Part shown: positions 1 through 64,000 of the stretch, in pieces
Numbering within the stretch: the first letter of the stretch is position 1
How the letters are laid out: every line of letters starts with the position of its first letter
Assembly (NCBI GenBank): GCA_946804195.1
Contig: CAMPEU010000001.1
Location: 1 to 64,000 of the forward strand
DNA from: an uncultured Candidatus Saccharibacteria bacterium
Lineage (GTDB): Bacteria; Patescibacteriota; Saccharimonadia; Saccharimonadales; Saccharimonadaceae
Direction: 5' to 3'
Length of the DNA: 64,000 nt
The notes under the pieces: generated by a model
What the model saw: only the letters and a program-made list of their open reading frames with translations
Told to the model about the DNA's origin: nothing
Databases searched by the model: none
Made by a program: the position numbers and the translations under genes

Positions 1-9
1 GTGAGATCA

Positions 10-52
10 CCAAAGAAATAAACCCATCCCAGCGATGGGTTTATTTCTTTGG
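10..52. terminator. Perfect 19-bp hairpin, probable (bidirectional) terminator
   Basis: CCAAAGAAATAAACCCATC (10-28), CCAGC loop, exact reverse complement (34-52). Confidence 0.75.
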
Positions 53-266
53 CTTCTCAGCCGGGACCGAACCCGGATTGATAGCCGCAACGCGGCCAAT
101 CCGGAGTTCGACCACTGTCACAATCTATTGATTTGACAGGGGTTAGCCGATGGTTAAATAAGAAGTTTACGGATTATTTTACCATCGAAGCGTCGGACCG
201 GTGAGATCATAATCAATCAGTATTTTCCCGTGCAAGTGAACGGAGGAGCGGAGATTTCTACAAGTT

Positions 267-331
267 GCTTGCCAGCCACCCCGAACAAACGCTAGAATTG
301 GATATAGTTGCGTTTGAAGGTAGAAGTTAGG
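267..331 (+). repeat. Left arm of 65-bp inverted repeat
   Basis: GCTTGCCAGCCACCCCGAACAAACGCTAGAATTGGATATAGTTGCGTTTGAAGGTAGAAGTTAGG; reverse complement found at 3551-3615 with 2 mismatches. Confidence 0.95.
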
Positions 332-488
332 GTGCCCCTGTAATCACGGGGCATGCGTTCCGAATGTCGGTCAGGACATCGACTGTGGTGATGTGCACCA
401 TGCTGCGACCGTCGTCGGTAAGAATGTTCATCATTTTGACGCAGACGGCGACAATTCCGGATGCGAATCTTACGATAAATAACAGTTT

Positions 489-1007
489 ATGGGGTATAAT
501 TTGTTTATGGGAAATGCGAGTACGGGGGAAGAAATAAAGAATAGCTCATCCATTGTCTGGTACCAAGCTATTCTTAACCGATACAATTCAGTATCGGCTG
601 CTAATAATAGTATTGATACGAAAACAGGGGTCATAATAGCTACAGCGGTTGCTATTCTGGTGTATGCATCACAAATCACGACCGCGCCACGTATCCTAGC
701 GATATTGGGGATTATTGGACTTGTAGCGGCAATCGTCTTGTGTTTGAAGAATGTCCATGTGAGGCCAACATCGACAGAGGTTCACACTACTAAAGAGAAG
801 CCTGGATATTACGATCAAAATGATAAAGACTTTATTTGGCAATTAATCCCAGATTTAGAAAATTCACTCAAAAAATTGAATGATATCAATAAAACCAAGG
901 GTGAGCTTTATGTTTGGGGTGTATACACCTTTGTAATAGCAAGTGCACTAGTGATGTTGAGCCAATATATTAAGTTTACGGTAGTGCCCGTGTTTGGATG
1001 GGCCTAA
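489..1007 (+). CDS. Membrane protein, multi-TM, resembling SLATT/DUF5706-type (Pycsar TM) effectors
   Basis: TM hairpin after a NNSIDTKTGVIIATAVAIL segment, cytosolic helical region, C-terminal TM. Confidence 0.6.
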   Translation: MGYNLFMGNASTGEEIKNSSSIVWYQAILNRYNSVSAANNSIDTKTGVIIATAVAILVYASQITTAPRILAILGIIGLVAAIVLCLKNVHVRPTSTEVHTTKEKPGYYDQNDKDFIWQLIPDLENSLKKLNDINKTKGELYVWGVYTFVIASALVMLSQYIKFTVVPVFGWA

Positions 1008-1200
1008 TATGCCGTTGCCAAATAAACCCCAATCCAACATCCCTCGCAAACCTGCAAATCCCACTAGCCATATAGCGGCCAGTCGTGGCATCGCACGTAG
1101 CATGGGTCCACCAAGGTATCCCGCAAATCCTACTCCTGTCAGGATAAATTCACCGAAACCAACACCGCCGAAACCTCTTCCGCGACATACTGAGAAATAA
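994..1200 (+). CDS. Small proline-rich basic protein
   Basis: Overlaps the preceding CDS end and precedes the next CDS by 2 nt; composition PKPTPPKPLPR. Confidence 0.4.
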   Translation: MDGPNMPLPNKPQSNIPRKPANPTSHIAASRGIARSMGPPRYPANPTPVRINSPKPTPPKPLPRHTEK

Positions 1201-1202
1201 TC

Positions 1203-2675
1203 TTGGACGATCTCGTAGTACGCGTTGAGGTCATTAATACCCCGCAGCATTTCACTGCAATCGTAAAGGCGCTGATGTTTGCCGAATACGGCAGCAACTA
1301 TCAAGCGGTAGATGACACACGTGCCGATCAGGGTAACGATGGTTATATCGCCACTAAGAAAATGCTTTTCGCAAGACACTGCTTTGTGAAGCCCGCCAGT
1401 AAAACCGACGTGGCGATTCGAGCTAAAATGGACTCAGATTTCAAGAAGGCCATAAAACTCAAGAAGACCGGCAAATTGGAAATTGAAAGATGGAATTTCA
1501 TCTGCAACTACCAGTTACCTAGTAGTATAATTGCCGAGTTTGTCGCCAAGGGCAAAGCAGAAGGCATTGAGGTACATATTACCGATTCAACAGAGATTGC
1601 GAGTATGCTCAGTCGTCATGACGAGGTTAGGAATAGGTTTGCAGATTTTGCATTGCCAGAAACAGGCAAAAAAATTGATAAGGTTGATGAGAATGTTACG
1701 AAAATATTAAACGTCATTGAGGAAGCCGGTCGTCATACAAGTGACGAGTCGCCAAAAGAAGAATCAATGCCGACAACGATCCGCTTAAGAAGAAGCCCGC
1801 CAGATTTGCCACCCGAAATCCGTGATGCGTTAAAAGATGACGAAGACTACAAGTTCCTTATAGATATACAAAATCTCCCGCTAACAAAGGAAAACAAGGA
1901 GAGGGTTAAGGCGATGGCTTATTCATCAAGCCCCTATGCGCGGATTTCTGCTACTGATCTCTTATCGAACAATTACAACCCTATGGAAGATAGCATAGAA
2001 GCATATATAACCATGGCCGATAATGCTATCAGAGACTGCCAGCACGTTAAATCAAAGGCGGCGGAGGCGGTCATGACGGCTGAAAAACTCAAGTTTATCT
2101 CTCACGAATTAGTTCTTCGGTTTTTTAGTATTTTTGAACTCGATGGTTACGCAAGCATCGGGCTACTGATGCCCGAGCTAGATACTCGACCAAATTTAAC
2201 AGAAGAATTTTCAAAGCTTGATCAAGAAAGAACTACATTGATGAAACAGTCACTTGAACTCGCCGTCGAAGCAGGCGACGCAGAGACGCTTGGCGATGTG
2301 CACATACGCGTAGCGGATTCTGCGTCAAATATAGGGTCGACCCTAAAAATGGCCGCCAAGCAAGGAGGGCGGTATGCGGAGAATGCTGATAATCAAATAC
2401 ACCTTGCGAAGTTATGCTATCTGGATGCGCAAAGATACTATGAAATGTCTGGAAATCCGAATTGCGCGCTGTTCGCTCAACATAATTTAGCGAATTTACT
2501 ACGTACTATTGGTGAGGGGGAGACTGCAATTGAGATAGAAACAAAAGTAGTAAAAAAAGCCAAGGAACTGAAGCTTGAGGCACTCGCCTATAATGCACAG
2601 AAAGTCATTGATCATACCAAAGCTGGAAAAGTGCCAGATTACGTCAACGGCGAGACAGAAATTCCGACTAGATAA
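1203..2675 (+). CDS. Putative PD-(D/E)xK-like nuclease domain with C-terminal helical/TPR-like region
   Basis: TTG start; N-terminal ADQGNDGYIATKKMLFARHCFVKP motif; helical C-terminal half. Confidence 0.6.
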   Translation: MDDLVVRVEVINTPQHFTAIVKALMFAEYGSNYQAVDDTRADQGNDGYIATKKMLFARHCFVKPASKTDVAIRAKMDSDFKKAIKLKKTGKLEIERWNFICNYQLPSSIIAEFVAKGKAEGIEVHITDSTEIASMLSRHDEVRNRFADFALPETGKKIDKVDENVTKILNVIEEAGRHTSDESPKEESMPTTIRLRRSPPDLPPEIRDALKDDEDYKFLIDIQNLPLTKENKERVKAMAYSSSPYARISATDLLSNNYNPMEDSIEAYITMADNAIRDCQHVKSKAAEAVMTAEKLKFISHELVLRFFSIFELDGYASIGLLMPELDTRPNLTEEFSKLDQERTTLMKQSLELAVEAGDAETLGDVHIRVADSASNIGSTLKMAAKQGGRYAENADNQIHLAKLCYLDAQRYYEMSGNPNCALFAQHNLANLLRTIGEGETAIEIETKVVKKAKELKLEALAYNAQKVIDHTKAGKVPDYVNGETEIPTR

Positions 2676-2683
2676 ATGATTAG

Positions 2684-3337
2684 TTAAGCGGGCACTCTGA
2701 CCATGAATTCTCGGATGCCTTGAATCATATACTTAACATCCGTATCGATCACATTAACATAGTTGCCGTGAGCTGCTTCATTTCTAATCGAATACCATCC
2801 TACAAGAATTTTTCTCTGGGATTCAGGGAAAATTCCGGATTTTACTAATTCGATAGACAATTCATCGAATTTCCTTTTTTTCAATTTTATATCCAATAGG
2901 GGAATTGCGGCATTACCTGCTAATTTTCTGACATGTTCTTCGAGCGTACTACCCGCCACGACAGCGGCTGGGTCTTTATACTTTTTATTAAGTAATTCCT
3001 CTGCCATTTCGAGAAAGTTTTCATACACATCTGCCTGAATAAGGTCTTCAACCCTATGTAAATATCCTGCTTCATAGTCTGCCTTCAATGCTTGCAATAT
3101 ACCTACATACTTAATAACTTTAGAGCCATGAAACCCCTTAACTTCCGCAGAGTCCTTAAGGTAGCTAGAGCCTCTCGGTGCTAATCGTTCTATAGCTGCT
3201 CGCATTCTCGTATGAATGTTGATTAATTCGTTGTCTGGCAATCCACCAGACAAATCATCATACCTTGTGGCATTCTTTGCTCTTACGAACTCGGCAATTA
3301 GTATATCTATTTGGTTAACAATATCTTTTGAATTCAT
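2684..3337 (-). CDS. HEPN-domain-like protein
   Basis: All-alpha composition with C-terminal WYSIRNEAAHGN (Rx4H motif). Confidence 0.6.
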   Translation of the reverse strand: MNSKDIVNQIDILIAEFVRAKNATRYDDLSGGLPDNELINIHTRMRAAIERLAPRGSSYLKDSAEVKGFHGSKVIKYVGILQALKADYEAGYLHRVEDLIQADVYENFLEMAEELLNKKYKDPAAVVAGSTLEEHVRKLAGNAAIPLLDIKLKKRKFDELSIELVKSGIFPESQRKILVGWYSIRNEAAHGNYVNVIDTDVKYMIQGIREFMVRVPA

Positions 3338-3550
3338 GAACTAATTGTAGTACTAACACCGTATTTAAAATAACACTTATGCAATTGATTTTTCGATTCT
3401 ACCTTCAGGCGTCAGGCTATAACACATTCTCGATGTTAATGGCCACATCGTTCACAAGCGAATTACTACCATACATACGGTGGTATTTCATCATCATATC
3501 GATTGCTCGTAACCGGTATATGGTCGGTTCGGTCGCATCGTTGATAATCT

Positions 3551-3615
3551 CCTAACTTCTACCTTCAAACGCAACCATATCCAATTCTAGCGTCTGTTCG
3601 GGGTGGCTGGCAAGC
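3551..3615 (-). repeat. Right arm of 65-bp inverted repeat
   Basis: Reverse complement of 267-331 with 2 mismatches. Confidence 0.95.
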
Positions 3616-3724
3616 TAATCTATGTCTCAGCTTTACCCGCGGCACAGTACGGCATCGTTAGTGAATTAAGGTCAGGCCCGTCGGATCGACTACTCGTAGG
3701 GGCAGAAAATGGTATAGTTATTGT

Positions 3725-4849
3725 ATGTTTTGGCAGCGTAAAAAATCCATAATTGACGTAGAAAAGGAAGCTCGAGATCTCTACGACGATAGAGTATTGG
3801 TTATAACTACGCTTATTGACCTCCTGAAGGAGCATTGGCTTACATTGTCAATACGCCATAGTCAGACAGTCGGAAATGATGGGTATAACAATTATCGTAT
3901 CGATGGATGGATTAAAGAGCTAACATATTTTCGGGATAATGTGGTTATATCAAAATTAGAGAAATTTTTAGCTGAAAAAGCTACTACTAAACGTCTGGGC
4001 AAGATACTACTTGTCATATTCGCAGGTAGCGTGAACGACTTACCTAAAGATGGTCTAAGTTTCGAGACTGAATCTATGAAATTAGCTTCTGTCTTCATGG
4101 AAAGACCCGAAATAACTGATATGAATACCATTGCAACCAAACAATGGGCTAAGCTTAAGCTGAATGAAACCGCTCTAGATATCGCATATAACGATATCCT
4201 ATCTCTTCCCATTAGTTCACTCGGTGTTGGTGTATCAGACTCCAGGGTCAAGTTTGACCTTGGTCAGCTAGACTTACTGACAAATTTGATATACTTGCTA
4301 ATTTCGTGGTTATATAAGCTACGAGAAGACACTTCATCGAGTCACGGCAGCGAATCAATTCCAACCGATCCTTATGATTACGAAAGTTACGTTGCAAAAA
4401 AACTGATAAAAATGGGCTTCACTGCTAAAACAACACGACGTAGCGGTGACTATGGTGTAGATGTGCTTGCGGAGAAAAATAGTAAGAGCTATGCAATACA
4501 ATGCAAATATTACACAAAACCAGTCGGAATACACGCCGTACAGGAAATCCATGCTGGGCAGGTGTTCTATAAGGCGAATTACTCAGCAGTCATTTCTAAC
4601 AGCACGTTTACGCCTGCTGCCAAGAGACTATCAGCTACACTGGGTATTCTACTACTCAACGATCGTAAACTTGATAGCTTGGAAATTCTAAATAAATTTG
4701 ATACTAGAGCGCGTACCACACCTAAAAAACAGTCGTCAGAGCAGCTTGCTGAGTCGGCAGATATACGGCAAAATCAAGAAGATACAGATGAATTAATCAC
4801 CGTTATTTTGCCAACAATAAGAAACGATAATACGAATAAGAAGCTTTGA
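3725..4849 (+). CDS. Mrr-like restriction endonuclease domain protein
   Basis: C-terminal DYESYVAKKLIKMGFTAKTTRRSGDYGVDVLAEKNSKSYAIQCKYY...VQEIHAG, classic Mrr_cat (D...QxK). Confidence 0.85.
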   Translation: MFWQRKKSIIDVEKEARDLYDDRVLVITTLIDLLKEHWLTLSIRHSQTVGNDGYNNYRIDGWIKELTYFRDNVVISKLEKFLAEKATTKRLGKILLVIFAGSVNDLPKDGLSFETESMKLASVFMERPEITDMNTIATKQWAKLKLNETALDIAYNDILSLPISSLGVGVSDSRVKFDLGQLDLLTNLIYLLISWLYKLREDTSSSHGSESIPTDPYDYESYVAKKLIKMGFTAKTTRRSGDYGVDVLAEKNSKSYAIQCKYYTKPVGIHAVQEIHAGQVFYKANYSAVISNSTFTPAAKRLSATLGILLLNDRKLDSLEILNKFDTRARTTPKKQSSEQLAESADIRQNQEDTDELITVILPTIRNDNTNKKL

Positions 4850-5012
4850 GCCTTTTTCCGTCATACTCGGGACGTCCGTCACTACGACCGGTTCTTCTCG
4901 ATGACCCCCATCCAGTTGATTCGGTTGAATGCGGCGGACAACAAGTCGCCCCACATTATTTCACCACTACCAGGTTACGGATCGGAGGAGTAGGCTATAC
5001 TATCCAAAGTAT

Positions 5013-5573
5013 ATGAACCTCCTTTTCCTGAAAGAATATATCAAGGACATTCGCAACGTAGGCGCAATTGCTCCTAGTTCGAGGTTTTTGGCCCGAAAAA
5101 TGGTAAAATCAATCGATTTTGATACGGCAAAAGTAATAATCGAATACGGCCCAGGAACAGGAGTATTCACTAATGAAATAGCAGGGCGGATCAAACCCGA
5201 CACGACGCTCATCGTGATAGAAACAAATCCGATCTTTTACCAAAAACTCTGCGAAAAATACGAATCAAGAAAAAACATAGAAATTATCAACGCATCCGCC
5301 GCAGATATCCATTCGCTACAAAAATCGCGTTCGCTACCAGCGCCCGACTATATTATCTCGGGGCTACCATTTGCCGCGTTGCCAGCCCACGTTTCAAAAA
5401 AGATACTACGTGACACATCCAAACTACTAGGCAACACAGGAGAGTTCATCACGTTTCAATACACATTGCTAAAAAAACCTCTGTTAAATTCGTATTTCAA
5501 CAGCATTGTTGTATCTCGTGAACTCAGGAACATACCACCAGCCTACATCCTACGCTGTAAGCAATCAGAGTAA
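5013..5573 (+). CDS. Class I SAM methyltransferase, phospholipid N-methyltransferase/KsgA-like
   Basis: NVGAIAPSSRFLARKM and VIIEYGPGTGVFT (SAM motif I); internal ATG preferred over 4929. Confidence 0.75.
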   Translation: MNLLFLKEYIKDIRNVGAIAPSSRFLARKMVKSIDFDTAKVIIEYGPGTGVFTNEIAGRIKPDTTLIVIETNPIFYQKLCEKYESRKNIEIINASAADIHSLQKSRSLPAPDYIISGLPFAALPAHVSKKILRDTSKLLGNTGEFITFQYTLLKKPLLNSYFNSIVVSRELRNIPPAYILRCKQSE

Positions 5574-5684
5574 TTCAGGATTCTAAATAGCACAATCCTC
5601 TGAATTGATTTTTGCTGATTTTATGCTATAGTTATAGTTAGAGTAATCATTCGGTTACTAGCAATTGGTCACGAAAGGACCACC

Positions 5685-5945
5685 ATGTCGGAATGGCAAA
5701 TTGACAGAATCTGTGGCAGAGTAAAACAACACAGATACAGGCGCGCTCAAGTGAGCAACACGATCTGCGAACTACCCAGAGAAGCACTCGTCGAACTAGA
5801 GCAACAGCTCTCGCGAGCTGCCGGTGCAAGAGTCGAAAACCACGTCGTATACGAGCTACATCAGTTCGGACGAGACCCGGTATATATACGTTTCAGCGAC
5901 GGTACGGTTACATTCGCACGCACCATCATCAAAGCTTGCTACTAG
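5685..5945 (+). CDS. Hypothetical protein
   Basis: ORF with GAAAGGA upstream. Confidence 0.5.
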   Translation: MSEWQIDRICGRVKQHRYRRAQVSNTICELPREALVELEQQLSRAAGARVENHVVYELHQFGRDPVYIRFSDGTVTFARTIIKACY

Positions 5946-6370
5946 ACAAGGGTAGGGACATGAGTAAACCAAAAGCAAAGATTATCCTACCTGGAAATAC
6001 TCGGGGCGGATGGTATTTCATCCGGGATCATGTGTCGGAAGAGTCCAGTCGAGGCGTCATCCGTCGAGCAGGAATGCAAGGTAAGCGACCGCAACGATTG
6101 GTCATTTCCGTCTGGTCACGAATCACGATCAACCACTGGGGCGTCGAAGATGCGGGCATGGGTGGCGGAACTAATATCCCGCTGGACCTCAAGGATCTGG
6201 AGTTTTCACTAGACGAATTTACTTACGTAAAAGCGTCGGACTCGTTCAATCTCCGCAGTACCTCTGGAAAACTTCGTACCGTCGAACTATTTCCATGGGA
6301 CGGCAACCCCCTGAACCCACCGTGGGTCAGGAAACCTGAGCTGTTTTTTGGCTCTCCACCAGTGTCATAA
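5936..6370 (+). CDS. Hypothetical protein
   Basis: ORF overlapping the previous gene end (likely start at the internal ATG 5960), followed by a terminator. Confidence 0.55.
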   Translation: MLLDKGRDMSKPKAKIILPGNTRGGWYFIRDHVSEESSRGVIRRAGMQGKRPQRLVISVWSRITINHWGVEDAGMGGGTNIPLDLKDLEFSLDEFTYVKASDSFNLRSTSGKLRTVELFPWDGNPLNPPWVRKPELFFGSPPVS

Positions 6371-6400
6371 CGACACCAAACCCCCGCAGAGGTATAGCCC

Positions 6401-6430
6401 AAAAGCACCCTCGCATGCGGGGGTGCTTTT
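6401..6430 (+). terminator. Rho-independent terminator
   Basis: AAAAGCACCC tcgcatgcgg GGGTGCTTTT then CTTTTC. Confidence 0.85.
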
Positions 6431-6482
6431 CTTTTCTGATATAATATCTCCACTGTCCGAAACGAAAGAGAAGTGGTGACGG

Positions 6483-6827
6483 ATGAAGAAAAGACTCGAG
6501 CCCCACGAGGTTCGCTTTTACATCGGAGGACGCATCGAACGCCGGTTAGAAACAACCGCGTTCATCACCAACGCAACATTGCGACGTAGGCGCTTTTTGG
6601 GCGACCAGTTGATACTGACCCTCGTCAAAAGACCCGCAGTCGGTGGTCGCATGCGCAATACGCTAACGCTAGGTATGCGCAAAACACGCATTCTGTACTG
6701 TGGCAACTTCACAATGTTGTCCGCGGGCTGGATGGACGAGCGTCCGATGATCCTACACCCCGCGCACCAACATCGAGCAAGTACGATGCAACACGCGGAA
6801 AATCACTGGCGCAAAACCCTCGGATGA
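6483..6827 (+). CDS. Hypothetical basic protein
   Basis: ORF between two terminators. Confidence 0.5.
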   Translation: MKKRLEPHEVRFYIGGRIERRLETTAFITNATLRRRRFLGDQLILTLVKRPAVGGRMRNTLTLGMRKTRILYCGNFTMLSAGWMDERPMILHPAHQHRASTMQHAENHWRKTLG

Positions 6828-6854
6828 CAACCCCCACCAACGAATCTGCCCACC

Positions 6855-6878
6855 AGCACTCTCGTTCGCGGGGGTGCT
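6855..6878 (+). terminator. Rho-independent terminator with UUCG loop
   Basis: AGCACTCTCG TTCG CGGGGGTGCT then TTATTTT. Confidence 0.8.
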
Positions 6879-6932
6879 TTATTTTGCGATGCATACGCAT
6901 AACTCGTTCCACTGCTTTGATATACTGACTAC

Positions 6933-7370
6933 ATGAACAGGGAAGAGCGACGAATGAACCAATACTCCGAAATCATAGCAACGGAGTGGACTTCGCAAAC
7001 CAGCTCGACACCCGACGAATGGACACCAAACAAACCAGAGCGCGGACAATGTGTACCGACGGCACTCGTCGTTCAAGATTTGCTAGGAGGCGACATCAAA
7101 CGCGTCAGAATGACGGGACTTCATATCGACGAATCACATTACTACAATGTCGTTAATGGGGAGGTAGTCGATTGGACCGACGCTCAATACGACACTATGC
7201 TGGTAAGTATGGCGCCCGCTCCAATCGACTTACGCACCGAGGGATACATGTCTATGCGAGACCGCCTGGTGGCCAACCCGGACACAAATGCACGCTATGA
7301 ATTACTGCGAGCACGCGTATTCGAGCAGCTAGCTCGTCGCGCCATAAATACCGACCTCCGCTCAACGTGA
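6933..7370 (+). CDS. YunG-like protein
   Basis: RGQCVPTALVVQDLLGGDIKRV...SHYYNVVNGEVVDWTDAQY resembles the YunG family. Confidence 0.6.
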   Translation: MNREERRMNQYSEIIATEWTSQTSSTPDEWTPNKPERGQCVPTALVVQDLLGGDIKRVRMTGLHIDESHYYNVVNGEVVDWTDAQYDTMLVSMAPAPIDLRTEGYMSMRDRLVANPDTNARYELLRARVFEQLARRAINTDLRST

Positions 7371-7441
7371 TGATATATAAAATATAGTAAATATACCTCC
7401 CGTGCGTTAGAATGATAGGTAATATAATCGAGGAATATTGT

Positions 7442-7810
7442 ATGGACCAAGCTTTATTAAATCTAGTTCTTGCACTGGCAACAAACGAAATCGCACATAA
7501 TCTCGCCGAGGCGACTAATGTACGAAACAAAGTAAAGCGTCTCCACGCGTACATAAACAAGAAGCCAGTTGATAAAATTCCATTAAACATTGATACTCGA
7601 CAAAAAGCATATGGAATTAGCGTCATAATGTTCGTGATTTTCGTAGGTATACTTTATGGAATATTCTCGATGCTGAATCTTGCCGGTAATGATGCGCTAT
7701 GGGTAGTTGTCGTGGCATTGGTCATCGCATATTTTGTTTCGGCGGTCATGCTGGACAAATACCACGTCGAAATCGAGCACGTCACTCGACCGTTCATGAA
7801 AAAGAAATAA
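7442..7810 (+). CDS. Two-TM membrane protein
   Basis: ISVIMFVIFVGILYGIF and ALWVVVVALVIAYFVSAVML segments. Confidence 0.55.
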   Translation: MDQALLNLVLALATNEIAHNLAEATNVRNKVKRLHAYINKKPVDKIPLNIDTRQKAYGISVIMFVIFVGILYGIFSMLNLAGNDALWVVVVALVIAYFVSAVMLDKYHVEIEHVTRPFMKKK

Positions 7811-7859
7811 GCCGTACCCTTTAGCACTTTACACTCTAAGGTGTTACTATTGGTAAGTT

Positions 7860-9500
7860 GTGATTTCAGATATTACCATTACAGAAAAGTCTTTCGGCTC
7901 AAAAGCTCTCATGTCAAATGTGAACTTTACTATTAATGATGGCGAAAAAATCGGCATCGTTGGGCGTAATGGCGTTGGTAAATCAACCTTGTTTGATATC
8001 CTAACCGAAAAGGACAAAGATTTTACCGGTAACATCATATACAAACAGGGGGCGGTTGTCGTTGCCACGCAGCAGGAATATCACAATACCGGCGACATGA
8101 CAGTCATGCAGTACGTGCTGCAGGGCCTACCGGAATATTCCACCCTCAGCAATATTATCGAAACATATCCTGACAAAATGGGCGAGGACATGAAATTAAT
8201 TCATGAATATAGCGAAGCATTGCAACGATATGGCGACAAAGGTTTTTACCAAATAGAAGAACAGATCGAACGCGAACTAGATAATTTTCAGCTACCAGAT
8301 ATCTCGCGGCGTGTATTTTCCACATTATCCGGCGGACAAAAACGTATGGTCGAGGTAGTCAAAATCATGCACTCGGACGCACACCTGGCACTCATCGACG
8401 AACCGACCAACCACATGGACTTTATTGCAAAAGAACAATTCATTAGCTGGTTTCGACAAGCGCGCGAAGCAGTTCTGGTCATCACCCATGATCGAGATGT
8501 CCTACGCGAAGTCGACCGTATTATCGAATTAAAAGACCGTGGAACAATCAGTTTCAAGGGCAACTACGATAAATATCTCAAACAAAACGCCGTCTCGACT
8601 GGTAGCCAAATGAACGAATTCGAGATGATCGAAAAGCGTATCGTAAACCTAAAAACAAAAATTATTGAATACCAACGATTCAAAGAAAAATCTCGTAATC
8701 CTAGCACTATTCAACGATTTAAACGACTAGAAGAACAATCACGCAAAGAACTGGCCGAGCTACAAAAAAAAGAGAAACCAACATTTTGGATCGACAAAGA
8801 ATCCATGTCCGATCTGCATTACAAAACAGCTGCACAGTACGATAAATTCAAAGCAAAGAACGTACGTATCAATCTAAAAAATGATGAATCGCGTAGCAAG
8901 CACGTCCTACTATCAACTCGCGATCTGAGTATCGGCTACGACAATCCGCTATTTGCAAACATCAATATCGACCTTCGCGAAGGCGAGTCTGTGGAATTCC
9001 GTGGACGCAATGGCGCGGGTAAAACTACGCTCATTAAATACATTCTCGGCGATCAATCTATAACAAAATATGACGGCGAATTAACAATCGACAAACAAGT
9101 TAGAATCGGTATATACGAACAAGAAGTCTCGTCGACATACTTTGATATGTCACTAGAAGATGCAATCGAAAAAATGTATTTGTCACGTAATCTATCGATT
9201 AGTACGACAAAAATCCGTAACCTGATGAGCGATTATCTATTTAACGAAAGTGACGGTAAAACTCCTGTCAGACGACTGAGCGGAGGCCAAAAGGCGAGGT
9301 TTCAATTGATTGCAATGCTCGCAAACGACCCGCAGTTATTGATATTGGACGAGCCAACGAACCACTTGGATTTGCCAAGCATCGAAGAATTAGAAACAGC
9401 GCTAGAGAAATACTCAGGTGCAATCATCTATGTCAGCCACGACGGGTACTTCCGAGATAAAATCGACGGACAAATCATCGAAATAGGCGCTACGTCATAA
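7860..9500 (+). CDS. ABC-F family ATP-binding protein
   Basis: GTG start; two ABC cassettes (GRNGVGKST, LSGGQKRMVE; GRNGAGKTT, LSGGQKARF). Confidence 0.92.
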   Translation: MISDITITEKSFGSKALMSNVNFTINDGEKIGIVGRNGVGKSTLFDILTEKDKDFTGNIIYKQGAVVVATQQEYHNTGDMTVMQYVLQGLPEYSTLSNIIETYPDKMGEDMKLIHEYSEALQRYGDKGFYQIEEQIERELDNFQLPDISRRVFSTLSGGQKRMVEVVKIMHSDAHLALIDEPTNHMDFIAKEQFISWFRQAREAVLVITHDRDVLREVDRIIELKDRGTISFKGNYDKYLKQNAVSTGSQMNEFEMIEKRIVNLKTKIIEYQRFKEKSRNPSTIQRFKRLEEQSRKELAELQKKEKPTFWIDKESMSDLHYKTAAQYDKFKAKNVRINLKNDESRSKHVLLSTRDLSIGYDNPLFANINIDLREGESVEFRGRNGAGKTTLIKYILGDQSITKYDGELTIDKQVRIGIYEQEVSSTYFDMSLEDAIEKMYLSRNLSISTTKIRNLMSDYLFNESDGKTPVRRLSGGQKARFQLIAMLANDPQLLILDEPTNHLDLPSIEELETALEKYSGAIIYVSHDGYFRDKIDGQIIEIGATS

Positions 9501-9509
9501 TCCACAGAT

Positions 9510-9546
9510 AACTAAAACTCCTCAGCGAAACCGAGGAGTTTTAGTT
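9510..9546. terminator. 14-bp hairpin terminator between convergent genes
   Basis: AACTAAAACTCCTC ... GAGGAGTTTTAGTT. Confidence 0.85.
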
Positions 9547-9556
9547 TGACTGGCAA

Positions 9557-9739
9557 TTAGTGATTCATTAACCAGTGCATGATACCGAAAGCAATCATCG
9601 GTATCGATATGAAAAGGGCGAGACCCACGGGTGATCCCCATGAGAACCAACTACCCCAAGCGCGCCAGTTTCGGTGCGTCAACTCGTACCAGTCTTTGCC
9701 CTCGGCTTCAGCTTGCTTCTTTTTTTCGTTATCGCTCAT
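9557..9739 (-). CDS. Small single-TM protein
   Basis: Charged N-terminus plus PVGLALFISIPMIAFGIMHWLM. Confidence 0.55.
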   Translation of the reverse strand: MSDNEKKKQAEAEGKDWYELTHRNWRAWGSWFSWGSPVGLALFISIPMIAFGIMHWLMNH

Positions 9740-10047
9740 ACACGTAACCTCGTTTAGTTGATTAAACCGGTTATTCGACTATTCCCGGTGCTCTACCGAG
9801 TGATACCACAAGCCTGTTATCGTCACGAGCCAAGACCAGGCGGCAAGGTGGATTTATATCCGTGTCATTATCTCAGACATCTTACATAACGGCAAGAATA
9901 TTGACAGACTATACTCCTTGTCCGATGGCCTTTGATTTTTATAAAAAGTAAAAAATAATTGGTTTCTCAGGTTTATCTCATATTCAATCGTTATGATAGT
10001 CCTGTTACCAACTGACGAGTTGGCAACAGCTAGTAATAGAAAGGAGT

Positions 10048-10557
10048 TTGATGAAGGGATTCACAAAATCGCTCATTGTAGCGAGCATTGTCGGTGCCGT
10101 TGGCACTGGAACCCTGGCGACAGGAACAATAGCAAATGCCGAATCAGGCAACGACTCAAAGGGTCCAAGGTCCGGCCTGGTGGACAAACTTGCCACAACA
10201 TTCAACTTGAACAAGGGCGAGGTAAGAGATGTGGTGGATGAATTCCACGCTAATCGTAAAGCGGATCATCAAAAACATATGAGCGAACGCCTCCAGGCAC
10301 TCGTAGACGACGGTACAATTACGGCCGATCAAATGGCCGCTATCGAAACAAAGCTGCAAAAGCTACAAGATGAACGTGTAGCGACCCATAACGCAGAGGG
10401 AGAATTAGACCATGCATCGCGCAAGAAGGTGCACGAGGAACGCCGTGCTGAGCTAGAAGCTTGGGCGGACGAACAAGGTATTAACCTCGATAACCTCAAG
10501 GGTGTATTCGGTGGATCACACCACGGTCATCGCGGACCAGGGCATAACGTAGAGTAA
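10048..10557 (+). CDS. Secreted helical protein
   Basis: Signal peptide (LIVASIVGAVGTGTLATGTIANA); AAGGAG upstream of ATG at 10051 (TTG at 10048 also possible). Confidence 0.65.
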   Translation: MMKGFTKSLIVASIVGAVGTGTLATGTIANAESGNDSKGPRSGLVDKLATTFNLNKGEVRDVVDEFHANRKADHQKHMSERLQALVDDGTITADQMAAIETKLQKLQDERVATHNAEGELDHASRKKVHEERRAELEAWADEQGINLDNLKGVFGGSHHGHRGPGHNVE

Positions 10558-10584
10558 AAATACTCATCCTCTCCTTCCAATACA

Positions 10585-10611
10585 AAAACGCCCCGTCCCT
10601 CGGGGCGTTTT
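10585..10611 (+). terminator. Rho-independent terminator
   Basis: AAAACGCCCCG TCCCT CGGGGCGTTTT. Confidence 0.9.
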
Positions 10612-10694
10612 GATTGGAATAAGTGATGATTAATAATTTGAAATCCATGCCTTGCCATAAGACAATAAGTACCCCATAATAATGCTTGAGCTAA

Positions 10695-13118
10695 TTGACA
10701 TCAATCGAACAGCGCTTTTTTGCGTATATAGCATTGAACAGAGTAAATTGCTCGACCTGTCGTCAAAAAAGGGGAGGCAGACATATAAAATCACTGACAT
10801 TAACACCATTTTGGCATCGCCGCGTATGCGAAGCGACCATATTAGTTAATGCTATCATTTTGGGCCTATATGCCTGGATTACTCTGTACGGTGACGACAA
10901 GGCCGACGTAGGATTTACTATTGGACTACCCGCTGTTGCTCTCAGTGTCGTCGGTACGGCCCTCGCTGGTGTCTCGTATACAATTATTTCCGAAAAGAAA
11001 TATGCATGGCGAGTCATGAGCGCATTAATCGCATACATATTACTCCTAATCACAATAGGGCTGTTAACGGTAGAGTCGGGTATAGCTAACTCTCCGTTTA
11101 TGGCGCTGTGGATTATCGCATCTATCTTTAGTGGAATATTCGGTGTCTGGGTCCTCGGATTCTTGTGGACAGTACTAACGGGTTACGCTGTATGGGTAGG
11201 AATCGATGGACAACTAGATAACGGTCTCATAATAGTCGTCGCACTTGCGGGATACCTACCACTATTAGTTAGCTATGTTTTATGGCACAGCAAATCACAC
11301 GGCGAAAAGACAAAAGAACAAGCCTACTACGATCTAGCAACTCAGCTGGACCAAGTAGCGAACAAATCCGACACGGTCATTAGAGCCATCAAAGACGGTG
11401 TTATCGCCATTAATAACCAAGGTATCATCGAACTCATCAACCCCGCCGCACAACACTTGGTTGGATGGGGCAAACAGGATGCGCAAGGACTAGATTACAA
11501 ATCGGTACTACAGCTAATGGCATCTGACGGATCCGAAATCGACAAAACCTCAGATCCAATCCTCGAGGTACTAACGACAAATCAACCCATAAAACGCAAC
11601 GATCTATTGCTGCAGATGAACTCGGGAAAAAAGATTAATATTGGTATCGTAGCCTCTCCGATCGGTCGCGTCGGTTCTGGGGCAATTATTGTCTTTCATG
11701 ACATCACAGCCGAACAGGCCGAAGAAAAAGCACAGGCTGAATTCATTAGCACAGCCAGTCACGAAATGCGTACGCCAGTTGCATCAATTGAGGGCTACTT
11801 GGGGCTCGCCCTCAACCCCTCGACAGCACAAATTGACGATAAGGCACGTAGTTTTATCGTCAAGGCACACGAATCCGCAGAACACCTCGGGCGGCTTTTC
11901 CAGGATTTGCTAGATGTGACAAAGGCAGACGATGGGCGCCTATCAAATAATCCAAAAGTTATCGATGTCGTGCAGTTTGCCCATGACATAGTCGTAGGCC
12001 TAGAACATAAAGCAAAAGAAAAAAACCTACACCTCTTTTTCAAACCACTCACCGATGAAATTGGTGGACTGAAAAACTTAGAGCCTGTCTACTTCGTAAA
12101 CTTGGACGCTGATCATTTGCGCGAGGTTATCGCAAATCTCGTCGAAAATGCCATCAAATACACCAAGCAAGGTGAAATCATCATTGATGTTGTTGGTGAT
12201 GACGAGAGCATCGTAGTCAGTGTCACCGATAGCGGAATAGGTATACCAGCCGAAGACATCCCGCATCTGTTCCAAAAATTCTATCGTGTCGACAGTTCTG
12301 ATACTCGCGAAATTGGCGGTACTGGACTCGGATTATACCTCTGCCGTCGACTAGTTGAAGCAATGGAAGGACGAATCTGGGTCGAAAGTGAGCAAGGAAA
12401 AGGCTCTAAATTCTCCATTGAGCTACCTCGACTTTCTACTATTGAAGCGCAGCGCAAAATTGAAGCCGGCGCTAATGAAGTCAAACCCGCAACGCCTAAT
12501 AAGTACATACAGGATAACCCGAAGGAAGACGCCGAAGAGGCGAAACGACGCCAAGATGCACTCGCAACGCCCATAATCGTAAACAAGGGAGGTCACGCCG
12601 ACAAAGGATCCGCACCTCCTCCACCACCACCTCCGCGTGCACCCGTCAATGCTGCAGACCCCCTCATCAGCAGTGGCACTGTAGCGGGTCCAGAACCTGT
12701 CAGTGCGAAAAACAAAATGGTCATTCCTCCTTCGATCCAAAATATGCCATCGAATTTACAAAAAGCGACAACCCCGCAAGCACCTGCCCAGGCTCAGACG
12801 CCGACTACACCTCCTGTAGCTCCAGTGCCACAACAACCAGCACAAGCACCTGCCCCCGCACAGCCCGTGCCGCCAGCACCGGCTCAAACCATTGCAACAC
12901 CAATGCCCGCTGTTCCAGCCGTAGCACCGACTGCGTCGCCACAACCCGTACAAACACCACCCGTGCCTGACGCCAATCCGACCCTCAACCTGCCACCCGA
13001 CATCAGCACGACGCCTTTACCAAAACAAGCGCCACCCATCACCGGGGCCGATCCAAACAGAGGGCACATACCGTTAGATGTAGCAAATGAACGAGAAATC
13101 AATGTTCCAAAAAGATAA
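10695..13118 (+). CDS. Membrane sensor histidine kinase (PAS, HisKA, HATPase_c) with long Pro/Ala-rich tail
   Basis: [52 protein letters not shown]. The start may be downstream. Confidence 0.92.
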
Positions 13119-13171
13119 AAAACGTAAGTGGTATGGCAATTTTGCTAACGCTTTAGTAAAATGGGGGATAT

Positions 13172-14155
13172 ATGACAAAAGTATTATTAGTAGAAGACGA
13201 TAAAAGCCTGCGCGAGATTTATGGCGTCCGCCTGCTCGCAGAAGGTTATGATATCGTTTCGGCTGGTGACGGCGAAGAAGCACTCGCCATGGCCATCAAA
13301 GAAAAACCACAATTAATCATAAGTGACGTTATGATGCCAAAAATCAGCGGTTTCGACATGCTGGATATTCTGCGCAGTACGACCGAAACGCGTGACATCA
13401 GAGTCATCATGATGACCGCACTATCAAGCGACGATCAGCGCGCTCGCGGTGAACAGCTCGGCGCAGATAGATACCTCGTCAAATCACAAGTAGGTATTGA
13501 AGACGTCGTTCGAACAGTACACGAAGTGCTCGACGGCAAAAGCCCCGAAAGCTCTGAGCCAGCAAAAAGTGACAGTCCAAGTGATGATAAATCCGATAGT
13601 GAATCATCCCCGGCTAGTGCCGAGAATAGTGATGATAACGCTAACAGCGATGCCAATGCCGGCAATGATAATGCCAATTCTGCTGAAGATACCGATAACG
13701 CAAAGGAGGAGTCAAATATACCACCAGCGGGCGAAGACGCGGCGCCCACGGCTACCGATGACAGTAGCGACTCCGCGACACTAACACCGGGCAATGAAGA
13801 TGCAGGCCCGCTACCACCTCAACCTACGGAAATGGAAAGTACGTTACCAGAACCAACTGCACCATTTTCATCACAAAGACCAACTAATTTAGGAGAAAAC
13901 GCAATGAATCCAACAGATCCAACAACACCAGTAACTGATAACGGCGGAGCAGTAGTTCCTCCAGTTAACGACGGCGGAGCAGTCACGCCACCAGAAGTAC
14001 CTGAAGCTCCTGTTGTACCACCAGTTGAGCCACCCGTGGTTCCACCCGTACCAGAAGTACCTGAAGCTCCTGTTGTACCACCAGTACCAGGTGTACCCGG
14101 TGAAGATCAGCAGCCACCTGCAGTTCCACCTGTACCACCAGCACCTACGGTTTAA
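13172..14155 (+). CDS. Response regulator receiver domain with acidic then Pro/Val-rich tail
   Basis: KVLLVEDDKSLREIYGVRL...LIISDVMMPKISGFDML; no output DNA-binding domain visible. Confidence 0.88.
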   Translation: MTKVLLVEDDKSLREIYGVRLLAEGYDIVSAGDGEEALAMAIKEKPQLIISDVMMPKISGFDMLDILRSTTETRDIRVIMMTALSSDDQRARGEQLGADRYLVKSQVGIEDVVRTVHEVLDGKSPESSEPAKSDSPSDDKSDSESSPASAENSDDNANSDANAGNDNANSAEDTDNAKEESNIPPAGEDAAPTATDDSSDSATLTPGNEDAGPLPPQPTEMESTLPEPTAPFSSQRPTNLGENAMNPTDPTTPVTDNGGAVVPPVNDGGAVTPPEVPEAPVVPPVEPPVVPPVPEVPEAPVVPPVPGVPGEDQQPPAVPPVPPAPTV

Positions 14156-14178
14156 GCGGCTATGCTATCATACTCTCA

Positions 14179-14871
14179 GTGAGTACAGATAACGAATCAG
14201 TTCGATTGAACAAATATCTCGCACTTCACGCCGGCGTATCCCGGCGTGAAGCTGACGAGTTTGTTTTGCGTGGTAGGGTAACCGTCAACGGTAAAACAGC
14301 AGTCAACGGTATGCAAATTTCGCCGACCGACTCGGTAGAACTCGACGAAAAGCCACTAAACAAAACGACGGAACTTATCTATTTAAAACTTCACAAGCCA
14401 GTCGGATTCGTTTGTTCTAGAAAAGCACAGGGTGACAATCAGACAATTTATGACCTGCTACCATCCGAGTATCATTCTCTCAAATCGGTCGGTAGGCTAG
14501 ATCGTGATAGTAGCGGAATCATTCTGTTGACGAATGACGGGGATTTTGCACACAATATGACGCATCCTAGCTTTCATAAGGTAAAACAATACGATGTCGT
14601 GCTCGACAGACCCCTCGAACCACTTCATCAACAAATGGTCGGGGATATTGGAATTGATTTAGACGATGGCAAAAGCCAGCTCACACTAGAGCGTCAGTCC
14701 GATGATCGCACGGCATGGAAGGTAACCATGAGCGAAGGTCGTAATCGTCAAATTCGACGTACATTCGCCGCACTTGGCTATACCGTGACAAAATTACATC
14801 GAACTGATTTTGGGCCATATAACCTTGGCCATACCGCTCCAGGTACATTCGAAATTACTTCGAAACTGTAA
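14179..14871 (+). CDS. Pseudouridine synthase, RsuA/RluB family
   Basis: GTG start; S4 domain, VGRLDRDSSGIILLTNDGD, EGRNRQIRRTF. Confidence 0.92.
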   Translation: MSTDNESVRLNKYLALHAGVSRREADEFVLRGRVTVNGKTAVNGMQISPTDSVELDEKPLNKTTELIYLKLHKPVGFVCSRKAQGDNQTIYDLLPSEYHSLKSVGRLDRDSSGIILLTNDGDFAHNMTHPSFHKVKQYDVVLDRPLEPLHQQMVGDIGIDLDDGKSQLTLERQSDDRTAWKVTMSEGRNRQIRRTFAALGYTVTKLHRTDFGPYNLGHTAPGTFEITSKL

Positions 14872-14906
14872 AATATCTTACGAAAATACGTATAATATCC
14901 TTAACG

Positions 14907-16136
14907 ATGTCGAAAGAACTGTCGGGAAAAAGAGAAAAGACGAGCGTACCGCGCTGGATGGCGCGAATTATTGGTGCGAACGTAGTTACCGCCGCATTAT
15001 TTATACCCACATCGACACACTCGCTAAACGACGGAATCACATCATTTAATCCAGGAACGACTCTGGAAATTCCTGATGACAAGTGCGTACTAGAGCTCGA
15101 CATTGAACAACCGACGCCACCACCCGTATACGATGAAAAAACGGGCTTAACTCGCGATACTGGTATCGATATGCAGCCGTACTGCGATTTTGGTGTCGGT
15201 GGTACGGACATAGGACAACCAGTGCTCATGGAGGACGGTAGTGTCGTGTACTTGTTCGGCGACACATTTGCTGTTGCGGGGCCATTCATGGAAAACTTGC
15301 CACCAGGTGTCGATCATTACCGCGCTCAGACAATGCTACGCTCAGACATGATACCCGTTGAAGGTCAACCGATTATCTTTGATAGCGCTGTCGGCATAGA
15401 GGGCAAGGGTATAGCACCAGAAACCCTCGGTCAGTGGCATATATTACTCAATGATGGTATTGGACTTCCTGGCGGGGGAATGATGGTGTCATATCAGCAC
15501 ACGATAGAGGTTGACGACCCAGAGAGCAAAGCATGGCATACGGATTATTCTGGTTTGGCATACAGCCCAGATGGTAATCATTTCGAATTAATAGGACCGC
15601 AATGGGAAAACGATGCCAGCAACAGCGATCCATATCAGATGTGGTCAATGCAACGAGATGGCAACTGGGTGTACATCGTTAGCGTACGCGCCGGACGCCA
15701 ACAGGGACCGATGATGCTCTTTCGCGCTCCATGGGACCAAATGCTACAAGGCGATTCATATGAGTACTGGAACGGTGGGGATTGGGGTGAAAAATCAGAT
15801 GCAACTCCAATTATGGAAGGACATTTCGGCGAACCGTCATTACGTAAACTGCCTGATGGTAATTGGGCTCTAGGCTACGCAGAGTACGCCCGTTATCCAA
15901 AACTAGTGACACGAAAATTACTCGACCCGGATACTGGCCCGCAAGGTGCTTGGTCTGAGCCAAAAATACAATTAACACATTTTGATCTAGGTTTTCCATA
16001 CGGACCCCTCATTCACCCATATTCAACCGAAGATAATTTAATCCTGATGATCTCGACATGGCAGAAAGAAAAGGATGAAACCGAACACGGAAAGTTAATC
16101 AGATACGACGTATCCCACCTCATCGCAAGTTTATAA
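14907..16136 (+). CDS. DUF4185-like exported protein
   Basis: LTRDTGIDMQPYCDFGVGGTDIGQPV...YLFGDTFAV...MWSMQRDGNWVYIVSVRAGRQQGPM. Confidence 0.75.
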   Translation: MSKELSGKREKTSVPRWMARIIGANVVTAALFIPTSTHSLNDGITSFNPGTTLEIPDDKCVLELDIEQPTPPPVYDEKTGLTRDTGIDMQPYCDFGVGGTDIGQPVLMEDGSVVYLFGDTFAVAGPFMENLPPGVDHYRAQTMLRSDMIPVEGQPIIFDSAVGIEGKGIAPETLGQWHILLNDGIGLPGGGMMVSYQHTIEVDDPESKAWHTDYSGLAYSPDGNHFELIGPQWENDASNSDPYQMWSMQRDGNWVYIVSVRAGRQQGPMMLFRAPWDQMLQGDSYEYWNGGDWGEKSDATPIMEGHFGEPSLRKLPDGNWALGYAEYARYPKLVTRKLLDPDTGPQGAWSEPKIQLTHFDLGFPYGPLIHPYSTEDNLILMISTWQKEKDETEHGKLIRYDVSHLIASL

Positions 16137-16260
16137 TCATCATTTTCCTTGCAAAATTATCGAGTTTTATAAACACTAGCAATTAGCTAACACTCGCCAG
16201 TAGTGTATAGTGACAGCAACTACACACGTAGTGGTACATATCCATAAGGAGGTGAGTACC

Positions 16261-17532
16261 ATGGACCGTTGGCTACAAAAGGCCACCGCCGTACTGCTCG
16301 CAGGAGCAATAGTATGGACAGGGGGCTGTTCAACGCCAACGGCATTGCCAGACCCCCCTAATACTCAGACGACGAACGAAACGGACGTGCAACGAGGACC
16401 GACCCCAGCGCCCGTCCATACAACATTGCCAAAAGCGCCGTCACAACCCATGCCAGCATTGGTGGGGGATAGACTGACGCGAGATACCGGCATGGACATG
16501 CAGGCCTGTTGGCGATTCACTGTCTGCGGCACAGACCTGGGGCAACCGTTTCTTTTACAGAACGGTAGCGTGGGCTATCTTTTCGGCGATACGTTTGCCG
16601 TCAAGGGGCCGTACATGACACGAGGTCTGCCGCCTGGCACCGACAAATGGCGTTCGCCGGTCATGCTTCGTTCGAATGTGTTTCCCAAGATTGGGCAACC
16701 AATCGAGTTCGACAGCGCGGCAGGCCTTGCGGGCGACGGAGTAGCACCAGAATTCATTCGGAACTATCATCGGTCAAACGGTGAAATAACAATTCTGACG
16801 AATGACGGTATCACTCTGCCAAACGGCGATATCATCGTCTCGTTTATGAGCATTAATGCGTGGACGGATGGCGAAGCTGCCGGATGGCAAACCAGATACG
16901 CCGGCTTGGCGATTAGCCACGACGGAAATCAGTTTGAACGGCTTGATGCACCCATCTGGAGAAATGGCCACTACGATGCTCAGCAAGACAGAACAGAGTA
17001 TTGTGATGTCGTTTCGAGTTGGTGCAACACCGATCCGTTTCAGATGTGGAGCATGCAACTAGGCGATGATGGTTACGTATACATTATCACTGTTCGTGCT
17101 GGTCGCCAGCAGGGCCCAATGATGATGTTGCGCGTTCCATGGGATCAAATGCTCGACCAGAGCAAGTATACTTGCTGGAACGGTGATGGATGGGGCGGTA
17201 AGTGCCAACCCATTCTGGATCAAGAAGCACCGTTTGGTGAGCCATCTTTGCGCAAGTTGCGTGACGGCGTCTGGGCGATGAGCTACACAGCCTACGGACA
17301 AGCACTTACTCGTGTTGCGAGTAGTCCGCAGGGGCCGTGGAGCGAGCCGAAATTCCAGATGTCACATCTTGATCTGAATTCGCTGTACGGTATATTCATT
17401 CATCCGTACTCAACATCAGATTATTTGATTCTGATGGTTTCGAGCTGGCAGACAAAAGGTGAATCCAAAGACCTCGAAGATCGTGAACTTTTGAGGTACG
17501 ATGTTTCGCATTTGATCACAACCACTCAGTAA
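16261..17532 (+). CDS. DUF4185-like putative lipoprotein, paralogue of the preceding gene
   Basis: AAGGAGGTG upstream of ATG 16261; TGGC near the N-terminus; shared blocks with 14907-16136. Confidence 0.75.
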   Translation: MDRWLQKATAVLLAGAIVWTGGCSTPTALPDPPNTQTTNETDVQRGPTPAPVHTTLPKAPSQPMPALVGDRLTRDTGMDMQACWRFTVCGTDLGQPFLLQNGSVGYLFGDTFAVKGPYMTRGLPPGTDKWRSPVMLRSNVFPKIGQPIEFDSAAGLAGDGVAPEFIRNYHRSNGEITILTNDGITLPNGDIIVSFMSINAWTDGEAAGWQTRYAGLAISHDGNQFERLDAPIWRNGHYDAQQDRTEYCDVVSSWCNTDPFQMWSMQLGDDGYVYIITVRAGRQQGPMMMLRVPWDQMLDQSKYTCWNGDGWGGKCQPILDQEAPFGEPSLRKLRDGVWAMSYTAYGQALTRVASSPQGPWSEPKFQMSHLDLNSLYGIFIHPYSTSDYLILMVSSWQTKGESKDLEDRELLRYDVSHLITTTQ

Positions 17533-17549
17533 CCGCTTCCTTATACAAC

Positions 17550-17600
17550 GCCCCGGTAACCGGTGACAGTAATGTCATCGGTCCGGGGCCTGACTTTTTT
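17550..17600 (+). terminator. Rho-independent terminator
   Basis: GCCCCGG..CCGGTGACA GTAA TGTCATCGG.CCGGGGC followed by TTTTTT. Confidence 0.9.
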
Positions 17601-17676
17601 AGACACTAAATAACTAGCTATAATAAAAATAATTACTATTGTCAAGATTGCCTACCTCTGTTATAATGGTTGAGTT

Positions 17677-19086
17677 ATGGCAAGCATCCTCCCAACAGTT
17701 GCAATCATCGGTCAAGCGAACGTCGGCAAGAGTTCGCTGTTTAATCGTATGGTTCGCTCACAGCAAGCAATCGTTGCCCGCGAAGCGGGAACAACTCGAG
17801 ACAGCGTGCTGGGTAGGGTAGAGTACAGAAATCATCAATTTTGGTTAGTTGATACAGCCGGACTCAAATCTGCCGAAGACGAGTTCGAAGCAACAATCCA
17901 AGAACAAATTATCGAAGCAACAGAGGCGGCTGATGTTATCTTGGTCGTTGTTGATAGTACGCAATATGTCAGTGATAGCGATCGTCAAATTGCCAAAAAA
18001 GCACTTCGTAGCAAAAAACCTGTTATCTTGCTTACCAACAAAGCCGATCTAAAAGAAAGCCTTGCTGATGATGAATTCAAACGCCTTGGTATCAAAAAAA
18101 TTATCCGCACCAGTGCCGAACACAAAAGTGGAATTACCGATGCACTAAATGAAATCGTTGAACATATTCCAGCACGCACCGAAAAACCGGCCGATGATGT
18201 CCTACGTATTGCGTTAATCGGCCGTCCAAATGTCGGTAAATCACACCTGTTCAATACACTTGCTGGCAAACAACAAGCTATCGTCGCCAATATTGCCGGT
18301 ACGACTCGCGACATCAACCGCATCCGCGTTCGTTATCAACAGCATAATATTGAGATTCTCGATACGGCTGGCATGCGAAAACCCGGCAAACAAGAGGTCG
18401 GAATCGAAAAGTTCAGCGTTCTGCGTACCTTACAGGCTATCGAACAATCAGACATCTGCTTTTTATTGATGGATGTAAACGAACTCAACACACAGCTGGA
18501 CCAGCGCCTAGCTGGCATTATCGATGAAGCAGGCAAGGGTATGGTTATTGTGGTGAGCAAATGGGACAGCGTCGAAGGCAAAGATGCCTATACGCGTGAT
18601 GCTCTGGCGCCAAAAATTGTACGTTCATTCAAATTCACACCCTGGGCCCCACTCATATTCACCTCGTCTGTGACGGGTCAAAACGTCACGAAATTATTCG
18701 AACTAGCAATCGGCATCGAAGGACGCCGTGAACAAGAAACAAAGACACGCGTACTCAACGACCTGTTGCAACGAGCCGTACAAGCGCATCCACCAGCCGG
18801 ACTCAAAAATACCCATCCAAAGCTCCGCTACATGGTCCAGACCGATACAACGCCACCGTGGTTCGTTATTCATGGTAGTAACCTGAAATATGTTCACTGG
18901 TCATACAAACGCTACCTGGAACGCGCATTACGCGAAACATACGACTACACTGGAACGCCAATAAAATTTAGCTTCATTGACGAGAAACAAGTCAAAGCCA
19001 ATAAGCAACGTATCGCCGAAGGTAAAGCGCCCGTCACAAAACAGTCGAAGCGCGAAATTGAAGCAAAAAAGACCGAAAAAAAATAA
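17677..19086 (+). CDS. der: Ribosome biogenesis GTPase Der (EngA)
   Basis: Two GTPase domains (GQANVGKSSLFNRM; GRPNVGKSHLFNTL) and KH-like C-terminus. Confidence 0.96.
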   Translation: MASILPTVAIIGQANVGKSSLFNRMVRSQQAIVAREAGTTRDSVLGRVEYRNHQFWLVDTAGLKSAEDEFEATIQEQIIEATEAADVILVVVDSTQYVSDSDRQIAKKALRSKKPVILLTNKADLKESLADDEFKRLGIKKIIRTSAEHKSGITDALNEIVEHIPARTEKPADDVLRIALIGRPNVGKSHLFNTLAGKQQAIVANIAGTTRDINRIRVRYQQHNIEILDTAGMRKPGKQEVGIEKFSVLRTLQAIEQSDICFLLMDVNELNTQLDQRLAGIIDEAGKGMVIVVSKWDSVEGKDAYTRDALAPKIVRSFKFTPWAPLIFTSSVTGQNVTKLFELAIGIEGRREQETKTRVLNDLLQRAVQAHPPAGLKNTHPKLRYMVQTDTTPPWFVIHGSNLKYVHWSYKRYLERALRETYDYTGTPIKFSFIDEKQVKANKQRIAEGKAPVTKQSKREIEAKKTEKK

Positions 19087-19290
19087 CCCCCACCAAAGCG
19101 GGAACAATAAAACATCCCGTTAAACGTTAGAATTATCGGGACGTACGCCAGAGTAACTTACGAATCTATCTAATTGTAAATAAAGCAATAAAATGTTAAA
19201 CTATTCTAAGTTTTCCGAAGAATTTACATCGGAATAACTCGCTCATTGTCATCGCGCTCCCTACACGAGCGCCACACCTACAGGAGAGAT

Positions 19291-20490
19291 ATGGCAACCC
19301 AAACTGTGCCGACCCTAAAGGTCGTGCCCAAACCTGAAAAGACAGGACAAGTAGAACCTGTCCTGCTGGTCGGGCTTCAGCCGACACGAGCGCTCCTCGA
19401 ACAGGCCGCAACGTTCGTGAAACCGCACTACCTAGTAGCTGTATCGTCCGTCGACGAGACGAATCACTACGACACCGGCACAACCGAGACTAGATACATG
19501 CAACGAGATGCACACGTCTTTTCGATGACAACACGTCAAACCCAATACGTGACTTTTCATCGACCAGGACGTCACCGCATTACCGCTTGTATCGTCGAGG
19601 CAAAGAATAATGAAAAGGCCCTCACTGCTATCAAACATGATGAAGTAACTATCATCAGAAGCAGTAATGGCGAACTCACGTCCGGATATTTGCCAGAATC
19701 AGCTTGCATAGCCGAGGCATACACCGAAGTCGATGTCAGCCCGGATCTATTTGCTTCACCGCCAACCGGTCTAAGGAAAAAGCTCGTCATGCAATATGCC
19801 CGTAACCAGGGCGTCGACGAGTGCAACTTCTTTTGGCGATCCGTTGGAGCAATCGCTCTGACAGGAATCATCCAGACCGTAGGTTTGGTTTTGCGACCCC
19901 TGCTACTGATCGTAGCAATGCTGATGCTTTGCCGCGAGATCAGATACAAGCAGTTCTTCGCATTTTTTCCAACCGCCCTTTGGAGTTCAGCTGGTGAATC
20001 AGCTTGGTTCGAAAGCAAAGACGGCGTTCGACGACGTAGCCAAGAAGGATGGAGGCAACTCTTACCGTTTCTCAGTCCGCCAGCATGGATTGGCTACACG
20101 GCTGTTTTCTTCGCCATTCCATCAGTCATATTCGGCCTCGGCAATGTTGACTGGACAGAAGGTGAAGGAATTAGTCGTTGGAACTACTGGGGCTACTGGG
20201 AAACCTTCGTCATCACATACAAATGGATTGGCCTTGCCATCCTTTTGATTGCGACTGTCGGTGGCACCTTCCTTACTGGCAAACTTGTCGTGAACAAACT
20301 TCGCAACAAGCCAGTTCCGCCAAAAGTTGCAATGGCGCAACAAAAGGCGGCGCACCAGTATCGCCTGGAACAGTTACGGCAGAGCACCGTAGAGATCACC
20401 AACGTCAAGGCAATTCCGCCTACGGCGCAAAGTGGCCTCTGGCTCACGCGATTCAAGCGCAAGCACTGCCGACCATACATAACCGAGTAG
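19291..20490 (+). CDS. Hypothetical membrane protein
   Basis: AGGAGAG upstream of ATG 19291; several TM segments in the C-terminal half. Confidence 0.6.
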   Translation: MATQTVPTLKVVPKPEKTGQVEPVLLVGLQPTRALLEQAATFVKPHYLVAVSSVDETNHYDTGTTETRYMQRDAHVFSMTTRQTQYVTFHRPGRHRITACIVEAKNNEKALTAIKHDEVTIIRSSNGELTSGYLPESACIAEAYTEVDVSPDLFASPPTGLRKKLVMQYARNQGVDECNFFWRSVGAIALTGIIQTVGLVLRPLLLIVAMLMLCREIRYKQFFAFFPTALWSSAGESAWFESKDGVRRRSQEGWRQLLPFLSPPAWIGYTAVFFAIPSVIFGLGNVDWTEGEGISRWNYWGYWETFVITYKWIGLAILLIATVGGTFLTGKLVVNKLRNKPVPPKVAMAQQKAAHQYRLEQLRQSTVEITNVKAIPPTAQSGLWLTRFKRKHCRPYITE

Positions 20491-20504
20491 GAGTGGACAA
20501 TGAG

Positions 20505-20539
20505 CACCGCCCGGGCACAGCAATGTGTCCCGGGCGGTG
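20505..20539 (+). terminator. Strong hairpin, probable terminator
   Basis: CACCGCCCGGG ... CCCGGGCGGTG; no adjacent T-tract. Confidence 0.6.
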
Positions 20540-20593
20540 TCTCACCAAGATTAAATCCAAGCTAGTATATCTAGCTTTTTTGTTTGCCAAAAT

Positions 20594-20800
20594 TTATGAT
20601 ACGTCTAATTGATCGCGCATTGCTCGACGCTTTACCTCTGCGCGAGGAGCGTCCTTGTGCGTTTTGTGCAATCCACCACCTGTTGTTTTGCGTTGCGCCA
20701 ACTGTACACGAGACATCTTGAACAATGCAGACAACTTTTGATTTGCCCGATATTTACGATGTGCACGCTTTGATTTCTTGTTATTTGTCATACCTACCAT
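20594..20800 (-). CDS. Small basic protein
   Basis: Lys/Arg-rich 68-aa ORF. Confidence 0.45.
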   Translation of the reverse strand: MVGMTNNKKSKRAHRKYRANQKLSALFKMSRVQLAQRKTTGGGLHKTHKDAPRAEVKRRAMRDQLDVS

Positions 20801-20836
20801 CCATTATAACAACTGTTGTAGCGTATAATAAAGAGC

Positions 20837-21397
20837 ATGAAGATAATTCTCGCCCAGGGCAATCCTGGCACTGAATATGAAAAAACACGACATAACGTCG
20901 GGTTTCTAGTATTAGACGCGTACGCGGGCAAGCATGAATTATCGTTTCTGACAAAAACTAAGTTCGATGCAGAGATAGCAGAGCAGGGTAACGGAGAGAA
21001 CAAAGTACTGCTAGTAAAGCCAACAACGTACTACAATGAAACCGGCAAATCAGCTCGTGCACTCGCGGATTTTTACAAGGTAGAAGCAACGGACATTCTA
21101 GTGATTCACGATGACCTAGCGCTACCATTCGGTACGTTACGAACTCGCGAAAAGGGGAGTGATGCTGGCAATAATGGTATCAAGTCACTCAATGCGCATA
21201 TCGGCGAAAATTACGCGCGCATACGAATCGGCACACACAACGAACTAGCAGACACAATTGGTCAGCACGATTTCGTTCTGTCCAAATTCACCGCTGATGA
21301 ATCCGAAAAACTGACTAGTGATATCTTTTCAAAGACACATGAACTCATCGATAATTTCATCCAGAGCAATCATCAGAACACGAGCCACTCTTTGTAA
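20837..21397 (+). CDS. pth: Peptidyl-tRNA hydrolase
   Basis: LAQGNPGTEYEKTRHNVGF; HDDLALPFG; GSDAGNNGIKS. Confidence 0.95.
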   Translation: MKIILAQGNPGTEYEKTRHNVGFLVLDAYAGKHELSFLTKTKFDAEIAEQGNGENKVLLVKPTTYYNETGKSARALADFYKVEATDILVIHDDLALPFGTLRTREKGSDAGNNGIKSLNAHIGENYARIRIGTHNELADTIGQHDFVLSKFTADESEKLTSDIFSKTHELIDNFIQSNHQNTSHSL

Positions 21398-21400
21398 TAT

Positions 21401-22147
21401 CTAGACGCCAAGTGCAGTAATTAACACACCGACCAGAATAACACCGACCAATAGTGCAAAGGCTTGGATCATGCCAATTCGATGCGGCTGCTCATGAATG
21501 TCGGGAATAATATCGCTCGCCGCAATGTAGACAAAAAATCCTGCTGTTGCCGCCAAAAATACCGCAATAGGTAACTGTTCACTCGTACCAAGTGAATATA
21601 CAATAACTGCCATTACAATCGTTGCTACCGCCGTAGCAACATTTGCCAGGAGCACCGTACGATCACGCCAACCACGTGATAGCAACAGGGCAAAGGTACC
21701 GAGTTCTTTGGGGATTTCGTGTGCGCTAACTGCAACCGTTGTGATAATACCTAGTGCGGGATTAACCACAAATGCGGCGCCAATCGCAACGCCATCAATC
21801 GCATTGTGCATCAAATCACCGATAACAATTAATTTGCGCTGGCTGTCATGTTTGCGCTCGGCATCATGTTCGTGATGACGATGGAACCAACTAACGCTAC
21901 GCTCGAATATAAAGAATGCTAAAAATCCGCCGAGCATCCATAGTAATAATTCTCTCGGATCACCTTGTTCAAATGCTTCGGGTAACAGATCCAAAAAAGC
22001 AGCTGCCAACAATGCACCAGCGCCAAACGGCATTGCCAAGAGTATTGCTTGTTCGCGTCGTTTTTTGGTCGTAAATATTAAAGCACCGCCCAGTAGGGAA
22101 ATAGCGCTCCCCACGATAATTGCTATGATCATTATCAATAAATCCAT
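21401..22147 (-). CDS. ZIP family metal transporter
   Basis: HNAIDGVAIGAAF and AVSAHEIPKELG ZIP motifs; His-rich loop. Confidence 0.9.
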   Translation of the reverse strand: MDLLIMIIAIIVGSAISLLGGALIFTTKKRREQAILLAMPFGAGALLAAAFLDLLPEAFEQGDPRELLLWMLGGFLAFFIFERSVSWFHRHHEHDAERKHDSQRKLIVIGDLMHNAIDGVAIGAAFVVNPALGIITTVAVSAHEIPKELGTFALLLSRGWRDRTVLLANVATAVATIVMAVIVYSLGTSEQLPIAVFLAATAGFFVYIAASDIIPDIHEQPHRIGMIQAFALLVGVILVGVLITALGV

Positions 22148-22197
22148 GTAATTTCTTTCCTTTTTTCAATAGATGTTGTCTATAGCGTACACATACT

Positions 22198-22232
22198 AAC
22201 ATCTTATTGCAAATTTGTTGCAATAAGATGTT
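22198..22232. promoter_or_regulatory. Perfect 15-5-15 palindrome, candidate Fur/Zur operator
   Basis: AACATCTTATTGCAA-ATTTG-TTGCAATAAGATGTT between divergent ZIP and fur-family genes. Confidence 0.75.
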
Positions 22233-22246
22233 ATACTGCAACGAGC

Positions 22247-22651
22247 ATGGATAAATTACATCAGTTATTAGCACAGCGAGGATATCGCCTCACGACAGCA
22301 AGAAAAGAAGTATTTGAAATACTCAATACTACAGAGACACCTATAACAACAGCAAGTATTGGTACTCTGTCTAAGAATATCGATAGAGTAAGCGTCTACC
22401 GTACTATCAAGCTTTTTTCAGACCTGGAAATAATCAAATTAATTCCTGTCGGCTGGAAGCGACAATACGAGCTAACGAGCCCGTTCAAATCCCACCACCA
22501 TCACATACTCTGCATAAAATGTAGAAAACTCACCGACATAAACTCGAACGACCTCGAACATTTTGTCACAAACCTCGCCAGCACTCGTCAATTCACTCTC
22601 ATTGACCATATGTTCGAAATACGAGGAATATGTCAAAAATGCCAACAATAA
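22247..22651 (+). CDS. Fur family transcriptional regulator
   Basis: N-terminal winged helix (RGYRLTTARKEVFEIL), HHHHILCIKC, CQKC. Confidence 0.9.
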   Translation: MDKLHQLLAQRGYRLTTARKEVFEILNTTETPITTASIGTLSKNIDRVSVYRTIKLFSDLEIIKLIPVGWKRQYELTSPFKSHHHHILCIKCRKLTDINSNDLEHFVTNLASTRQFTLIDHMFEIRGICQKCQQ

Positions 22652-22656
22652 TACAA

Positions 22657-23703
22657 TTAATGATTATTTTTACGCATGGAGTTTTTTTCTAAAATACTTG
22701 TTCCAACAGCGGTCATAATAAATACAAGACCCAGTGAACCAGTTACAACTTCTGGTAGCTCCAAATGATACAGCTTTGCCAACATAACAAGGCCAAGCGC
22801 CAATATTGCCCAATGCGCGCCATGTTCAAGATATCGATACTTCGCTAATGTTCCGGCTCGTAGTAAATAAATTGTCATCGAGCGCACCCATAGCGCACCC
22901 ACCCCCAGACCCGCCACGATCAACAGTACGCTTGTTGTAATCGCAAAAGCACCAATGACACCATCAAAACTAAATGATGCGTCCAGGACCTCGAGATACA
23001 TGAATGACGCAAATGCCGCCAAGCCGACTTGTTTAGTTGCACTTTTTCCTTTATTAACTGTTTTCTCAAAGAATACCGACAATGAATGTAGGCCAAATTG
23101 TAACAAAATACCCAGAGAACCAGAGAATAACACAATATTTTTGAGATCGGGATCAATCGTTAGATACATAAATCCAACAACAGCCGTCATGAACATCAAC
23201 TTAATAAAACGTATTCTACCAGCTCGTGCCAGCTGTTTTTCAACAGGACGCAACCAATGCACTACCTTGTCATGATCCAAGAAGTAACTGATTCCGAGCA
23301 TCAGAAGAAATGTACCGCCAAATGCTTCGATAACTGGCGCGGCATGATGTAGTTCCTCGCCATATCGATCGGGATTATTAAGAGCTAGGTTTACAACATC
23401 ACCAAACGCCAATCCAGTTGCAAACTGCACCACAATAATCGGTAGTGCAAAGCGAACAACGAACACTGCAATAAAAATACCGACAGTTAGGAATAATTTA
23501 ACCCAAAGATCTGACATCCGCGCTAATATACGACTATTAATAACTGCATTATCAAAACTAAACGTTACCTCAAGTATCGCCAGTACAATAAATAACCAAA
23601 GTGCACCAATCCCGCCGTAAGCCACAACAATTACGCCCAGTAATAGGGATAAGATACCTGACACGGCAAAGATACGGAGTGGGTGAGCTGGATGCATTAC
23701 CAC
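22657..23703 (-). CDS. DUF475/TerC-like integral membrane protein
   Basis: LEVTFSFDNAVINSRIL and LDASFSFDGVIGAFAIT motifs. Confidence 0.85.
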   Translation of the reverse strand: MVMHPAHPLRIFAVSGILSLLLGVIVVAYGGIGALWLFIVLAILEVTFSFDNAVINSRILARMSDLWVKLFLTVGIFIAVFVVRFALPIIVVQFATGLAFGDVVNLALNNPDRYGEELHHAAPVIEAFGGTFLLMLGISYFLDHDKVVHWLRPVEKQLARAGRIRFIKLMFMTAVVGFMYLTIDPDLKNIVLFSGSLGILLQFGLHSLSVFFEKTVNKGKSATKQVGLAAFASFMYLEVLDASFSFDGVIGAFAITTSVLLIVAGLGVGALWVRSMTIYLLRAGTLAKYRYLEHGAHWAILALGLVMLAKLYHLELPEVVTGSLGLVFIMTAVGTSILEKNSMRKNNH

Positions 23704-23802
23704 TATTGTACCGTATCTCTCGCAACTATCCCCATGAATAACTTCATGAAATTAGTTGGGAGAGAATGAGGAGAAAAGCGAATTCCTCAAGCTCCCGACG
23801 GG

Positions 23803-24195
23803 TCACTTGTTCGCGAGACGAGCCTGAAGTGAGTACACATGGACTGGATTACACCAGCCCACATAATCCCACGCGTGCTTGCCCTTGCTCTGCCCACTTT
23901 TCAGTAAGCCATGCGAGACTAATAAACCACGGATCTCAACCGCACGATGAACGATAGCCTTAGTGATTGCCGAATTAACAAACCACTTTGCGAAACGCTC
24001 AAACGGACGGAGGAGTAGGGCAAAAATCACTAAACAACTCGTCGTCATAGCGCCGAAAAGTAAGCTACCTTTCAGCCACCAACCCGACGCAACTGCCTGT
24101 CCGATCCAAAAACCAATGGTTGCGGTCGGAAGTAGCACAAGCAATGTCAAACGGGGATGCCGACCAAGCCAAGCTGCTGGATCGAGATCTGTCAT
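23803..24195 (-). CDS. Hypothetical two-TM protein
   Basis: Internal ATG preferred (MTDLDPAAWLGRHPRL) with GAGGAG upstream. Confidence 0.5.
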   Translation of the reverse strand: MTDLDPAAWLGRHPRLTLLVLLPTATIGFWIGQAVASGWWLKGSLLFGAMTTSCLVIFALLLRPFERFAKWFVNSAITKAIVHRAVEIRGLLVSHGLLKSGQSKGKHAWDYVGWCNPVHVYSLQARLANK

Positions 24196-24423
24196 TTTCT
24201 CCTCATTCTGTTCGACCCACAGGGGCCGTTTCTCAAGGTGCAATTGATTACCACAAAAGTAATCACAATACTAATTATAGCATTTTACATGCAAAAAGTC
24301 AATAATTCTTATGTTTCTCCCGCAGCTTTTGTGCTGAACGATTTTCAGCGCAAAAGTTGGGGGAGACAGAGGAGAACTCCGCTCCCTTGGACGATTGATC
24401 CTTGTGGCTGTAAAGCCCAGAAT

Positions 24424-24591
24424 TCAGCTTCGCCAAATCTGTGGTCTTTCGACCTGGTCGCGGACGTTCTCTGTTGCCAGAGACCGCATGTACGGATCGC
24501 CCTCGGCTACCCACTGAAAGAACTGGTGGATACCGCCGAAAACAACGATCGGACCGACCACGACGGCCAATACGAACACAATGGTGAACAT
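24424..24591 (-). CDS. Small single-TM protein, 55 aa (absent from the ORF track)
   Basis: MFTIVFVLAVVVGPIVVFGGIHQFFQWVAEGDPYMRSLATENVRDQVERPQIWRS, GAGGAG upstream. Confidence 0.65.
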   Translation of the reverse strand: MFTIVFVLAVVVGPIVVFGGIHQFFQWVAEGDPYMRSLATENVRDQVERPQIWRS

Positions 24592-24744
24592 TTATTCTCC
24601 TCTGTCATTGACTACTGATTGAGTAGTCGATTGGAATGTACGATGACGTAACTTGATTGCCACGTTGTACATAGTATATCAGAGTATAATGGTTATGTCA
24701 ACTCTATATTCGGAATAACAGGGGTATCTCAAATAAAAAATAAA

Positions 24745-25000
24745 CCTCTAGTCGCCAGAGGCTTATTGCATGCGAGAATATACCATTACTCAAAAAACTA
24801 AAAAGGACCAGGTAAGGGTGGGCATCACCTGGCCCTATTTAGCCCTTCAACCCACCCTGAATCGGGGGAGATTCTTGAAAGAAATCTCGAAGCGTGACCC
24901 ACCTCACAACATGGAGGTCCGCTGGTTAAAGGGGTTAGTAGCCATGCAATGCGGTCAAGCATAAATGCAAGTTCGAAAAAGTGGAGGGTAGTTACTTTTT
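24745..25000 (+). ncRNA. Candidate structured RNA with H-type pseudoknot
   Basis: Interleaved stems 24808-24813/24827-24832 and 24815-24822/24851-24858; hairpin 24868-24888; AAAAAGT...ACTTTTT hairpin 24976-25000. Confidence 0.4.
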
Positions 25001-25141
25001 AGAAACATTGCATAGCATCTAACATATAAATTAGTTAGAATAGGGGGTATAAGGTACGATTAGATGGTATAATATCCATCAACCAAGACCCATTTTATCA
25101 CTGATTTGACATACTGTCAACACTTTTTGTAACAAATTGCA

Positions 25142-25999
25142 ATGAAAATCAACTATATATCACCTCTAGATAATAATTTCACCCGGATTACAGGTAGTAT
25201 TGCGCTTGTGCCAAAAAAGTTATACTACATAGGAAAGTTACCAGACAAGAGAATACCCACGGTTGCAATCGTTGGTAGTCGCAAACCAACCCGATACGGG
25301 ACCGAGGTAACGATGCGTATTGCTGAAGATCTGGTACAAAGAGGTGTCATCATCGTCAGCGGCATGGCGCTAGGGGTTGATAGTATAGCCCATAGAGCCG
25401 TCCTCGATGTCGGCGGAACTACAATCGCCGTCCAGGGCAATGGACTTGCCGACCTATATCCCGCTACAAACCGACAACTAGGTCAGGATATCATCGAAAA
25501 GGGTGGGGCAATCGTCAGTGAATACGAGCCCGATATACCACCTATGAAGCATCGCTTTCTCGAGAGAAATCGCCTGATTAGTGCACTGTCGGATGCTGTT
25601 TTGGTCACCGAAGCGGCTGCACGCAGTGGATCGCTCAACACAGTGACGCATGCACTCGAACAAGGAAAAGAGGTGTTCGTCGTTCCCGGCAACATCACTA
25701 GTCCATTGTCGGCTGGATGCAATGCTTTGCTCAAACAAGGCGCCCATCCCGTCACGTGCGCCGAAGACATCCTCGAAATTATTGCTCCGCAATTGCTACA
25801 GCCCCAGACACAATTAGCATTAGGTAATAATCCATTGCAGACCAAGATTATCAAATTACTCACCGATGGAATCCGTGATGGCGACGAGCTACAACACCTA
25901 TCCAAAGAAAACGCAACGGTTTTTGCCACCGAACTCACGATGATGGAAATCAACGGACTGATTCGTAACCTCGGTGCGAATCAATGGACACTACGCTAA
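25142..25999 (+). CDS. dprA: DNA-processing protein DprA
   Basis: VGSRKPTRYG, SGMALGVDSIAHRAVLDVGG, FLERNRLISALSDAVLVTEAAARSGSL. Confidence 0.95.
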   Translation: MKINYISPLDNNFTRITGSIALVPKKLYYIGKLPDKRIPTVAIVGSRKPTRYGTEVTMRIAEDLVQRGVIIVSGMALGVDSIAHRAVLDVGGTTIAVQGNGLADLYPATNRQLGQDIIEKGGAIVSEYEPDIPPMKHRFLERNRLISALSDAVLVTEAAARSGSLNTVTHALEQGKEVFVVPGNITSPLSAGCNALLKQGAHPVTCAEDILEIIAPQLLQPQTQLALGNNPLQTKIIKLLTDGIRDGDELQHLSKENATVFATELTMMEINGLIRNLGANQWTLR

Positions 26000-26022
26000 A
26001 TACGCTGGTATAATGCTTATAT

Positions 26023-26994
26023 ATGATGCGTGAAAAGGTAGGGGTAATCTTAGCTACCGCAACAATCTTATCGGGATGCGATACTGCTCTTGGTGCGCCA
26101 ATAGAGCAACGAACGCCGACCATACAACTCGATCAACTTCCCGACGTATTACCTCCGGAAGTAACCAAACAAATCCCCAACGTCGCCGCTATTACGGGTG
26201 AAGTAAAAAGCTTCGACCCTAGCTACCAAACGATTATATCCACCACGCTATGTTCGGGCGTACGGATTGATGAATATGATTATCTTAGCGCCGGTCATTG
26301 CGTCAACCTCAATTCCTTGCCGCAAGATTTAACGCCCTATTGCAAGGATATTCGTGTAGATATGCCAATCGACCAGCAAGAGGGAATCACATTAAATGGC
26401 ACACATGAAGCGGGATATGCTCCTGGCAGTATGACTGCGAGTACTCTCGATTTTTTCAAACAAGGTGATGTACTGTTAGTGGAGGTGAAGCCGAACAGCC
26501 AGCCATCCTATGACAACCCAACCCACTTTTCAGAAACATCAGACATCGAACAGGGGACACCCCTTTATTTCGTAAACTATCAGCCCACAGAAGACCGCCT
26601 ATACCGTAACCCAAACAAAGACGCCCAAGTACCACCAGAACATCTGCCAGGACCGCACACTCCGGCAATCCTCGGCGGCATAGCGATTCGCAACGTCAAC
26701 TCGGACACGATTGAAGTTATTAGCGCAGGAAAATCATATGGTGATCCCGTTGATACAGATATACGCTTCGGTGCTAGTGGTGGACCCGTCTACGACCAAA
26801 ACGGCAACCTCGTTGCACGTATCGTTGCGGTTGCAAACGAAAAAATTAGCGTTGAAACATACGAGAACAATCATCATATTGATATCACCGATATGCCAGA
26901 CGAAACAATGCTAAGGACTATATATATAAAAGAAAGTACGCCCAATCAGATAGACGAGCTGCAACAGATCAAACAATCTCTGCCTCGCTGTTAA
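26023..26994 (+). CDS. Trypsin-like serine protease, lipoprotein
   Basis: Lipobox LSGC; LSAGHC and GASGGPVYD motifs. Confidence 0.8.
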   Translation: MMREKVGVILATATILSGCDTALGAPIEQRTPTIQLDQLPDVLPPEVTKQIPNVAAITGEVKSFDPSYQTIISTTLCSGVRIDEYDYLSAGHCVNLNSLPQDLTPYCKDIRVDMPIDQQEGITLNGTHEAGYAPGSMTASTLDFFKQGDVLLVEVKPNSQPSYDNPTHFSETSDIEQGTPLYFVNYQPTEDRLYRNPNKDAQVPPEHLPGPHTPAILGGIAIRNVNSDTIEVISAGKSYGDPVDTDIRFGASGGPVYDQNGNLVARIVAVANEKISVETYENNHHIDITDMPDETMLRTIYIKESTPNQIDELQQIKQSLPRC

Positions 26995-27102
26995 TATATT
27001 GACTTTTTATAAAATAAATGATATAATGCACCCATTACCCAACAGGGTTCATGTCTGTTGGGCAGTTGCTTGATAGACAGGTTTCGGACAAAGGAGTTCG
27101 TA

Positions 27103-27582
27103 ATGGGAGTTTTCAGGATTGAGCATTCCGCCAGAATGCCACGCAGGACCACGCTGCTGATCGCAGCACCCCTGCTGGACATGGTGCCCCTGGGTGACAT
27201 GTCGATACTGGACGAAGTCGCGGTGCGGATCAAAAATCTGGTCGTTGACGGCCAGCTTCCGCTCGAACACCCCGACTTCTACGATACGCCAACGATGTGG
27301 TGTCATGCAGGTGCGGGCAACAGTGTTTTCGAACGCAGTGTTCGATCAGTACTGGAGTCATTGGAATCCAACCACCTTTCAGCCGATGAGTTGAAGTCGC
27401 TGAAAACGATTCTCCAGACGTTGCCCACCTTGGCGTATCGATTCGATTTCGATACCGATCCACGTTTCGTCAATCGAGGGCTGAGCATGATCCATGACGG
27501 CCTGTTCGGTTCACTGATGGAGCTGGCATCACGTCGACGGTCAATGATCGGCAGAATCAGCGACATGTGTGGCGGACTCTGA
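27103..27582 (+). CDS. Hypothetical protein
   Basis: ATG with AAAGGAG upstream; terminator downstream. Confidence 0.55.
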   Translation: MGVFRIEHSARMPRRTTLLIAAPLLDMVPLGDMSILDEVAVRIKNLVVDGQLPLEHPDFYDTPTMWCHAGAGNSVFERSVRSVLESLESNHLSADELKSLKTILQTLPTLAYRFDFDTDPRFVNRGLSMIHDGLFGSLMELASRRRSMIGRISDMCGGL

Positions 27583-27607
27583 AACAAACCGTACCAACTA
27601 TCAAGCA

Positions 27608-27630
27608 AAGCCGCCCTTCGGGGCGGGTTT
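27608..27630 (+). terminator. Rho-independent terminator
   Basis: AAGCCGCCC TTCG GGGCGGGTTT. Confidence 0.8.
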
Positions 27631-27748
27631 GGTCATTTTTTTGCGTTTATATTATTAACCGTGGCGATACGCGACTTGACACAACTTCCGATTTGCTTAC
27701 AATAAGCCTTTGTGTTTTATTAAGATAAAGTCAGGAACCAAAAGCACT

Positions 27749-30049
27749 ATGCCGAAAAACCTCGTAATCGTCGAGTCCCCAGCAAAAGCAAAAACTATCG
27801 AAAAATACCTCGGTAGTGATTTTCATGTGCTTTCATCGGTTGGCCACATCCGCAGCATCCCAAAGAAAACAACCGACGGTAAACCACCGGTTGACATCAA
27901 GGACGGCTTCAAAACTCAATACGAAATAGATCCCGACAAAAAGAAAATTATTGCTGAACTAAGAAAAGGCGTCAAAGCCACTAGTACTGTTTGGCTAGCG
28001 ACCGACGAAGACCGCGAAGGAGAGGCAATTGCCTGGCATCTTTGTGAAGTCCTGAAACTCGATCCAAAAGTTACCAACCGTATCGTGTTTCATGAAATCA
28101 CAAAGAGCGCTATCGAAGAAGCTGTCAAAAAACCTCGTATTATTGATATGCACACTGTACAAGCTCAACAGGCCCGACAGATCCTCGATCGTATCGTTGG
28201 CTTCGAATTAAGTCCTGTTGTCTGGCAAAAAGTCCCTGGCGGTAAGTCAGCCGGTCGCGTCCAATCACCAGCAGTTCGACTCTTGGTCGAACGCGAACGC
28301 GAGATTACAGCATTTGAAGGCTCATTCCAATTCAAGGTAACTGCCGTATTCACTCATGAAAAAGATGAAATAAAAGCTGATCTACCCCAAAGGTTTGATA
28401 CCGAAAAGGAAGCACAAAAGTTCCTAGAAAGTCTTGCTGATGCAACATTTAATGTTACTAATGTGCAAACAAGTCCAGGCACACGTAACCCTAGCGCTCC
28501 ATTCACAACGAGTACCTTGCAACAAGAAGCAAACTCACGCATGGGCTACAGCAGCAAGGGCACGATGTCCAGCGCGCAACGCCTCTATCAGGCCGGTAAA
28601 ATTACCTATATGCGTACCGACAGCATGAGCTTGTCGGGCCAAGCAATTGCAAGTGCGAAGGACTACATCACCAATGCGTTTGGTGAAAAATATAGTCATG
28701 TTCGTAATTTCAAGACAAAATCCGCCAGCGCCCAAGAAGCCCACGAAGCCATTCGTCCGACCGACATGAAACTAGAAGTCGCCAGCAAAGATGATCATGA
28801 TCAAAAATTATATGCATTAATCCGAAACCGCACACTCGCCAGTCAAATGACTCCAGCCCAACTAGAAAAAACTACTATCACTATCGCCGTCAGTTCATCC
28901 AAGCACGTTTTTGAAGCAAAGGGTGAAGTTGTGCTATTTGATGGTTTCCTAAAAGTGTACGGCACAAACAAAAAGACCGATACGCTATTACCGAAACTGG
29001 CGGCAAACGATATGCTCAACCTCAATGAAGCGATTGCTAAACAAACCTTCGCCAAACCACCCGCTCGCTATACCGAAGGTAGCCTCGTCAAAAAACTCGA
29101 AGAACTCGGCATTGGCCGACCATCAACCTACGCAACAATTATCGACACCGTCCAGACACGCGGCTATGTCGTAAGAGGTGAGGGTGAAGGAACGGATCGC
29201 GATACTATTGTCCTGAGCCTCAAAAAACACAATGTTGAACGTGAAGTTATCCAAGAAAAAACAGGGGCAGACAAAGGTAAGCTTGTTCCAACACCAGCCG
29301 GTGAATTAATTGCCGATTTCCTAGGCAAGCATTTCAAGCAGATCATTGATTACGACTTTACCGCAGCTGTCGAGAAAAAGTTCGACCACATCGCCGATAA
29401 CAAATTGAAGCGAAACGACATGCTGGATGAATTTTATGGACCGTTTCACAAACTCATCGAAGCATCAGGCAGTATCGACCGCAGCAAAGTAGGGCAGTCG
29501 CGTAGCATCGGTACCGATCCCAAATCAGGCAAAATTATCACAGCACGCTTCGGACGATATGGCCCCATGCTACAACTGGGTGATACCGATAGCGAAGAAA
29601 AGCCTCAATTTGCGCCAATGCCAAAAGGTGCAAAAATTGAATCCGTTACACTCGAGGAAGCGTTGACTGCATTTGAATTACCGCGCGTTGTCGGTCTAAC
29701 TGATGACGGCCAAGAAATCAAAGCCAATGTCGGTCGTTTTGGACCATACATCCAAATCGGCAAGCTATACGTCAACATCAAAGACGAAGACCCACGCACA
29801 ATCACACACCAAAAATCCCTCGAACTCTACGCCGAAAAGCTCAAAACTGAAGCCGAAAAAAATATTGCCGACTTTGGCGACGGCGTCAAGGTATTAAATG
29901 GTCGTTTCGGACCATACATCACTGATGGCAAAAAGAATGCAAAAATCCCCAAAGATACAGATCCGAAAACCATCACCCACGAACAAGCCAAGAAAATGAT
30001 CAAGGAAGCACCAGTTGGCAAAAAACGTTTCACGAAGCGTAAAAAATAA
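27749..30049 (+). CDS. topA: DNA topoisomerase I
   Basis: LVIVESPAKAKTIEKYLG, DEDREGEAIAWHL, ITYMRTDS; C-terminal repeats. Confidence 0.97.
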   Translation: MPKNLVIVESPAKAKTIEKYLGSDFHVLSSVGHIRSIPKKTTDGKPPVDIKDGFKTQYEIDPDKKKIIAELRKGVKATSTVWLATDEDREGEAIAWHLCEVLKLDPKVTNRIVFHEITKSAIEEAVKKPRIIDMHTVQAQQARQILDRIVGFELSPVVWQKVPGGKSAGRVQSPAVRLLVEREREITAFEGSFQFKVTAVFTHEKDEIKADLPQRFDTEKEAQKFLESLADATFNVTNVQTSPGTRNPSAPFTTSTLQQEANSRMGYSSKGTMSSAQRLYQAGKITYMRTDSMSLSGQAIASAKDYITNAFGEKYSHVRNFKTKSASAQEAHEAIRPTDMKLEVASKDDHDQKLYALIRNRTLASQMTPAQLEKTTITIAVSSSKHVFEAKGEVVLFDGFLKVYGTNKKTDTLLPKLAANDMLNLNEAIAKQTFAKPPARYTEGSLVKKLEELGIGRPSTYATIIDTVQTRGYVVRGEGEGTDRDTIVLSLKKHNVEREVIQEKTGADKGKLVPTPAGELIADFLGKHFKQIIDYDFTAAVEKKFDHIADNKLKRNDMLDEFYGPFHKLIEASGSIDRSKVGQSRSIGTDPKSGKIITARFGRYGPMLQLGDTDSEEKPQFAPMPKGAKIESVTLEEALTAFELPRVVGLTDDGQEIKANVGRFGPYIQIGKLYVNIKDEDPRTITHQKSLELYAEKLKTEAEKNIADFGDGVKVLNGRFGPYITDGKKNAKIPKDTDPKTITHEQAKKMIKEAPVGKKRFTKRKK

Positions 30050-30151
30050 AAAGCCTATTTTATACATTGACTTTATTGAAATTAAGACTAGAATTACTTT
30101 ACTAGTCTCCATCTGAGAGACTCGAACATTCCCTGAGGGGAGGTGAAAAAT

Positions 30152-30343
30152 ATGAAGGTTGTCGGATCGGTATTCGGTGTCCTCGGTGTCCTGCTGTTCG
30201 TAGCAGCTGTCGTCGTCGGCGCTCCGGTCGCTGCGTCGGCCCTGGCCTTGAGCTTCTCGGCCGTATGGTCGTGGGCGACAGTGCAGGCATTCGTCGGTGG
30301 CGTCCTCGGCGTCGCACTGGCACGGTGGGGATTCGATCAGTAA
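30152..30343 (+). CDS. Small hydrophobic protein
   Basis: GGGAGGTG upstream; two TM-like segments. Confidence 0.55.
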   Translation: MKVVGSVFGVLGVLLFVAAVVVGAPVAASALALSFSAVWSWATVQAFVGGVLGVALARWGFDQ

Positions 30344-30440
30344 TGATCGATAATCTGCCGCAATCGACCGTCGTAAGTCAGCATTACTGATACTACGATC
30401 GTCCTACTTCACTCATAATTACATACCGCCCACAGAGCAA

Positions 30441-30480
30441 CCGCCTCGAGACCCACCTTCACGGTAAGGTCTCGAGGCGG
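30441..30480 (+). terminator. 13-bp perfect hairpin, probable terminator
   Basis: CCGCCTCGAGACC ... GGTCTCGAGGCGG then TCTT. Confidence 0.7.
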
Positions 30481-30663
30481 TCTTAAATTCAAACTCAGCA
30501 TATGTACCATTTTCATCTGTTACAACGCTTATGTTTAATAATCTATAAAATAATAAGCAAAATATAAAAAGTCCGAAAACATTGTTTACGAGATAGGTCT
30601 ATTTCATGCTATAATCTATAAAAGTACAGAAAGTGTTTGACATTATAAAAAATATGTTTTATA

Positions 30664-31791
30664 ATGAATAAGAGATTTAGAAATAATCCTAATACAACTG
30701 AGGTGAGGCAGAGAGGAAACAACCAAATGAGCCAAGCTCCAACAAAAACTACCGATGAACCGACAATAGTCGACATTGATAGTACAATTGAAGCGATTCT
30801 TGACGCCGTCGAACAAGAGCGAGAACGAGAAATCATTACTCGTCGTTTTGGTTTGTATGACCGCAAAGAGACTCTAGAACAAATCGGTGAGCTACTTGGT
30901 ATCACGAGAGAGCGTGTTCGCCAACTTGAAAAAGCAATCCTTATTCGCCTAAAGATCGCTAGTAGCGATGGTAAAATTCCCGCCGTTCAATCTGTTGAAA
31001 AAGCTCTCGTTCGCGAATTAAGCGAAATGGGGCGTCTCGCAACAGTTGCAGATTTGACCAATGCATTACTAGCCGACAAGGCAACACCGCTCACACGTTC
31101 ACGTGTCGCTTTCGCAGCAACACTCGCACCACGCCTCGCAGTTGTAAATGAAAACGATCATTACAAAAATGCCGTTGCTATCGCGGAGTATGGTGATGAA
31201 AAGAAAATCACAAAGCAAGTAGACGAAGTTGTTGCAGGTATTAAAAAGCATGGTGAGCCATTGACTATCGAGCAACTTCATGACCAGCTAAACCATGAAC
31301 ATCCATCACATGTACGGGCATTAGCTACTGTTAGCAAGCACCTGTCAAACCTCAAAGACCTTTGGGGACTCAACAAATGGCCAACAGTCAATCCAAAAAA
31401 CATCCGTGACAAAATCTATGTCATCCTCCTTGAAAAAGGATCTTCGATGCACTTTTCTGAAATTGCTGATTCTATCAAAGATAGTAGCTTTAGCCGCAAG
31501 AACGTTACAACACAAGCAATCCATAACGAGTTGATCAAAGATAAACGATTCGTGCTCATTGGTCGCGGTATCTATGCACTCGACAGCTGGGGTTATTCAA
31601 AGGGTACGGTCGCTGACACAATTTCAAAGATTCTCAAAAAGAGTGGTGAGCCCCTTCACCGTGATGAGATCGTCAAACGCGTACTCAAAAGTCGCCAAGT
31701 CAAAGAAACCACTATTCTATTGAATCTGCAAAGCAAGCCACAGTTCAAGCGTGTCGCCAAAGCGACATATACTCTTGCCGAAGAAAAATAG
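30664..31791 (+). CDS. Sigma-70 region-4-like protein with HARE-HTH (RpoE-delta-like) winged-helix repeats
   Basis: REREIITRRFGLYDRKETLEQIGELLGITRERVRQLEKAIL; later IRDKIYVILLEKGSSMHFSEIADSIKD; no region 2 visible. Confidence 0.85.
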   Translation: MNKRFRNNPNTTEVRQRGNNQMSQAPTKTTDEPTIVDIDSTIEAILDAVEQEREREIITRRFGLYDRKETLEQIGELLGITRERVRQLEKAILIRLKIASSDGKIPAVQSVEKALVRELSEMGRLATVADLTNALLADKATPLTRSRVAFAATLAPRLAVVNENDHYKNAVAIAEYGDEKKITKQVDEVVAGIKKHGEPLTIEQLHDQLNHEHPSHVRALATVSKHLSNLKDLWGLNKWPTVNPKNIRDKIYVILLEKGSSMHFSEIADSIKDSSFSRKNVTTQAIHNELIKDKRFVLIGRGIYALDSWGYSKGTVADTISKILKKSGEPLHRDEIVKRVLKSRQVKETTILLNLQSKPQFKRVAKATYTLAEEK

Positions 31792-31857
31792 CCTTCAACT
31801 CTCATGCATTAGTCGTGATAGCTTGTCAACAGGGGCGATTGATGGGACAATGTACTT

Positions 31858-34800
31858 ATGGAAATAATCGCCTGGATTATCAATTTAGCACTACAATGGT
31901 ACGTCTGGCTACCGGTCGTGTTGATTTTGGGATACCTAACATGGCGCAATTACCAACGCGTTGATGCTATTCGAGCGACCGAAAGCACCCTGTTAATCCT
32001 CGAAATCCCAAAGGCAAACGACAAAAAAGAACTCGCTGCCGAACAATTATTCGCTAGTTTGCATGGAATCCTACGTGATCGTGACGAACTCAAGCAATCT
32101 GGTGGAATTCAAGAACACCTCAGTTTTGAAATAGCATCTGTCAGCGGACAGATTCGTTTTTATGTTTGGGTACCGACCGCTCTTCGTAGTTTCGTTGAGG
32201 GGCAGATCTATTCACAATATCCAACTGTGCAAATTCACGAAGCCGAAGAAGACTACGTCTCGCATGAACGCCAACACAGCGTTATTTACTCTGGCGAAAT
32301 CACCTTAACCGATAGCGAATTTTTACCCATAAAGACATTCCAAAGCTTTGAGGTCGACCCGCTCGCTGGTATCACAGGCACATTGGCAAAACTCGAAACA
32401 ACGGGAGAGGAACTGTGGATCCAAGTACTCACGCGACCTATTGCTGACGAGTGGCATAAAGCCTCTGATAGCTGGATAAAAACAGTCAAAAACGGAGGTA
32501 GTCCCTTCGCATTTCTTTCTGATGGTCAAGGATTCGACGCCAAATGGCTACTAGGCCTACTTGAAGCTCTCTGGCGACCACCCGAGCAGGGTGTAGGTGG
32601 TAGCGGCGGTTCCTCAAAACCCGAAGTTTCAGAACGCAACAAAACTCGCATCTCCGAGGCAGAGACCAAGGCGACCAAACTTGGCTACCGCGTAAAGATT
32701 CGCGTTGCTTATCTGGGCGAGAGTCAAACAAATGCCAAACTACAAATGCAAGCACTTGTCGGAACATTTAAACAATACAACAGCACCAATTTGAACGGAT
32801 TCAAAGTAACCGGCACAAGTTTTCGCAAAGAAGACCTCGAAAAATACCGCTCCCGTTTGTTCGCGGACAAGGGGTATATCCTCAATATCGAAGAAGTTGC
32901 CAGTGTCTTTCACTTGCCGCACACAAACGTTGAAACACCAAATATTGTTTGGGCATCATCAAAGACAGCCGAACCGCCGTCGAAACTGCCGATTATCACC
33001 GGCGATGATGCGATCGATGAAAATATCAGTGCTTTCGGTCTAACGAACTTTCGTGGCATAAATCATCAATTCGGTATGTTGCGTAGTGACCGTTCACGTC
33101 ATGTCTACATCATTGGTCAAACTGGAGCGGGTAAGTCAGGTACGCTCGAGCTCTTTGCATTATCCGACATATATCATAACCATGGATACGCTATCATTGA
33201 TCCACATGGCGATTTTGCTATTAATAACATGCGTTTTATCCCAGCCGACAGACTAAAAGACGTCGTGTACTTCAACCCTGCCGATACAGCTTATCCACTA
33301 GGCTTTAATCCGTTAGAAATCATCGATCCCAACATGAAATCAAACATCAGCTCGGAAGTCATTGGCGTGCTAGAGCGTATGTTTAGCAATAGCTGGGGAC
33401 CTCGACTAGAATACATTTTGCGTTATACGATTCTGGCACTCCTGGATCGACCAAACGCCACAATGCTCGATATTACACGAATGCTCACCGACAAGAAATT
33501 CCGCAAGGAAACTCTATCCTACAGCCAAGACACTGTTGTTTTGCAATTTTGGAACGTCGAATTCAGTAGTTGGACCGAAAAGTTTCAGGCGGAAGCAATC
33601 GCACCAATCCTAAACAAGGTAGGTGCATTTACCGCCAATCCAATTATTCGTAACATTGTCGGTCAACCCAAATCCACATTTAATATCCGCGAGATGATGG
33701 ACGAGGGCAAGATACTGATAGTCAACCTATCGAAAGGACTACTGGGCGAAGATAACTCGAGCGTACTAGGTGCATTTTTGGTAACAAAAATTCAGTTGGC
33801 CGCCATGAGCCGTAGTGATATTCCTAGAATTGAAGATCGACGGCCATTCTATTTATATGTAGACGAGTTCCAAAACTTTGCGACGGATTCATTTGCTACT
33901 ATCTTGTCCGAGGCGCGTAAATACGGCCTAAACCTGACGGTTGCCAATCAATACATTTCACAAATGTCCGACACGGTTCGTGGGGCGGTATTTGGCAACG
34001 TCGGCACAATGATTAGCTTTCGTGTTTCTGCGGATGATGCGCCAATTCTCAGTAAACAATTCGAACCTCAATTTGAGCCAACCGATCTATTGCAAATGGC
34101 TAATCGAAACTTTGTCATTAATATGGTAATCAATGGAGAAAAGGCGCCAGCATTTAGTGCACGAACGCTACAGCTACCACCAATACAATCAGATAATACG
34201 GCGTTCATTGTCGAGAACACCCGGACTAATTACAGCCGTACTCGCGAGGATATCGAGAGATTTATTAATGAATCAATCCAGCCACCAGACTACTTGATGC
34301 GAAAGGGGCCAGGAAACCCTAGAGTCAAGCAATCCCAGCCACCTGAACAACAGGGGCCTACCCCCGTTGTCACCCCTGTCAGCGAAAATCCTCAGCCCCA
34401 ACAGCCCAATAGGCCAAAATTCGTTATCGAAACGCCACAGGGTGAAGCTGCCGTACAGACAGCAAACAAACCTACGCCCGTCAAAGAAACGCCTAGAGTA
34501 GAGAAGCCTGTGAAGCCTGCCGAAAAATCTGAAACAAAAGAGGTGAGTGCTGACGATCATAAAGATAAAGAAGCGGACACGCCCGCAAAGAGAAAACGAT
34601 CCCGAAGCCGTCGTCGCAAAAAAGATGATTCCGAAGATAATACAAACAACGAAAACAAGCCTGAAGAAAAAAAGAATGGTGAACCGCCTAAAAGTATAGT
34701 GCAGCCCAAACCGAAGGCAGCGCCTAAACAATCCGAAAAGACAGAGCATGTTAATGACCTCCTGAAGGTTAAGCATCACATATCAGAACAACCGGTGCCT

Positions 34801-34893
34801 CAACCACCTCAGCAACCCAAAGTTCAGCAACCAACCCCACCACCAAAGCCACGCCAAGACAACGACGATATGGGCCTCCTGCGAGTGCGCTAG
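31858..34893 (+). CDS. Type IV secretion/conjugation-type ATPase (VirD4/TraG-like) with disordered charged tail
   Basis: IIGQTGAGKSGTLELFAL, AIIDPHGDFAI, FYLYVDEFQNFATDSFATILSEARKYGLNLTVANQY. Confidence 0.88.
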   Translation: MEIIAWIINLALQWYVWLPVVLILGYLTWRNYQRVDAIRATESTLLILEIPKANDKKELAAEQLFASLHGILRDRDELKQSGGIQEHLSFEIASVSGQIRFYVWVPTALRSFVEGQIYSQYPTVQIHEAEEDYVSHERQHSVIYSGEITLTDSEFLPIKTFQSFEVDPLAGITGTLAKLETTGEELWIQVLTRPIADEWHKASDSWIKTVKNGGSPFAFLSDGQGFDAKWLLGLLEALWRPPEQGVGGSGGSSKPEVSERNKTRISEAETKATKLGYRVKIRVAYLGESQTNAKLQMQALVGTFKQYNSTNLNGFKVTGTSFRKEDLEKYRSRLFADKGYILNIEEVASVFHLPHTNVETPNIVWASSKTAEPPSKLPIITGDDAIDENISAFGLTNFRGINHQFGMLRSDRSRHVYIIGQTGAGKSGTLELFALSDIYHNHGYAIIDPHGDFAINNMRFIPADRLKDVVYFNPADTAYPLGFNPLEIIDPNMKSNISSEVIGVLERMFSNSWGPRLEYILRYTILALLDRPNATMLDITRMLTDKKFRKETLSYSQDTVVLQFWNVEFSSWTEKFQAEAIAPILNKVGAFTANPIIRNIVGQPKSTFNIREMMDEGKILIVNLSKGLLGEDNSSVLGAFLVTKIQLAAMSRSDIPRIEDRRPFYLYVDEFQNFATDSFATILSEARKYGLNLTVANQYISQMSDTVRGAVFGNVGTMISFRVSADDAPILSKQFEPQFEPTDLLQMANRNFVINMVINGEKAPAFSARTLQLPPIQSDNTAFIVENTRTNYSRTREDIERFINESIQPPDYLMRKGPGNPRVKQSQPPEQQGPTPVVTPVSENPQPQQPNRPKFVIETPQGEAAVQTANKPTPVKETPRVEKPVKPAEKSETKEVSADDHKDKEADTPAKRKRSRSRRRKKDDSEDNTNNENKPEEKKNGEPPKSIVQPKPKAAPKQSEKTEHVNDLLKVKHHISEQPVPQPPQQPKVQQPTPPPKPRQDNDDMGLLRVR

Positions 34894-34919
34894 CGCTAGC
34901 GTTATGATATAGTGGAGCT

Positions 34920-35270
34920 ATGTTTAACTTCTTTGCACAGATTGACCCAGCAGCCCTCCAGGAGCAGATAACTGAAGCGAATAATCAGCAGGCGCAATTG
35001 CTCGAACTTGCCCAGACGATGCAGGAGTTCCTGAAGGCGTATCTTCCATTCCTGATTGCAGGGGCAGCCGTATTTGCACTATTCTTTTTGATACATGCAG
35101 TCAACAAAATGCGAGTGGATCGTGCAATTCTTCGCATCGATAAAAACCTCGAAAAACTCCTCGAAAAACATACCAGCGCACCCGCGCATGAATCAAAATC
35201 ATATGCGAACACGTACGAACCGAAACCGCCTCCAAATGACACTTCGAAACCATCAGCAGAGCAGACATAA
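34920..35270 (+). CDS. Small single-TM protein
   Basis: FLIAGAAVFALFFLIHAV then charged helix. Confidence 0.55.
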   Translation: MFNFFAQIDPAALQEQITEANNQQAQLLELAQTMQEFLKAYLPFLIAGAAVFALFFLIHAVNKMRVDRAILRIDKNLEKLLEKHTSAPAHESKSYANTYEPKPPPNDTSKPSAEQT

Positions 35271-35283
35271 TCAGGTTCGATAT

Positions 35284-36567
35284 TTACGCTATTTCACTCT
35301 GATCAATAATACGCTCGACATCACCAATCGCATCACGAGTACCAGTCAGGTGTGTGTATTGTTGAGTTACTGTGGCGTAATCAGCGATCTCATCAACCGC
35401 ACGGCGAATGTCATCCATACGAATAGTGTCGAGCTTGCGCATGACTTTGCGGACGTCTGTCGGTTCGCGATAGGATTGAAGTTTGTTGACATGAGAGTCA
35501 ACTCGGTCTTCAGTAGAAAGCAACTGTCTGGCAAAAGCATGCTTGAACTGAGCTAGTTTACCTTGTAACTCACTATCCCCAAAATCAGCTCCGCGCTTGC
35601 TATATATTTCATCAAATATGGTCGTCGCCGTAGCGATGTTTTCTTTGTCAGTCGTCACTCCGCCGGATAGAGCCCAGGCGTCGGGGTGATTGAATGTCAT
35701 GGCATAGATTGAACCATCGTACGATATACCTTTGTCATACCGCATTCGCTCAAAGCAAGATAGCGCCAACGAGCCTAGCGCCACGCCAAACTCAAGCCGT
35801 CGTTCATTAAACGTATCTCGAAACTCGGATGACATAGGATAACCTACAGACATGCGCACATTGTTAGAGTCCTCACGTACGAGACCGGTACGATGATGTT
35901 CGCCCCACGCAACAGCAGGCGGAGTGTTCGCGTGCTGAGTAGTGTCTTGGTCCGCCTCAAAGTACCTACTAGCAAGCTGTGCAACTTCGTCGAGCTTTGC
36001 CTTGCCACTGACAATCAGCGCCATCTGGCCCAACTTGTAGTATTTGTCGTGGAGATCTTTGAGCGTATCAGTATCAAAGAAAATCTTGTCATGAAACCCT
36101 CCAACACTCCGACCATACGGCGCACCGTACATGGCATCCATGCTGGTAATTGTATGCATACGATCAATGCTATCGAGATTCGTTGTCATCTCTCGACGCA
36201 CCGCCTTCAATTCATGTTCCACACTTTCCTCGGGGAAATGCGTGTGTTGCAAAATCTGACTCAAATAATGCATATTAGGCTCCAACTCCAAGCCATTCGC
36301 ATAGTAGATGGTACGCGTGTAGTATGTATTGGCGTTCGTCATCATGCCTTTCGCTGTGGCATAGCGTCGCAGAGCCGTACGATTATCAAAATCATCGGTC
36401 TCTAGGTGTACACAATGCTCGAACACATGTGCCACACCCTCGTGACCAGGCTGTTCGTTGACACTCCCATAAGGGACAAAGACCGACACGTCATTGTTGC
36501 GAGCACCAGGTATGCGATCGTTATATACAGTTAATCCGTTGTCGAGTATTGCCTTTTCGAGTGCCAT
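35284..36567 (-). CDS. M16 family zinc metallopeptidase
   Basis: HVFEHCVH (HxxEH) with downstream glutamates. Confidence 0.88.
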   Translation of the reverse strand: MALEKAILDNGLTVYNDRIPGARNNDVSVFVPYGSVNEQPGHEGVAHVFEHCVHLETDDFDNRTALRRYATAKGMMTNANTYYTRTIYYANGLELEPNMHYLSQILQHTHFPEESVEHELKAVRREMTTNLDSIDRMHTITSMDAMYGAPYGRSVGGFHDKIFFDTDTLKDLHDKYYKLGQMALIVSGKAKLDEVAQLASRYFEADQDTTQHANTPPAVAWGEHHRTGLVREDSNNVRMSVGYPMSSEFRDTFNERRLEFGVALGSLALSCFERMRYDKGISYDGSIYAMTFNHPDAWALSGGVTTDKENIATATTIFDEIYSKRGADFGDSELQGKLAQFKHAFARQLLSTEDRVDSHVNKLQSYREPTDVRKVMRKLDTIRMDDIRRAVDEIADYATVTQQYTHLTGTRDAIGDVERIIDQSEIA

Positions 36568-36660
36568 ATTTCCTCCAGAGTAGGTTAGTGGTCCTCATTA
36601 TACACCACCGACCCAAAGGGGTGGGGATTAAACCGTATTATTATTAGTAATATTTACATA

Positions 36661-36894
36661 ATGGATATTCTGTCAGACGGTGCGATCTATTCAGTATTCC
36701 ATGCAACAACGACCTGTCTCACGTGCAAAGATATCAACACCGATCATGAACGCAAGATACTGAATCAGCTCGATCTCGAGGATATATATTTAAATCCATC
36801 AAACAGTGCAATATTAGTCGCCGGCTTTCAAATGGCTATAACCAAGGGACTGCTTACCAACAATCAAATCTCTGTTGCTATAATAAACTCATGA
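36661..36894 (+). CDS. Hypothetical protein
   Basis: 77-aa ORF only. Confidence 0.3.
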   Translation: MDILSDGAIYSVFHATTTCLTCKDINTDHERKILNQLDLEDIYLNPSNSAILVAGFQMAITKGLLTNNQISVAIINS

Positions 36895-36950
36895 GTAAAA
36901 AACAACTGTGCCCACAATCAAAAAAAAGTAACAAACACCCGTAAAACTCT

Positions 36951-36970
36951 ATAGAACAAAAATAGAACAC
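36951..36970 (+). repeat. 20-bp direct repeat, left copy
   Basis: ATAGAACAAAAATAGAACAC, identical to 37643-37662. Confidence 0.9.
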
Positions 36971-36994
36971 TTGTTCAATCAATCCAGAAGATAT

Positions 36995-37061
36995 TTACAG
37001 GGGTGTGACCCCTGTAAGATTTTGTTCTAAATGGGCATATTACCCCTGTCGACCCCTGTAA
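36995..37061. repeat. ACCCCTGT(AA) iteron-like repeats
   Basis: One inverted copy (36995-37004) and three direct copies (37008-37017, 37042-37049, 37052-37061). Confidence 0.75.
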
Positions 37062-37642
37062 TGAGAAATCCACATAAAAACCGTAGAAAATAGTATGTAA
37101 CGTACGTATCGACCAAGCAAAGAAGAAAAGTGGAGCAATAAATAGGGCAACACAAAAAAAGTGGGCGAACCGAGCAGGAATCCGGCGGATCAACATGCAT
37201 ACACATTCATATCAGACATAGTGACTTTGGGTCGCACAATATATCTTTTACGACATTACATATGTAAACATAAGTTGATTCAGTATACGTCTTCTCCAGG
37301 TACAAATAGGGGGGTTGGTCTTGTACGCGCCGTGTAGCGTAGGTTTATGTTTGCACTTTCGTACATGCACACCGCACTGTTACTATACACATTACCATAC
37401 GCATTACTCATACCTATATGGTACCCAATTATCATTTACCACAACACCCCGCATATGTGTCGCATTTGACTTTTCTGAGAAAATTATGTGTTCTATATGT
37501 TTTCCACAGCTAGTGCACTAAATTTTTCACGCACGCCTGTCTCCTATTTTTCACGCGCCTCCCCTACTTTTCTGAGAACATTTGACATTTTGCAAAAAGT
37601 ATATGTTTATATAGTTTTTTTGAATATTGTAAATATATGAAA

Positions 37643-37662
37643 ATAGAACAAAAATAGAACAC
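37643..37662 (+). repeat. 20-bp direct repeat, right copy
   Basis: ATAGAACAAAAATAGAACAC. Confidence 0.9.
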
Positions 37663-37690
37663 CGTCGAGGGAGTGAGGAGGGTATTGCTA

Positions 37691-38638
37691 CTATAATTTA
37701 TAGTACGATCGCCCCGACACGCGAACATCGATATACTTGGGTACTATGTTCTTTCGACTCAGGTAATCTACAGTCTTTTTCATATCCTCTATCTGCTCCC
37801 CTACTGGGCGATCTAATGACAACTTGATTGGATACGGATGCTTGGTTATACGTAGCTGTATTTGTCGGGTCATGTTCTTTGGGATAAGTGCTTGCTTGAC
37901 CGTGATATCAAAGGTTCGAGCCGTATCGACAGCCAATCCGACAAACCGCAAAAATTTACTGCTCGCAATCACCGTACCGGCAATCTGTGGCACACCGCTG
38001 TCATCGACAATATTGACCTTTGGTTCATCAAAATAATTGACCCGAAAAGGTATACCATTCTTGTCGACATAGTAGCGATCGGATCCAATTAACCAACTCG
38101 CAACTGGTTTACGAAACGTCAACTCGAACTTAGTCGAAGCAAAGCCTCCGGGTCCATATGAGGATACTTCGTCAACCTCGCCTACAACCTGCCTCAGATA
38201 CTCAGACAGTTGTTCCTTATTGGTTAGCGTGCGTAACCTCTCTTGCGGGCGCGATCCAAGATAGTCGGAAATAGCACTGGTGTACCTCTCGGTTTTCAAA
38301 AGAGAGCTATCGACATTCGCGGATGACACTTGAACGCGTGCTGAAAACTCATAAATAAACCAAGTCAAGGACGCAGCAACCAGGACAAAACTTACGAATA
38401 AACCCGCCAGATATCGTCGGTGTGCCGCCAAATGATGGCTATGCGCCCGTGGAGATTTCAGGCTGGCACCTAGCTCGCTGGCGCTACTAATGATCGGGGA
38501 CACACTACCAACTAGCGTCCGATTACGTCGAAATAACGCACGACCTTTCTCCTCTTGCTGACGCCGCTCCGTTACCGCATCATCCCTTTGCCGACGGCGT
38601 GGAATTGCATTGTCACGTTTTTTACGAGCCCACTTCAC
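37691..38638 (-). CDS. ftsQ: FtsQ/DivIB-like cell division protein
   Basis: Single TM, POTRA-like extracellular region, position at the dcw cluster end. Confidence 0.65.
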   Translation of the reverse strand: MKWARKKRDNAIPRRRQRDDAVTERRQQEEKGRALFRRNRTLVGSVSPIISSASELGASLKSPRAHSHHLAAHRRYLAGLFVSFVLVAASLTWFIYEFSARVQVSSANVDSSLLKTERYTSAISDYLGSRPQERLRTLTNKEQLSEYLRQVVGEVDEVSSYGPGGFASTKFELTFRKPVASWLIGSDRYYVDKNGIPFRVNYFDEPKVNIVDDSGVPQIAGTVIASSKFLRFVGLAVDTARTFDITVKQALIPKNMTRQIQLRITKHPYPIKLSLDRPVGEQIEDMKKTVDYLSRKNIVPKYIDVRVSGRSYYKL

Positions 38639-38640
38639 GC

Positions 38641-39804
38641 TTAGGCTCGCTTTTTAGCATTCAAAATTATCGAGGCCATATCGCGAGCGGCGTTTGGTTT
38701 TGCATGCTTATGGAGATTCTGGCCCAACGTTTTTCGCAATGGCCCGTCCTTTAGGACTTTGACAACGGCATCTACAAGAGAGGTATCGTCTTGCTCGGTA
38801 AATTTATCCTCATCAAGCGATAATACAGCGTGCGAATCGATATACGGCTGAACATGTTTAACTTGCCAAACTAATCGCTTATTTGGCACGACAATCGTTG
38901 GACGAGCGACAGCTGCTAATTCCAATAATGACGTTGCGCCCGCACGCGACACAACAACATCAGCCGCACCCAAAATATCTGGAAGCCCATTATATACAAA
39001 ATCAGTTAGAACGAATCGCGTGTCATCCTGTGGCGTAATACTGCGTAGCTCATCATATTGCGCAGAACCAGATAGCAACATTACATTCGTATGCTTTAAC
39101 AATTCGTCCAAGTGAAGTGCAACTGCATTATTAATCGGACGCGCACCTTGACCGCCACCCGTTATAACAACTAGCGAGCGCTTTGAGTCAAAGCCTAACT
39201 CTGCCTTGACCTGGGTGCGCCTTTTATCGCTCAACACTTCATATGCAGAATCTATAGGAGTACCAACGTACTCTGTTTTTTCGGCCGGATAATCATAGTA
39301 ATCGAGCGGCATACCTGTGGCGATCCTGTTAGCAAACGGGGCTAGCAGACGGTTCGTCAGACCAGGATGTGCATCGCTATCATGAACAACAACAGGAATA
39401 CGTAGTAGCCACGCCGCAATACCTACAGGCAAGCAAACATAGCCACCTTTTGCGAACACGACATCGGGCCGCCACAAAATCATCCTCACGAAACTTTGCC
39501 CTATTCCAAAGGCGACCATAAATGCATCCAGGATATTCGGAAATATAATCGATGGAGTCGTTAGATGTTGTAATTTTGACAAATGATGATAGCGCCGAAA
39601 CTTACCTGCAACAATCGTTTGCGTTTGTACGGAACGATCGTACTGGGCGATAATTGAACGGGCTTCACTAATAAAACGACGATCGCACCAAAAACGTACG
39701 CGCGCCCTAGGGAACTCTTTATGTATTTCACGTAGTACGGCGACGACCGGTGTTACGTGCCCCCCGGACCCCCCTCCCACGCTGAGAATCTTTATATTCA
39801 TCAC
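38641..39804 (-). CDS. murG: UDP-N-acetylglucosamine transferase MurG
   Basis: GGGSGGHVTP; VVSRAGATSLLELAAVARPTIVVP. Confidence 0.93.
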   Translation of the reverse strand: MMNIKILSVGGGSGGHVTPVVAVLREIHKEFPRARVRFWCDRRFISEARSIIAQYDRSVQTQTIVAGKFRRYHHLSKLQHLTTPSIIFPNILDAFMVAFGIGQSFVRMILWRPDVVFAKGGYVCLPVGIAAWLLRIPVVVHDSDAHPGLTNRLLAPFANRIATGMPLDYYDYPAEKTEYVGTPIDSAYEVLSDKRRTQVKAELGFDSKRSLVVITGGGQGARPINNAVALHLDELLKHTNVMLLSGSAQYDELRSITPQDDTRFVLTDFVYNGLPDILGAADVVVSRAGATSLLELAAVARPTIVVPNKRLVWQVKHVQPYIDSHAVLSLDEDKFTEQDDTSLVDAVVKVLKDGPLRKTLGQNLHKHAKPNAARDMASIILNAKKRA

Positions 39805-41017
39805 TCTTTAGTTTACTACCAAAAACGGTATAGCGCGATAGCTGAAACGCCAGACCTAGCGCAGCTGCAATAAATACCATGCTCGTACCGCCAAAACTAA
39901 GGAGCGGTAACGTAATACCGGTTAGTGGCAATAAACCCACCATCGCACTAACATTTAGTATCACGTGTGCTGCCAGCCAGCCAAATACACCAATAACCAC
40001 CAACCGTAGACGAACATTCGGCATATGGTCAGCCACCTTGAGTAAGCGCATCAATAGTGCAGTAAATAACGATAGTATAGCAACGAGCCCCACGAAGCCA
40101 AACGTCTCACCCATGATCGCAAATACCGAGTCATTAATCGCTTCCGGCAGGTATCCAGTCGCCTGCACACTATTCCCTATTCCCACGCCAGCCAAGCCAC
40201 CCGTACCGATAGCAATCTTTGCATGTGTAATATGGTATGCTCCCGCATCATCTAGCGTTGATGCATCACCAGACAGAAACGTTGTGACACGATCGATCCT
40301 ATGTGGCGCAATCAAAATAAACAAGATCCCAGCAGCTACTAGAATACCCGCGATCAATAATCCCCATCTATATTTTAATCCGGCCATATACAGCATGACT
40401 GAGAGAAACGCCATCAGAGACACGCCTGTTCCCATGTCCTTTTGAATGACAATAACAAACAGCATAGCCAATCCCGCAACAACACCCAGTGGAATCAGTG
40501 TCTGAGATTTGTCATTGATTAGTCCCTGCTTGGCCCGCATGCCCAGAAAACTCGCAGCAAAAATCAAGACGCCAAACTTTAAAAACTCGGCAGGCTGCAG
40601 GCTACCAAATGGGCCAAGATCAAACCACCTACACGCACCCAATGAACACTGCGTAATAGCATCAACGTGCAAAATATTACCAAAAAATAACAAGGCAACA
40701 CATGCAATAAAACCCGCGACCAAAATTTTGCCAGCATTGTTTAGTAATAATCTATACGGAACAAATGATGCGACAACAAAGGCAACCAGCGCCAAAAACA
40801 AACTCATTGTCTGTTTGATAAAGAAATATGTTGAACCATAAAAATCGGTATCGTATGCATTATTCAATACATTCGCCCTCTGCGGTCCGATTGCATACAT
40901 TACAACAAGGCCCAAGAGCATCAATAAGCCCATGTACAATGCAATTTGATAATCTGGTCGATGTCGTCGACCGACGGCGTCGTCAGAGCGCTCTGCTAGA
41001 CGCTGAGAACGGGTCAC
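39728..41017 (-). CDS. ftsW: Peptidoglycan polymerase FtsW
   Basis: SEDS-family TM protein; GTG at 41017 overlaps the mraY stop (GTGA); ends GITLPLLSFGGTSM. Confidence 0.92.
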   Translation of the reverse strand: MTRSQRLAERSDDAVGRRHRPDYQIALYMGLLMLLGLVVMYAIGPQRANVLNNAYDTDFYGSTYFFIKQTMSLFLALVAFVVASFVPYRLLLNNAGKILVAGFIACVALLFFGNILHVDAITQCSLGACRWFDLGPFGSLQPAEFLKFGVLIFAASFLGMRAKQGLINDKSQTLIPLGVVAGLAMLFVIVIQKDMGTGVSLMAFLSVMLYMAGLKYRWGLLIAGILVAAGILFILIAPHRIDRVTTFLSGDASTLDDAGAYHITHAKIAIGTGGLAGVGIGNSVQATGYLPEAINDSVFAIMGETFGFVGLVAILSLFTALLMRLLKVADHMPNVRLRLVVIGVFGWLAAHVILNVSAMVGLLPLTGITLPLLSFGGTSMVFIAAALGLAFQLSRYTVFGSKLKSDEYKDSQRGRGVRGARNTGRRRTT

Positions 41018-42057
41018 AAAATGTGACCCCCCGTCAATGCAAGAAGAATACCGGTAAATGCCGCACCGGCACCAAGTACCCAGAATCGCATTGTAACTTT
41101 TGTCTCGGGCCAACCAACAGCCTCTAGGTGATGGTGAATCGGTGCCGAAAGAAATATCCTTCGGTGGAAATATTTCTTGCTCAAAATCTGTAGCGAGCTA
41201 GAACCGGCCTCGATAACAAATACGATTCCGATAACTGGCAGTAGAAAGAAGGTATTGGTCATCATCGCAACGACGCCCAAGCTCGTACCTAATGCGAAAC
41301 TACCAACATCGCCCATAAAGAATCTAGCAGGATAAATATTGAACCACAGATACGCTAGTAATGCACCTAGAACCGTAAAGCAAAAACCAGCTAACAATTC
41401 ATGTCCCTGCAATGTCGCAATAACACCAAACGCACCGTAGGCAATCGCAGATAAACCGCCAGCCAAGCCATCCAAGCCATCGCTTATATTAACTGCGTTA
41501 CCCATAGCAACAACAGCAAAGGCAAATAACGGTATCATCCACCACCCTATTACCCAATCACCCAAAAATGGTAAGTGAACCGCATCGTAACCGAGTTTTA
41601 CAGCAAAGTACCAGCCTAGCCCCGCCCCAAGTACCGTGATAGCCATAAACTTCACGCTTGTACGAAGACCGGCAGCTCCCCCGCCCCTACCCCGTACATT
41701 TATAATATCGTCTATTAGACCGACGAATCCACCACCGATGAGCGCAGCAAGTGGTAGCCATGTTTCAGCTCTGTCCATATTGAATGCTAGTGTCACACTC
41801 GCAACAGAAATCACCGTAATCATACCTGCCATTGTTGGAATATTACGCTCAAATTTTTCCTTATGAAGTTTCAAGAAAACTTTTAGCTTTTCACCATTTG
41901 TACTAGTTGTACGCTGGCGCTTCCAAAACTTATAACGATACGCGAAATATGTGTAGATAGGTGTCAGTAACATACCTAAAACAAATGCCGCAGCGCTTAG
42001 TAAAAGTATCATCGTGAGATCATCTGCCAATAGAGCTACAGTTGGTGTACTTGTCAT
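41014..42057 (-). CDS. mraY: Phospho-MurNAc-pentapeptide transferase
   Basis: NISDGLDGLAGG, FMGDVGSFALG, PIHHHLE motifs. Confidence 0.95.
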   Translation of the reverse strand: MTSTPTVALLADDLTMILLLSAAAFVLGMLLTPIYTYFAYRYKFWKRQRTTSTNGEKLKVFLKLHKEKFERNIPTMAGMITVISVASVTLAFNMDRAETWLPLAALIGGGFVGLIDDIINVRGRGGGAAGLRTSVKFMAITVLGAGLGWYFAVKLGYDAVHLPFLGDWVIGWWMIPLFAFAVVAMGNAVNISDGLDGLAGGLSAIAYGAFGVIATLQGHELLAGFCFTVLGALLAYLWFNIYPARFFMGDVGSFALGTSLGVVAMMTNTFFLLPVIGIVFVIEAGSSSLQILSKKYFHRRIFLSAPIHHHLEAVGWPETKVTMRFWVLGAGAAFTGILLALTGGHIL

Positions 42058-42061
42058 GCAT

Positions 42062-43801
42062 TTAGCCTTTCGGTTGCAACTTTAAATAATCTATTAACCA
42101 GTTCGATATATCGGTAAAGATTGGCAATGCGTGCAGATTTCCCTGCAAATTTTGCCCCTTACCCGAAGCCTCTACCATTATGACATACCTTGGCTTGGAA
42201 TTACCTCCATATCCCAAGTATGTCGCAATAGTCTCATCATCAATATATTTTCCGTTCCTAATAGTCTGCGAAGTACCCGTCTTGCCACCAATATCATATC
42301 CAGGCGTATCATAATCAGCATAAAACGCCTGACGTGCTTTGCGAATCATTGTATGAATTGTTTTCGAAGTTTCTGGTTGGATAGTATTAGGATACACTCG
42401 CTTCTGCTCGGCCTCTACGAACTCACCGCTGTCGGATACATTGCCCGCAATAATCGTTGGCTGATAATACGTACCTCCATTGACCAGCGAGCAAAAAGCC
42501 GAGGCAACCTGAAGCATCGTTAAATCCATACCCTGGCCAAACGTCATATTAGAATACCTTACTGCATTTCCCTCAACCTCAGTCGGTGGAATAATAGTCC
42601 CCCGCTGCTCACCTGCCAATTCAATGCCCGTCAACTGACCAAACCGAAAACGATCATGGAAATAGTTATACATAGTATCGCGTGCGCCTCTGGTAATTCG
42701 GTTACCATCTCCCAGTCTCTGCGCTACGGTTACCATGCCGGTATTGAGCGAATAATTCAACGCGTGCTGCATTGTTATCACACCCGTCTCGCCCTTAAAT
42801 GCATTCACAATTGTTCTATCCGCGACCTTTATGTAATCGAGGTTGTTATATGTTGATGTTGGCTTGATGACACCTTTGTCGATTCCAGTAGCAATTGTAA
42901 ATGTTTTTATATCAGAGCCCGGTTCATAAGGGCTATTAATGACGTTATTGTTGAATACGGCCGCGTCTTTTACCTTGGTAAAATCCTTTGGGTTATATGT
43001 TGGAACATTTGCCATCGCCATAATATCACCGTTCTGAGGATCCATGATAATAACACTTCCGTTCTGTGCTCCTAGCTTTTTCAAACCTGAAGCAAGTGCC
43101 TTTTCGGCATACGCTTGAACATTGCGATCAATTGTTAGCACAATATTATCACCATTTTTTGCCGGCTTGTTTACATTCTTGTCACCGATTGTCAAAGGTA
43201 CGCCACTAACATCCGTCACGGACTCCAATAGCCCATCATGCCCAACCAGCCGCTCGTTGAGCGCCTCCTCTACTCCATACTGTCCCGTTCCCCCATCGTT
43301 TACAAAACCAAGAGTTTGCGCAGCCAGGCCACCTTCTGGATAGATACGTTGTGCTACTTCCTGAAAGCCTATTCCCAATAAGCTCTCTTTCTTGATCAAC
43401 TCTGCCTGTTTTCTTGTCAATTTTGTACCAAGTATTTGATAGCGTGTATCCTTACGTGCCAATAAATCTTCTGTTTTCGGTCTCAAATTCCCGCCAGCAA
43501 CTTCTCGAATCACCTTCAAGGCTTTAGTGGAATCAGTCACCATTACAGGATCAGCAAACAGGGTGTACACTGTTTGGTTCATGACTAGGGGAACCAAGTT
43601 ACCACTATCATAGGCGTATATTTCACCTCGTTTTGCAGGAATGATCAGAGGTCTAATTTGTTCGGCCTCTGCCTGACGAACATATTCATCGTGCTGTATG
43701 ATCTGCAAATAGAATAACCTAGCGATAAATATCGCAATTACCAACAGAAGAAGTCCGGCAAGTATGCGCGAGCGACTACCTTTTTGAAGCGACAGCTCCA
43801 T
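42062..43801 (-). CDS. ftsI: Penicillin-binding protein 2 / FtsI
   Basis: Dimerization and transpeptidase domains; YEPGSDIKTF, YSLN, KTGTSQ. Confidence 0.93.
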   Translation of the reverse strand: MELSLQKGSRSRILAGLLLLVIAIFIARLFYLQIIQHDEYVRQAEAEQIRPLIIPAKRGEIYAYDSGNLVPLVMNQTVYTLFADPVMVTDSTKALKVIREVAGGNLRPKTEDLLARKDTRYQILGTKLTRKQAELIKKESLLGIGFQEVAQRIYPEGGLAAQTLGFVNDGGTGQYGVEEALNERLVGHDGLLESVTDVSGVPLTIGDKNVNKPAKNGDNIVLTIDRNVQAYAEKALASGLKKLGAQNGSVIIMDPQNGDIMAMANVPTYNPKDFTKVKDAAVFNNNVINSPYEPGSDIKTFTIATGIDKGVIKPTSTYNNLDYIKVADRTIVNAFKGETGVITMQHALNYSLNTGMVTVAQRLGDGNRITRGARDTMYNYFHDRFRFGQLTGIELAGEQRGTIIPPTEVEGNAVRYSNMTFGQGMDLTMLQVASAFCSLVNGGTYYQPTIIAGNVSDSGEFVEAEQKRVYPNTIQPETSKTIHTMIRKARQAFYADYDTPGYDIGGKTGTSQTIRNGKYIDDETIATYLGYGGNSKPRYVIMVEASGKGQNLQGNLHALPIFTDISNWLIDYLKLQPKG

Positions 43802-43808
43802 TAATGCC

Positions 43809-44156
43809 CTATCTTACGTATGCGGTTGATACCGGCTTTGTCGTTACTTTCGCAACGTCGCTACTACGAACGGTATCCAAGGCCGTCAAGCGTGCGTTTT
43901 CAATCTCTAAATCAGTCTTTTTTGTCTCAAGTGCGGCAATTTGATTGTCAATTTTTTGAGCTTCATAATCATATGCAGTGGCGCGTGTTGCTTGCGTGAG
44001 ATAGACGAGTCCCAATACGGTAACCATCAGGGCTACTAATACGGTGTGAGTTACTGGACCAAGTTTGACATTCGAGACAAATGAAACGGTATTCTGATTT
44101 CTATTCCAGGCGGACTGGCGGCGGCTGTAGAACTGTTGTGCGGTGTGATATGACAT
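43809..44156 (-). CDS. ftsL: FtsL-like septum protein
   Basis: Small single-TM coiled-coil protein between rsmH and ftsI. Confidence 0.65.
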   Translation of the reverse strand: MSYHTAQQFYSRRQSAWNRNQNTVSFVSNVKLGPVTHTVLVALMVTVLGLVYLTQATRATAYDYEAQKIDNQIAALETKKTDLEIENARLTALDTVRSSDVAKVTTKPVSTAYVR

Positions 44157-44372
44157 GTGGTGGGTCTCTTTTATGTTTGTTTTACTTGCTTACGTAGCAG
44201 ATTCAGTATCTATGCATCGGCTACGCAAGCCGACGAGCGTTCCTCGTGGAACAACTCGTCCTCTTGCGCTAGGCTTTCTAGTGCTTGACGCGTACGGTGA
44301 CTTTTGTGTCAACCGACTCGTTCCTTACTGGTATATGGATAGGCATGTGGTGATGCCTCCCTCCTGTTTATT

Positions 44373-45269
44373 TTAAATTTTCACTGCGGCGCGCAATTTT
44401 GCACTGCGTGCACGCGGGTTGTGAACATCATATATTGCTCCATCGATCGGCTTTTTGGTTAGGATTCGTAGCTCTGCCTCATATCCCGAATTGGCTTGTT
44501 CAGTAAAATACTGCTTTACAAGGCGATCTTCGAGACTGTGAAAACTAATAACCCCCAACCTACCCCCATCTTTTAAGAGGCGTGGCAGTAACGGTAACAC
44601 TTGCTCGATCTGTTCGAGCTCACGATTTACCGCAATACGGAGCGCTTGAAAGGTGCGAGTTGCTGGATGAGTTTTCTTCCAGCCACTATGGACAGTTTGC
44701 TTGATCAGTTCTGCGAGTTCATCAGTTGTATTGAGCGGTCTAGATCTGACAATTGCATCTGCTATGCGTTTTGCTTTGCCAGCTGGCTCTTCGCCATAGT
44801 CACGGATTATGCGCGTAATGTCTCGTACCGACGCGGTATTGACTAACTTTTTTGCCGTCAATTCCTGGCGCCGATCCATACGCATATCTAGTGGACCGCC
44901 GTTTTTAAATGAAAACCCTCGTTCGCCCTGATCGAGCTGTGGTGATGACACCCCCAAGTCAATTAAGACGATATCAAATTGTTTGCCCTGTTCTATTAAT
45001 GCCTTGGTGGCACTGACAAAATCAGTATGCATCAAATTGACGCCATTTTCAGAAAACCGAGACAATTTACCAATGGCATAATCGTCGCGATCAACTAATG
45101 TAGCACTCGTCTGCGCGTCTGTTTTTTCCAGAAAAGCTGCTGCATGCCCGCCATAACCAGCAGTCAAGTCGAGATAACTCTCGCCCTTTTGCGGATCTAG
45201 CAAATCAAGCGTCGCCCCTAGTAATACAGGTTCGTGCAAATCATGTGGTGGATGTGCTTTAATACTCAT
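44373..45269 (-). CDS. rsmH: 16S rRNA (cytosine-1402-N4)-methyltransferase
   Basis: HEPVLLGATLDLL, DLGVSSPQLDQGERGFSF. Confidence 0.95.
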   Translation of the reverse strand: MSIKAHPPHDLHEPVLLGATLDLLDPQKGESYLDLTAGYGGHAAAFLEKTDAQTSATLVDRDDYAIGKLSRFSENGVNLMHTDFVSATKALIEQGKQFDIVLIDLGVSSPQLDQGERGFSFKNGGPLDMRMDRRQELTAKKLVNTASVRDITRIIRDYGEEPAGKAKRIADAIVRSRPLNTTDELAELIKQTVHSGWKKTHPATRTFQALRIAVNRELEQIEQVLPLLPRLLKDGGRLGVISFHSLEDRLVKQYFTEQANSGYEAELRILTKKPIDGAIYDVHNPRARSAKLRAAVKI

Positions 45270-45567
45270 ACCTCTATTCTACAACAGAGGATTCGAGATC
45301 ACCCAACCGATAACAGCGCTTTTTGTTTTTGAACATGTTTGTTTTTGTATAAGTTATCGATACCGATGCGTCACTATGTAACTCATATATGGTATCAATT
45401 GAGAGACTTATGTGTTGTGAGGTGGAGTTTTTTTTGGGAGGTGTGTTTTGAGGAAGGTGCTGTGGATCTTTTTTCACTAATGTGGTTCCCACGGTTTTCC
45501 ACGCACTGTTACCAGATGGTTAATCTCGAGAGTTTCAAATTGTCAAAGAACTGGCCAAAAACCGTTC

Positions 45568-45939
45568 TTAGTCCGCAATATCAGGTTGCATGATACGCCA
45601 GTAGCTACCAGCGCGAACCGCCACGATATCGCGTTTAATCCCAGCAAAATCAAGCAAATGCTTTTCGATCGAGACCCTGCCCTGCTTGATATCAAGCGAA
45701 GCACTGGTCTTGCCGCGACGAAATCTGACATTTACATCAGCAATCCGTTCATCGAGAACATTACCTGTTAGCTCTGGTTCGACATCATTGTCCCACGTTG
45801 ATTGTGGGTACATATGAAGATACGGACCAAACCCGCGAGTCAGCACAACGCCGCTAGAGAATTCTTCACGCAATTCGACAGGAATCGTCAACCGACGCTT
45901 GTCGTCGAGTTTGCGTTCAAAATAATCTACGCTTGACAC
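45568..45939 (-). CDS. mraZ: Transcriptional regulator MraZ
   Basis: DDKRRLTIPVELREEF; first gene of the dcw cluster. Confidence 0.9.
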   Translation of the reverse strand: MSSVDYFERKLDDKRRLTIPVELREEFSSGVVLTRGFGPYLHMYPQSTWDNDVEPELTGNVLDERIADVNVRFRRGKTSASLDIKQGRVSIEKHLLDFAGIKRDIVAVRAGSYWRIMQPDIAD

Positions 45940-46017
45940 TTGCTTACCTCTGGGTGGAGTTATGTTAATTTTTAAATTGTGGTTTTTGTGTTTGTTGCCA
46001 CTGGTTACATCATACTA

Positions 46018-46043
46018 CCCACAACTACCCACTACAACCCCCA
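46018..46043 (-). promoter_or_regulatory. Candidate MraZ boxes (TGGG direct repeats)
   Basis: On the - strand TGGG at 46043-46040, 46031-46028, 46021-46018, about 80-100 nt upstream of mraZ. Confidence 0.65.
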
Positions 46044-46073
46044 ACTTTGCTTTTTTCTTTAGAATATATTATT

Positions 46074-46095
46074 TTATCCACACAACTGTGGAAAA
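46074..46095. promoter_or_regulatory. Inverted pair of DnaA-box-like 9-mers
   Basis: TTATCCACA CAAC TGTGGAAAA. Confidence 0.5.
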
Positions 46096-46117
46096 CTAAT
46101 CTTTGAACATTATATAT

Positions 46118-46138
46118 AGGGCCGCGTCAAGCGGCCCT
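46118..46138. terminator. Hairpin, possible terminator
   Basis: AGGGCCGC GTCAA GCGGCCCT. Confidence 0.6.
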
Positions 46139-46163
46139 ACACAAGATGTTATTTTTTCTAACT

Positions 46164-46364
46164 TTATCTAGTAAATAAAAAGCTCTTTACCTGTGCATCG
46201 TACATGTCGGTCGTCTGTAACGTCACCCACCCTATTAATACGAATAAGTTAATGAGTAACGATACTATCAAAAGCGCCGCCATAAAATCAAGATGCGTTT
46301 GATGAAAGCTTCGTAAAAGTTTTTTTGATTTTTTTACTTGTTTGCCCACTTTGTTTTTTGTCAT
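46164..46364 (-). CDS. Small single-TM protein
   Basis: Basic N-terminus and one TM helix. Confidence 0.5.
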   Translation of the reverse strand: MTKNKVGKQVKKSKKLLRSFHQTHLDFMAALLIVSLLINLFVLIGWVTLQTTDMYDAQVKSFLFTR

Positions 46365-46385
46365 AATAAAGTTTTATCATACCGC

Positions 46386-47084
46386 TCACGCTTTGTCTAT
46401 ATCACCCAAACGACGAAGAGCGTCGTGAAGGTTGGATAATCGCTCGACATTGTCTGGCGTATCCCCCTGCTGAGACAAAAGTTCATGCCCCGCATCAAGG
46501 ACCCAAAAACCCCGCGATGGACTAGGCGGAAAATGGCTAAAGCTCACGGCCTTGTCATCAAACATAACAATACTATCAGCCGATCCTCCCCCTAACTCGC
46601 TCGGGATCTGAAAAACACCATCCGTATCGAGCCATGTTGAAATCAACTTACCTTTTTCCTTTTTATCCATAATAATGTGCGGTATGTGCTTAAAGCCCGC
46701 AGCCGACAACTTCAGCTTTTGCCACAAGACGTCACCATATGTCAAAATACCGTACGACTTGTCATTCGTATCCAACCACTCCAGCAGTTCATTTGCGCCT
46801 GGAAGCAAGTAGTTCAACGATCGAGACTCGTGAATAAATAGCTTTTCCATTGCCTCCCAATCATCAATACGATTCTCTGAACTAAGGTGGTCTCGCACAT
46901 ATGTTGCGAGCAAGAATGTATCGCCACGCTGTTTTACCTCTGAATCGACCTTTTCTATTCGTTCTTTTGGTATATGAAAGTATTTATCCGCAATTTCAAT
47001 GAATATCTCGATTAACTTGTCCGAATCGGCCAAAGTGCGATCAAAATCGACTATGTAAAAACTAGTGTCTTTGGCCATACTCAT
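46386..47084 (-). CDS. HAD superfamily hydrolase
   Basis: YIVDFDRTLADSD motif I; later DDKAV. Confidence 0.75.
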   Translation of the reverse strand: MSMAKDTSFYIVDFDRTLADSDKLIEIFIEIADKYFHIPKERIEKVDSEVKQRGDTFLLATYVRDHLSSENRIDDWEAMEKLFIHESRSLNYLLPGANELLEWLDTNDKSYGILTYGDVLWQKLKLSAAGFKHIPHIIMDKKEKGKLISTWLDTDGVFQIPSELGGGSADSIVMFDDKAVSFSHFPPSPSRGFWVLDAGHELLSQQGDTPDNVERLSNLHDALRRLGDIDKA

Positions 47085-48102
47085 GCTCGAAAATGTCGAT
47101 TATTGCCCTTGCAGCAGCGTCTGGATCGTGACGAATCAGAGACCTTTTCGCCACCGGTAATGCTTCACTCCCCTCGGCTCCATTGGCCATTGCTCCCAAG
47201 AAATTACCACCGACTGCGTGATAATGCTGCTTGTCCATTGTATCTTCGTCAATCTCTACCACATATGCATTTTCTTTTTCACGATACGCTTCAGCCAAAA
47301 CGGATGTCGGTTTTTGTTCGTTATACAATACATAGTCCAGGATAGGCGCAGCAGCAAATCTTTCAATTTCAGCGGCATGATCACTCACAGTAAAGCCTTC
47401 CGTCTGACCGCGTTTTGTTACGAGATTAGATACGTATACCACTACAGCAGAAGTTGACTGAAGTGCCTGATTGATTTCATCAATAATTAGCAAAGGCCCT
47501 AGCGACGTATACAAATCGCCAGGGGCGATGACAACAATATCCGCATCATTGATCGCACGGATTGCCAATGGATTCGCTTTTGCAACTGGCACAAGTGATA
47601 GCTGAGCCGTTCGGGGATCTTTTTTGAAATAATGTTCATCAATAACACGTTCACCGTGAAGTGTTAACTTCTCGTCATTAGGCCACTCCATACGTAATCG
47701 CACATCATCTAGCGTTGCCGGTATCACCATTCCTTTGATGTTTAATATCTCTGATGCTGTTTCTACTGCTTCACCAAAACTTCCCGATACTTTTTCAAGC
47801 GCGCTAAGCAACAGATTACCAAATGCGTGACCATTAAAGGTTCCCTCTGTAAACCGATAATTAAATAAATCACGTACCTTTGGGGATTCGCTAAGAGCAA
47901 CGAGACATTGTCGAACATCACCTGGTGGCAAAGCACCGAGTTCATCACGTAAAACTCCCGTACTTCCTCCGTCGTCAGCCATATTTACAAGAGCGGCGAT
48001 TTTGCTGGTGTGGTCTTTGAGTGCACTGAGTAAGGTAAAACTACCAGTTCCCCCACCGATAACAGCAATCTTTGGCTCTCTTGGAGCAGATCCTTCATTC
48101 AT
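47062..48102 (-). CDS. yvcK: YvcK/CofD-like UDP-sugar-binding protein
   Basis: IGGGTGSFTLLSALK, NMADDGGSTGVLRDELGALPPGDVRQCLVAL. Confidence 0.94.
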   Translation of the reverse strand: MNEGSAPREPKIAVIGGGTGSFTLLSALKDHTSKIAALVNMADDGGSTGVLRDELGALPPGDVRQCLVALSESPKVRDLFNYRFTEGTFNGHAFGNLLLSALEKVSGSFGEAVETASEILNIKGMVIPATLDDVRLRMEWPNDEKLTLHGERVIDEHYFKKDPRTAQLSLVPVAKANPLAIRAINDADIVVIAPGDLYTSLGPLLIIDEINQALQSTSAVVVYVSNLVTKRGQTEGFTVSDHAAEIERFAAAPILDYVLYNEQKPTSVLAEAYREKENAYVVEIDEDTMDKQHYHAVGGNFLGAMANGAEGSEALPVAKRSLIRHDPDAAARAIIDIFEHEYGQRH

Positions 48103-48143
48103 TTATTACAGTATACCACCCGTCAATTGGTATACTAAGTGTA

Positions 48144-48974
48144 ATGATTCTGTTTTTATTGCGCATTGTTTGGCGCACGCTCATATTCTTACTCGGCGTT
48201 GGTGCGCTTGTTTATATTGTTCGTGCAGTGTGGCCCGGTGATACCAATCAGGCCGCCATTCTCGGTGCGCTTATCTTTACCTACTGCTTGATGGCATACG
48301 TTGTTATACCGAATCTCATGCGACTCTTTCATGTATTTTCACGCCCGGACCACATCCCTTTATATGTAACAACAAGTGACGGCTGGCCGTCTGATCCCGT
48401 CAATCTTGCAATCATTGCAAAAAGTAAAAAGCACCTCGAAAATGCCATGCATGATGCGGGTTGGCATACGGCCGATCCACTCACTTTTCGTAATGGGCTA
48501 CGTGAAGTAATTTCAATTATATTTGATCGATCCTATCCAGCCGCCCCCCTTTCGTCACTCTATCTATTCGATCGTCCTCATGACATAGGGTTCGAAATAC
48601 CCACGACAAAATCAGGTAGTGCGCGAACACGGCACCATGTTCGATTTTGGCGCATGACGAAACCACGAAAGGAATCAGAATTTCACAAAACACATTACTT
48701 ATTTTGGAAGAAAAAATTGCAACAAATACTAGGCGTTGACCAATCCGTGTGGATTGGTGCTGCGACCGAGGAACCGCATGCAATTGACATACAATGGCGC
48801 ACAGGCAGACTGACGCACGGTGGCAGCCACGAACATAATAAAGAGCGGGACTACATTATCGAAACACTAAAAAAAGCTGGTTCAGTAAAAAAATATCAAT
48901 CAGTGATGCTGGAGAGGAAGTTAGCTTCCGTGGACAGCAGTTTCGAACTCACTACACAACAGATGGGTGTATAA
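48144..48974 (+). CDS. LssY C-terminal-like membrane protein
   Basis: Two TM helices then DGWPSDPVNLAIIAKSKKHLENAMHDAGWHTADPLT. Confidence 0.7.
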   Translation: MILFLLRIVWRTLIFLLGVGALVYIVRAVWPGDTNQAAILGALIFTYCLMAYVVIPNLMRLFHVFSRPDHIPLYVTTSDGWPSDPVNLAIIAKSKKHLENAMHDAGWHTADPLTFRNGLREVISIIFDRSYPAAPLSSLYLFDRPHDIGFEIPTTKSGSARTRHHVRFWRMTKPRKESEFHKTHYLFWKKKLQQILGVDQSVWIGAATEEPHAIDIQWRTGRLTHGGSHEHNKERDYIIETLKKAGSVKKYQSVMLERKLASVDSSFELTTQQMGV

Positions 48975-48990
48975 AAATTATTCGATTACG

Positions 48991-50511
48991 CTAGAGAGCT
49001 ACTTCTTCACCGAAATGTTTTTGTAGTCTAAGCAAAATACTATTTTCGTGGCGGCCAAGCTTTTTACTAATCTCATCTATCGGTACGCCGTTTTGAAAAT
49101 CTAACTTTAATTGAGCATCATCAGATTTCGCCCATGGCCTGTATGCATTTGGATGCTTTTCTCTCATCTTCGCTAATTTTTCACCCCAAGTCGAGGTCGC
49201 TTTTTTCTCGGGTACAACAGGTTTTTCTTTACGTTTTGCTGCGTTTTTCTTTAAATGTTCCAACCTTTTAGAATCAGTTGCTGATTTATCGCGCAAATAA
49301 CCATCGATTGATTTTGCATCGTCACTGACCTGTAATGCCATGCGATTTATTCCAACCAAATACAAACTCTCCATATTCTTTACGCGACTCAGTGCAACAT
49401 AACCCATACCCTCAACGAATGCTTTACGTAAATCAATGCTTGCCGCGTCGAGCGTCATGCCCTGTGACTTGTGTACGGTAATTGCCCATGCCAAGCGCAG
49501 AGGAATCTGAATGATGCTTGCACGTTTTTTGTCACCATCACGCAGCTCCCACGTTTCTGGTACCATTGTAATAGTCTTTCCATTTTTGAATTTCACCATT
49601 GGATAGTTAGTCAAAACATCAAATCCGACCACTATGCCCAGACTTCCATTGACGTATTTTCTGTCAGGGGCATTCTTTACAGCCATGACAAACGCGCCGT
49701 CTTTTAGTTTTAGCGCCGAAGGTGCCAGCACGGAACGTTGTAGACTCTCGACATAGTTCGCACTACCAGTCGCTGATTGTGAATATGTATATTCATCACC
49801 GGGCAGCTCATCAAGTTTTTTCTGATTAAGTTTATCCACATCAATATTCACCGTGTGTAATTGAGTTATATCACCCTCTGGTGGCTCGACATCCGCTCGT
49901 TCGAGCAACTGTTCTGCGTGATGGCGACGCACATTGCCAGCTCTCATTGCATCAAGTATCGAGAGTAACTTGTCATCATCCTGCCTATATTGTTCCTGCA
50001 AATAACAAATTACCGGATTTAGTTCTTGCCACACTTCGCTATACACTACAAAGCCGCCAGCACGTGAGTCATGACGATTAATCGGCGGAAGCTGGAAAAA
50101 ATCACCCGACATTATCACCTGAATCCCACCAAACGGCACATCAGGCTCTTCCCTCACTAATCGACAAGCCATATCGACCATGTCCAAACGATAATCATGC
50201 AACATGCTAATTTCATCAATAACGAGCACATCTGTTTTTTCAATTATGTCTCGCCTACCTTTACTGACATGATCGGCGAAACCACCGGGCAGTTCATCCA
50301 TCACACCTATGCCCGCCCAAGAATGAATGGTCGTACCGCCCAAATGCGTTGCGGCCAGCCCCGTCGTGGCCGTCACCGATACGTGCTGACCTTCCGCTTT
50401 TGCAAAGCGAATAAACTGATTGAGTAAATGAGTCTTGCCTGCTCCCGCAGGTCCAGTCAACAGCACGCTCTCACCAGCCAGCATAATCTCGAGTGCCAAA
50501 GCTTGGTTCAT
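48991..50511 (-). CDS. Pif1/RecD-like superfamily 1 helicase
   Basis: LLTGPAGAGKTHLLNQF, LVIDEISMLHDYRLDMVD, TVHKSQGMTLDAASID; C-terminal HTH-like domain. Confidence 0.9.
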   Translation of the reverse strand: MNQALALEIMLAGESVLLTGPAGAGKTHLLNQFIRFAKAEGQHVSVTATTGLAATHLGGTTIHSWAGIGVMDELPGGFADHVSKGRRDIIEKTDVLVIDEISMLHDYRLDMVDMACRLVREEPDVPFGGIQVIMSGDFFQLPPINRHDSRAGGFVVYSEVWQELNPVICYLQEQYRQDDDKLLSILDAMRAGNVRRHHAEQLLERADVEPPEGDITQLHTVNIDVDKLNQKKLDELPGDEYTYSQSATGSANYVESLQRSVLAPSALKLKDGAFVMAVKNAPDRKYVNGSLGIVVGFDVLTNYPMVKFKNGKTITMVPETWELRDGDKKRASIIQIPLRLAWAITVHKSQGMTLDAASIDLRKAFVEGMGYVALSRVKNMESLYLVGINRMALQVSDDAKSIDGYLRDKSATDSKRLEHLKKNAAKRKEKPVVPEKKATSTWGEKLAKMREKHPNAYRPWAKSDDAQLKLDFQNGVPIDEISKKLGRHENSILLRLQKHFGEEVAL

Positions 50512-50620
50512 TATTTTATTATAACCTCTCGCGGTACTAGAAGGTATTTATTATGTTGTTATGATGCTGTATATTAGTAAATGCTAATGTTTATATATTA
50601 AATATATTAGGATAAATTTT

Positions 50621-51595
50621 ATGATAAAAAAGTGGTTCCATGCGTGCTCAAAAAATAAATCACTAACCGGATTCACGGTCGTTGAACTCATTATCACCGT
50701 CGCGGTCATAGGGGTCCTGGGCTCCGTTGTTAGCGTTGGCTGGTCAAACGTTGTCGTAAGTTCAAATGACGGTGCACGAGCATCTGAAGTGGAAGCATGG
50801 AAATATGCTTTTGATACCTATGAAAGCGAATATGCTAGCTATCCTACCGCACCAACAAACGACGCAACACCTAAATTAGTTTGCCTAGGTACTTTTACTT
50901 CAACCAATCAAAAATGTGGTCAATACACCTCATCGACAGCCAACAGATTTATCAATGCCAATACAGCCGACACGCAAAATATGCTAACCGAGGTTGCTAA
51001 AGTTGTCACAACACCTACCAACAGCGCGCCTCCTGTAAAGGGTTCGCTCATAGGGCCTTTCGCCTATCTATCTCAAACCACTTCTAGCGGTACTTCTACA
51101 ATCAATATAAAATATATTGGTATTTTCGAAGGCAGCAGCTGTCCAAAAAATTTCACTAATGATTCATCCAATGTGCCATCGTCTAGTATTCTAGCTGGTA
51201 TTACGAGCGGAACGGCTATTGCATGTAAAATTAATGACTCTATCGCGTTTACTTCAGGCTCTTCTCCGACACCGACACCGACACCGGCACCAACTCCAAC
51301 ACCGGCACCAACTCCAACACCGACACCGGCACCAACTTATTGCGAAAGTCAAGGCTGGGCAAATTCTTGGCGAGCAGTTAACTGGGATGGTACCGATGGC
51401 ACATTGTGCTTTACACTATGTGGAGCGGGTTCTAAAACTATCTGGAAAAACACCGACAGGAGCCAATATACCGGTCGAATCATGGGGTGCATCACCATGA
51501 ACGGAGCATCGTACTATATGGGTACCTACCACGGGGTCACCGTTGTAGGTACATGCGCGGGTATAGCCCCGTATAACTGGATAACTCAATGTTAA
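50621..51595 (+). CDS. Type IV prepilin-like protein with Thr/Pro/Ala repeat linker
   Basis: LTGFTVVELIITVAVIGVLGSVVSVGW; PTPTPAPTPTPAPTPTPTPAP; Cys-containing C-terminus. Confidence 0.82.
   Translation: MIKKWFHACSKNKSLTGFTVVELIITVAVIGVLGSVVSVGWSNVVVSSNDGARASEVEAWKYAFDTYESEYASYPTAPTNDATPKLVCLGTFTSTNQKCGQYTSSTANRFINANTADTQNMLTEVAKVVTTPTNSAPPVKGSLIGPFAYLSQTTSSGTSTINIKYIGIFEGSSCPKNFTNDSSNVPSSSILAGITSGTAIACKINDSIAFTSGSSPTPTPTPAPTPTPAPTPTPTPAPTYCESQGWANSWRAVNWDGTDGTLCFTLCGAGSKTIWKNTDRSQYTGRIMGCITMNGASYYMGTYHGVTVVGTCAGIAPYNWITQC
51266..51337 (+). repeat. Low-complexity repeat coding for PTPTPAP
   Basis: Iterated ccgacaccggcaccaact units. Confidence 0.8.
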
Positions 51596-51627
51596 CCATA
51601 AATAACGAGAAGTTAAGGAGCTATATT

Positions 51628-51855
51628 ATGAATAAAAATCAAAATGGATTCGGCGTGATGGGAATTATCGTGACGATTGCTACTGTAGTCCTTATTGGTG
51701 CGGTAGGATGGATGTACTGGCAAAATATATCACAAAGTTCGAATACCACCGATACTAATCAAAGCCAAGACTCAACTGAAAAGAAACCTCAAGCAACTCA
51801 ACCACCAACAGCACAAGCATACGACCCCGACGTTCACCCTGCTCCCGCCCCGTAA
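51628..51855 (+). CDS. Small prepilin-like/single-TM protein
   Basis: NQNGFGVMGIIVTIATVVLIGAVGWMYW. Confidence 0.55.
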   Translation: MNKNQNGFGVMGIIVTIATVVLIGAVGWMYWQNISQSSNTTDTNQSQDSTEKKPQATQPPTAQAYDPDVHPAPAP

Positions 51856-52062
51856 TACGGATAATAAATACTGGACAAATCAAGCGCTCTCCAGCCCCCC
51901 CTCCCTCACTTGCGCTATCGTTATAAATTATTGTTGGTTTCTTTTTGTGGGGTACCCATTCGAAGCTACAGGAGTGAATATGCTGGGCTACTGACGACCG
52001 CTGGAACAAGTACGTACGCATATTACGAGACGGCTAGCTTTACATACTCACCCGGCTAACCG

Positions 52063-53640
52063 TCAAATAGATGGTGGTGGAACGGGTGGTTGACCCGTGG
52101 GCGGCTGTTGACTAGGCGGATTCTCACTTGTCCCACGCCCTTTTGACTTTTTGCGCACAACAATCGCAACTCCAGCTCCCGCAATCACAACGATCACGGC
52201 TACAAGACCGACAAATATCGGCATCAAGCCCTGCTGTTCATTGTCCTTATTCGTATCAGCATCTTCTGGATAAATAATTTCATTGTTACCATCTATTTTT
52301 GCCGTTGCATATGTCCAGTCATCGATATATCGAGCATTACCCCAAGATTCACCACTATATGTCCATCCATGTACACCACCGGCACTAACCGGGCATGACC
52401 TGCCGTCTAATTCCATGGTTGCAAAAGCACTGTTTTTTATGGGATCCAGCTCGGTATCATTCCAGCAAAGGCGATCATTTGGCGCATTCGCACCGTTTAA
52501 TCTGATCAATTCCAGACCATCCCTACCCTCAACATCAGACGCAACAAAATGGATTTCAGCAACCTTCGTAATCTCTACCTTGATGCCAATTGTTTGTGAA
52601 GGAAATATTATCTGACCCTGCTTGTTGACACCCTGAAAATGTACCTTTTGTAGTTTACTCGACAATTCCTTTATCTGAGCAAACAGCGCTACGTCATTTT
52701 GTCCATCAAAACTACCATCATTATCGGCATCGATTTTTATCTGATACTGCCCAATAAAATTGCGAAGAAAAAATGTGATATCGCCGGACAACTGGTCCTT
52801 GGTATTATCCGCCACGAAGTGTAACTCACCAATCTCTGGTTTTTGTATCGTTGGCTTTATCCATTCCTTTGTTTTATCGGCAAATACCGACTCCTCGGGC
52901 AAACTACCCGAGGGCTCTTCAAAAAATAATTTGTATCGGCTTCCGCAAGCGCCCAGCGCAGGAGATAACGATTCGTTTTCTACCAGAGCACTTTGATAAG
53001 CGGACATACACTCATCGCTATTACGAATACCGACTGAATCCGCCGACAAAATTGATATCTGACCATTGTAGCCATGGTGAACAGCCTTATAGATGTACCC
53101 GTCCTGACTGATATAATACGTCGTAAAATCGCTTGTATACTGTTCGCCAGGAGGCTGCCTGAACGCATAACTGTCAGCCCATACACGCCCTTTTTGCTCA
53201 TCATTCCCATTACGTATTGTTATGTTCCATGAATATAAATTACTCACCCACAACACATTCGACGACGCCTCATCGTGTGGTCTCGCTTTGCTACCCGGGG
53301 CAAAGCTAATCTTCCATATGCCTGATTGTTCGACCTTTTTTGGAGCAAAGGAACAACCCTTGCCAACTGCGCCGTCTCGTTTCAATACACATTTTTGTTC
53401 TTTAACACCGACACCGCTAATTGTCACAGTTATATCGTCGGCAGGAAAAGCACCCTGATTGTAGCTGCTGCGAATAAACTCAGCAGAGATTTTCTCGCCC
53501 GCCTTCACATACGCAAAAAAGGTATTATTGGCGCCGATCAGTTGATTTGGATCCGAAGAAAGTGCACTCGCTGATTGATTTGATACAAGTGCACCAGTGC
53601 TTAATACTGCAAAAAAAACAAATAGATAAAGCTTGCGCAT
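52063..53640 (-). CDS. Large exported surface protein, C-terminal TM anchor
   Basis: Signal peptide, EF-hand-like DADNDGSFDGQND, terminal TM, Arg/Lys and Pro-rich tail. Confidence 0.65.
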   Translation of the reverse strand: MRKLYLFVFFAVLSTGALVSNQSASALSSDPNQLIGANNTFFAYVKAGEKISAEFIRSSYNQGAFPADDITVTISGVGVKEQKCVLKRDGAVGKGCSFAPKKVEQSGIWKISFAPGSKARPHDEASSNVLWVSNLYSWNITIRNGNDEQKGRVWADSYAFRQPPGEQYTSDFTTYYISQDGYIYKAVHHGYNGQISILSADSVGIRNSDECMSAYQSALVENESLSPALGACGSRYKLFFEEPSGSLPEESVFADKTKEWIKPTIQKPEIGELHFVADNTKDQLSGDITFFLRNFIGQYQIKIDADNDGSFDGQNDVALFAQIKELSSKLQKVHFQGVNKQGQIIFPSQTIGIKVEITKVAEIHFVASDVEGRDGLELIRLNGANAPNDRLCWNDTELDPIKNSAFATMELDGRSCPVSAGGVHGWTYSGESWGNARYIDDWTYATAKIDGNNEIIYPEDADTNKDNEQQGLMPIFVGLVAVIVVIAGAGVAIVVRKKSKGRGTSENPPSQQPPTGQPPVPPPSI

Positions 53641-53697
53641 ATACTAATAGCATAACCTTTTTATGAACAAAATGAAACATGAAGAATGTAATGCAGT

Positions 53698-55005
53698 CTA
53701 ACGGGTTGCCATCTGTATATAGTCGGTGCCATTGTTAAGATAGGAATAGTCTTCAGATGCGTATAGATTGATCTTGTCACCCTTCTTTAGATCCGACCAA
53801 GATGCTTGGTTGCAATCAGCATCAATAACCTTTGGCAGGACATTGTACGAATATGATGTATCAGCTAATCTCCCTTGGTAATCATAATATTCTACATAAT
53901 ATCTATTGGTCGCGGTGTTGATAGACACAAACATCCAGTTTGCCACTACCAATTCTGACTGCTCTTTTTTGTACTTCGATAATTCCGTGCAATCAACAAA
54001 CGTTTGAGAAGCTTCGATACTACCGGGACTGTTTTGACTATTCTTTATTTCTTTTATTTCTTCCTCAGTCTCAGCATTTATCTCTTCCTCAGTCTCAACA
54101 TTTATTTCTTCCTCAGTCTCAGCATTTATTTCTTCCCCTAATGACTTGTTGGAATCATCAATGCTGGAAGATTGTCGACTACTGTTGCTCGCGATATTAA
54201 ACGACATCCATAAAAACCCAGGTATTATTACAAACAGCACAATTACAGCTATGCCGAAATTCTTAAGAACGCCTGAGCCGTGCGAAACAGTTTTTTCTTC
54301 TTTTGATAAGGGGTGCTTGGCCGTATATACACGATGAAATACCGCTGTCAGCACCGACGATGTTGCAAGCAGAATTACCGACGCAGCCAGCGCCCGTCCT
54401 AGAGCTTCTGGTGGCAAATCCTCCAAAAATATATATGGCATGTAGAGTAGCCACCCGATAACGGTTAGGCCGATAGATACTTGGCTTGCAGACCTCGTAA
54501 CTTTATCTAACAAATTACTTCCAGCTTTTAGCATTAATTGCACCCACAGCACAGCTAAGAATGTAATAATATAGAAATTATATAGCTTCCACACAATACT
54601 ACCAGTCATAACGTCCCACGTACTCAAAATGCTAGTTATAAAACTTGCCACAACAATTAGTAACAAGGTGTTTAGTATCATTTGGTTCGTATTCTTATTG
54701 CTGTACTCAGATACCAGCCAGAGCATTATTAGAGTATGAATAACCATCGAAAACGTTGTGCCCAATGCCTTCCATACAGCAGCACTAAAGCCGTCAAACA
54801 ATACAGCAAATACTGATACAAGTGCGCATACGACCACGCCAGCAACTATGGTATAGAGAAAATATTTATTTAGGCTGTTTGACTTGGCAGATTTATCTAG
54901 CTCCAACTCAGACTTAGGTTCTTGTTTGATGTCTAGTTTTGGCTCAAGTTCCTGACTCTGTTTCAAATCCGGGCCGTGCTCTGACTGTTTCTCGTCATTA
55001 TTCAT
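53698..55005 (-). CDS. Multi-TM membrane protein with Glu-rich repeat
   Basis: Several TM helices; EINAETEE repeats. Confidence 0.6.
   Translation of the reverse strand: MNNDEKQSEHGPDLKQSQELEPKLDIKQEPKSELELDKSAKSNSLNKYFLYTIVAGVVVCALVSVFAVLFDGFSAAVWKALGTTFSMVIHTLIMLWLVSEYSNKNTNQMILNTLLLIVVASFITSILSTWDVMTGSIVWKLYNFYIITFLAVLWVQLMLKAGSNLLDKVTRSASQVSIGLTVIGWLLYMPYIFLEDLPPEALGRALAASVILLATSSVLTAVFHRVYTAKHPLSKEEKTVSHGSGVLKNFGIAVIVLFVIIPGFLWMSFNIASNSSRQSSSIDDSNKSLGEEINAETEEEINVETEEEINAETEEEIKEIKNSQNSPGSIEASQTFVDCTELSKYKKEQSELVVANWMFVSINTATNRYYVEYYDYQGRLADTSYSYNVLPKVIDADCNQASWSDLKKGDKINLYASEDYSYLNNGTDYIQMATR
54061..54132 (-). repeat. 3 x 24-bp tandem repeat
   Basis: ttcctcagtctc(a/g)(a/g)catttat(c/t)tc, encoding EINAETEE/EINVETEE. 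Confidence 0.9.
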
Positions 55006-55150
55006 ATACGTTTAGTATACACTAGCATTATCAATATGGTTCTGACTTTTTTTATTGCTCAGTCTACAGCTCTACTTTAACTATTTCACCACCTGAAAAA
55101 TTTACTTCGTCGAATAATTCTCATTCTCGAATCGCTATCTTAACGAAGTT

Positions 55151-56785
55151 TTATTTTAATCTTGTAACCTGATATACGTCAGTATTTTTCCCTGACTGGA
55201 TAATCGGGAACTGCGCAAGAAATGCATCGTTAACATCATACGTATGACGCAATTCGTCGTCAACGACTATGTAAGATACCCTGTAGTAATCCAGCAGTTG
55301 CTCGGCACGACTAGAGCCAGAAACCATTTCACCTATGTCCCGCTGCACCTGAGCATAATCTATGCCGTACGACCATAACCAGCCATCATAGGCCATCAAT
55401 GCTTGAGTGTTGCCCAGCATAGTATACGGCTGGTTGCTGATTTGACTATCTATGATAATCGCACCGGAGGGAGCAATCTGCCTAAAACGCATCACTGCCT
55501 GCTGGTCGGCTTTGCTTACAAGCGTATTGATATGATTATCGAACTGGGACATGTGTACGATATCACGCAACCCCGAACCACCAAGCAGCACAATAAATAC
55601 GACAGCCAGCAACCTTTTCATATACCCATGACGTTGCTCCCACCACGCAAGCAATTGCACGGCTATAGGTATGAGTAAGAACAAATAACTATAGGTGAAT
55701 AATTTAGTATTGTCCCATTCCCACACTTGAAAGGACACCAGGTGGCATACGATAAACACACCGATAGCACTTAGAAATAGTGGGTGCATGAGCCATTTTT
55801 GGCGCCAGGCAGAGTAAACACCAAGAGGCAGTAAAACGCCGAAATTAAAAAGCATAAAACCAAGTACATTATACCCTTCTGACATCCAGCCCAACTGCCA
55901 ATGCGGGAGGCTACTGCTACCACTGTTCAGCAATAGCCAAAACCAGTACGCCCCTATCCCCAACCCCGCGATAATCGCATACCACAAAAAAAGTCCATAT
56001 TGCCGGGGGTATCGAAGCAAATAGACTGCCGACACGACAACAACAATTATGAGCGAATGCGGATGAACGACTGTTAAAATACCAGCTAGTAACCCAGCTA
56101 GTATTGCATGGAGCACCGACGCTCGTTTTGCAACTATGCGCTCCAAAATCAATATGATCACAAGTGCAATCGGTAAACCGAACATAAAATTGCGCTGTGG
56201 CAACATTTCACCAACAACAAAATTGATGAAATAAATTCCTCGCTCAGGTATGTGCGTATACCATTCGTGCACCACATTGCGCTCGCTCAAAAAGTACCAA
56301 AACCCCAGACCGCCACTGACAAAAAATAAACTTAGAGCAATCACCGCACTCTTCACTCGACCGGTAAAGTAATACATAAATCGATAGAGCGTGTATAAAA
56401 ATACCAGCGTCATCAAAATACTTGGCACAACAAATGCCGGCACCACCCCCACCCCAACACGCATAAGTAAACCAGAAATTGCATCAGGCAAAAAAGGGTA
56501 CGTAAACTTTGCGCCAGCAAACAGCGGGTGTGCCATAAACCAATCCTGCGGAGCCCGATACGCAAAAACTGAAGCATAGGTCAAATGACTTGCCCAATCA
56601 GCCCAAATCAACGGATAGCCCGTGACGATGTCCCCTTTAAAATTGTAGCGAAATACATTTACCCAGAGCCAGGTAAAATAACCTCCCCACAGTACCAAGA
56701 CTATTAGCAAGCCACGATGGTAGCTTTTCAAGCGTCTAGATAACTCGTGGTATTCCTTTAAGACAGCTTTCTTTGACCATTTCAT
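55151..56785 (-). CDS. Polytopic membrane protein, GT-C glycosyltransferase-like
   Basis: More than 10 TM segments; large N-terminal loop. Confidence 0.55.
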   Translation of the reverse strand: MKWSKKAVLKEYHELSRRLKSYHRGLLIVLVLWGGYFTWLWVNVFRYNFKGDIVTGYPLIWADWASHLTYASVFAYRAPQDWFMAHPLFAGAKFTYPFLPDAISGLLMRVGVGVVPAFVVPSILMTLVFLYTLYRFMYYFTGRVKSAVIALSLFFVSGGLGFWYFLSERNVVHEWYTHIPERGIYFINFVVGEMLPQRNFMFGLPIALVIILILERIVAKRASVLHAILAGLLAGILTVVHPHSLIIVVVVSAVYLLRYPRQYGLFLWYAIIAGLGIGAYWFWLLLNSGSSSLPHWQLGWMSEGYNVLGFMLFNFGVLLPLGVYSAWRQKWLMHPLFLSAIGVFIVCHLVSFQVWEWDNTKLFTYSYLFLLIPIAVQLLAWWEQRHGYMKRLLAVVFIVLLGGSGLRDIVHMSQFDNHINTLVSKADQQAVMRFRQIAPSGAIIIDSQISNQPYTMLGNTQALMAYDGWLWSYGIDYAQVQRDIGEMVSGSSRAEQLLDYYRVSYIVVDDELRHTYDVNDAFLAQFPIIQSGKNTDVYQVTRLK

Positions 56786-56838
56786 GTTCTCTAAGAAATT
56801 CTAACGCTTATGGCACGGTCAGACAAGCAAGTATAAGG

Positions 56839-57279
56839 TTAAGAAACCTTCTGTGGCGCCTTCAGATGCATCTCACGCGCCTTGTTTGCCCATTCGTCGG
56901 CCATTTCATTACCTTCGTCACCCTCGTGCCCACGAACCCAGTTGAGTACTGCATTCGAGCGGCCATATAACGGGTACACGGACTGTACGATGTCGAGGTT
57001 TTTTATCTCGCCACCTTTCTTTTTCCAGCCTTTTGCCTCCCAGCCAACCGCCCACTTGGTGATCACATTGATCCAAAATTCACTGTCTGTATAAATTTCA
57101 CACGCCTCACCATCTGCATCTTCAAGCGCCGCTTTGATCGCCAAGCCTTCCATGCGAATATTAGTCGTTTCAGGTACATCTTCTCCACCGACAATATATG
57201 GCTTATTATCACGAATTACCGAAAAACCACCCGGACCAGGATTTGGACTTGCGCTACCGTCTGTATAGTAAACAATCAT
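56839..57279 (-). CDS. rnhA: Ribonuclease HI family protein
   Basis: YYTDGSASPNPGPGGFSV, ..MEGLAIKAAL, YTDSEFWINVI, WVRGHEGDEGNEMAD. Confidence 0.93.
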   Translation of the reverse strand: MIVYYTDGSASPNPGPGGFSVIRDNKPYIVGGEDVPETTNIRMEGLAIKAALEDADGEACEIYTDSEFWINVITKWAVGWEAKGWKKKGGEIKNLDIVQSVYPLYGRSNAVLNWVRGHEGDEGNEMADEWANKAREMHLKAPQKVS

Positions 57280-58748
57280 TCTTTGATTATATCATTCACT
57301 TTGATGTACTCGGTTTCAATTGCGCCATCAAACGGATCCAATACAGTTATTCTATTATGCTTGTTGTCTAAATCCTCATAGGTATACCAAGACTTCCAGT
57401 ATGCTGAATGACTTAAAATCTCCCTACCGCGCCTATACGCTCGTGTTGTTTTAGGAGGATTAACTATTCTGTCTTCCACACTACCCAGCTGATTCATATC
57501 ATCAGCGAAATATTTACGTCGTATCCTACCCGCAGGGCTATTCGCAATTAATTCATCGGTCGTAGCATCACTTTGCGCTTGTTCCTTTGTAATCCACAAA
57601 GATGATGTATATCGCAAATCCCGCAGTCTACTCACGGCATCCAATGATTTCTTTTTTCTTTTATCTCTGTCCTCATACAAAAGTCGTCGTTTCAATATCG
57701 CATCGCTTTTCTCTAACTCGTCAGGATTACGCTTCATCACCGCATGCGCAATCTTCCATTCCTGCAATATTTTGTCCTGTTCGGACGTTCTACCTGTCGT
57801 CTGATCTACCCTATTAATAATCTCTTCTTGAATGTCCTGAGCTTTACTTGCACCTTTCATACCCTCTAGATAATATTTTTCTTTGAACTTCATATCGAAT
57901 GTCGCACGTTGCATTGCCCTTGCCGCTACATCTGGACCATCGCTTTCAAACACCATGCCATCCATACGACCTTCCCGCGCAGCTAACAAAACCAACGAAG
58001 CAGTGCCCATAAACATTTTTGATGCCCACGGAGACACATGCGGATCACCGCCAACCAAATGCAAGCGCCAATATTTTTCCGCACTCGCATAAGGCTTATC
58101 TCTCAAATTCACGATGGGCTTGCCGATATCCGACGTTGTTCCCGTACCATAATCCTCGTTAATCGGTGTTAGCACTTTTTGGCCCCAACTATAAACATAC
58201 TCACCATACCCATTCATGGACACGGCTCCCCCGCCCAGCATTGGCAGGCTCGTTGCTAGATGCGTCAGCAGTGGTCTTGTCCTTATCTTGATATCCGCGG
58301 TGTCACGAAGCCATGTTCGATCTTCCCCGATATTCGAGTGATACCCCCACGTCGTGTGATGTGCGCCATCAACACGTTTACACAAAAAGCCCTCGCGCAC
58401 ATCATGCGTCGAAGCGATATGCTTGCGCAAGCCTTCTATGACTATTCTTTCACCGGCCAACTCGGAGAGCACGACGCTCTCGATCGATACATCTTCTGGT
58501 GTCGCATATTCAAACCGGCCACAATCGTTATAGTATCGAGCTCCGTTACTCAAGTAATTCTCGTAGCTAGCCGATAGCCAGCTGAGTGTGCCTACGACAC
58601 CTTCGGGTAACGCATCAACAAGAAACTGATCAAGATAGTTAGAAATTGACAATGATTCAAAATCAGTGGGATTAGTACTTCTACGTACTGAAATTGGCCA
58701 TTCCATTTCAGTACCAAAAATCTGTCGAAATGAATCACGCTCAGTCAC
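57276..58748 (-). CDS. Pup ligase/Pup deamidase (PafA/Dop) family protein
   Basis: FGTEMEWPI; LSNGARYYNDCGRFEYATPE; KPIVNLRDKPYASAEKYWRLHLVGGDPHVSPWASKMFMGTASLVLL. Confidence 0.85.
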   Translation of the reverse strand: MTERDSFRQIFGTEMEWPISVRRSTNPTDFESLSISNYLDQFLVDALPEGVVGTLSWLSASYENYLSNGARYYNDCGRFEYATPEDVSIESVVLSELAGERIVIEGLRKHIASTHDVREGFLCKRVDGAHHTTWGYHSNIGEDRTWLRDTADIKIRTRPLLTHLATSLPMLGGGAVSMNGYGEYVYSWGQKVLTPINEDYGTGTTSDIGKPIVNLRDKPYASAEKYWRLHLVGGDPHVSPWASKMFMGTASLVLLAAREGRMDGMVFESDGPDVAARAMQRATFDMKFKEKYYLEGMKGASKAQDIQEEIINRVDQTTGRTSEQDKILQEWKIAHAVMKRNPDELEKSDAILKRRLLYEDRDKRKKKSLDAVSRLRDLRYTSSLWITKEQAQSDATTDELIANSPAGRIRRKYFADDMNQLGSVEDRIVNPPKTTRAYRRGREILSHSAYWKSWYTYEDLDNKHNRITVLDPFDGAIETEYIKVNDIIKE

Positions 58749-58891
58749 TCCAATGTACCTCTATTAACATGGACCTATTCTACCCGGCATAGCCAACAAA
58801 CTCAAACAATAATCAACCGCCTGTTTTAACTTATCTATATCCACCCCTGTACTAACAGCATAAAACCGAGTATAATCTACGGTTAGTTCAT

Positions 58892-59650
58892 ATGAAGATA
58901 ACACCAGTCAAAACACAGCGTATCGAACCAAGCGCGCTCTCCCTCACCGAACTTCTCGATCGAGTAGTTACTTCACTGTCAGAAAAATCCATTGTCGTCA
59001 TCACCTCAAAAATTGTTTCACTCTGCGAAGGTTCCGTACTGCCAGTTGATGATATTGATCGCGATGAACTCATTGCGCAGCAATCGGATCTATATTTGCC
59101 ACCTCGATACAGCGTACAGGGTCATCATTTTACAATCAAAAATAATACACTCATCGCCACTGCTGGTATCGACCAGTCAAATGGTGATGGCCAGTATATT
59201 TTGTGGCCGCGTGATTCATGGAAAACAGCACGCGAAATTCGAGATTACCTATGTAAGAAATTTGAGCTAAACGATATTGGCGTACTTATTACGGATAGTA
59301 CTTGCGGCGTTCTGCGTCGTGGCACAACAGGAATTGCGCTCGGATATAGTGGATTCATTGGACTAAAAAATTACATCGGTAAACCCGATTTATTCGGACG
59401 TCCATTCCATGTCACAAATGCAAATATCGCAGAAGGTCTATCGGCATCCGCAGTTGTTGTCATGGGAGAAGGCGCCGAAAGTACTCCGATTGCCATTATC
59501 ACGGAATGTGAATCGCATGTAATCTTCTCTGCAAAAAGCCCAACTGATGATGAAAAATTCGAGTGGAACATTCCGTTTGATGAAGATTTATTCTCGCCAT
59601 TCCTAAGTGCGCTCGAGTGGCAAAAAGGTGGCGCCCATGATAAAGAATGA
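58892..59650 (+). CDS. CofE-like (F420-0:gamma-glutamyl ligase family) protein
   Basis: SIVVITSKIVSLCEG; ATAGIDQSNGDGQYILWPRDSWKTA; ITDSTCGVLRRGTTGIALGYSGF. Confidence 0.82.
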   Translation: MKITPVKTQRIEPSALSLTELLDRVVTSLSEKSIVVITSKIVSLCEGSVLPVDDIDRDELIAQQSDLYLPPRYSVQGHHFTIKNNTLIATAGIDQSNGDGQYILWPRDSWKTAREIRDYLCKKFELNDIGVLITDSTCGVLRRGTTGIALGYSGFIGLKNYIGKPDLFGRPFHVTNANIAEGLSASAVVVMGEGAESTPIAIITECESHVIFSAKSPTDDEKFEWNIPFDEDLFSPFLSALEWQKGGAHDKE

Positions 59651-60143
59651 AGTTTTATCACACTACATCAATCCGGATTTTGTCTACCGATTTAATCATG
59701 GACCCAACGTCATTAAATCGCGCGAGCAGGCATTGCGCGAAGGTCTCAACTGTGAAGCACTCGCGCATCTTGCACTGCGTGACCTAACCAATGTTGCATT
59801 ACCGTCAGACCTCCGTTGCTACGAGATGTATAATGACACCGAATACTTTCGCAAGATTGAAACATCCGAAACACTTCAGGAAGGTGACTTATTTTGGTTT
59901 GGTCAAAATCGCAATATGAGACCTGTTGATTTTCAGCCTCTATTCAATAAAGGCGAACTAACAAATTGGGATGAATATCCTGTTAAACATATGGCGTTAT
60001 TCACAGGAGAGCACGCACACGATGGTAACCCACTACTGCTGCACGCAACATATGTCACCGGCACAAACAGCGTCTGGTCATTACCAGAGTTCAACAAATA
60101 CCCTCAATCAAAAAAGCTCTACGGCGTTACGCGACTCAAATAA
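59637..60143 (+). CDS. Hypothetical protein, possible NlpC/P60-like fold
   Basis: NCEALAHLAL, GDLFWFG, VKHMALFTG...LLLHATYV; start overlaps the cofE-like stop. Confidence 0.5.
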   Translation: MIKNEVLSHYINPDFVYRFNHGPNVIKSREQALREGLNCEALAHLALRDLTNVALPSDLRCYEMYNDTEYFRKIETSETLQEGDLFWFGQNRNMRPVDFQPLFNKGELTNWDEYPVKHMALFTGEHAHDGNPLLLHATYVTGTNSVWSLPEFNKYPQSKKLYGVTRLK

Positions 60144-60875
60144 TTATTCGAGGTCTCCTTCAGACTCTTTTTGCATACGTCTCAAATATCGTCGAATCGA
60201 CTTTGCGTGAGGATTCTGAGTCACGGAATGCAAAGGAGATGCCGCGGTTACTGTATCGGGGAAATCATCAGTGCATGCAGGAACATTATCACCCAACAAA
60301 TACTTTCTGATCATCGCTTCAGCAACACGTCGTACGCCATCAGCAAGCCGACGAGGACCATGATGCTCTGGTAGTAATAAGCTATAGATGCCCGCACGAT
60401 TCGCAGCTACCACATCGGTCAATATACTGTCACCCACCATCAAAACTCGCTCTGTCGGTAAGCGTTTTTTCTTGATAACAAAATCGATCATAGCAGGCAG
60501 TGATTGAACCTCTGGACGCACTAAGGCAGACTCTACTTCCAAAATATCAGGACAGATCACGTCAATATCTAACGCTTCGTCCCGCACGACTCCCTCAAGT
60601 TCATCCTGCCGCCTATCACCTTCTTCATTCAATAGATATAAATCCAGACCTATCAGTGACATCCGGCGCATATTGTCGCAAACCTTATCATGATCAATTT
60701 CACTACATCCAGGAACGAGTGCTGTCCTGGAATCAAATAGCACCGTATCAAAATCTTCTAGCGCCAAACCCTCTCGAAAAACAGCCGGAGTTATCAACTC
60801 CACGCTACTAGCAATGTATGTTGGCTGCCAGTTTTCAAGACACTGTTTCACAACCTCATTATGCTCCCGTACCAA
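60144..60875 (-). CDS. HAD superfamily hydrolase
   Basis: DTVLFDSRTALVPG; PTERVLMVGDSILTDVVAANRAGIYSLLL. Confidence 0.75.
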   Translation of the reverse strand: MVREHNEVVKQCLENWQPTYIASSVELITPAVFREGLALEDFDTVLFDSRTALVPGCSEIDHDKVCDNMRRMSLIGLDLYLLNEEGDRRQDELEGVVRDEALDIDVICPDILEVESALVRPEVQSLPAMIDFVIKKKRLPTERVLMVGDSILTDVVAANRAGIYSLLLPEHHGPRRLADGVRRVAEAMIRKYLLGDNVPACTDDFPDTVTAASPLHSVTQNPHAKSIRRYLRRMQKESEGDLE

Positions 60876-60901
60876 ATGGGATTCAAGCTAAATGAACTTT
60901 T

Positions 60902-61288
60902 TTACAACTCTTTATTTACTTCAAATAATTTCGACCGCAAATCAGCCAACAAGGCCCAGGCCTTATCAATTTCACCCGCTTCAAATTCGTATTCCCAGTC
61001 GTTCTCTACGCCACACTCAAAAACAAATGTGATATCCATCACTATGCTTCTCTCATCCGCTTGCGCCTTTTCAAAAGCAACAGTTTGCGCTGCTTGCATG
61101 TTTTCAATTAACTGCTCTAAATTTGCAATATCATGGCGCAAGACATCGGCAGGGTCTTTTATGCCATTTGCAAAATTTTCAATCACATTATAATCTAATC
61201 GTTCGTTCACGCATTTATTATATCGTAAAAACGTGTTATTGCTATACTTTTGGAAATTCAACAACCGTGTCCAGAACGCGAGTACCAA
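60902..61288 (-). CDS. Hypothetical protein
   Basis: Helical ORF; the real start is probably downstream, near 61210. Confidence 0.45.
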   Translation of the reverse strand: MVLAFWTRLLNFQKYSNNTFLRYNKCVNERLDYNVIENFANGIKDPADVLRHDIANLEQLIENMQAAQTVAFEKAQADERSIVMDITFVFECGVENDWEYEFEAGEIDKAWALLADLRSKLFEVNKEL

Positions 61289-62129
61289 ATCCCTTTAACT
61301 CAAAACGATCTTCATACACATCAACCAGACCATAGGCATTTGTTTCACCACTCAACATACCGGGTAGCGTAATGTATATCACCCCTTCACGCGTTAGACC
61401 ATACGCCCCGCCGTGATTATGCCCATTCATAAATACCCGAACATTGTCATGTCTGTTTATAACATCCATAATTTCATTACTATTTAGCGCAGTTAGTGCA
61501 TTATGAGGAAACAGCTGATGATGCGACATCGGTATCGCTACCTGATCATGTTTTTCGGCATCGGTTAGTTCGTTATCAAACCATTCCAACTGCTCATCGC
61601 TCATTCCACCATTCCACATGTACGCGTTAGTCGCACCTTTATGCCGCATCCGTTCTATCAATTCATATCCCGCTATCCATTCCGGGCTGCCCTCTGGGTG
61701 CTCGAGTGGGCCCAGTTCATTCGTATCCAGCATAACCAGCCTACTCTTGCCCTTTTGCAAAGAATAATAATTATGTGGCATATCTAGTAGTTGCAGCACT
61801 TTTTTGAGCGTTGCTCGTTTATCCATAAATTCATGATTACCAATCAAATGCGCCACCCGGACGCCAACTCCGCCCAAAATACGATTCAACGCATGTGCGT
61901 CATTCATATCACGATCATAAAAATCGCCCAGATGCACAATATAATCCAAGCCTCTTTCATTATTGTATGCAGTAAACGTATCTGCCGCTTGTTGTAACTT
62001 TTGTGCAGACATTCTATAGCAATTCTGGAAGTGTAAATCCGTTGTGCCTAGTATTACGCCCGAGAAATCATCAACATCAGCCGCCTGACAATCCGCTACA
62101 ACACCAAAAGACACCTCGGGACTCTTCAT
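61242..62129 (-). CDS. Metallophosphoesterase
   Basis: HLGDFYDRD, LIGNHEFM, MNGHNHGG. Confidence 0.88.
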   Translation of the reverse strand: MKSPEVSFGVVADCQAADVDDFSGVILGTTDLHFQNCYRMSAQKLQQAADTFTAYNNERGLDYIVHLGDFYDRDMNDAHALNRILGGVGVRVAHLIGNHEFMDKRATLKKVLQLLDMPHNYYSLQKGKSRLVMLDTNELGPLEHPEGSPEWIAGYELIERMRHKGATNAYMWNGGMSDEQLEWFDNELTDAEKHDQVAIPMSHHQLFPHNALTALNSNEIMDVINRHDNVRVFMNGHNHGGAYGLTREGVIYITLPGMLSGETNAYGLVDVYEDRFELKGFGTRVLDTVVEFPKV

Positions 62130-62133
62130 GCAA

Positions 62134-62718
62134 TTATTTTATCAGATTCTGTACTTCGATTACTTCTATCTGTCTCGCTCGACGGAATCGAGTCAGCAAT
62201 GATCTAGGAATATCAAATCTTACAATGCCGATTGCCACTGATGCGAACGTTATCAAGTCCGCTGCGGCACCTAAGTATGAATTATTGAGCAAATTATAGG
62301 TCAGCCAAAATGGTGCAATAGTCAACGATATCAATCTAATATTCTTTGGAGACTTTTGCCACAAAGCAGTGGTGGCCAAACACATACCAATTAACGCCAT
62401 GATGCTCGTCCAGTTTTCCCATATGATTAATGTGGTGATGGCATACGTCACAATGACGGCACCATAAACCCATTCATGCTGTCGATACCTATCAAAGACA
62501 AAACTACGCACTGCGCCCAACAGTATTAAACCCGAAGCTGTCGTCGCTCCCATGAACAAATAATAAACAGACCACATCAAACATGATGCAATTTGTAATC
62601 TTAATAACGTACGGCGATCATTGACCTGAAAAACCGCAACCATTAAAAAAATACCTACCAGTCCAAACAATTGACCAACAAGCATTCTATACCCTCGCTT
62701 CTCCGAATTGTCCCGCAA
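62134..62718 (-). CDS. YgjV-like inner membrane protein
   Basis: Multi-TM; QIASCLMWSVYYLFMGATTASGLILLGAVRSF. Confidence 0.75.
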   Translation of the reverse strand: MRDNSEKRGYRMLVGQLFGLVGIFLMVAVFQVNDRRTLLRLQIASCLMWSVYYLFMGATTASGLILLGAVRSFVFDRYRQHEWVYGAVIVTYAITTLIIWENWTSIMALIGMCLATTALWQKSPKNIRLISLTIAPFWLTYNLLNNSYLGAAADLITFASVAIGIVRFDIPRSLLTRFRRARQIEVIEVQNLIK

Positions 62719-62796
62719 ATGTGCGAGTTACATGCTCATAATATCACCCGTATATCGTCTTGAACATACTATTTTTTATTTTGTTTTTCTTCGAGG

Positions 62797-63489
62797 TTAT
62801 TCGTCATGATTTATTGCGCGCGCACCTAGCGCAACCGCCAAATCAATTGCTAGTTGTTCACGTACATCTTTTTCACGATTATATAGGTTATGTCCCGCAT
62901 CAACGCTCATGTGAGTTGCTCCACGAATCTCCCTAATAATATTCTCGTCAACGACCGTGTCACGAGCTCCCGTCACGAATATTGTCGGTTTCGTATCTGC
63001 AACACGCTGATATGTTTCCATGTGTTCAAACGCTTCCATGTTCGGAAAATAGTTTGATGATATATAAATCTTTGATGTGCTATTCGTTCGATGCAAAATT
63101 AAGTCTCCATTTTCGTCCCGCCCACCACCACGATCACGAATCATTTGCACTATAGTATCCGAACCTGCTTCATGTGGTGGAGCCATCAAAACGACATTCG
63201 TCACATTCTCTAGAATAGCCGCTCCGCATGCTGCTGTCGTTCCACGTGAATGCGCCATTAACAATACCTCACCATCTAAACTACTGATAAACCTACTCAG
63301 TTTTTCCGTTTGCTCATCCAGTGATGGAATATAAATATCGCCATCGTTACCGTCTTGATATTTCTTGAAATGATCAAAGTTGATCATCGTCCTATCGTTC
63401 AATAAATATTCTGCCGATGATGAAAACAACTTACCGGAATCGGGATCGGTCGCAAAACCATGTGATGTTACAAGATACTTTTCACTCAT
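62797..63489 (-). CDS. Alpha/beta hydrolase
   Basis: LLMAHSRGTTAACG nucleophile elbow; DAGHNL. Confidence 0.65.
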   Translation of the reverse strand: MSEKYLVTSHGFATDPDSGKLFSSSAEYLLNDRTMINFDHFKKYQDGNDGDIYIPSLDEQTEKLSRFISSLDGEVLLMAHSRGTTAACGAAILENVTNVVLMAPPHEAGSDTIVQMIRDRGGGRDENGDLILHRTNSTSKIYISSNYFPNMEAFEHMETYQRVADTKPTIFVTGARDTVVDENIIREIRGATHMSVDAGHNLYNREKDVREQLAIDLAVALGARAINHDE

Positions 63490-63623
63490 GATACGATTAT
63501 TCTACTCATATTCATTGCAGATGATTATAAAGTATTTCTCGCTTGTAACAAACATACTCGTCACCTCATGTAAACGACCGATACGCAAACAGCAGCAATA
63601 ATGCTTATGTTACAATTAAGTAT

Positions 63624-64000
63624 ATGATAGCTGGTTCACCAGATCGAATGCGACGCAAAGCTGAACGATTAGGCTTTACCATCGTCGAATTATTGATTGT
63701 TGTAGTCGTCATCGGAATTCTAGCGGCGATAGTTACCGTAGCCTACACCGGCGTGACACAAAGTGCAAATGCAAGTGCAGTCGCCGATGGCTTCAAAAAA
63801 TTTGAAAAAGCCATGAGACTATTTGCAACATCTCAGGGCTACACAAGCTGGCCAACTGACAGTACGATAACCGGTGGCGGCAATCCTAACATTGCAAGTT
63901 TAATTGCGAGCGCACCCGGTTTTAGTAACTATATGCAATCCCCGCCAAACGTAGCAGGTATCAGCTCCGCGCTGTGGAGGTACGATAATGATGGCGATAC
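63624..64000 (+). CDS. Type IV prepilin-like protein (runs off the window)
   Basis: ERLGFTIVELLIVVVVIGILAAIVTVAYTGV; open to window end, so absent from the ORF track. Confidence 0.88.
   Translation, partial: MIAGSPDRMRRKAERLGFTIVELLIVVVVIGILAAIVTVAYTGVTQSANASAVADGFKKFEKAMRLFATSQGYTSWPTDSTITGGGNPNIASLIASAPGFSNYMQSPPNVAGISSALWRYDNDGD

Follow-up and report, generated by a model that had tools for sequence, protein, structure and literature searches.

What does a noncoding segment of ~0.7 kb, lying between an ftsQ-like gene and an M16 peptidase gene and bounded by an exact direct repeat, do on the chromosome of a Saccharibacterium? The segment occupies positions 36951–37662 (no strand assigned) of the window, the whole stretch of 64,000 nucleotides analyzed here. 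Judged from its sequence, we give a probability of roughly 0.93 that it is the chromosome-dimer resolution (dif) site of this organism, embedded in a conserved module that would assemble into a nucleoprotein complex. This reading follows from features that were directly observed: the dif architecture, its conserved and nearly single-copy distribution, a single Xer-type recombinase, an FtsK gamma domain, and the convergence of gene orientation and AGGGGA motifs on the site. All dif sequence features that we tested were found, with the exception of proximity to the GC-skew switch.

A bounded noncoding segment and its 24-bp core

The 20-bp direct repeat is exact at 36951–36970 and 37643–37662, as an earlier note on this DNA had claimed. 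When the segment was simulated 500 times under a first-order Markov model, no exact repeat exceeded 14 bp (the longest per run averaged 9.3), which places the observed repeat far beyond chance. No further copy of the 20-mer was found elsewhere in the 989-kb genome with up to three mismatches allowed. In DNA comparisons, similarity to congeners starts and stops at the repeats (one relative, for example, aligns to query positions 384–1093, corresponding to window positions 36951–37660), and conserved blocks span 36951 to 37662 in the alignment of nine congeners. The repeat is the end marker of a ~0.7-kb module of conserved boxes surrounding dif. The smaller elements described in the same note are likewise present, namely the inverted TGTTCTA copies (37023–37029 and 37488–37496), the hairpin and iterons at 36995–37061, the internal repeats (37469–37481/37566–37578, 37463–37470/37579–37586, and 37522–37532/37546–37556), and the 9-mer at 37500–37508. 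We also agree that the segment holds no plausible coding sequence, and we rejected a hidden gene, since open reading frames of at least 35 amino acids within it are short (the longest 73 and 68 residues) and unconserved. A 77-residue reading frame to the left of the module (36661–36894, + strand) is not conserved in the aligned congeners either.

The earlier reading rested on the flanking repeats and overlooked the most conserved feature, a 24-bp core at 37231–37254 (GTCGCACAATATATCTTTTACGAC). When 60 relatives were searched at the DNA level, most of them matched a short stretch close to the center of the element, and alignment of relatives resolves the core as GTCGCACAA-TATATC-TTTTACGAC, which is invariant in nine of nine aligned congeners. 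On either side of a 6-bp middle spacer lie 9-bp arms that are imperfect inverted copies of each other (GTCGCACAA and GTCGTAAAA). Extended to a 28-bp frame (37229–37256, + strand), the site shares 16 of 28 positions in register with dif of E. coli, which is functional as 28 bp. The left, XerC-like arm (37229–37239, + strand) is an imperfect inverted repeat of the right, XerD-like arm (37246–37256, + strand; GTCGTAAAA when read on the other strand), and between them lies the spacer TATATC (37240–37245, no strand). The locus thus shows the dif layout of ~28 bp with two inverted arms and a 6-bp spacer, and the spacer of E. coli, TGTATA, is found in many relatives. The right arm deviates from the canonical XerD arm, which speaks against the dif reading.

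We scanned the class with the pattern GTCGCACAA-N6-TTTTACGAC, leaving the spacer free and allowing up to two mismatches. The pattern occurs in 281 of 295 sampled genomes, mostly in one copy each, whereas a reversed control pattern gave only a handful of matches; the genome of the window contains one copy. Near-single copy number and conservation within the lineage, both expected of dif, are therefore observed. Exact matches are present in at least 120 stretches of public genomes, and among the matches listed, all that carry a group name belong to the Patescibacteria (Saccharibacteria, Nomura-, Kaiser-, Campbell-, Yonath-, Shapiro-, Berkel-, Doudna-, Moranii-, and Beckwithbacteria, and others). 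Across the 281 genomes the spacer varies while the arms are fixed, which fits arms bound by a recombinase.

The same pattern bears on a conserved noncoding RNA, including the long regulatory RNA proposed in the earlier note. Such an RNA would be noncoding and conserved in blocks, as the element is. However, the Rfam gathering scan of the whole window was empty, RNAalifold around the core returned four invariant pairs with zero covariation, and fixed arms around a variable 6-bp spacer fit binding by a recombinase. We consider an RNA scarcely credible.

Recombinase, FtsK, and convergence on the site

The genome of the window encodes one tyrosine recombinase (a single PF00589 match), a protein of ~302–309 amino acids whose gene lies on contig C17, whereas the dif site lies on C1. 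It resembles XerD, XerC, and archaeal XerA, but passes the NCBIfam cut-off of XerA only; that it scores under the XerC and XerD equivalog cut-offs is a second point against the dif reading. Its catalytic residues (R-K-HxxR-H-Y) are intact, and a cognate Xer protein is therefore encoded in the genome. The FtsK gamma domain (PF09397) was found in all five genomes tested. In E. coli, this domain recognizes KOPS and activates XerD (PMC5357621).

In G024, a relative assembled as a single contig, the cumulative curve of coding orientation reaches its maximum at 806776, which is 0.4 kb away from dif (807178), and AT skew has its peak at 802573. On the window contig, 87–88% of the coding sequence on both sides is oriented toward the site. 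To find guide motifs independent of gene direction, we tested k-mers of G024 within strata of gene orientation; the top 5-mer was GGGGA and the top 6-mer AGGGGA. AGGGGA, picked in G024, was then tested on other genomes. Copies pointing toward dif outnumber those pointing away by 88 to 30 in CP023991, by 51 to 18 in the sampled part of G032, and by 17 to 2 on the window contig, and this polarity holds also in the arc with opposite GC skew. The cumulative AGGGGA peak falls 276 bp from dif in G024, 343 bp in CP023991, and 6 kb in the partly sampled G032. GGGGG and other G-rich words show no AGGGGA-like convergence on dif. The module itself contains CTCCCCTACTTTTC (37559–37572, − strand) with a KOPS-like AGGGGA (an invariant TCCCCT) pointing at dif, in which CCCCTA is invariant in nine of nine congeners. 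An FtsK gamma domain and converging polar motifs, both expected of a dif system, are thus present, and AGGGGA is a candidate KOPS by sequence.

The site also keeps a fixed neighborhood. An ftsQ-like gene (37691–38638, − strand) marks the 3′ end of the dcw cluster and is followed by murG, ftsW, mraY, ftsI, and mraW. A Pfam search of its product gave no match, and its name rests on the position next to murG and ftsW. In 18 of 20 family loci, the ftsQ match opens between about +400 and +625 relative to dif, murG, ftsW, and mraY come next in many named loci, and the site is syntenic beside dcw across families. A gene for a sigma-70 region 4/HARE-HTH protein and one for a TrwB/TraG-like coupling ATPase are located on the other side (30664–34893); among the matches listed, homologues of these stand beside dif in 28–36 of 120 named loci.

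Mobile elements often exploit Xer sites, and the site described here might instead serve phage or mobile-element attachment, or DNA inversion in phase variation. Closely related sites indeed form inverted pairs around surface-protein modules in one relative, G120. On the other hand, the site is mostly single copy per genome and has no second copy in the genome of the window, its place beside dcw is fixed across families, and genes and KOPS-like motifs converge on it, which makes such a use very unlikely. The integrated mini-element envisaged earlier is unsupported on similar grounds: the repeat and the element have no second copy in the genome, the core is conserved phylum-wide, and its place beside the dcw cluster is syntenic in relatives.

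The sites in G120 deserve description in their own right. This genome contains ten dif-like sites. The extra ones (GTCGCACAA-N6-TTGTACGAC) form inverted pairs with identical spacers ~1.3 kb apart (L304:3861–5243 and L305:3672–4998) that flank two convergent C-terminal modules of Fib_succ_major-type proteins, and an open reading frame runs through one site of a pair. Proximity to contig ends, seen for most of the sites, is what one would expect of invertible loci. These loci look like an Xer-type surface-protein shufflon in Saccharibacteria.

Boxes of the flanking module

Each 20-bp repeat is a pair of T-boxes, TAGAACA-N4-TAGAACA, with 11-bp spacing. The left pair (36951–36970, + strand) and the right pair (37643–37662, + strand) have the same orientation, and the right one lies 28 bp past the ftsQ stop. 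Pairs are found in 17 of 19 relatives on either side, about −190 to −325 from the core on the left and about +320 to +460 on the right, against a background of 29 in 1062 windows of 500 bp. The repeats are conserved; outside this lineage, T-box pairs are not general. C-boxes (ACCCCTGT; 36995–37061, no strand) comprise an inverted pair at 36995–37017 and a tandem pair at about 37043–37061, the latter nearly invariant in congeners. On the + strand, the congener alignment further delineates AAGTTGATTCAGTATACGTC next to the dif core (37272–37291), AAATAGGGGGG (37304–37314), the boxes CACAACACCCC, CATTTGACTTTTC, and TTTTCCACAG (37440–37509), and the invariant TATAGTTTTTT (37610–37621); AATAGGGGGG, ATTTGACTTTTC, and CTCCCCTACTTTT likewise belong to the module.

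The GAAC-N7-GAAC spacing of the T-boxes resembles the LexA direct repeat of alphaproteobacteria. We rejected LexA as the binder, because good T-box pairs are confined to dif and none lies upstream of the genes for three LexA-type proteins of this lineage that were inspected. These proteins (L312, L313, and L314) are short (~130–158 amino acids) and consist of a DNA-binding domain, apparently without a peptidase domain. ArgR-type accessory proteins were likewise discarded as binders, as no ArgR homologue (Arg_repressor) was found in the five genomes tested.

A parallel for a recombination core with long flanking protein-binding DNA is the plasmid site cer, which requires about 180 bp together with PepA and ArgR (PMC5357621). 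In contrast to cer, the site described here is chromosomal, has predicted protein-binding boxes of unrelated sequence on both sides, and comes without an ArgR homologue in the five genomes tested.

With dif/XerCD of E. coli and most bacteria, the locus shares the single-copy 28-bp site with two arms and a 6-bp spacer, an Xer-family recombinase, an FtsK with a gamma domain, and polar G-rich motifs converging on the site. It differs in that a single recombinase stands in for the pair, the arms are more symmetric, and a ~0.7-kb conserved module, much longer than known chromosomal dif sites, flanks the core. A single Xer protein, as predicted here, acts in XerS/difSL of streptococci, XerH/difH of epsilonproteobacteria, and XerA/dif of archaea; the arms here differ from those systems. 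difSL and difH adjoin their xer genes and XerS and XerH are large (about 356 amino acids), whereas here site and gene lie on separate contigs and the recombinase is smaller. The recombinase is XerA-like by its NCBIfam cut-off, but archaeal XerA acts without FtsK, while FtsK with a gamma domain is present here.

Displacement from the GC-skew switch

In nine single-contig Saccharibacteria, whose assemblies were taken as closed, dif is found downstream of dnaA by 0.24–0.34 of the chromosome length (mean 0.30) and in no case near 0.5, which displaces it from the dnaA antipode by 16–26% of the chromosome. The GC-skew minimum of G024 (530.9 kb) is close to dnaA (521.6 kb) and places the origin near this gene, as published for another Saccharibacterium (PMC6031116). 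The GC-skew peak of G024, at 984789, lies 178 kb (17.5%) beyond dif, and the switch lies ~227 kb (22.6%) beyond dif in CP023991 and ~242 kb (about 21%) in G032, the latter two from partial sampling. Proximity to the GC-skew switch, the usual correlate of dif, is thus not seen in these three genomes (0.18–0.23 of the chromosome). That the site is neither at the switch nor opposite oriC, unlike nearly all described dif sites, counts against the dif reading. In a survey of 2,027 chromosomes, just 113 had dif displaced by over 5%, and the mean distance between GC switch and dif was 13 kb, whether or not the chromosome was symmetric (PMC6199493). The asymmetric chromosome of Pseudomonas aeruginosa PAO1-UW also has dif far from the oriC antipode, but its GC switch lies within 15 kb of dif (PMC6199493), whereas it is 178–243 kb off here, with KOPS-like motifs and gene orientation switching at dif. 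Nearness to the switch is, however, a correlate of dif and not its definition.

The earlier note had suggested a replication or segregation site. This suggestion stands in kind, given the evidence for a dif/Xer dimer-resolution site; a replication origin is unsupported. A DnaA-like box, iterons, and AT-rich stretches would suit an origin or a fork-arrest (Ter) site, TTTTCCACAG and iteron-like boxes are conserved, and the magnitude of GC skew falls at the site in G024. However, there is only a single DnaA-like box, the GC-skew minimum is at dnaA, 285 kb off, and the sign of the skew does not change across the site in G024 and CP023991. An origin or Ter site is slightly less probable still than another use of Xer; besides serving as dif, the locus may also act as a fork trap.

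By third-position skew, taken separately for each gene direction, the dif-to-switch arc of G024 is closer in composition to the arc before dif than to the one after the switch. In this arc of G024 (807–985 kb of C1) and its counterpart in CP023991 (540–762 kb), ~66–70% of the coding sequence points toward dif; if the switch is where replication ends, such genes would meet the forks head-on. Most simply, replication would normally terminate opposite oriC, and FtsK-guided segregation at dif. In the Pacebacteria chromosome OY282360 (partly masked, with no dnaA match), the skew changes sign roughly near its site, and the displacement may therefore be limited to Saccharibacteria.

From these features we infer recombination at dif, use of AGGGGA by FtsK, and a role for the boxes and their binder. 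Homologous recombination would occasionally leave the two sister chromosomes joined as a dimer. When the cell divides, AGGGGA motifs pointing at the locus from both sides would load and orient FtsK, which would pump DNA until both dif copies meet. The single Xer-type recombinase, occupying both arms of either copy, would then swap strands across the 6-bp spacer to yield monomers. The T-box pairs, the C-boxes, and the remaining boxes are probable targets of accessory proteins, which would wrap the site or bridge it; these may provide directionality or anchoring, or limit recombination to properly synapsed sites. More tentatively, and at slightly under even odds, we propose a stable separation, by about one-fifth of the chromosome, of the segregation terminus (dif, KOPS polarity, and gene orientation) from the replication terminus (the GC-skew switch opposite oriC), combined with a ~0.7-kb bipartite dif complex bridged or anchored by a dedicated protein binding TAGAACA pairs. 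To our knowledge, such a protein-bridged bipartite accessory architecture is not known for a chromosomal dif.

We found no earlier dif, single-Xer system, or KOPS candidate for Patescibacteria in the open-access literature. The locus would thus provide the first candidates for all three in this host-dependent, ultra-small group with reduced genomes; new are the dif assignment in Patescibacteria, the long flanking module, which hints at a putative terminus-binding protein, and the displacement from the GC-skew switch. The usual 13-kb distance between switch and dif (PMC6199493) ties strand composition to dif. Because the two lie apart here, one can test directly which forces, those of replication forks or those of FtsK-driven segregation, act on GC skew, on gene orientation, and on guide motifs.
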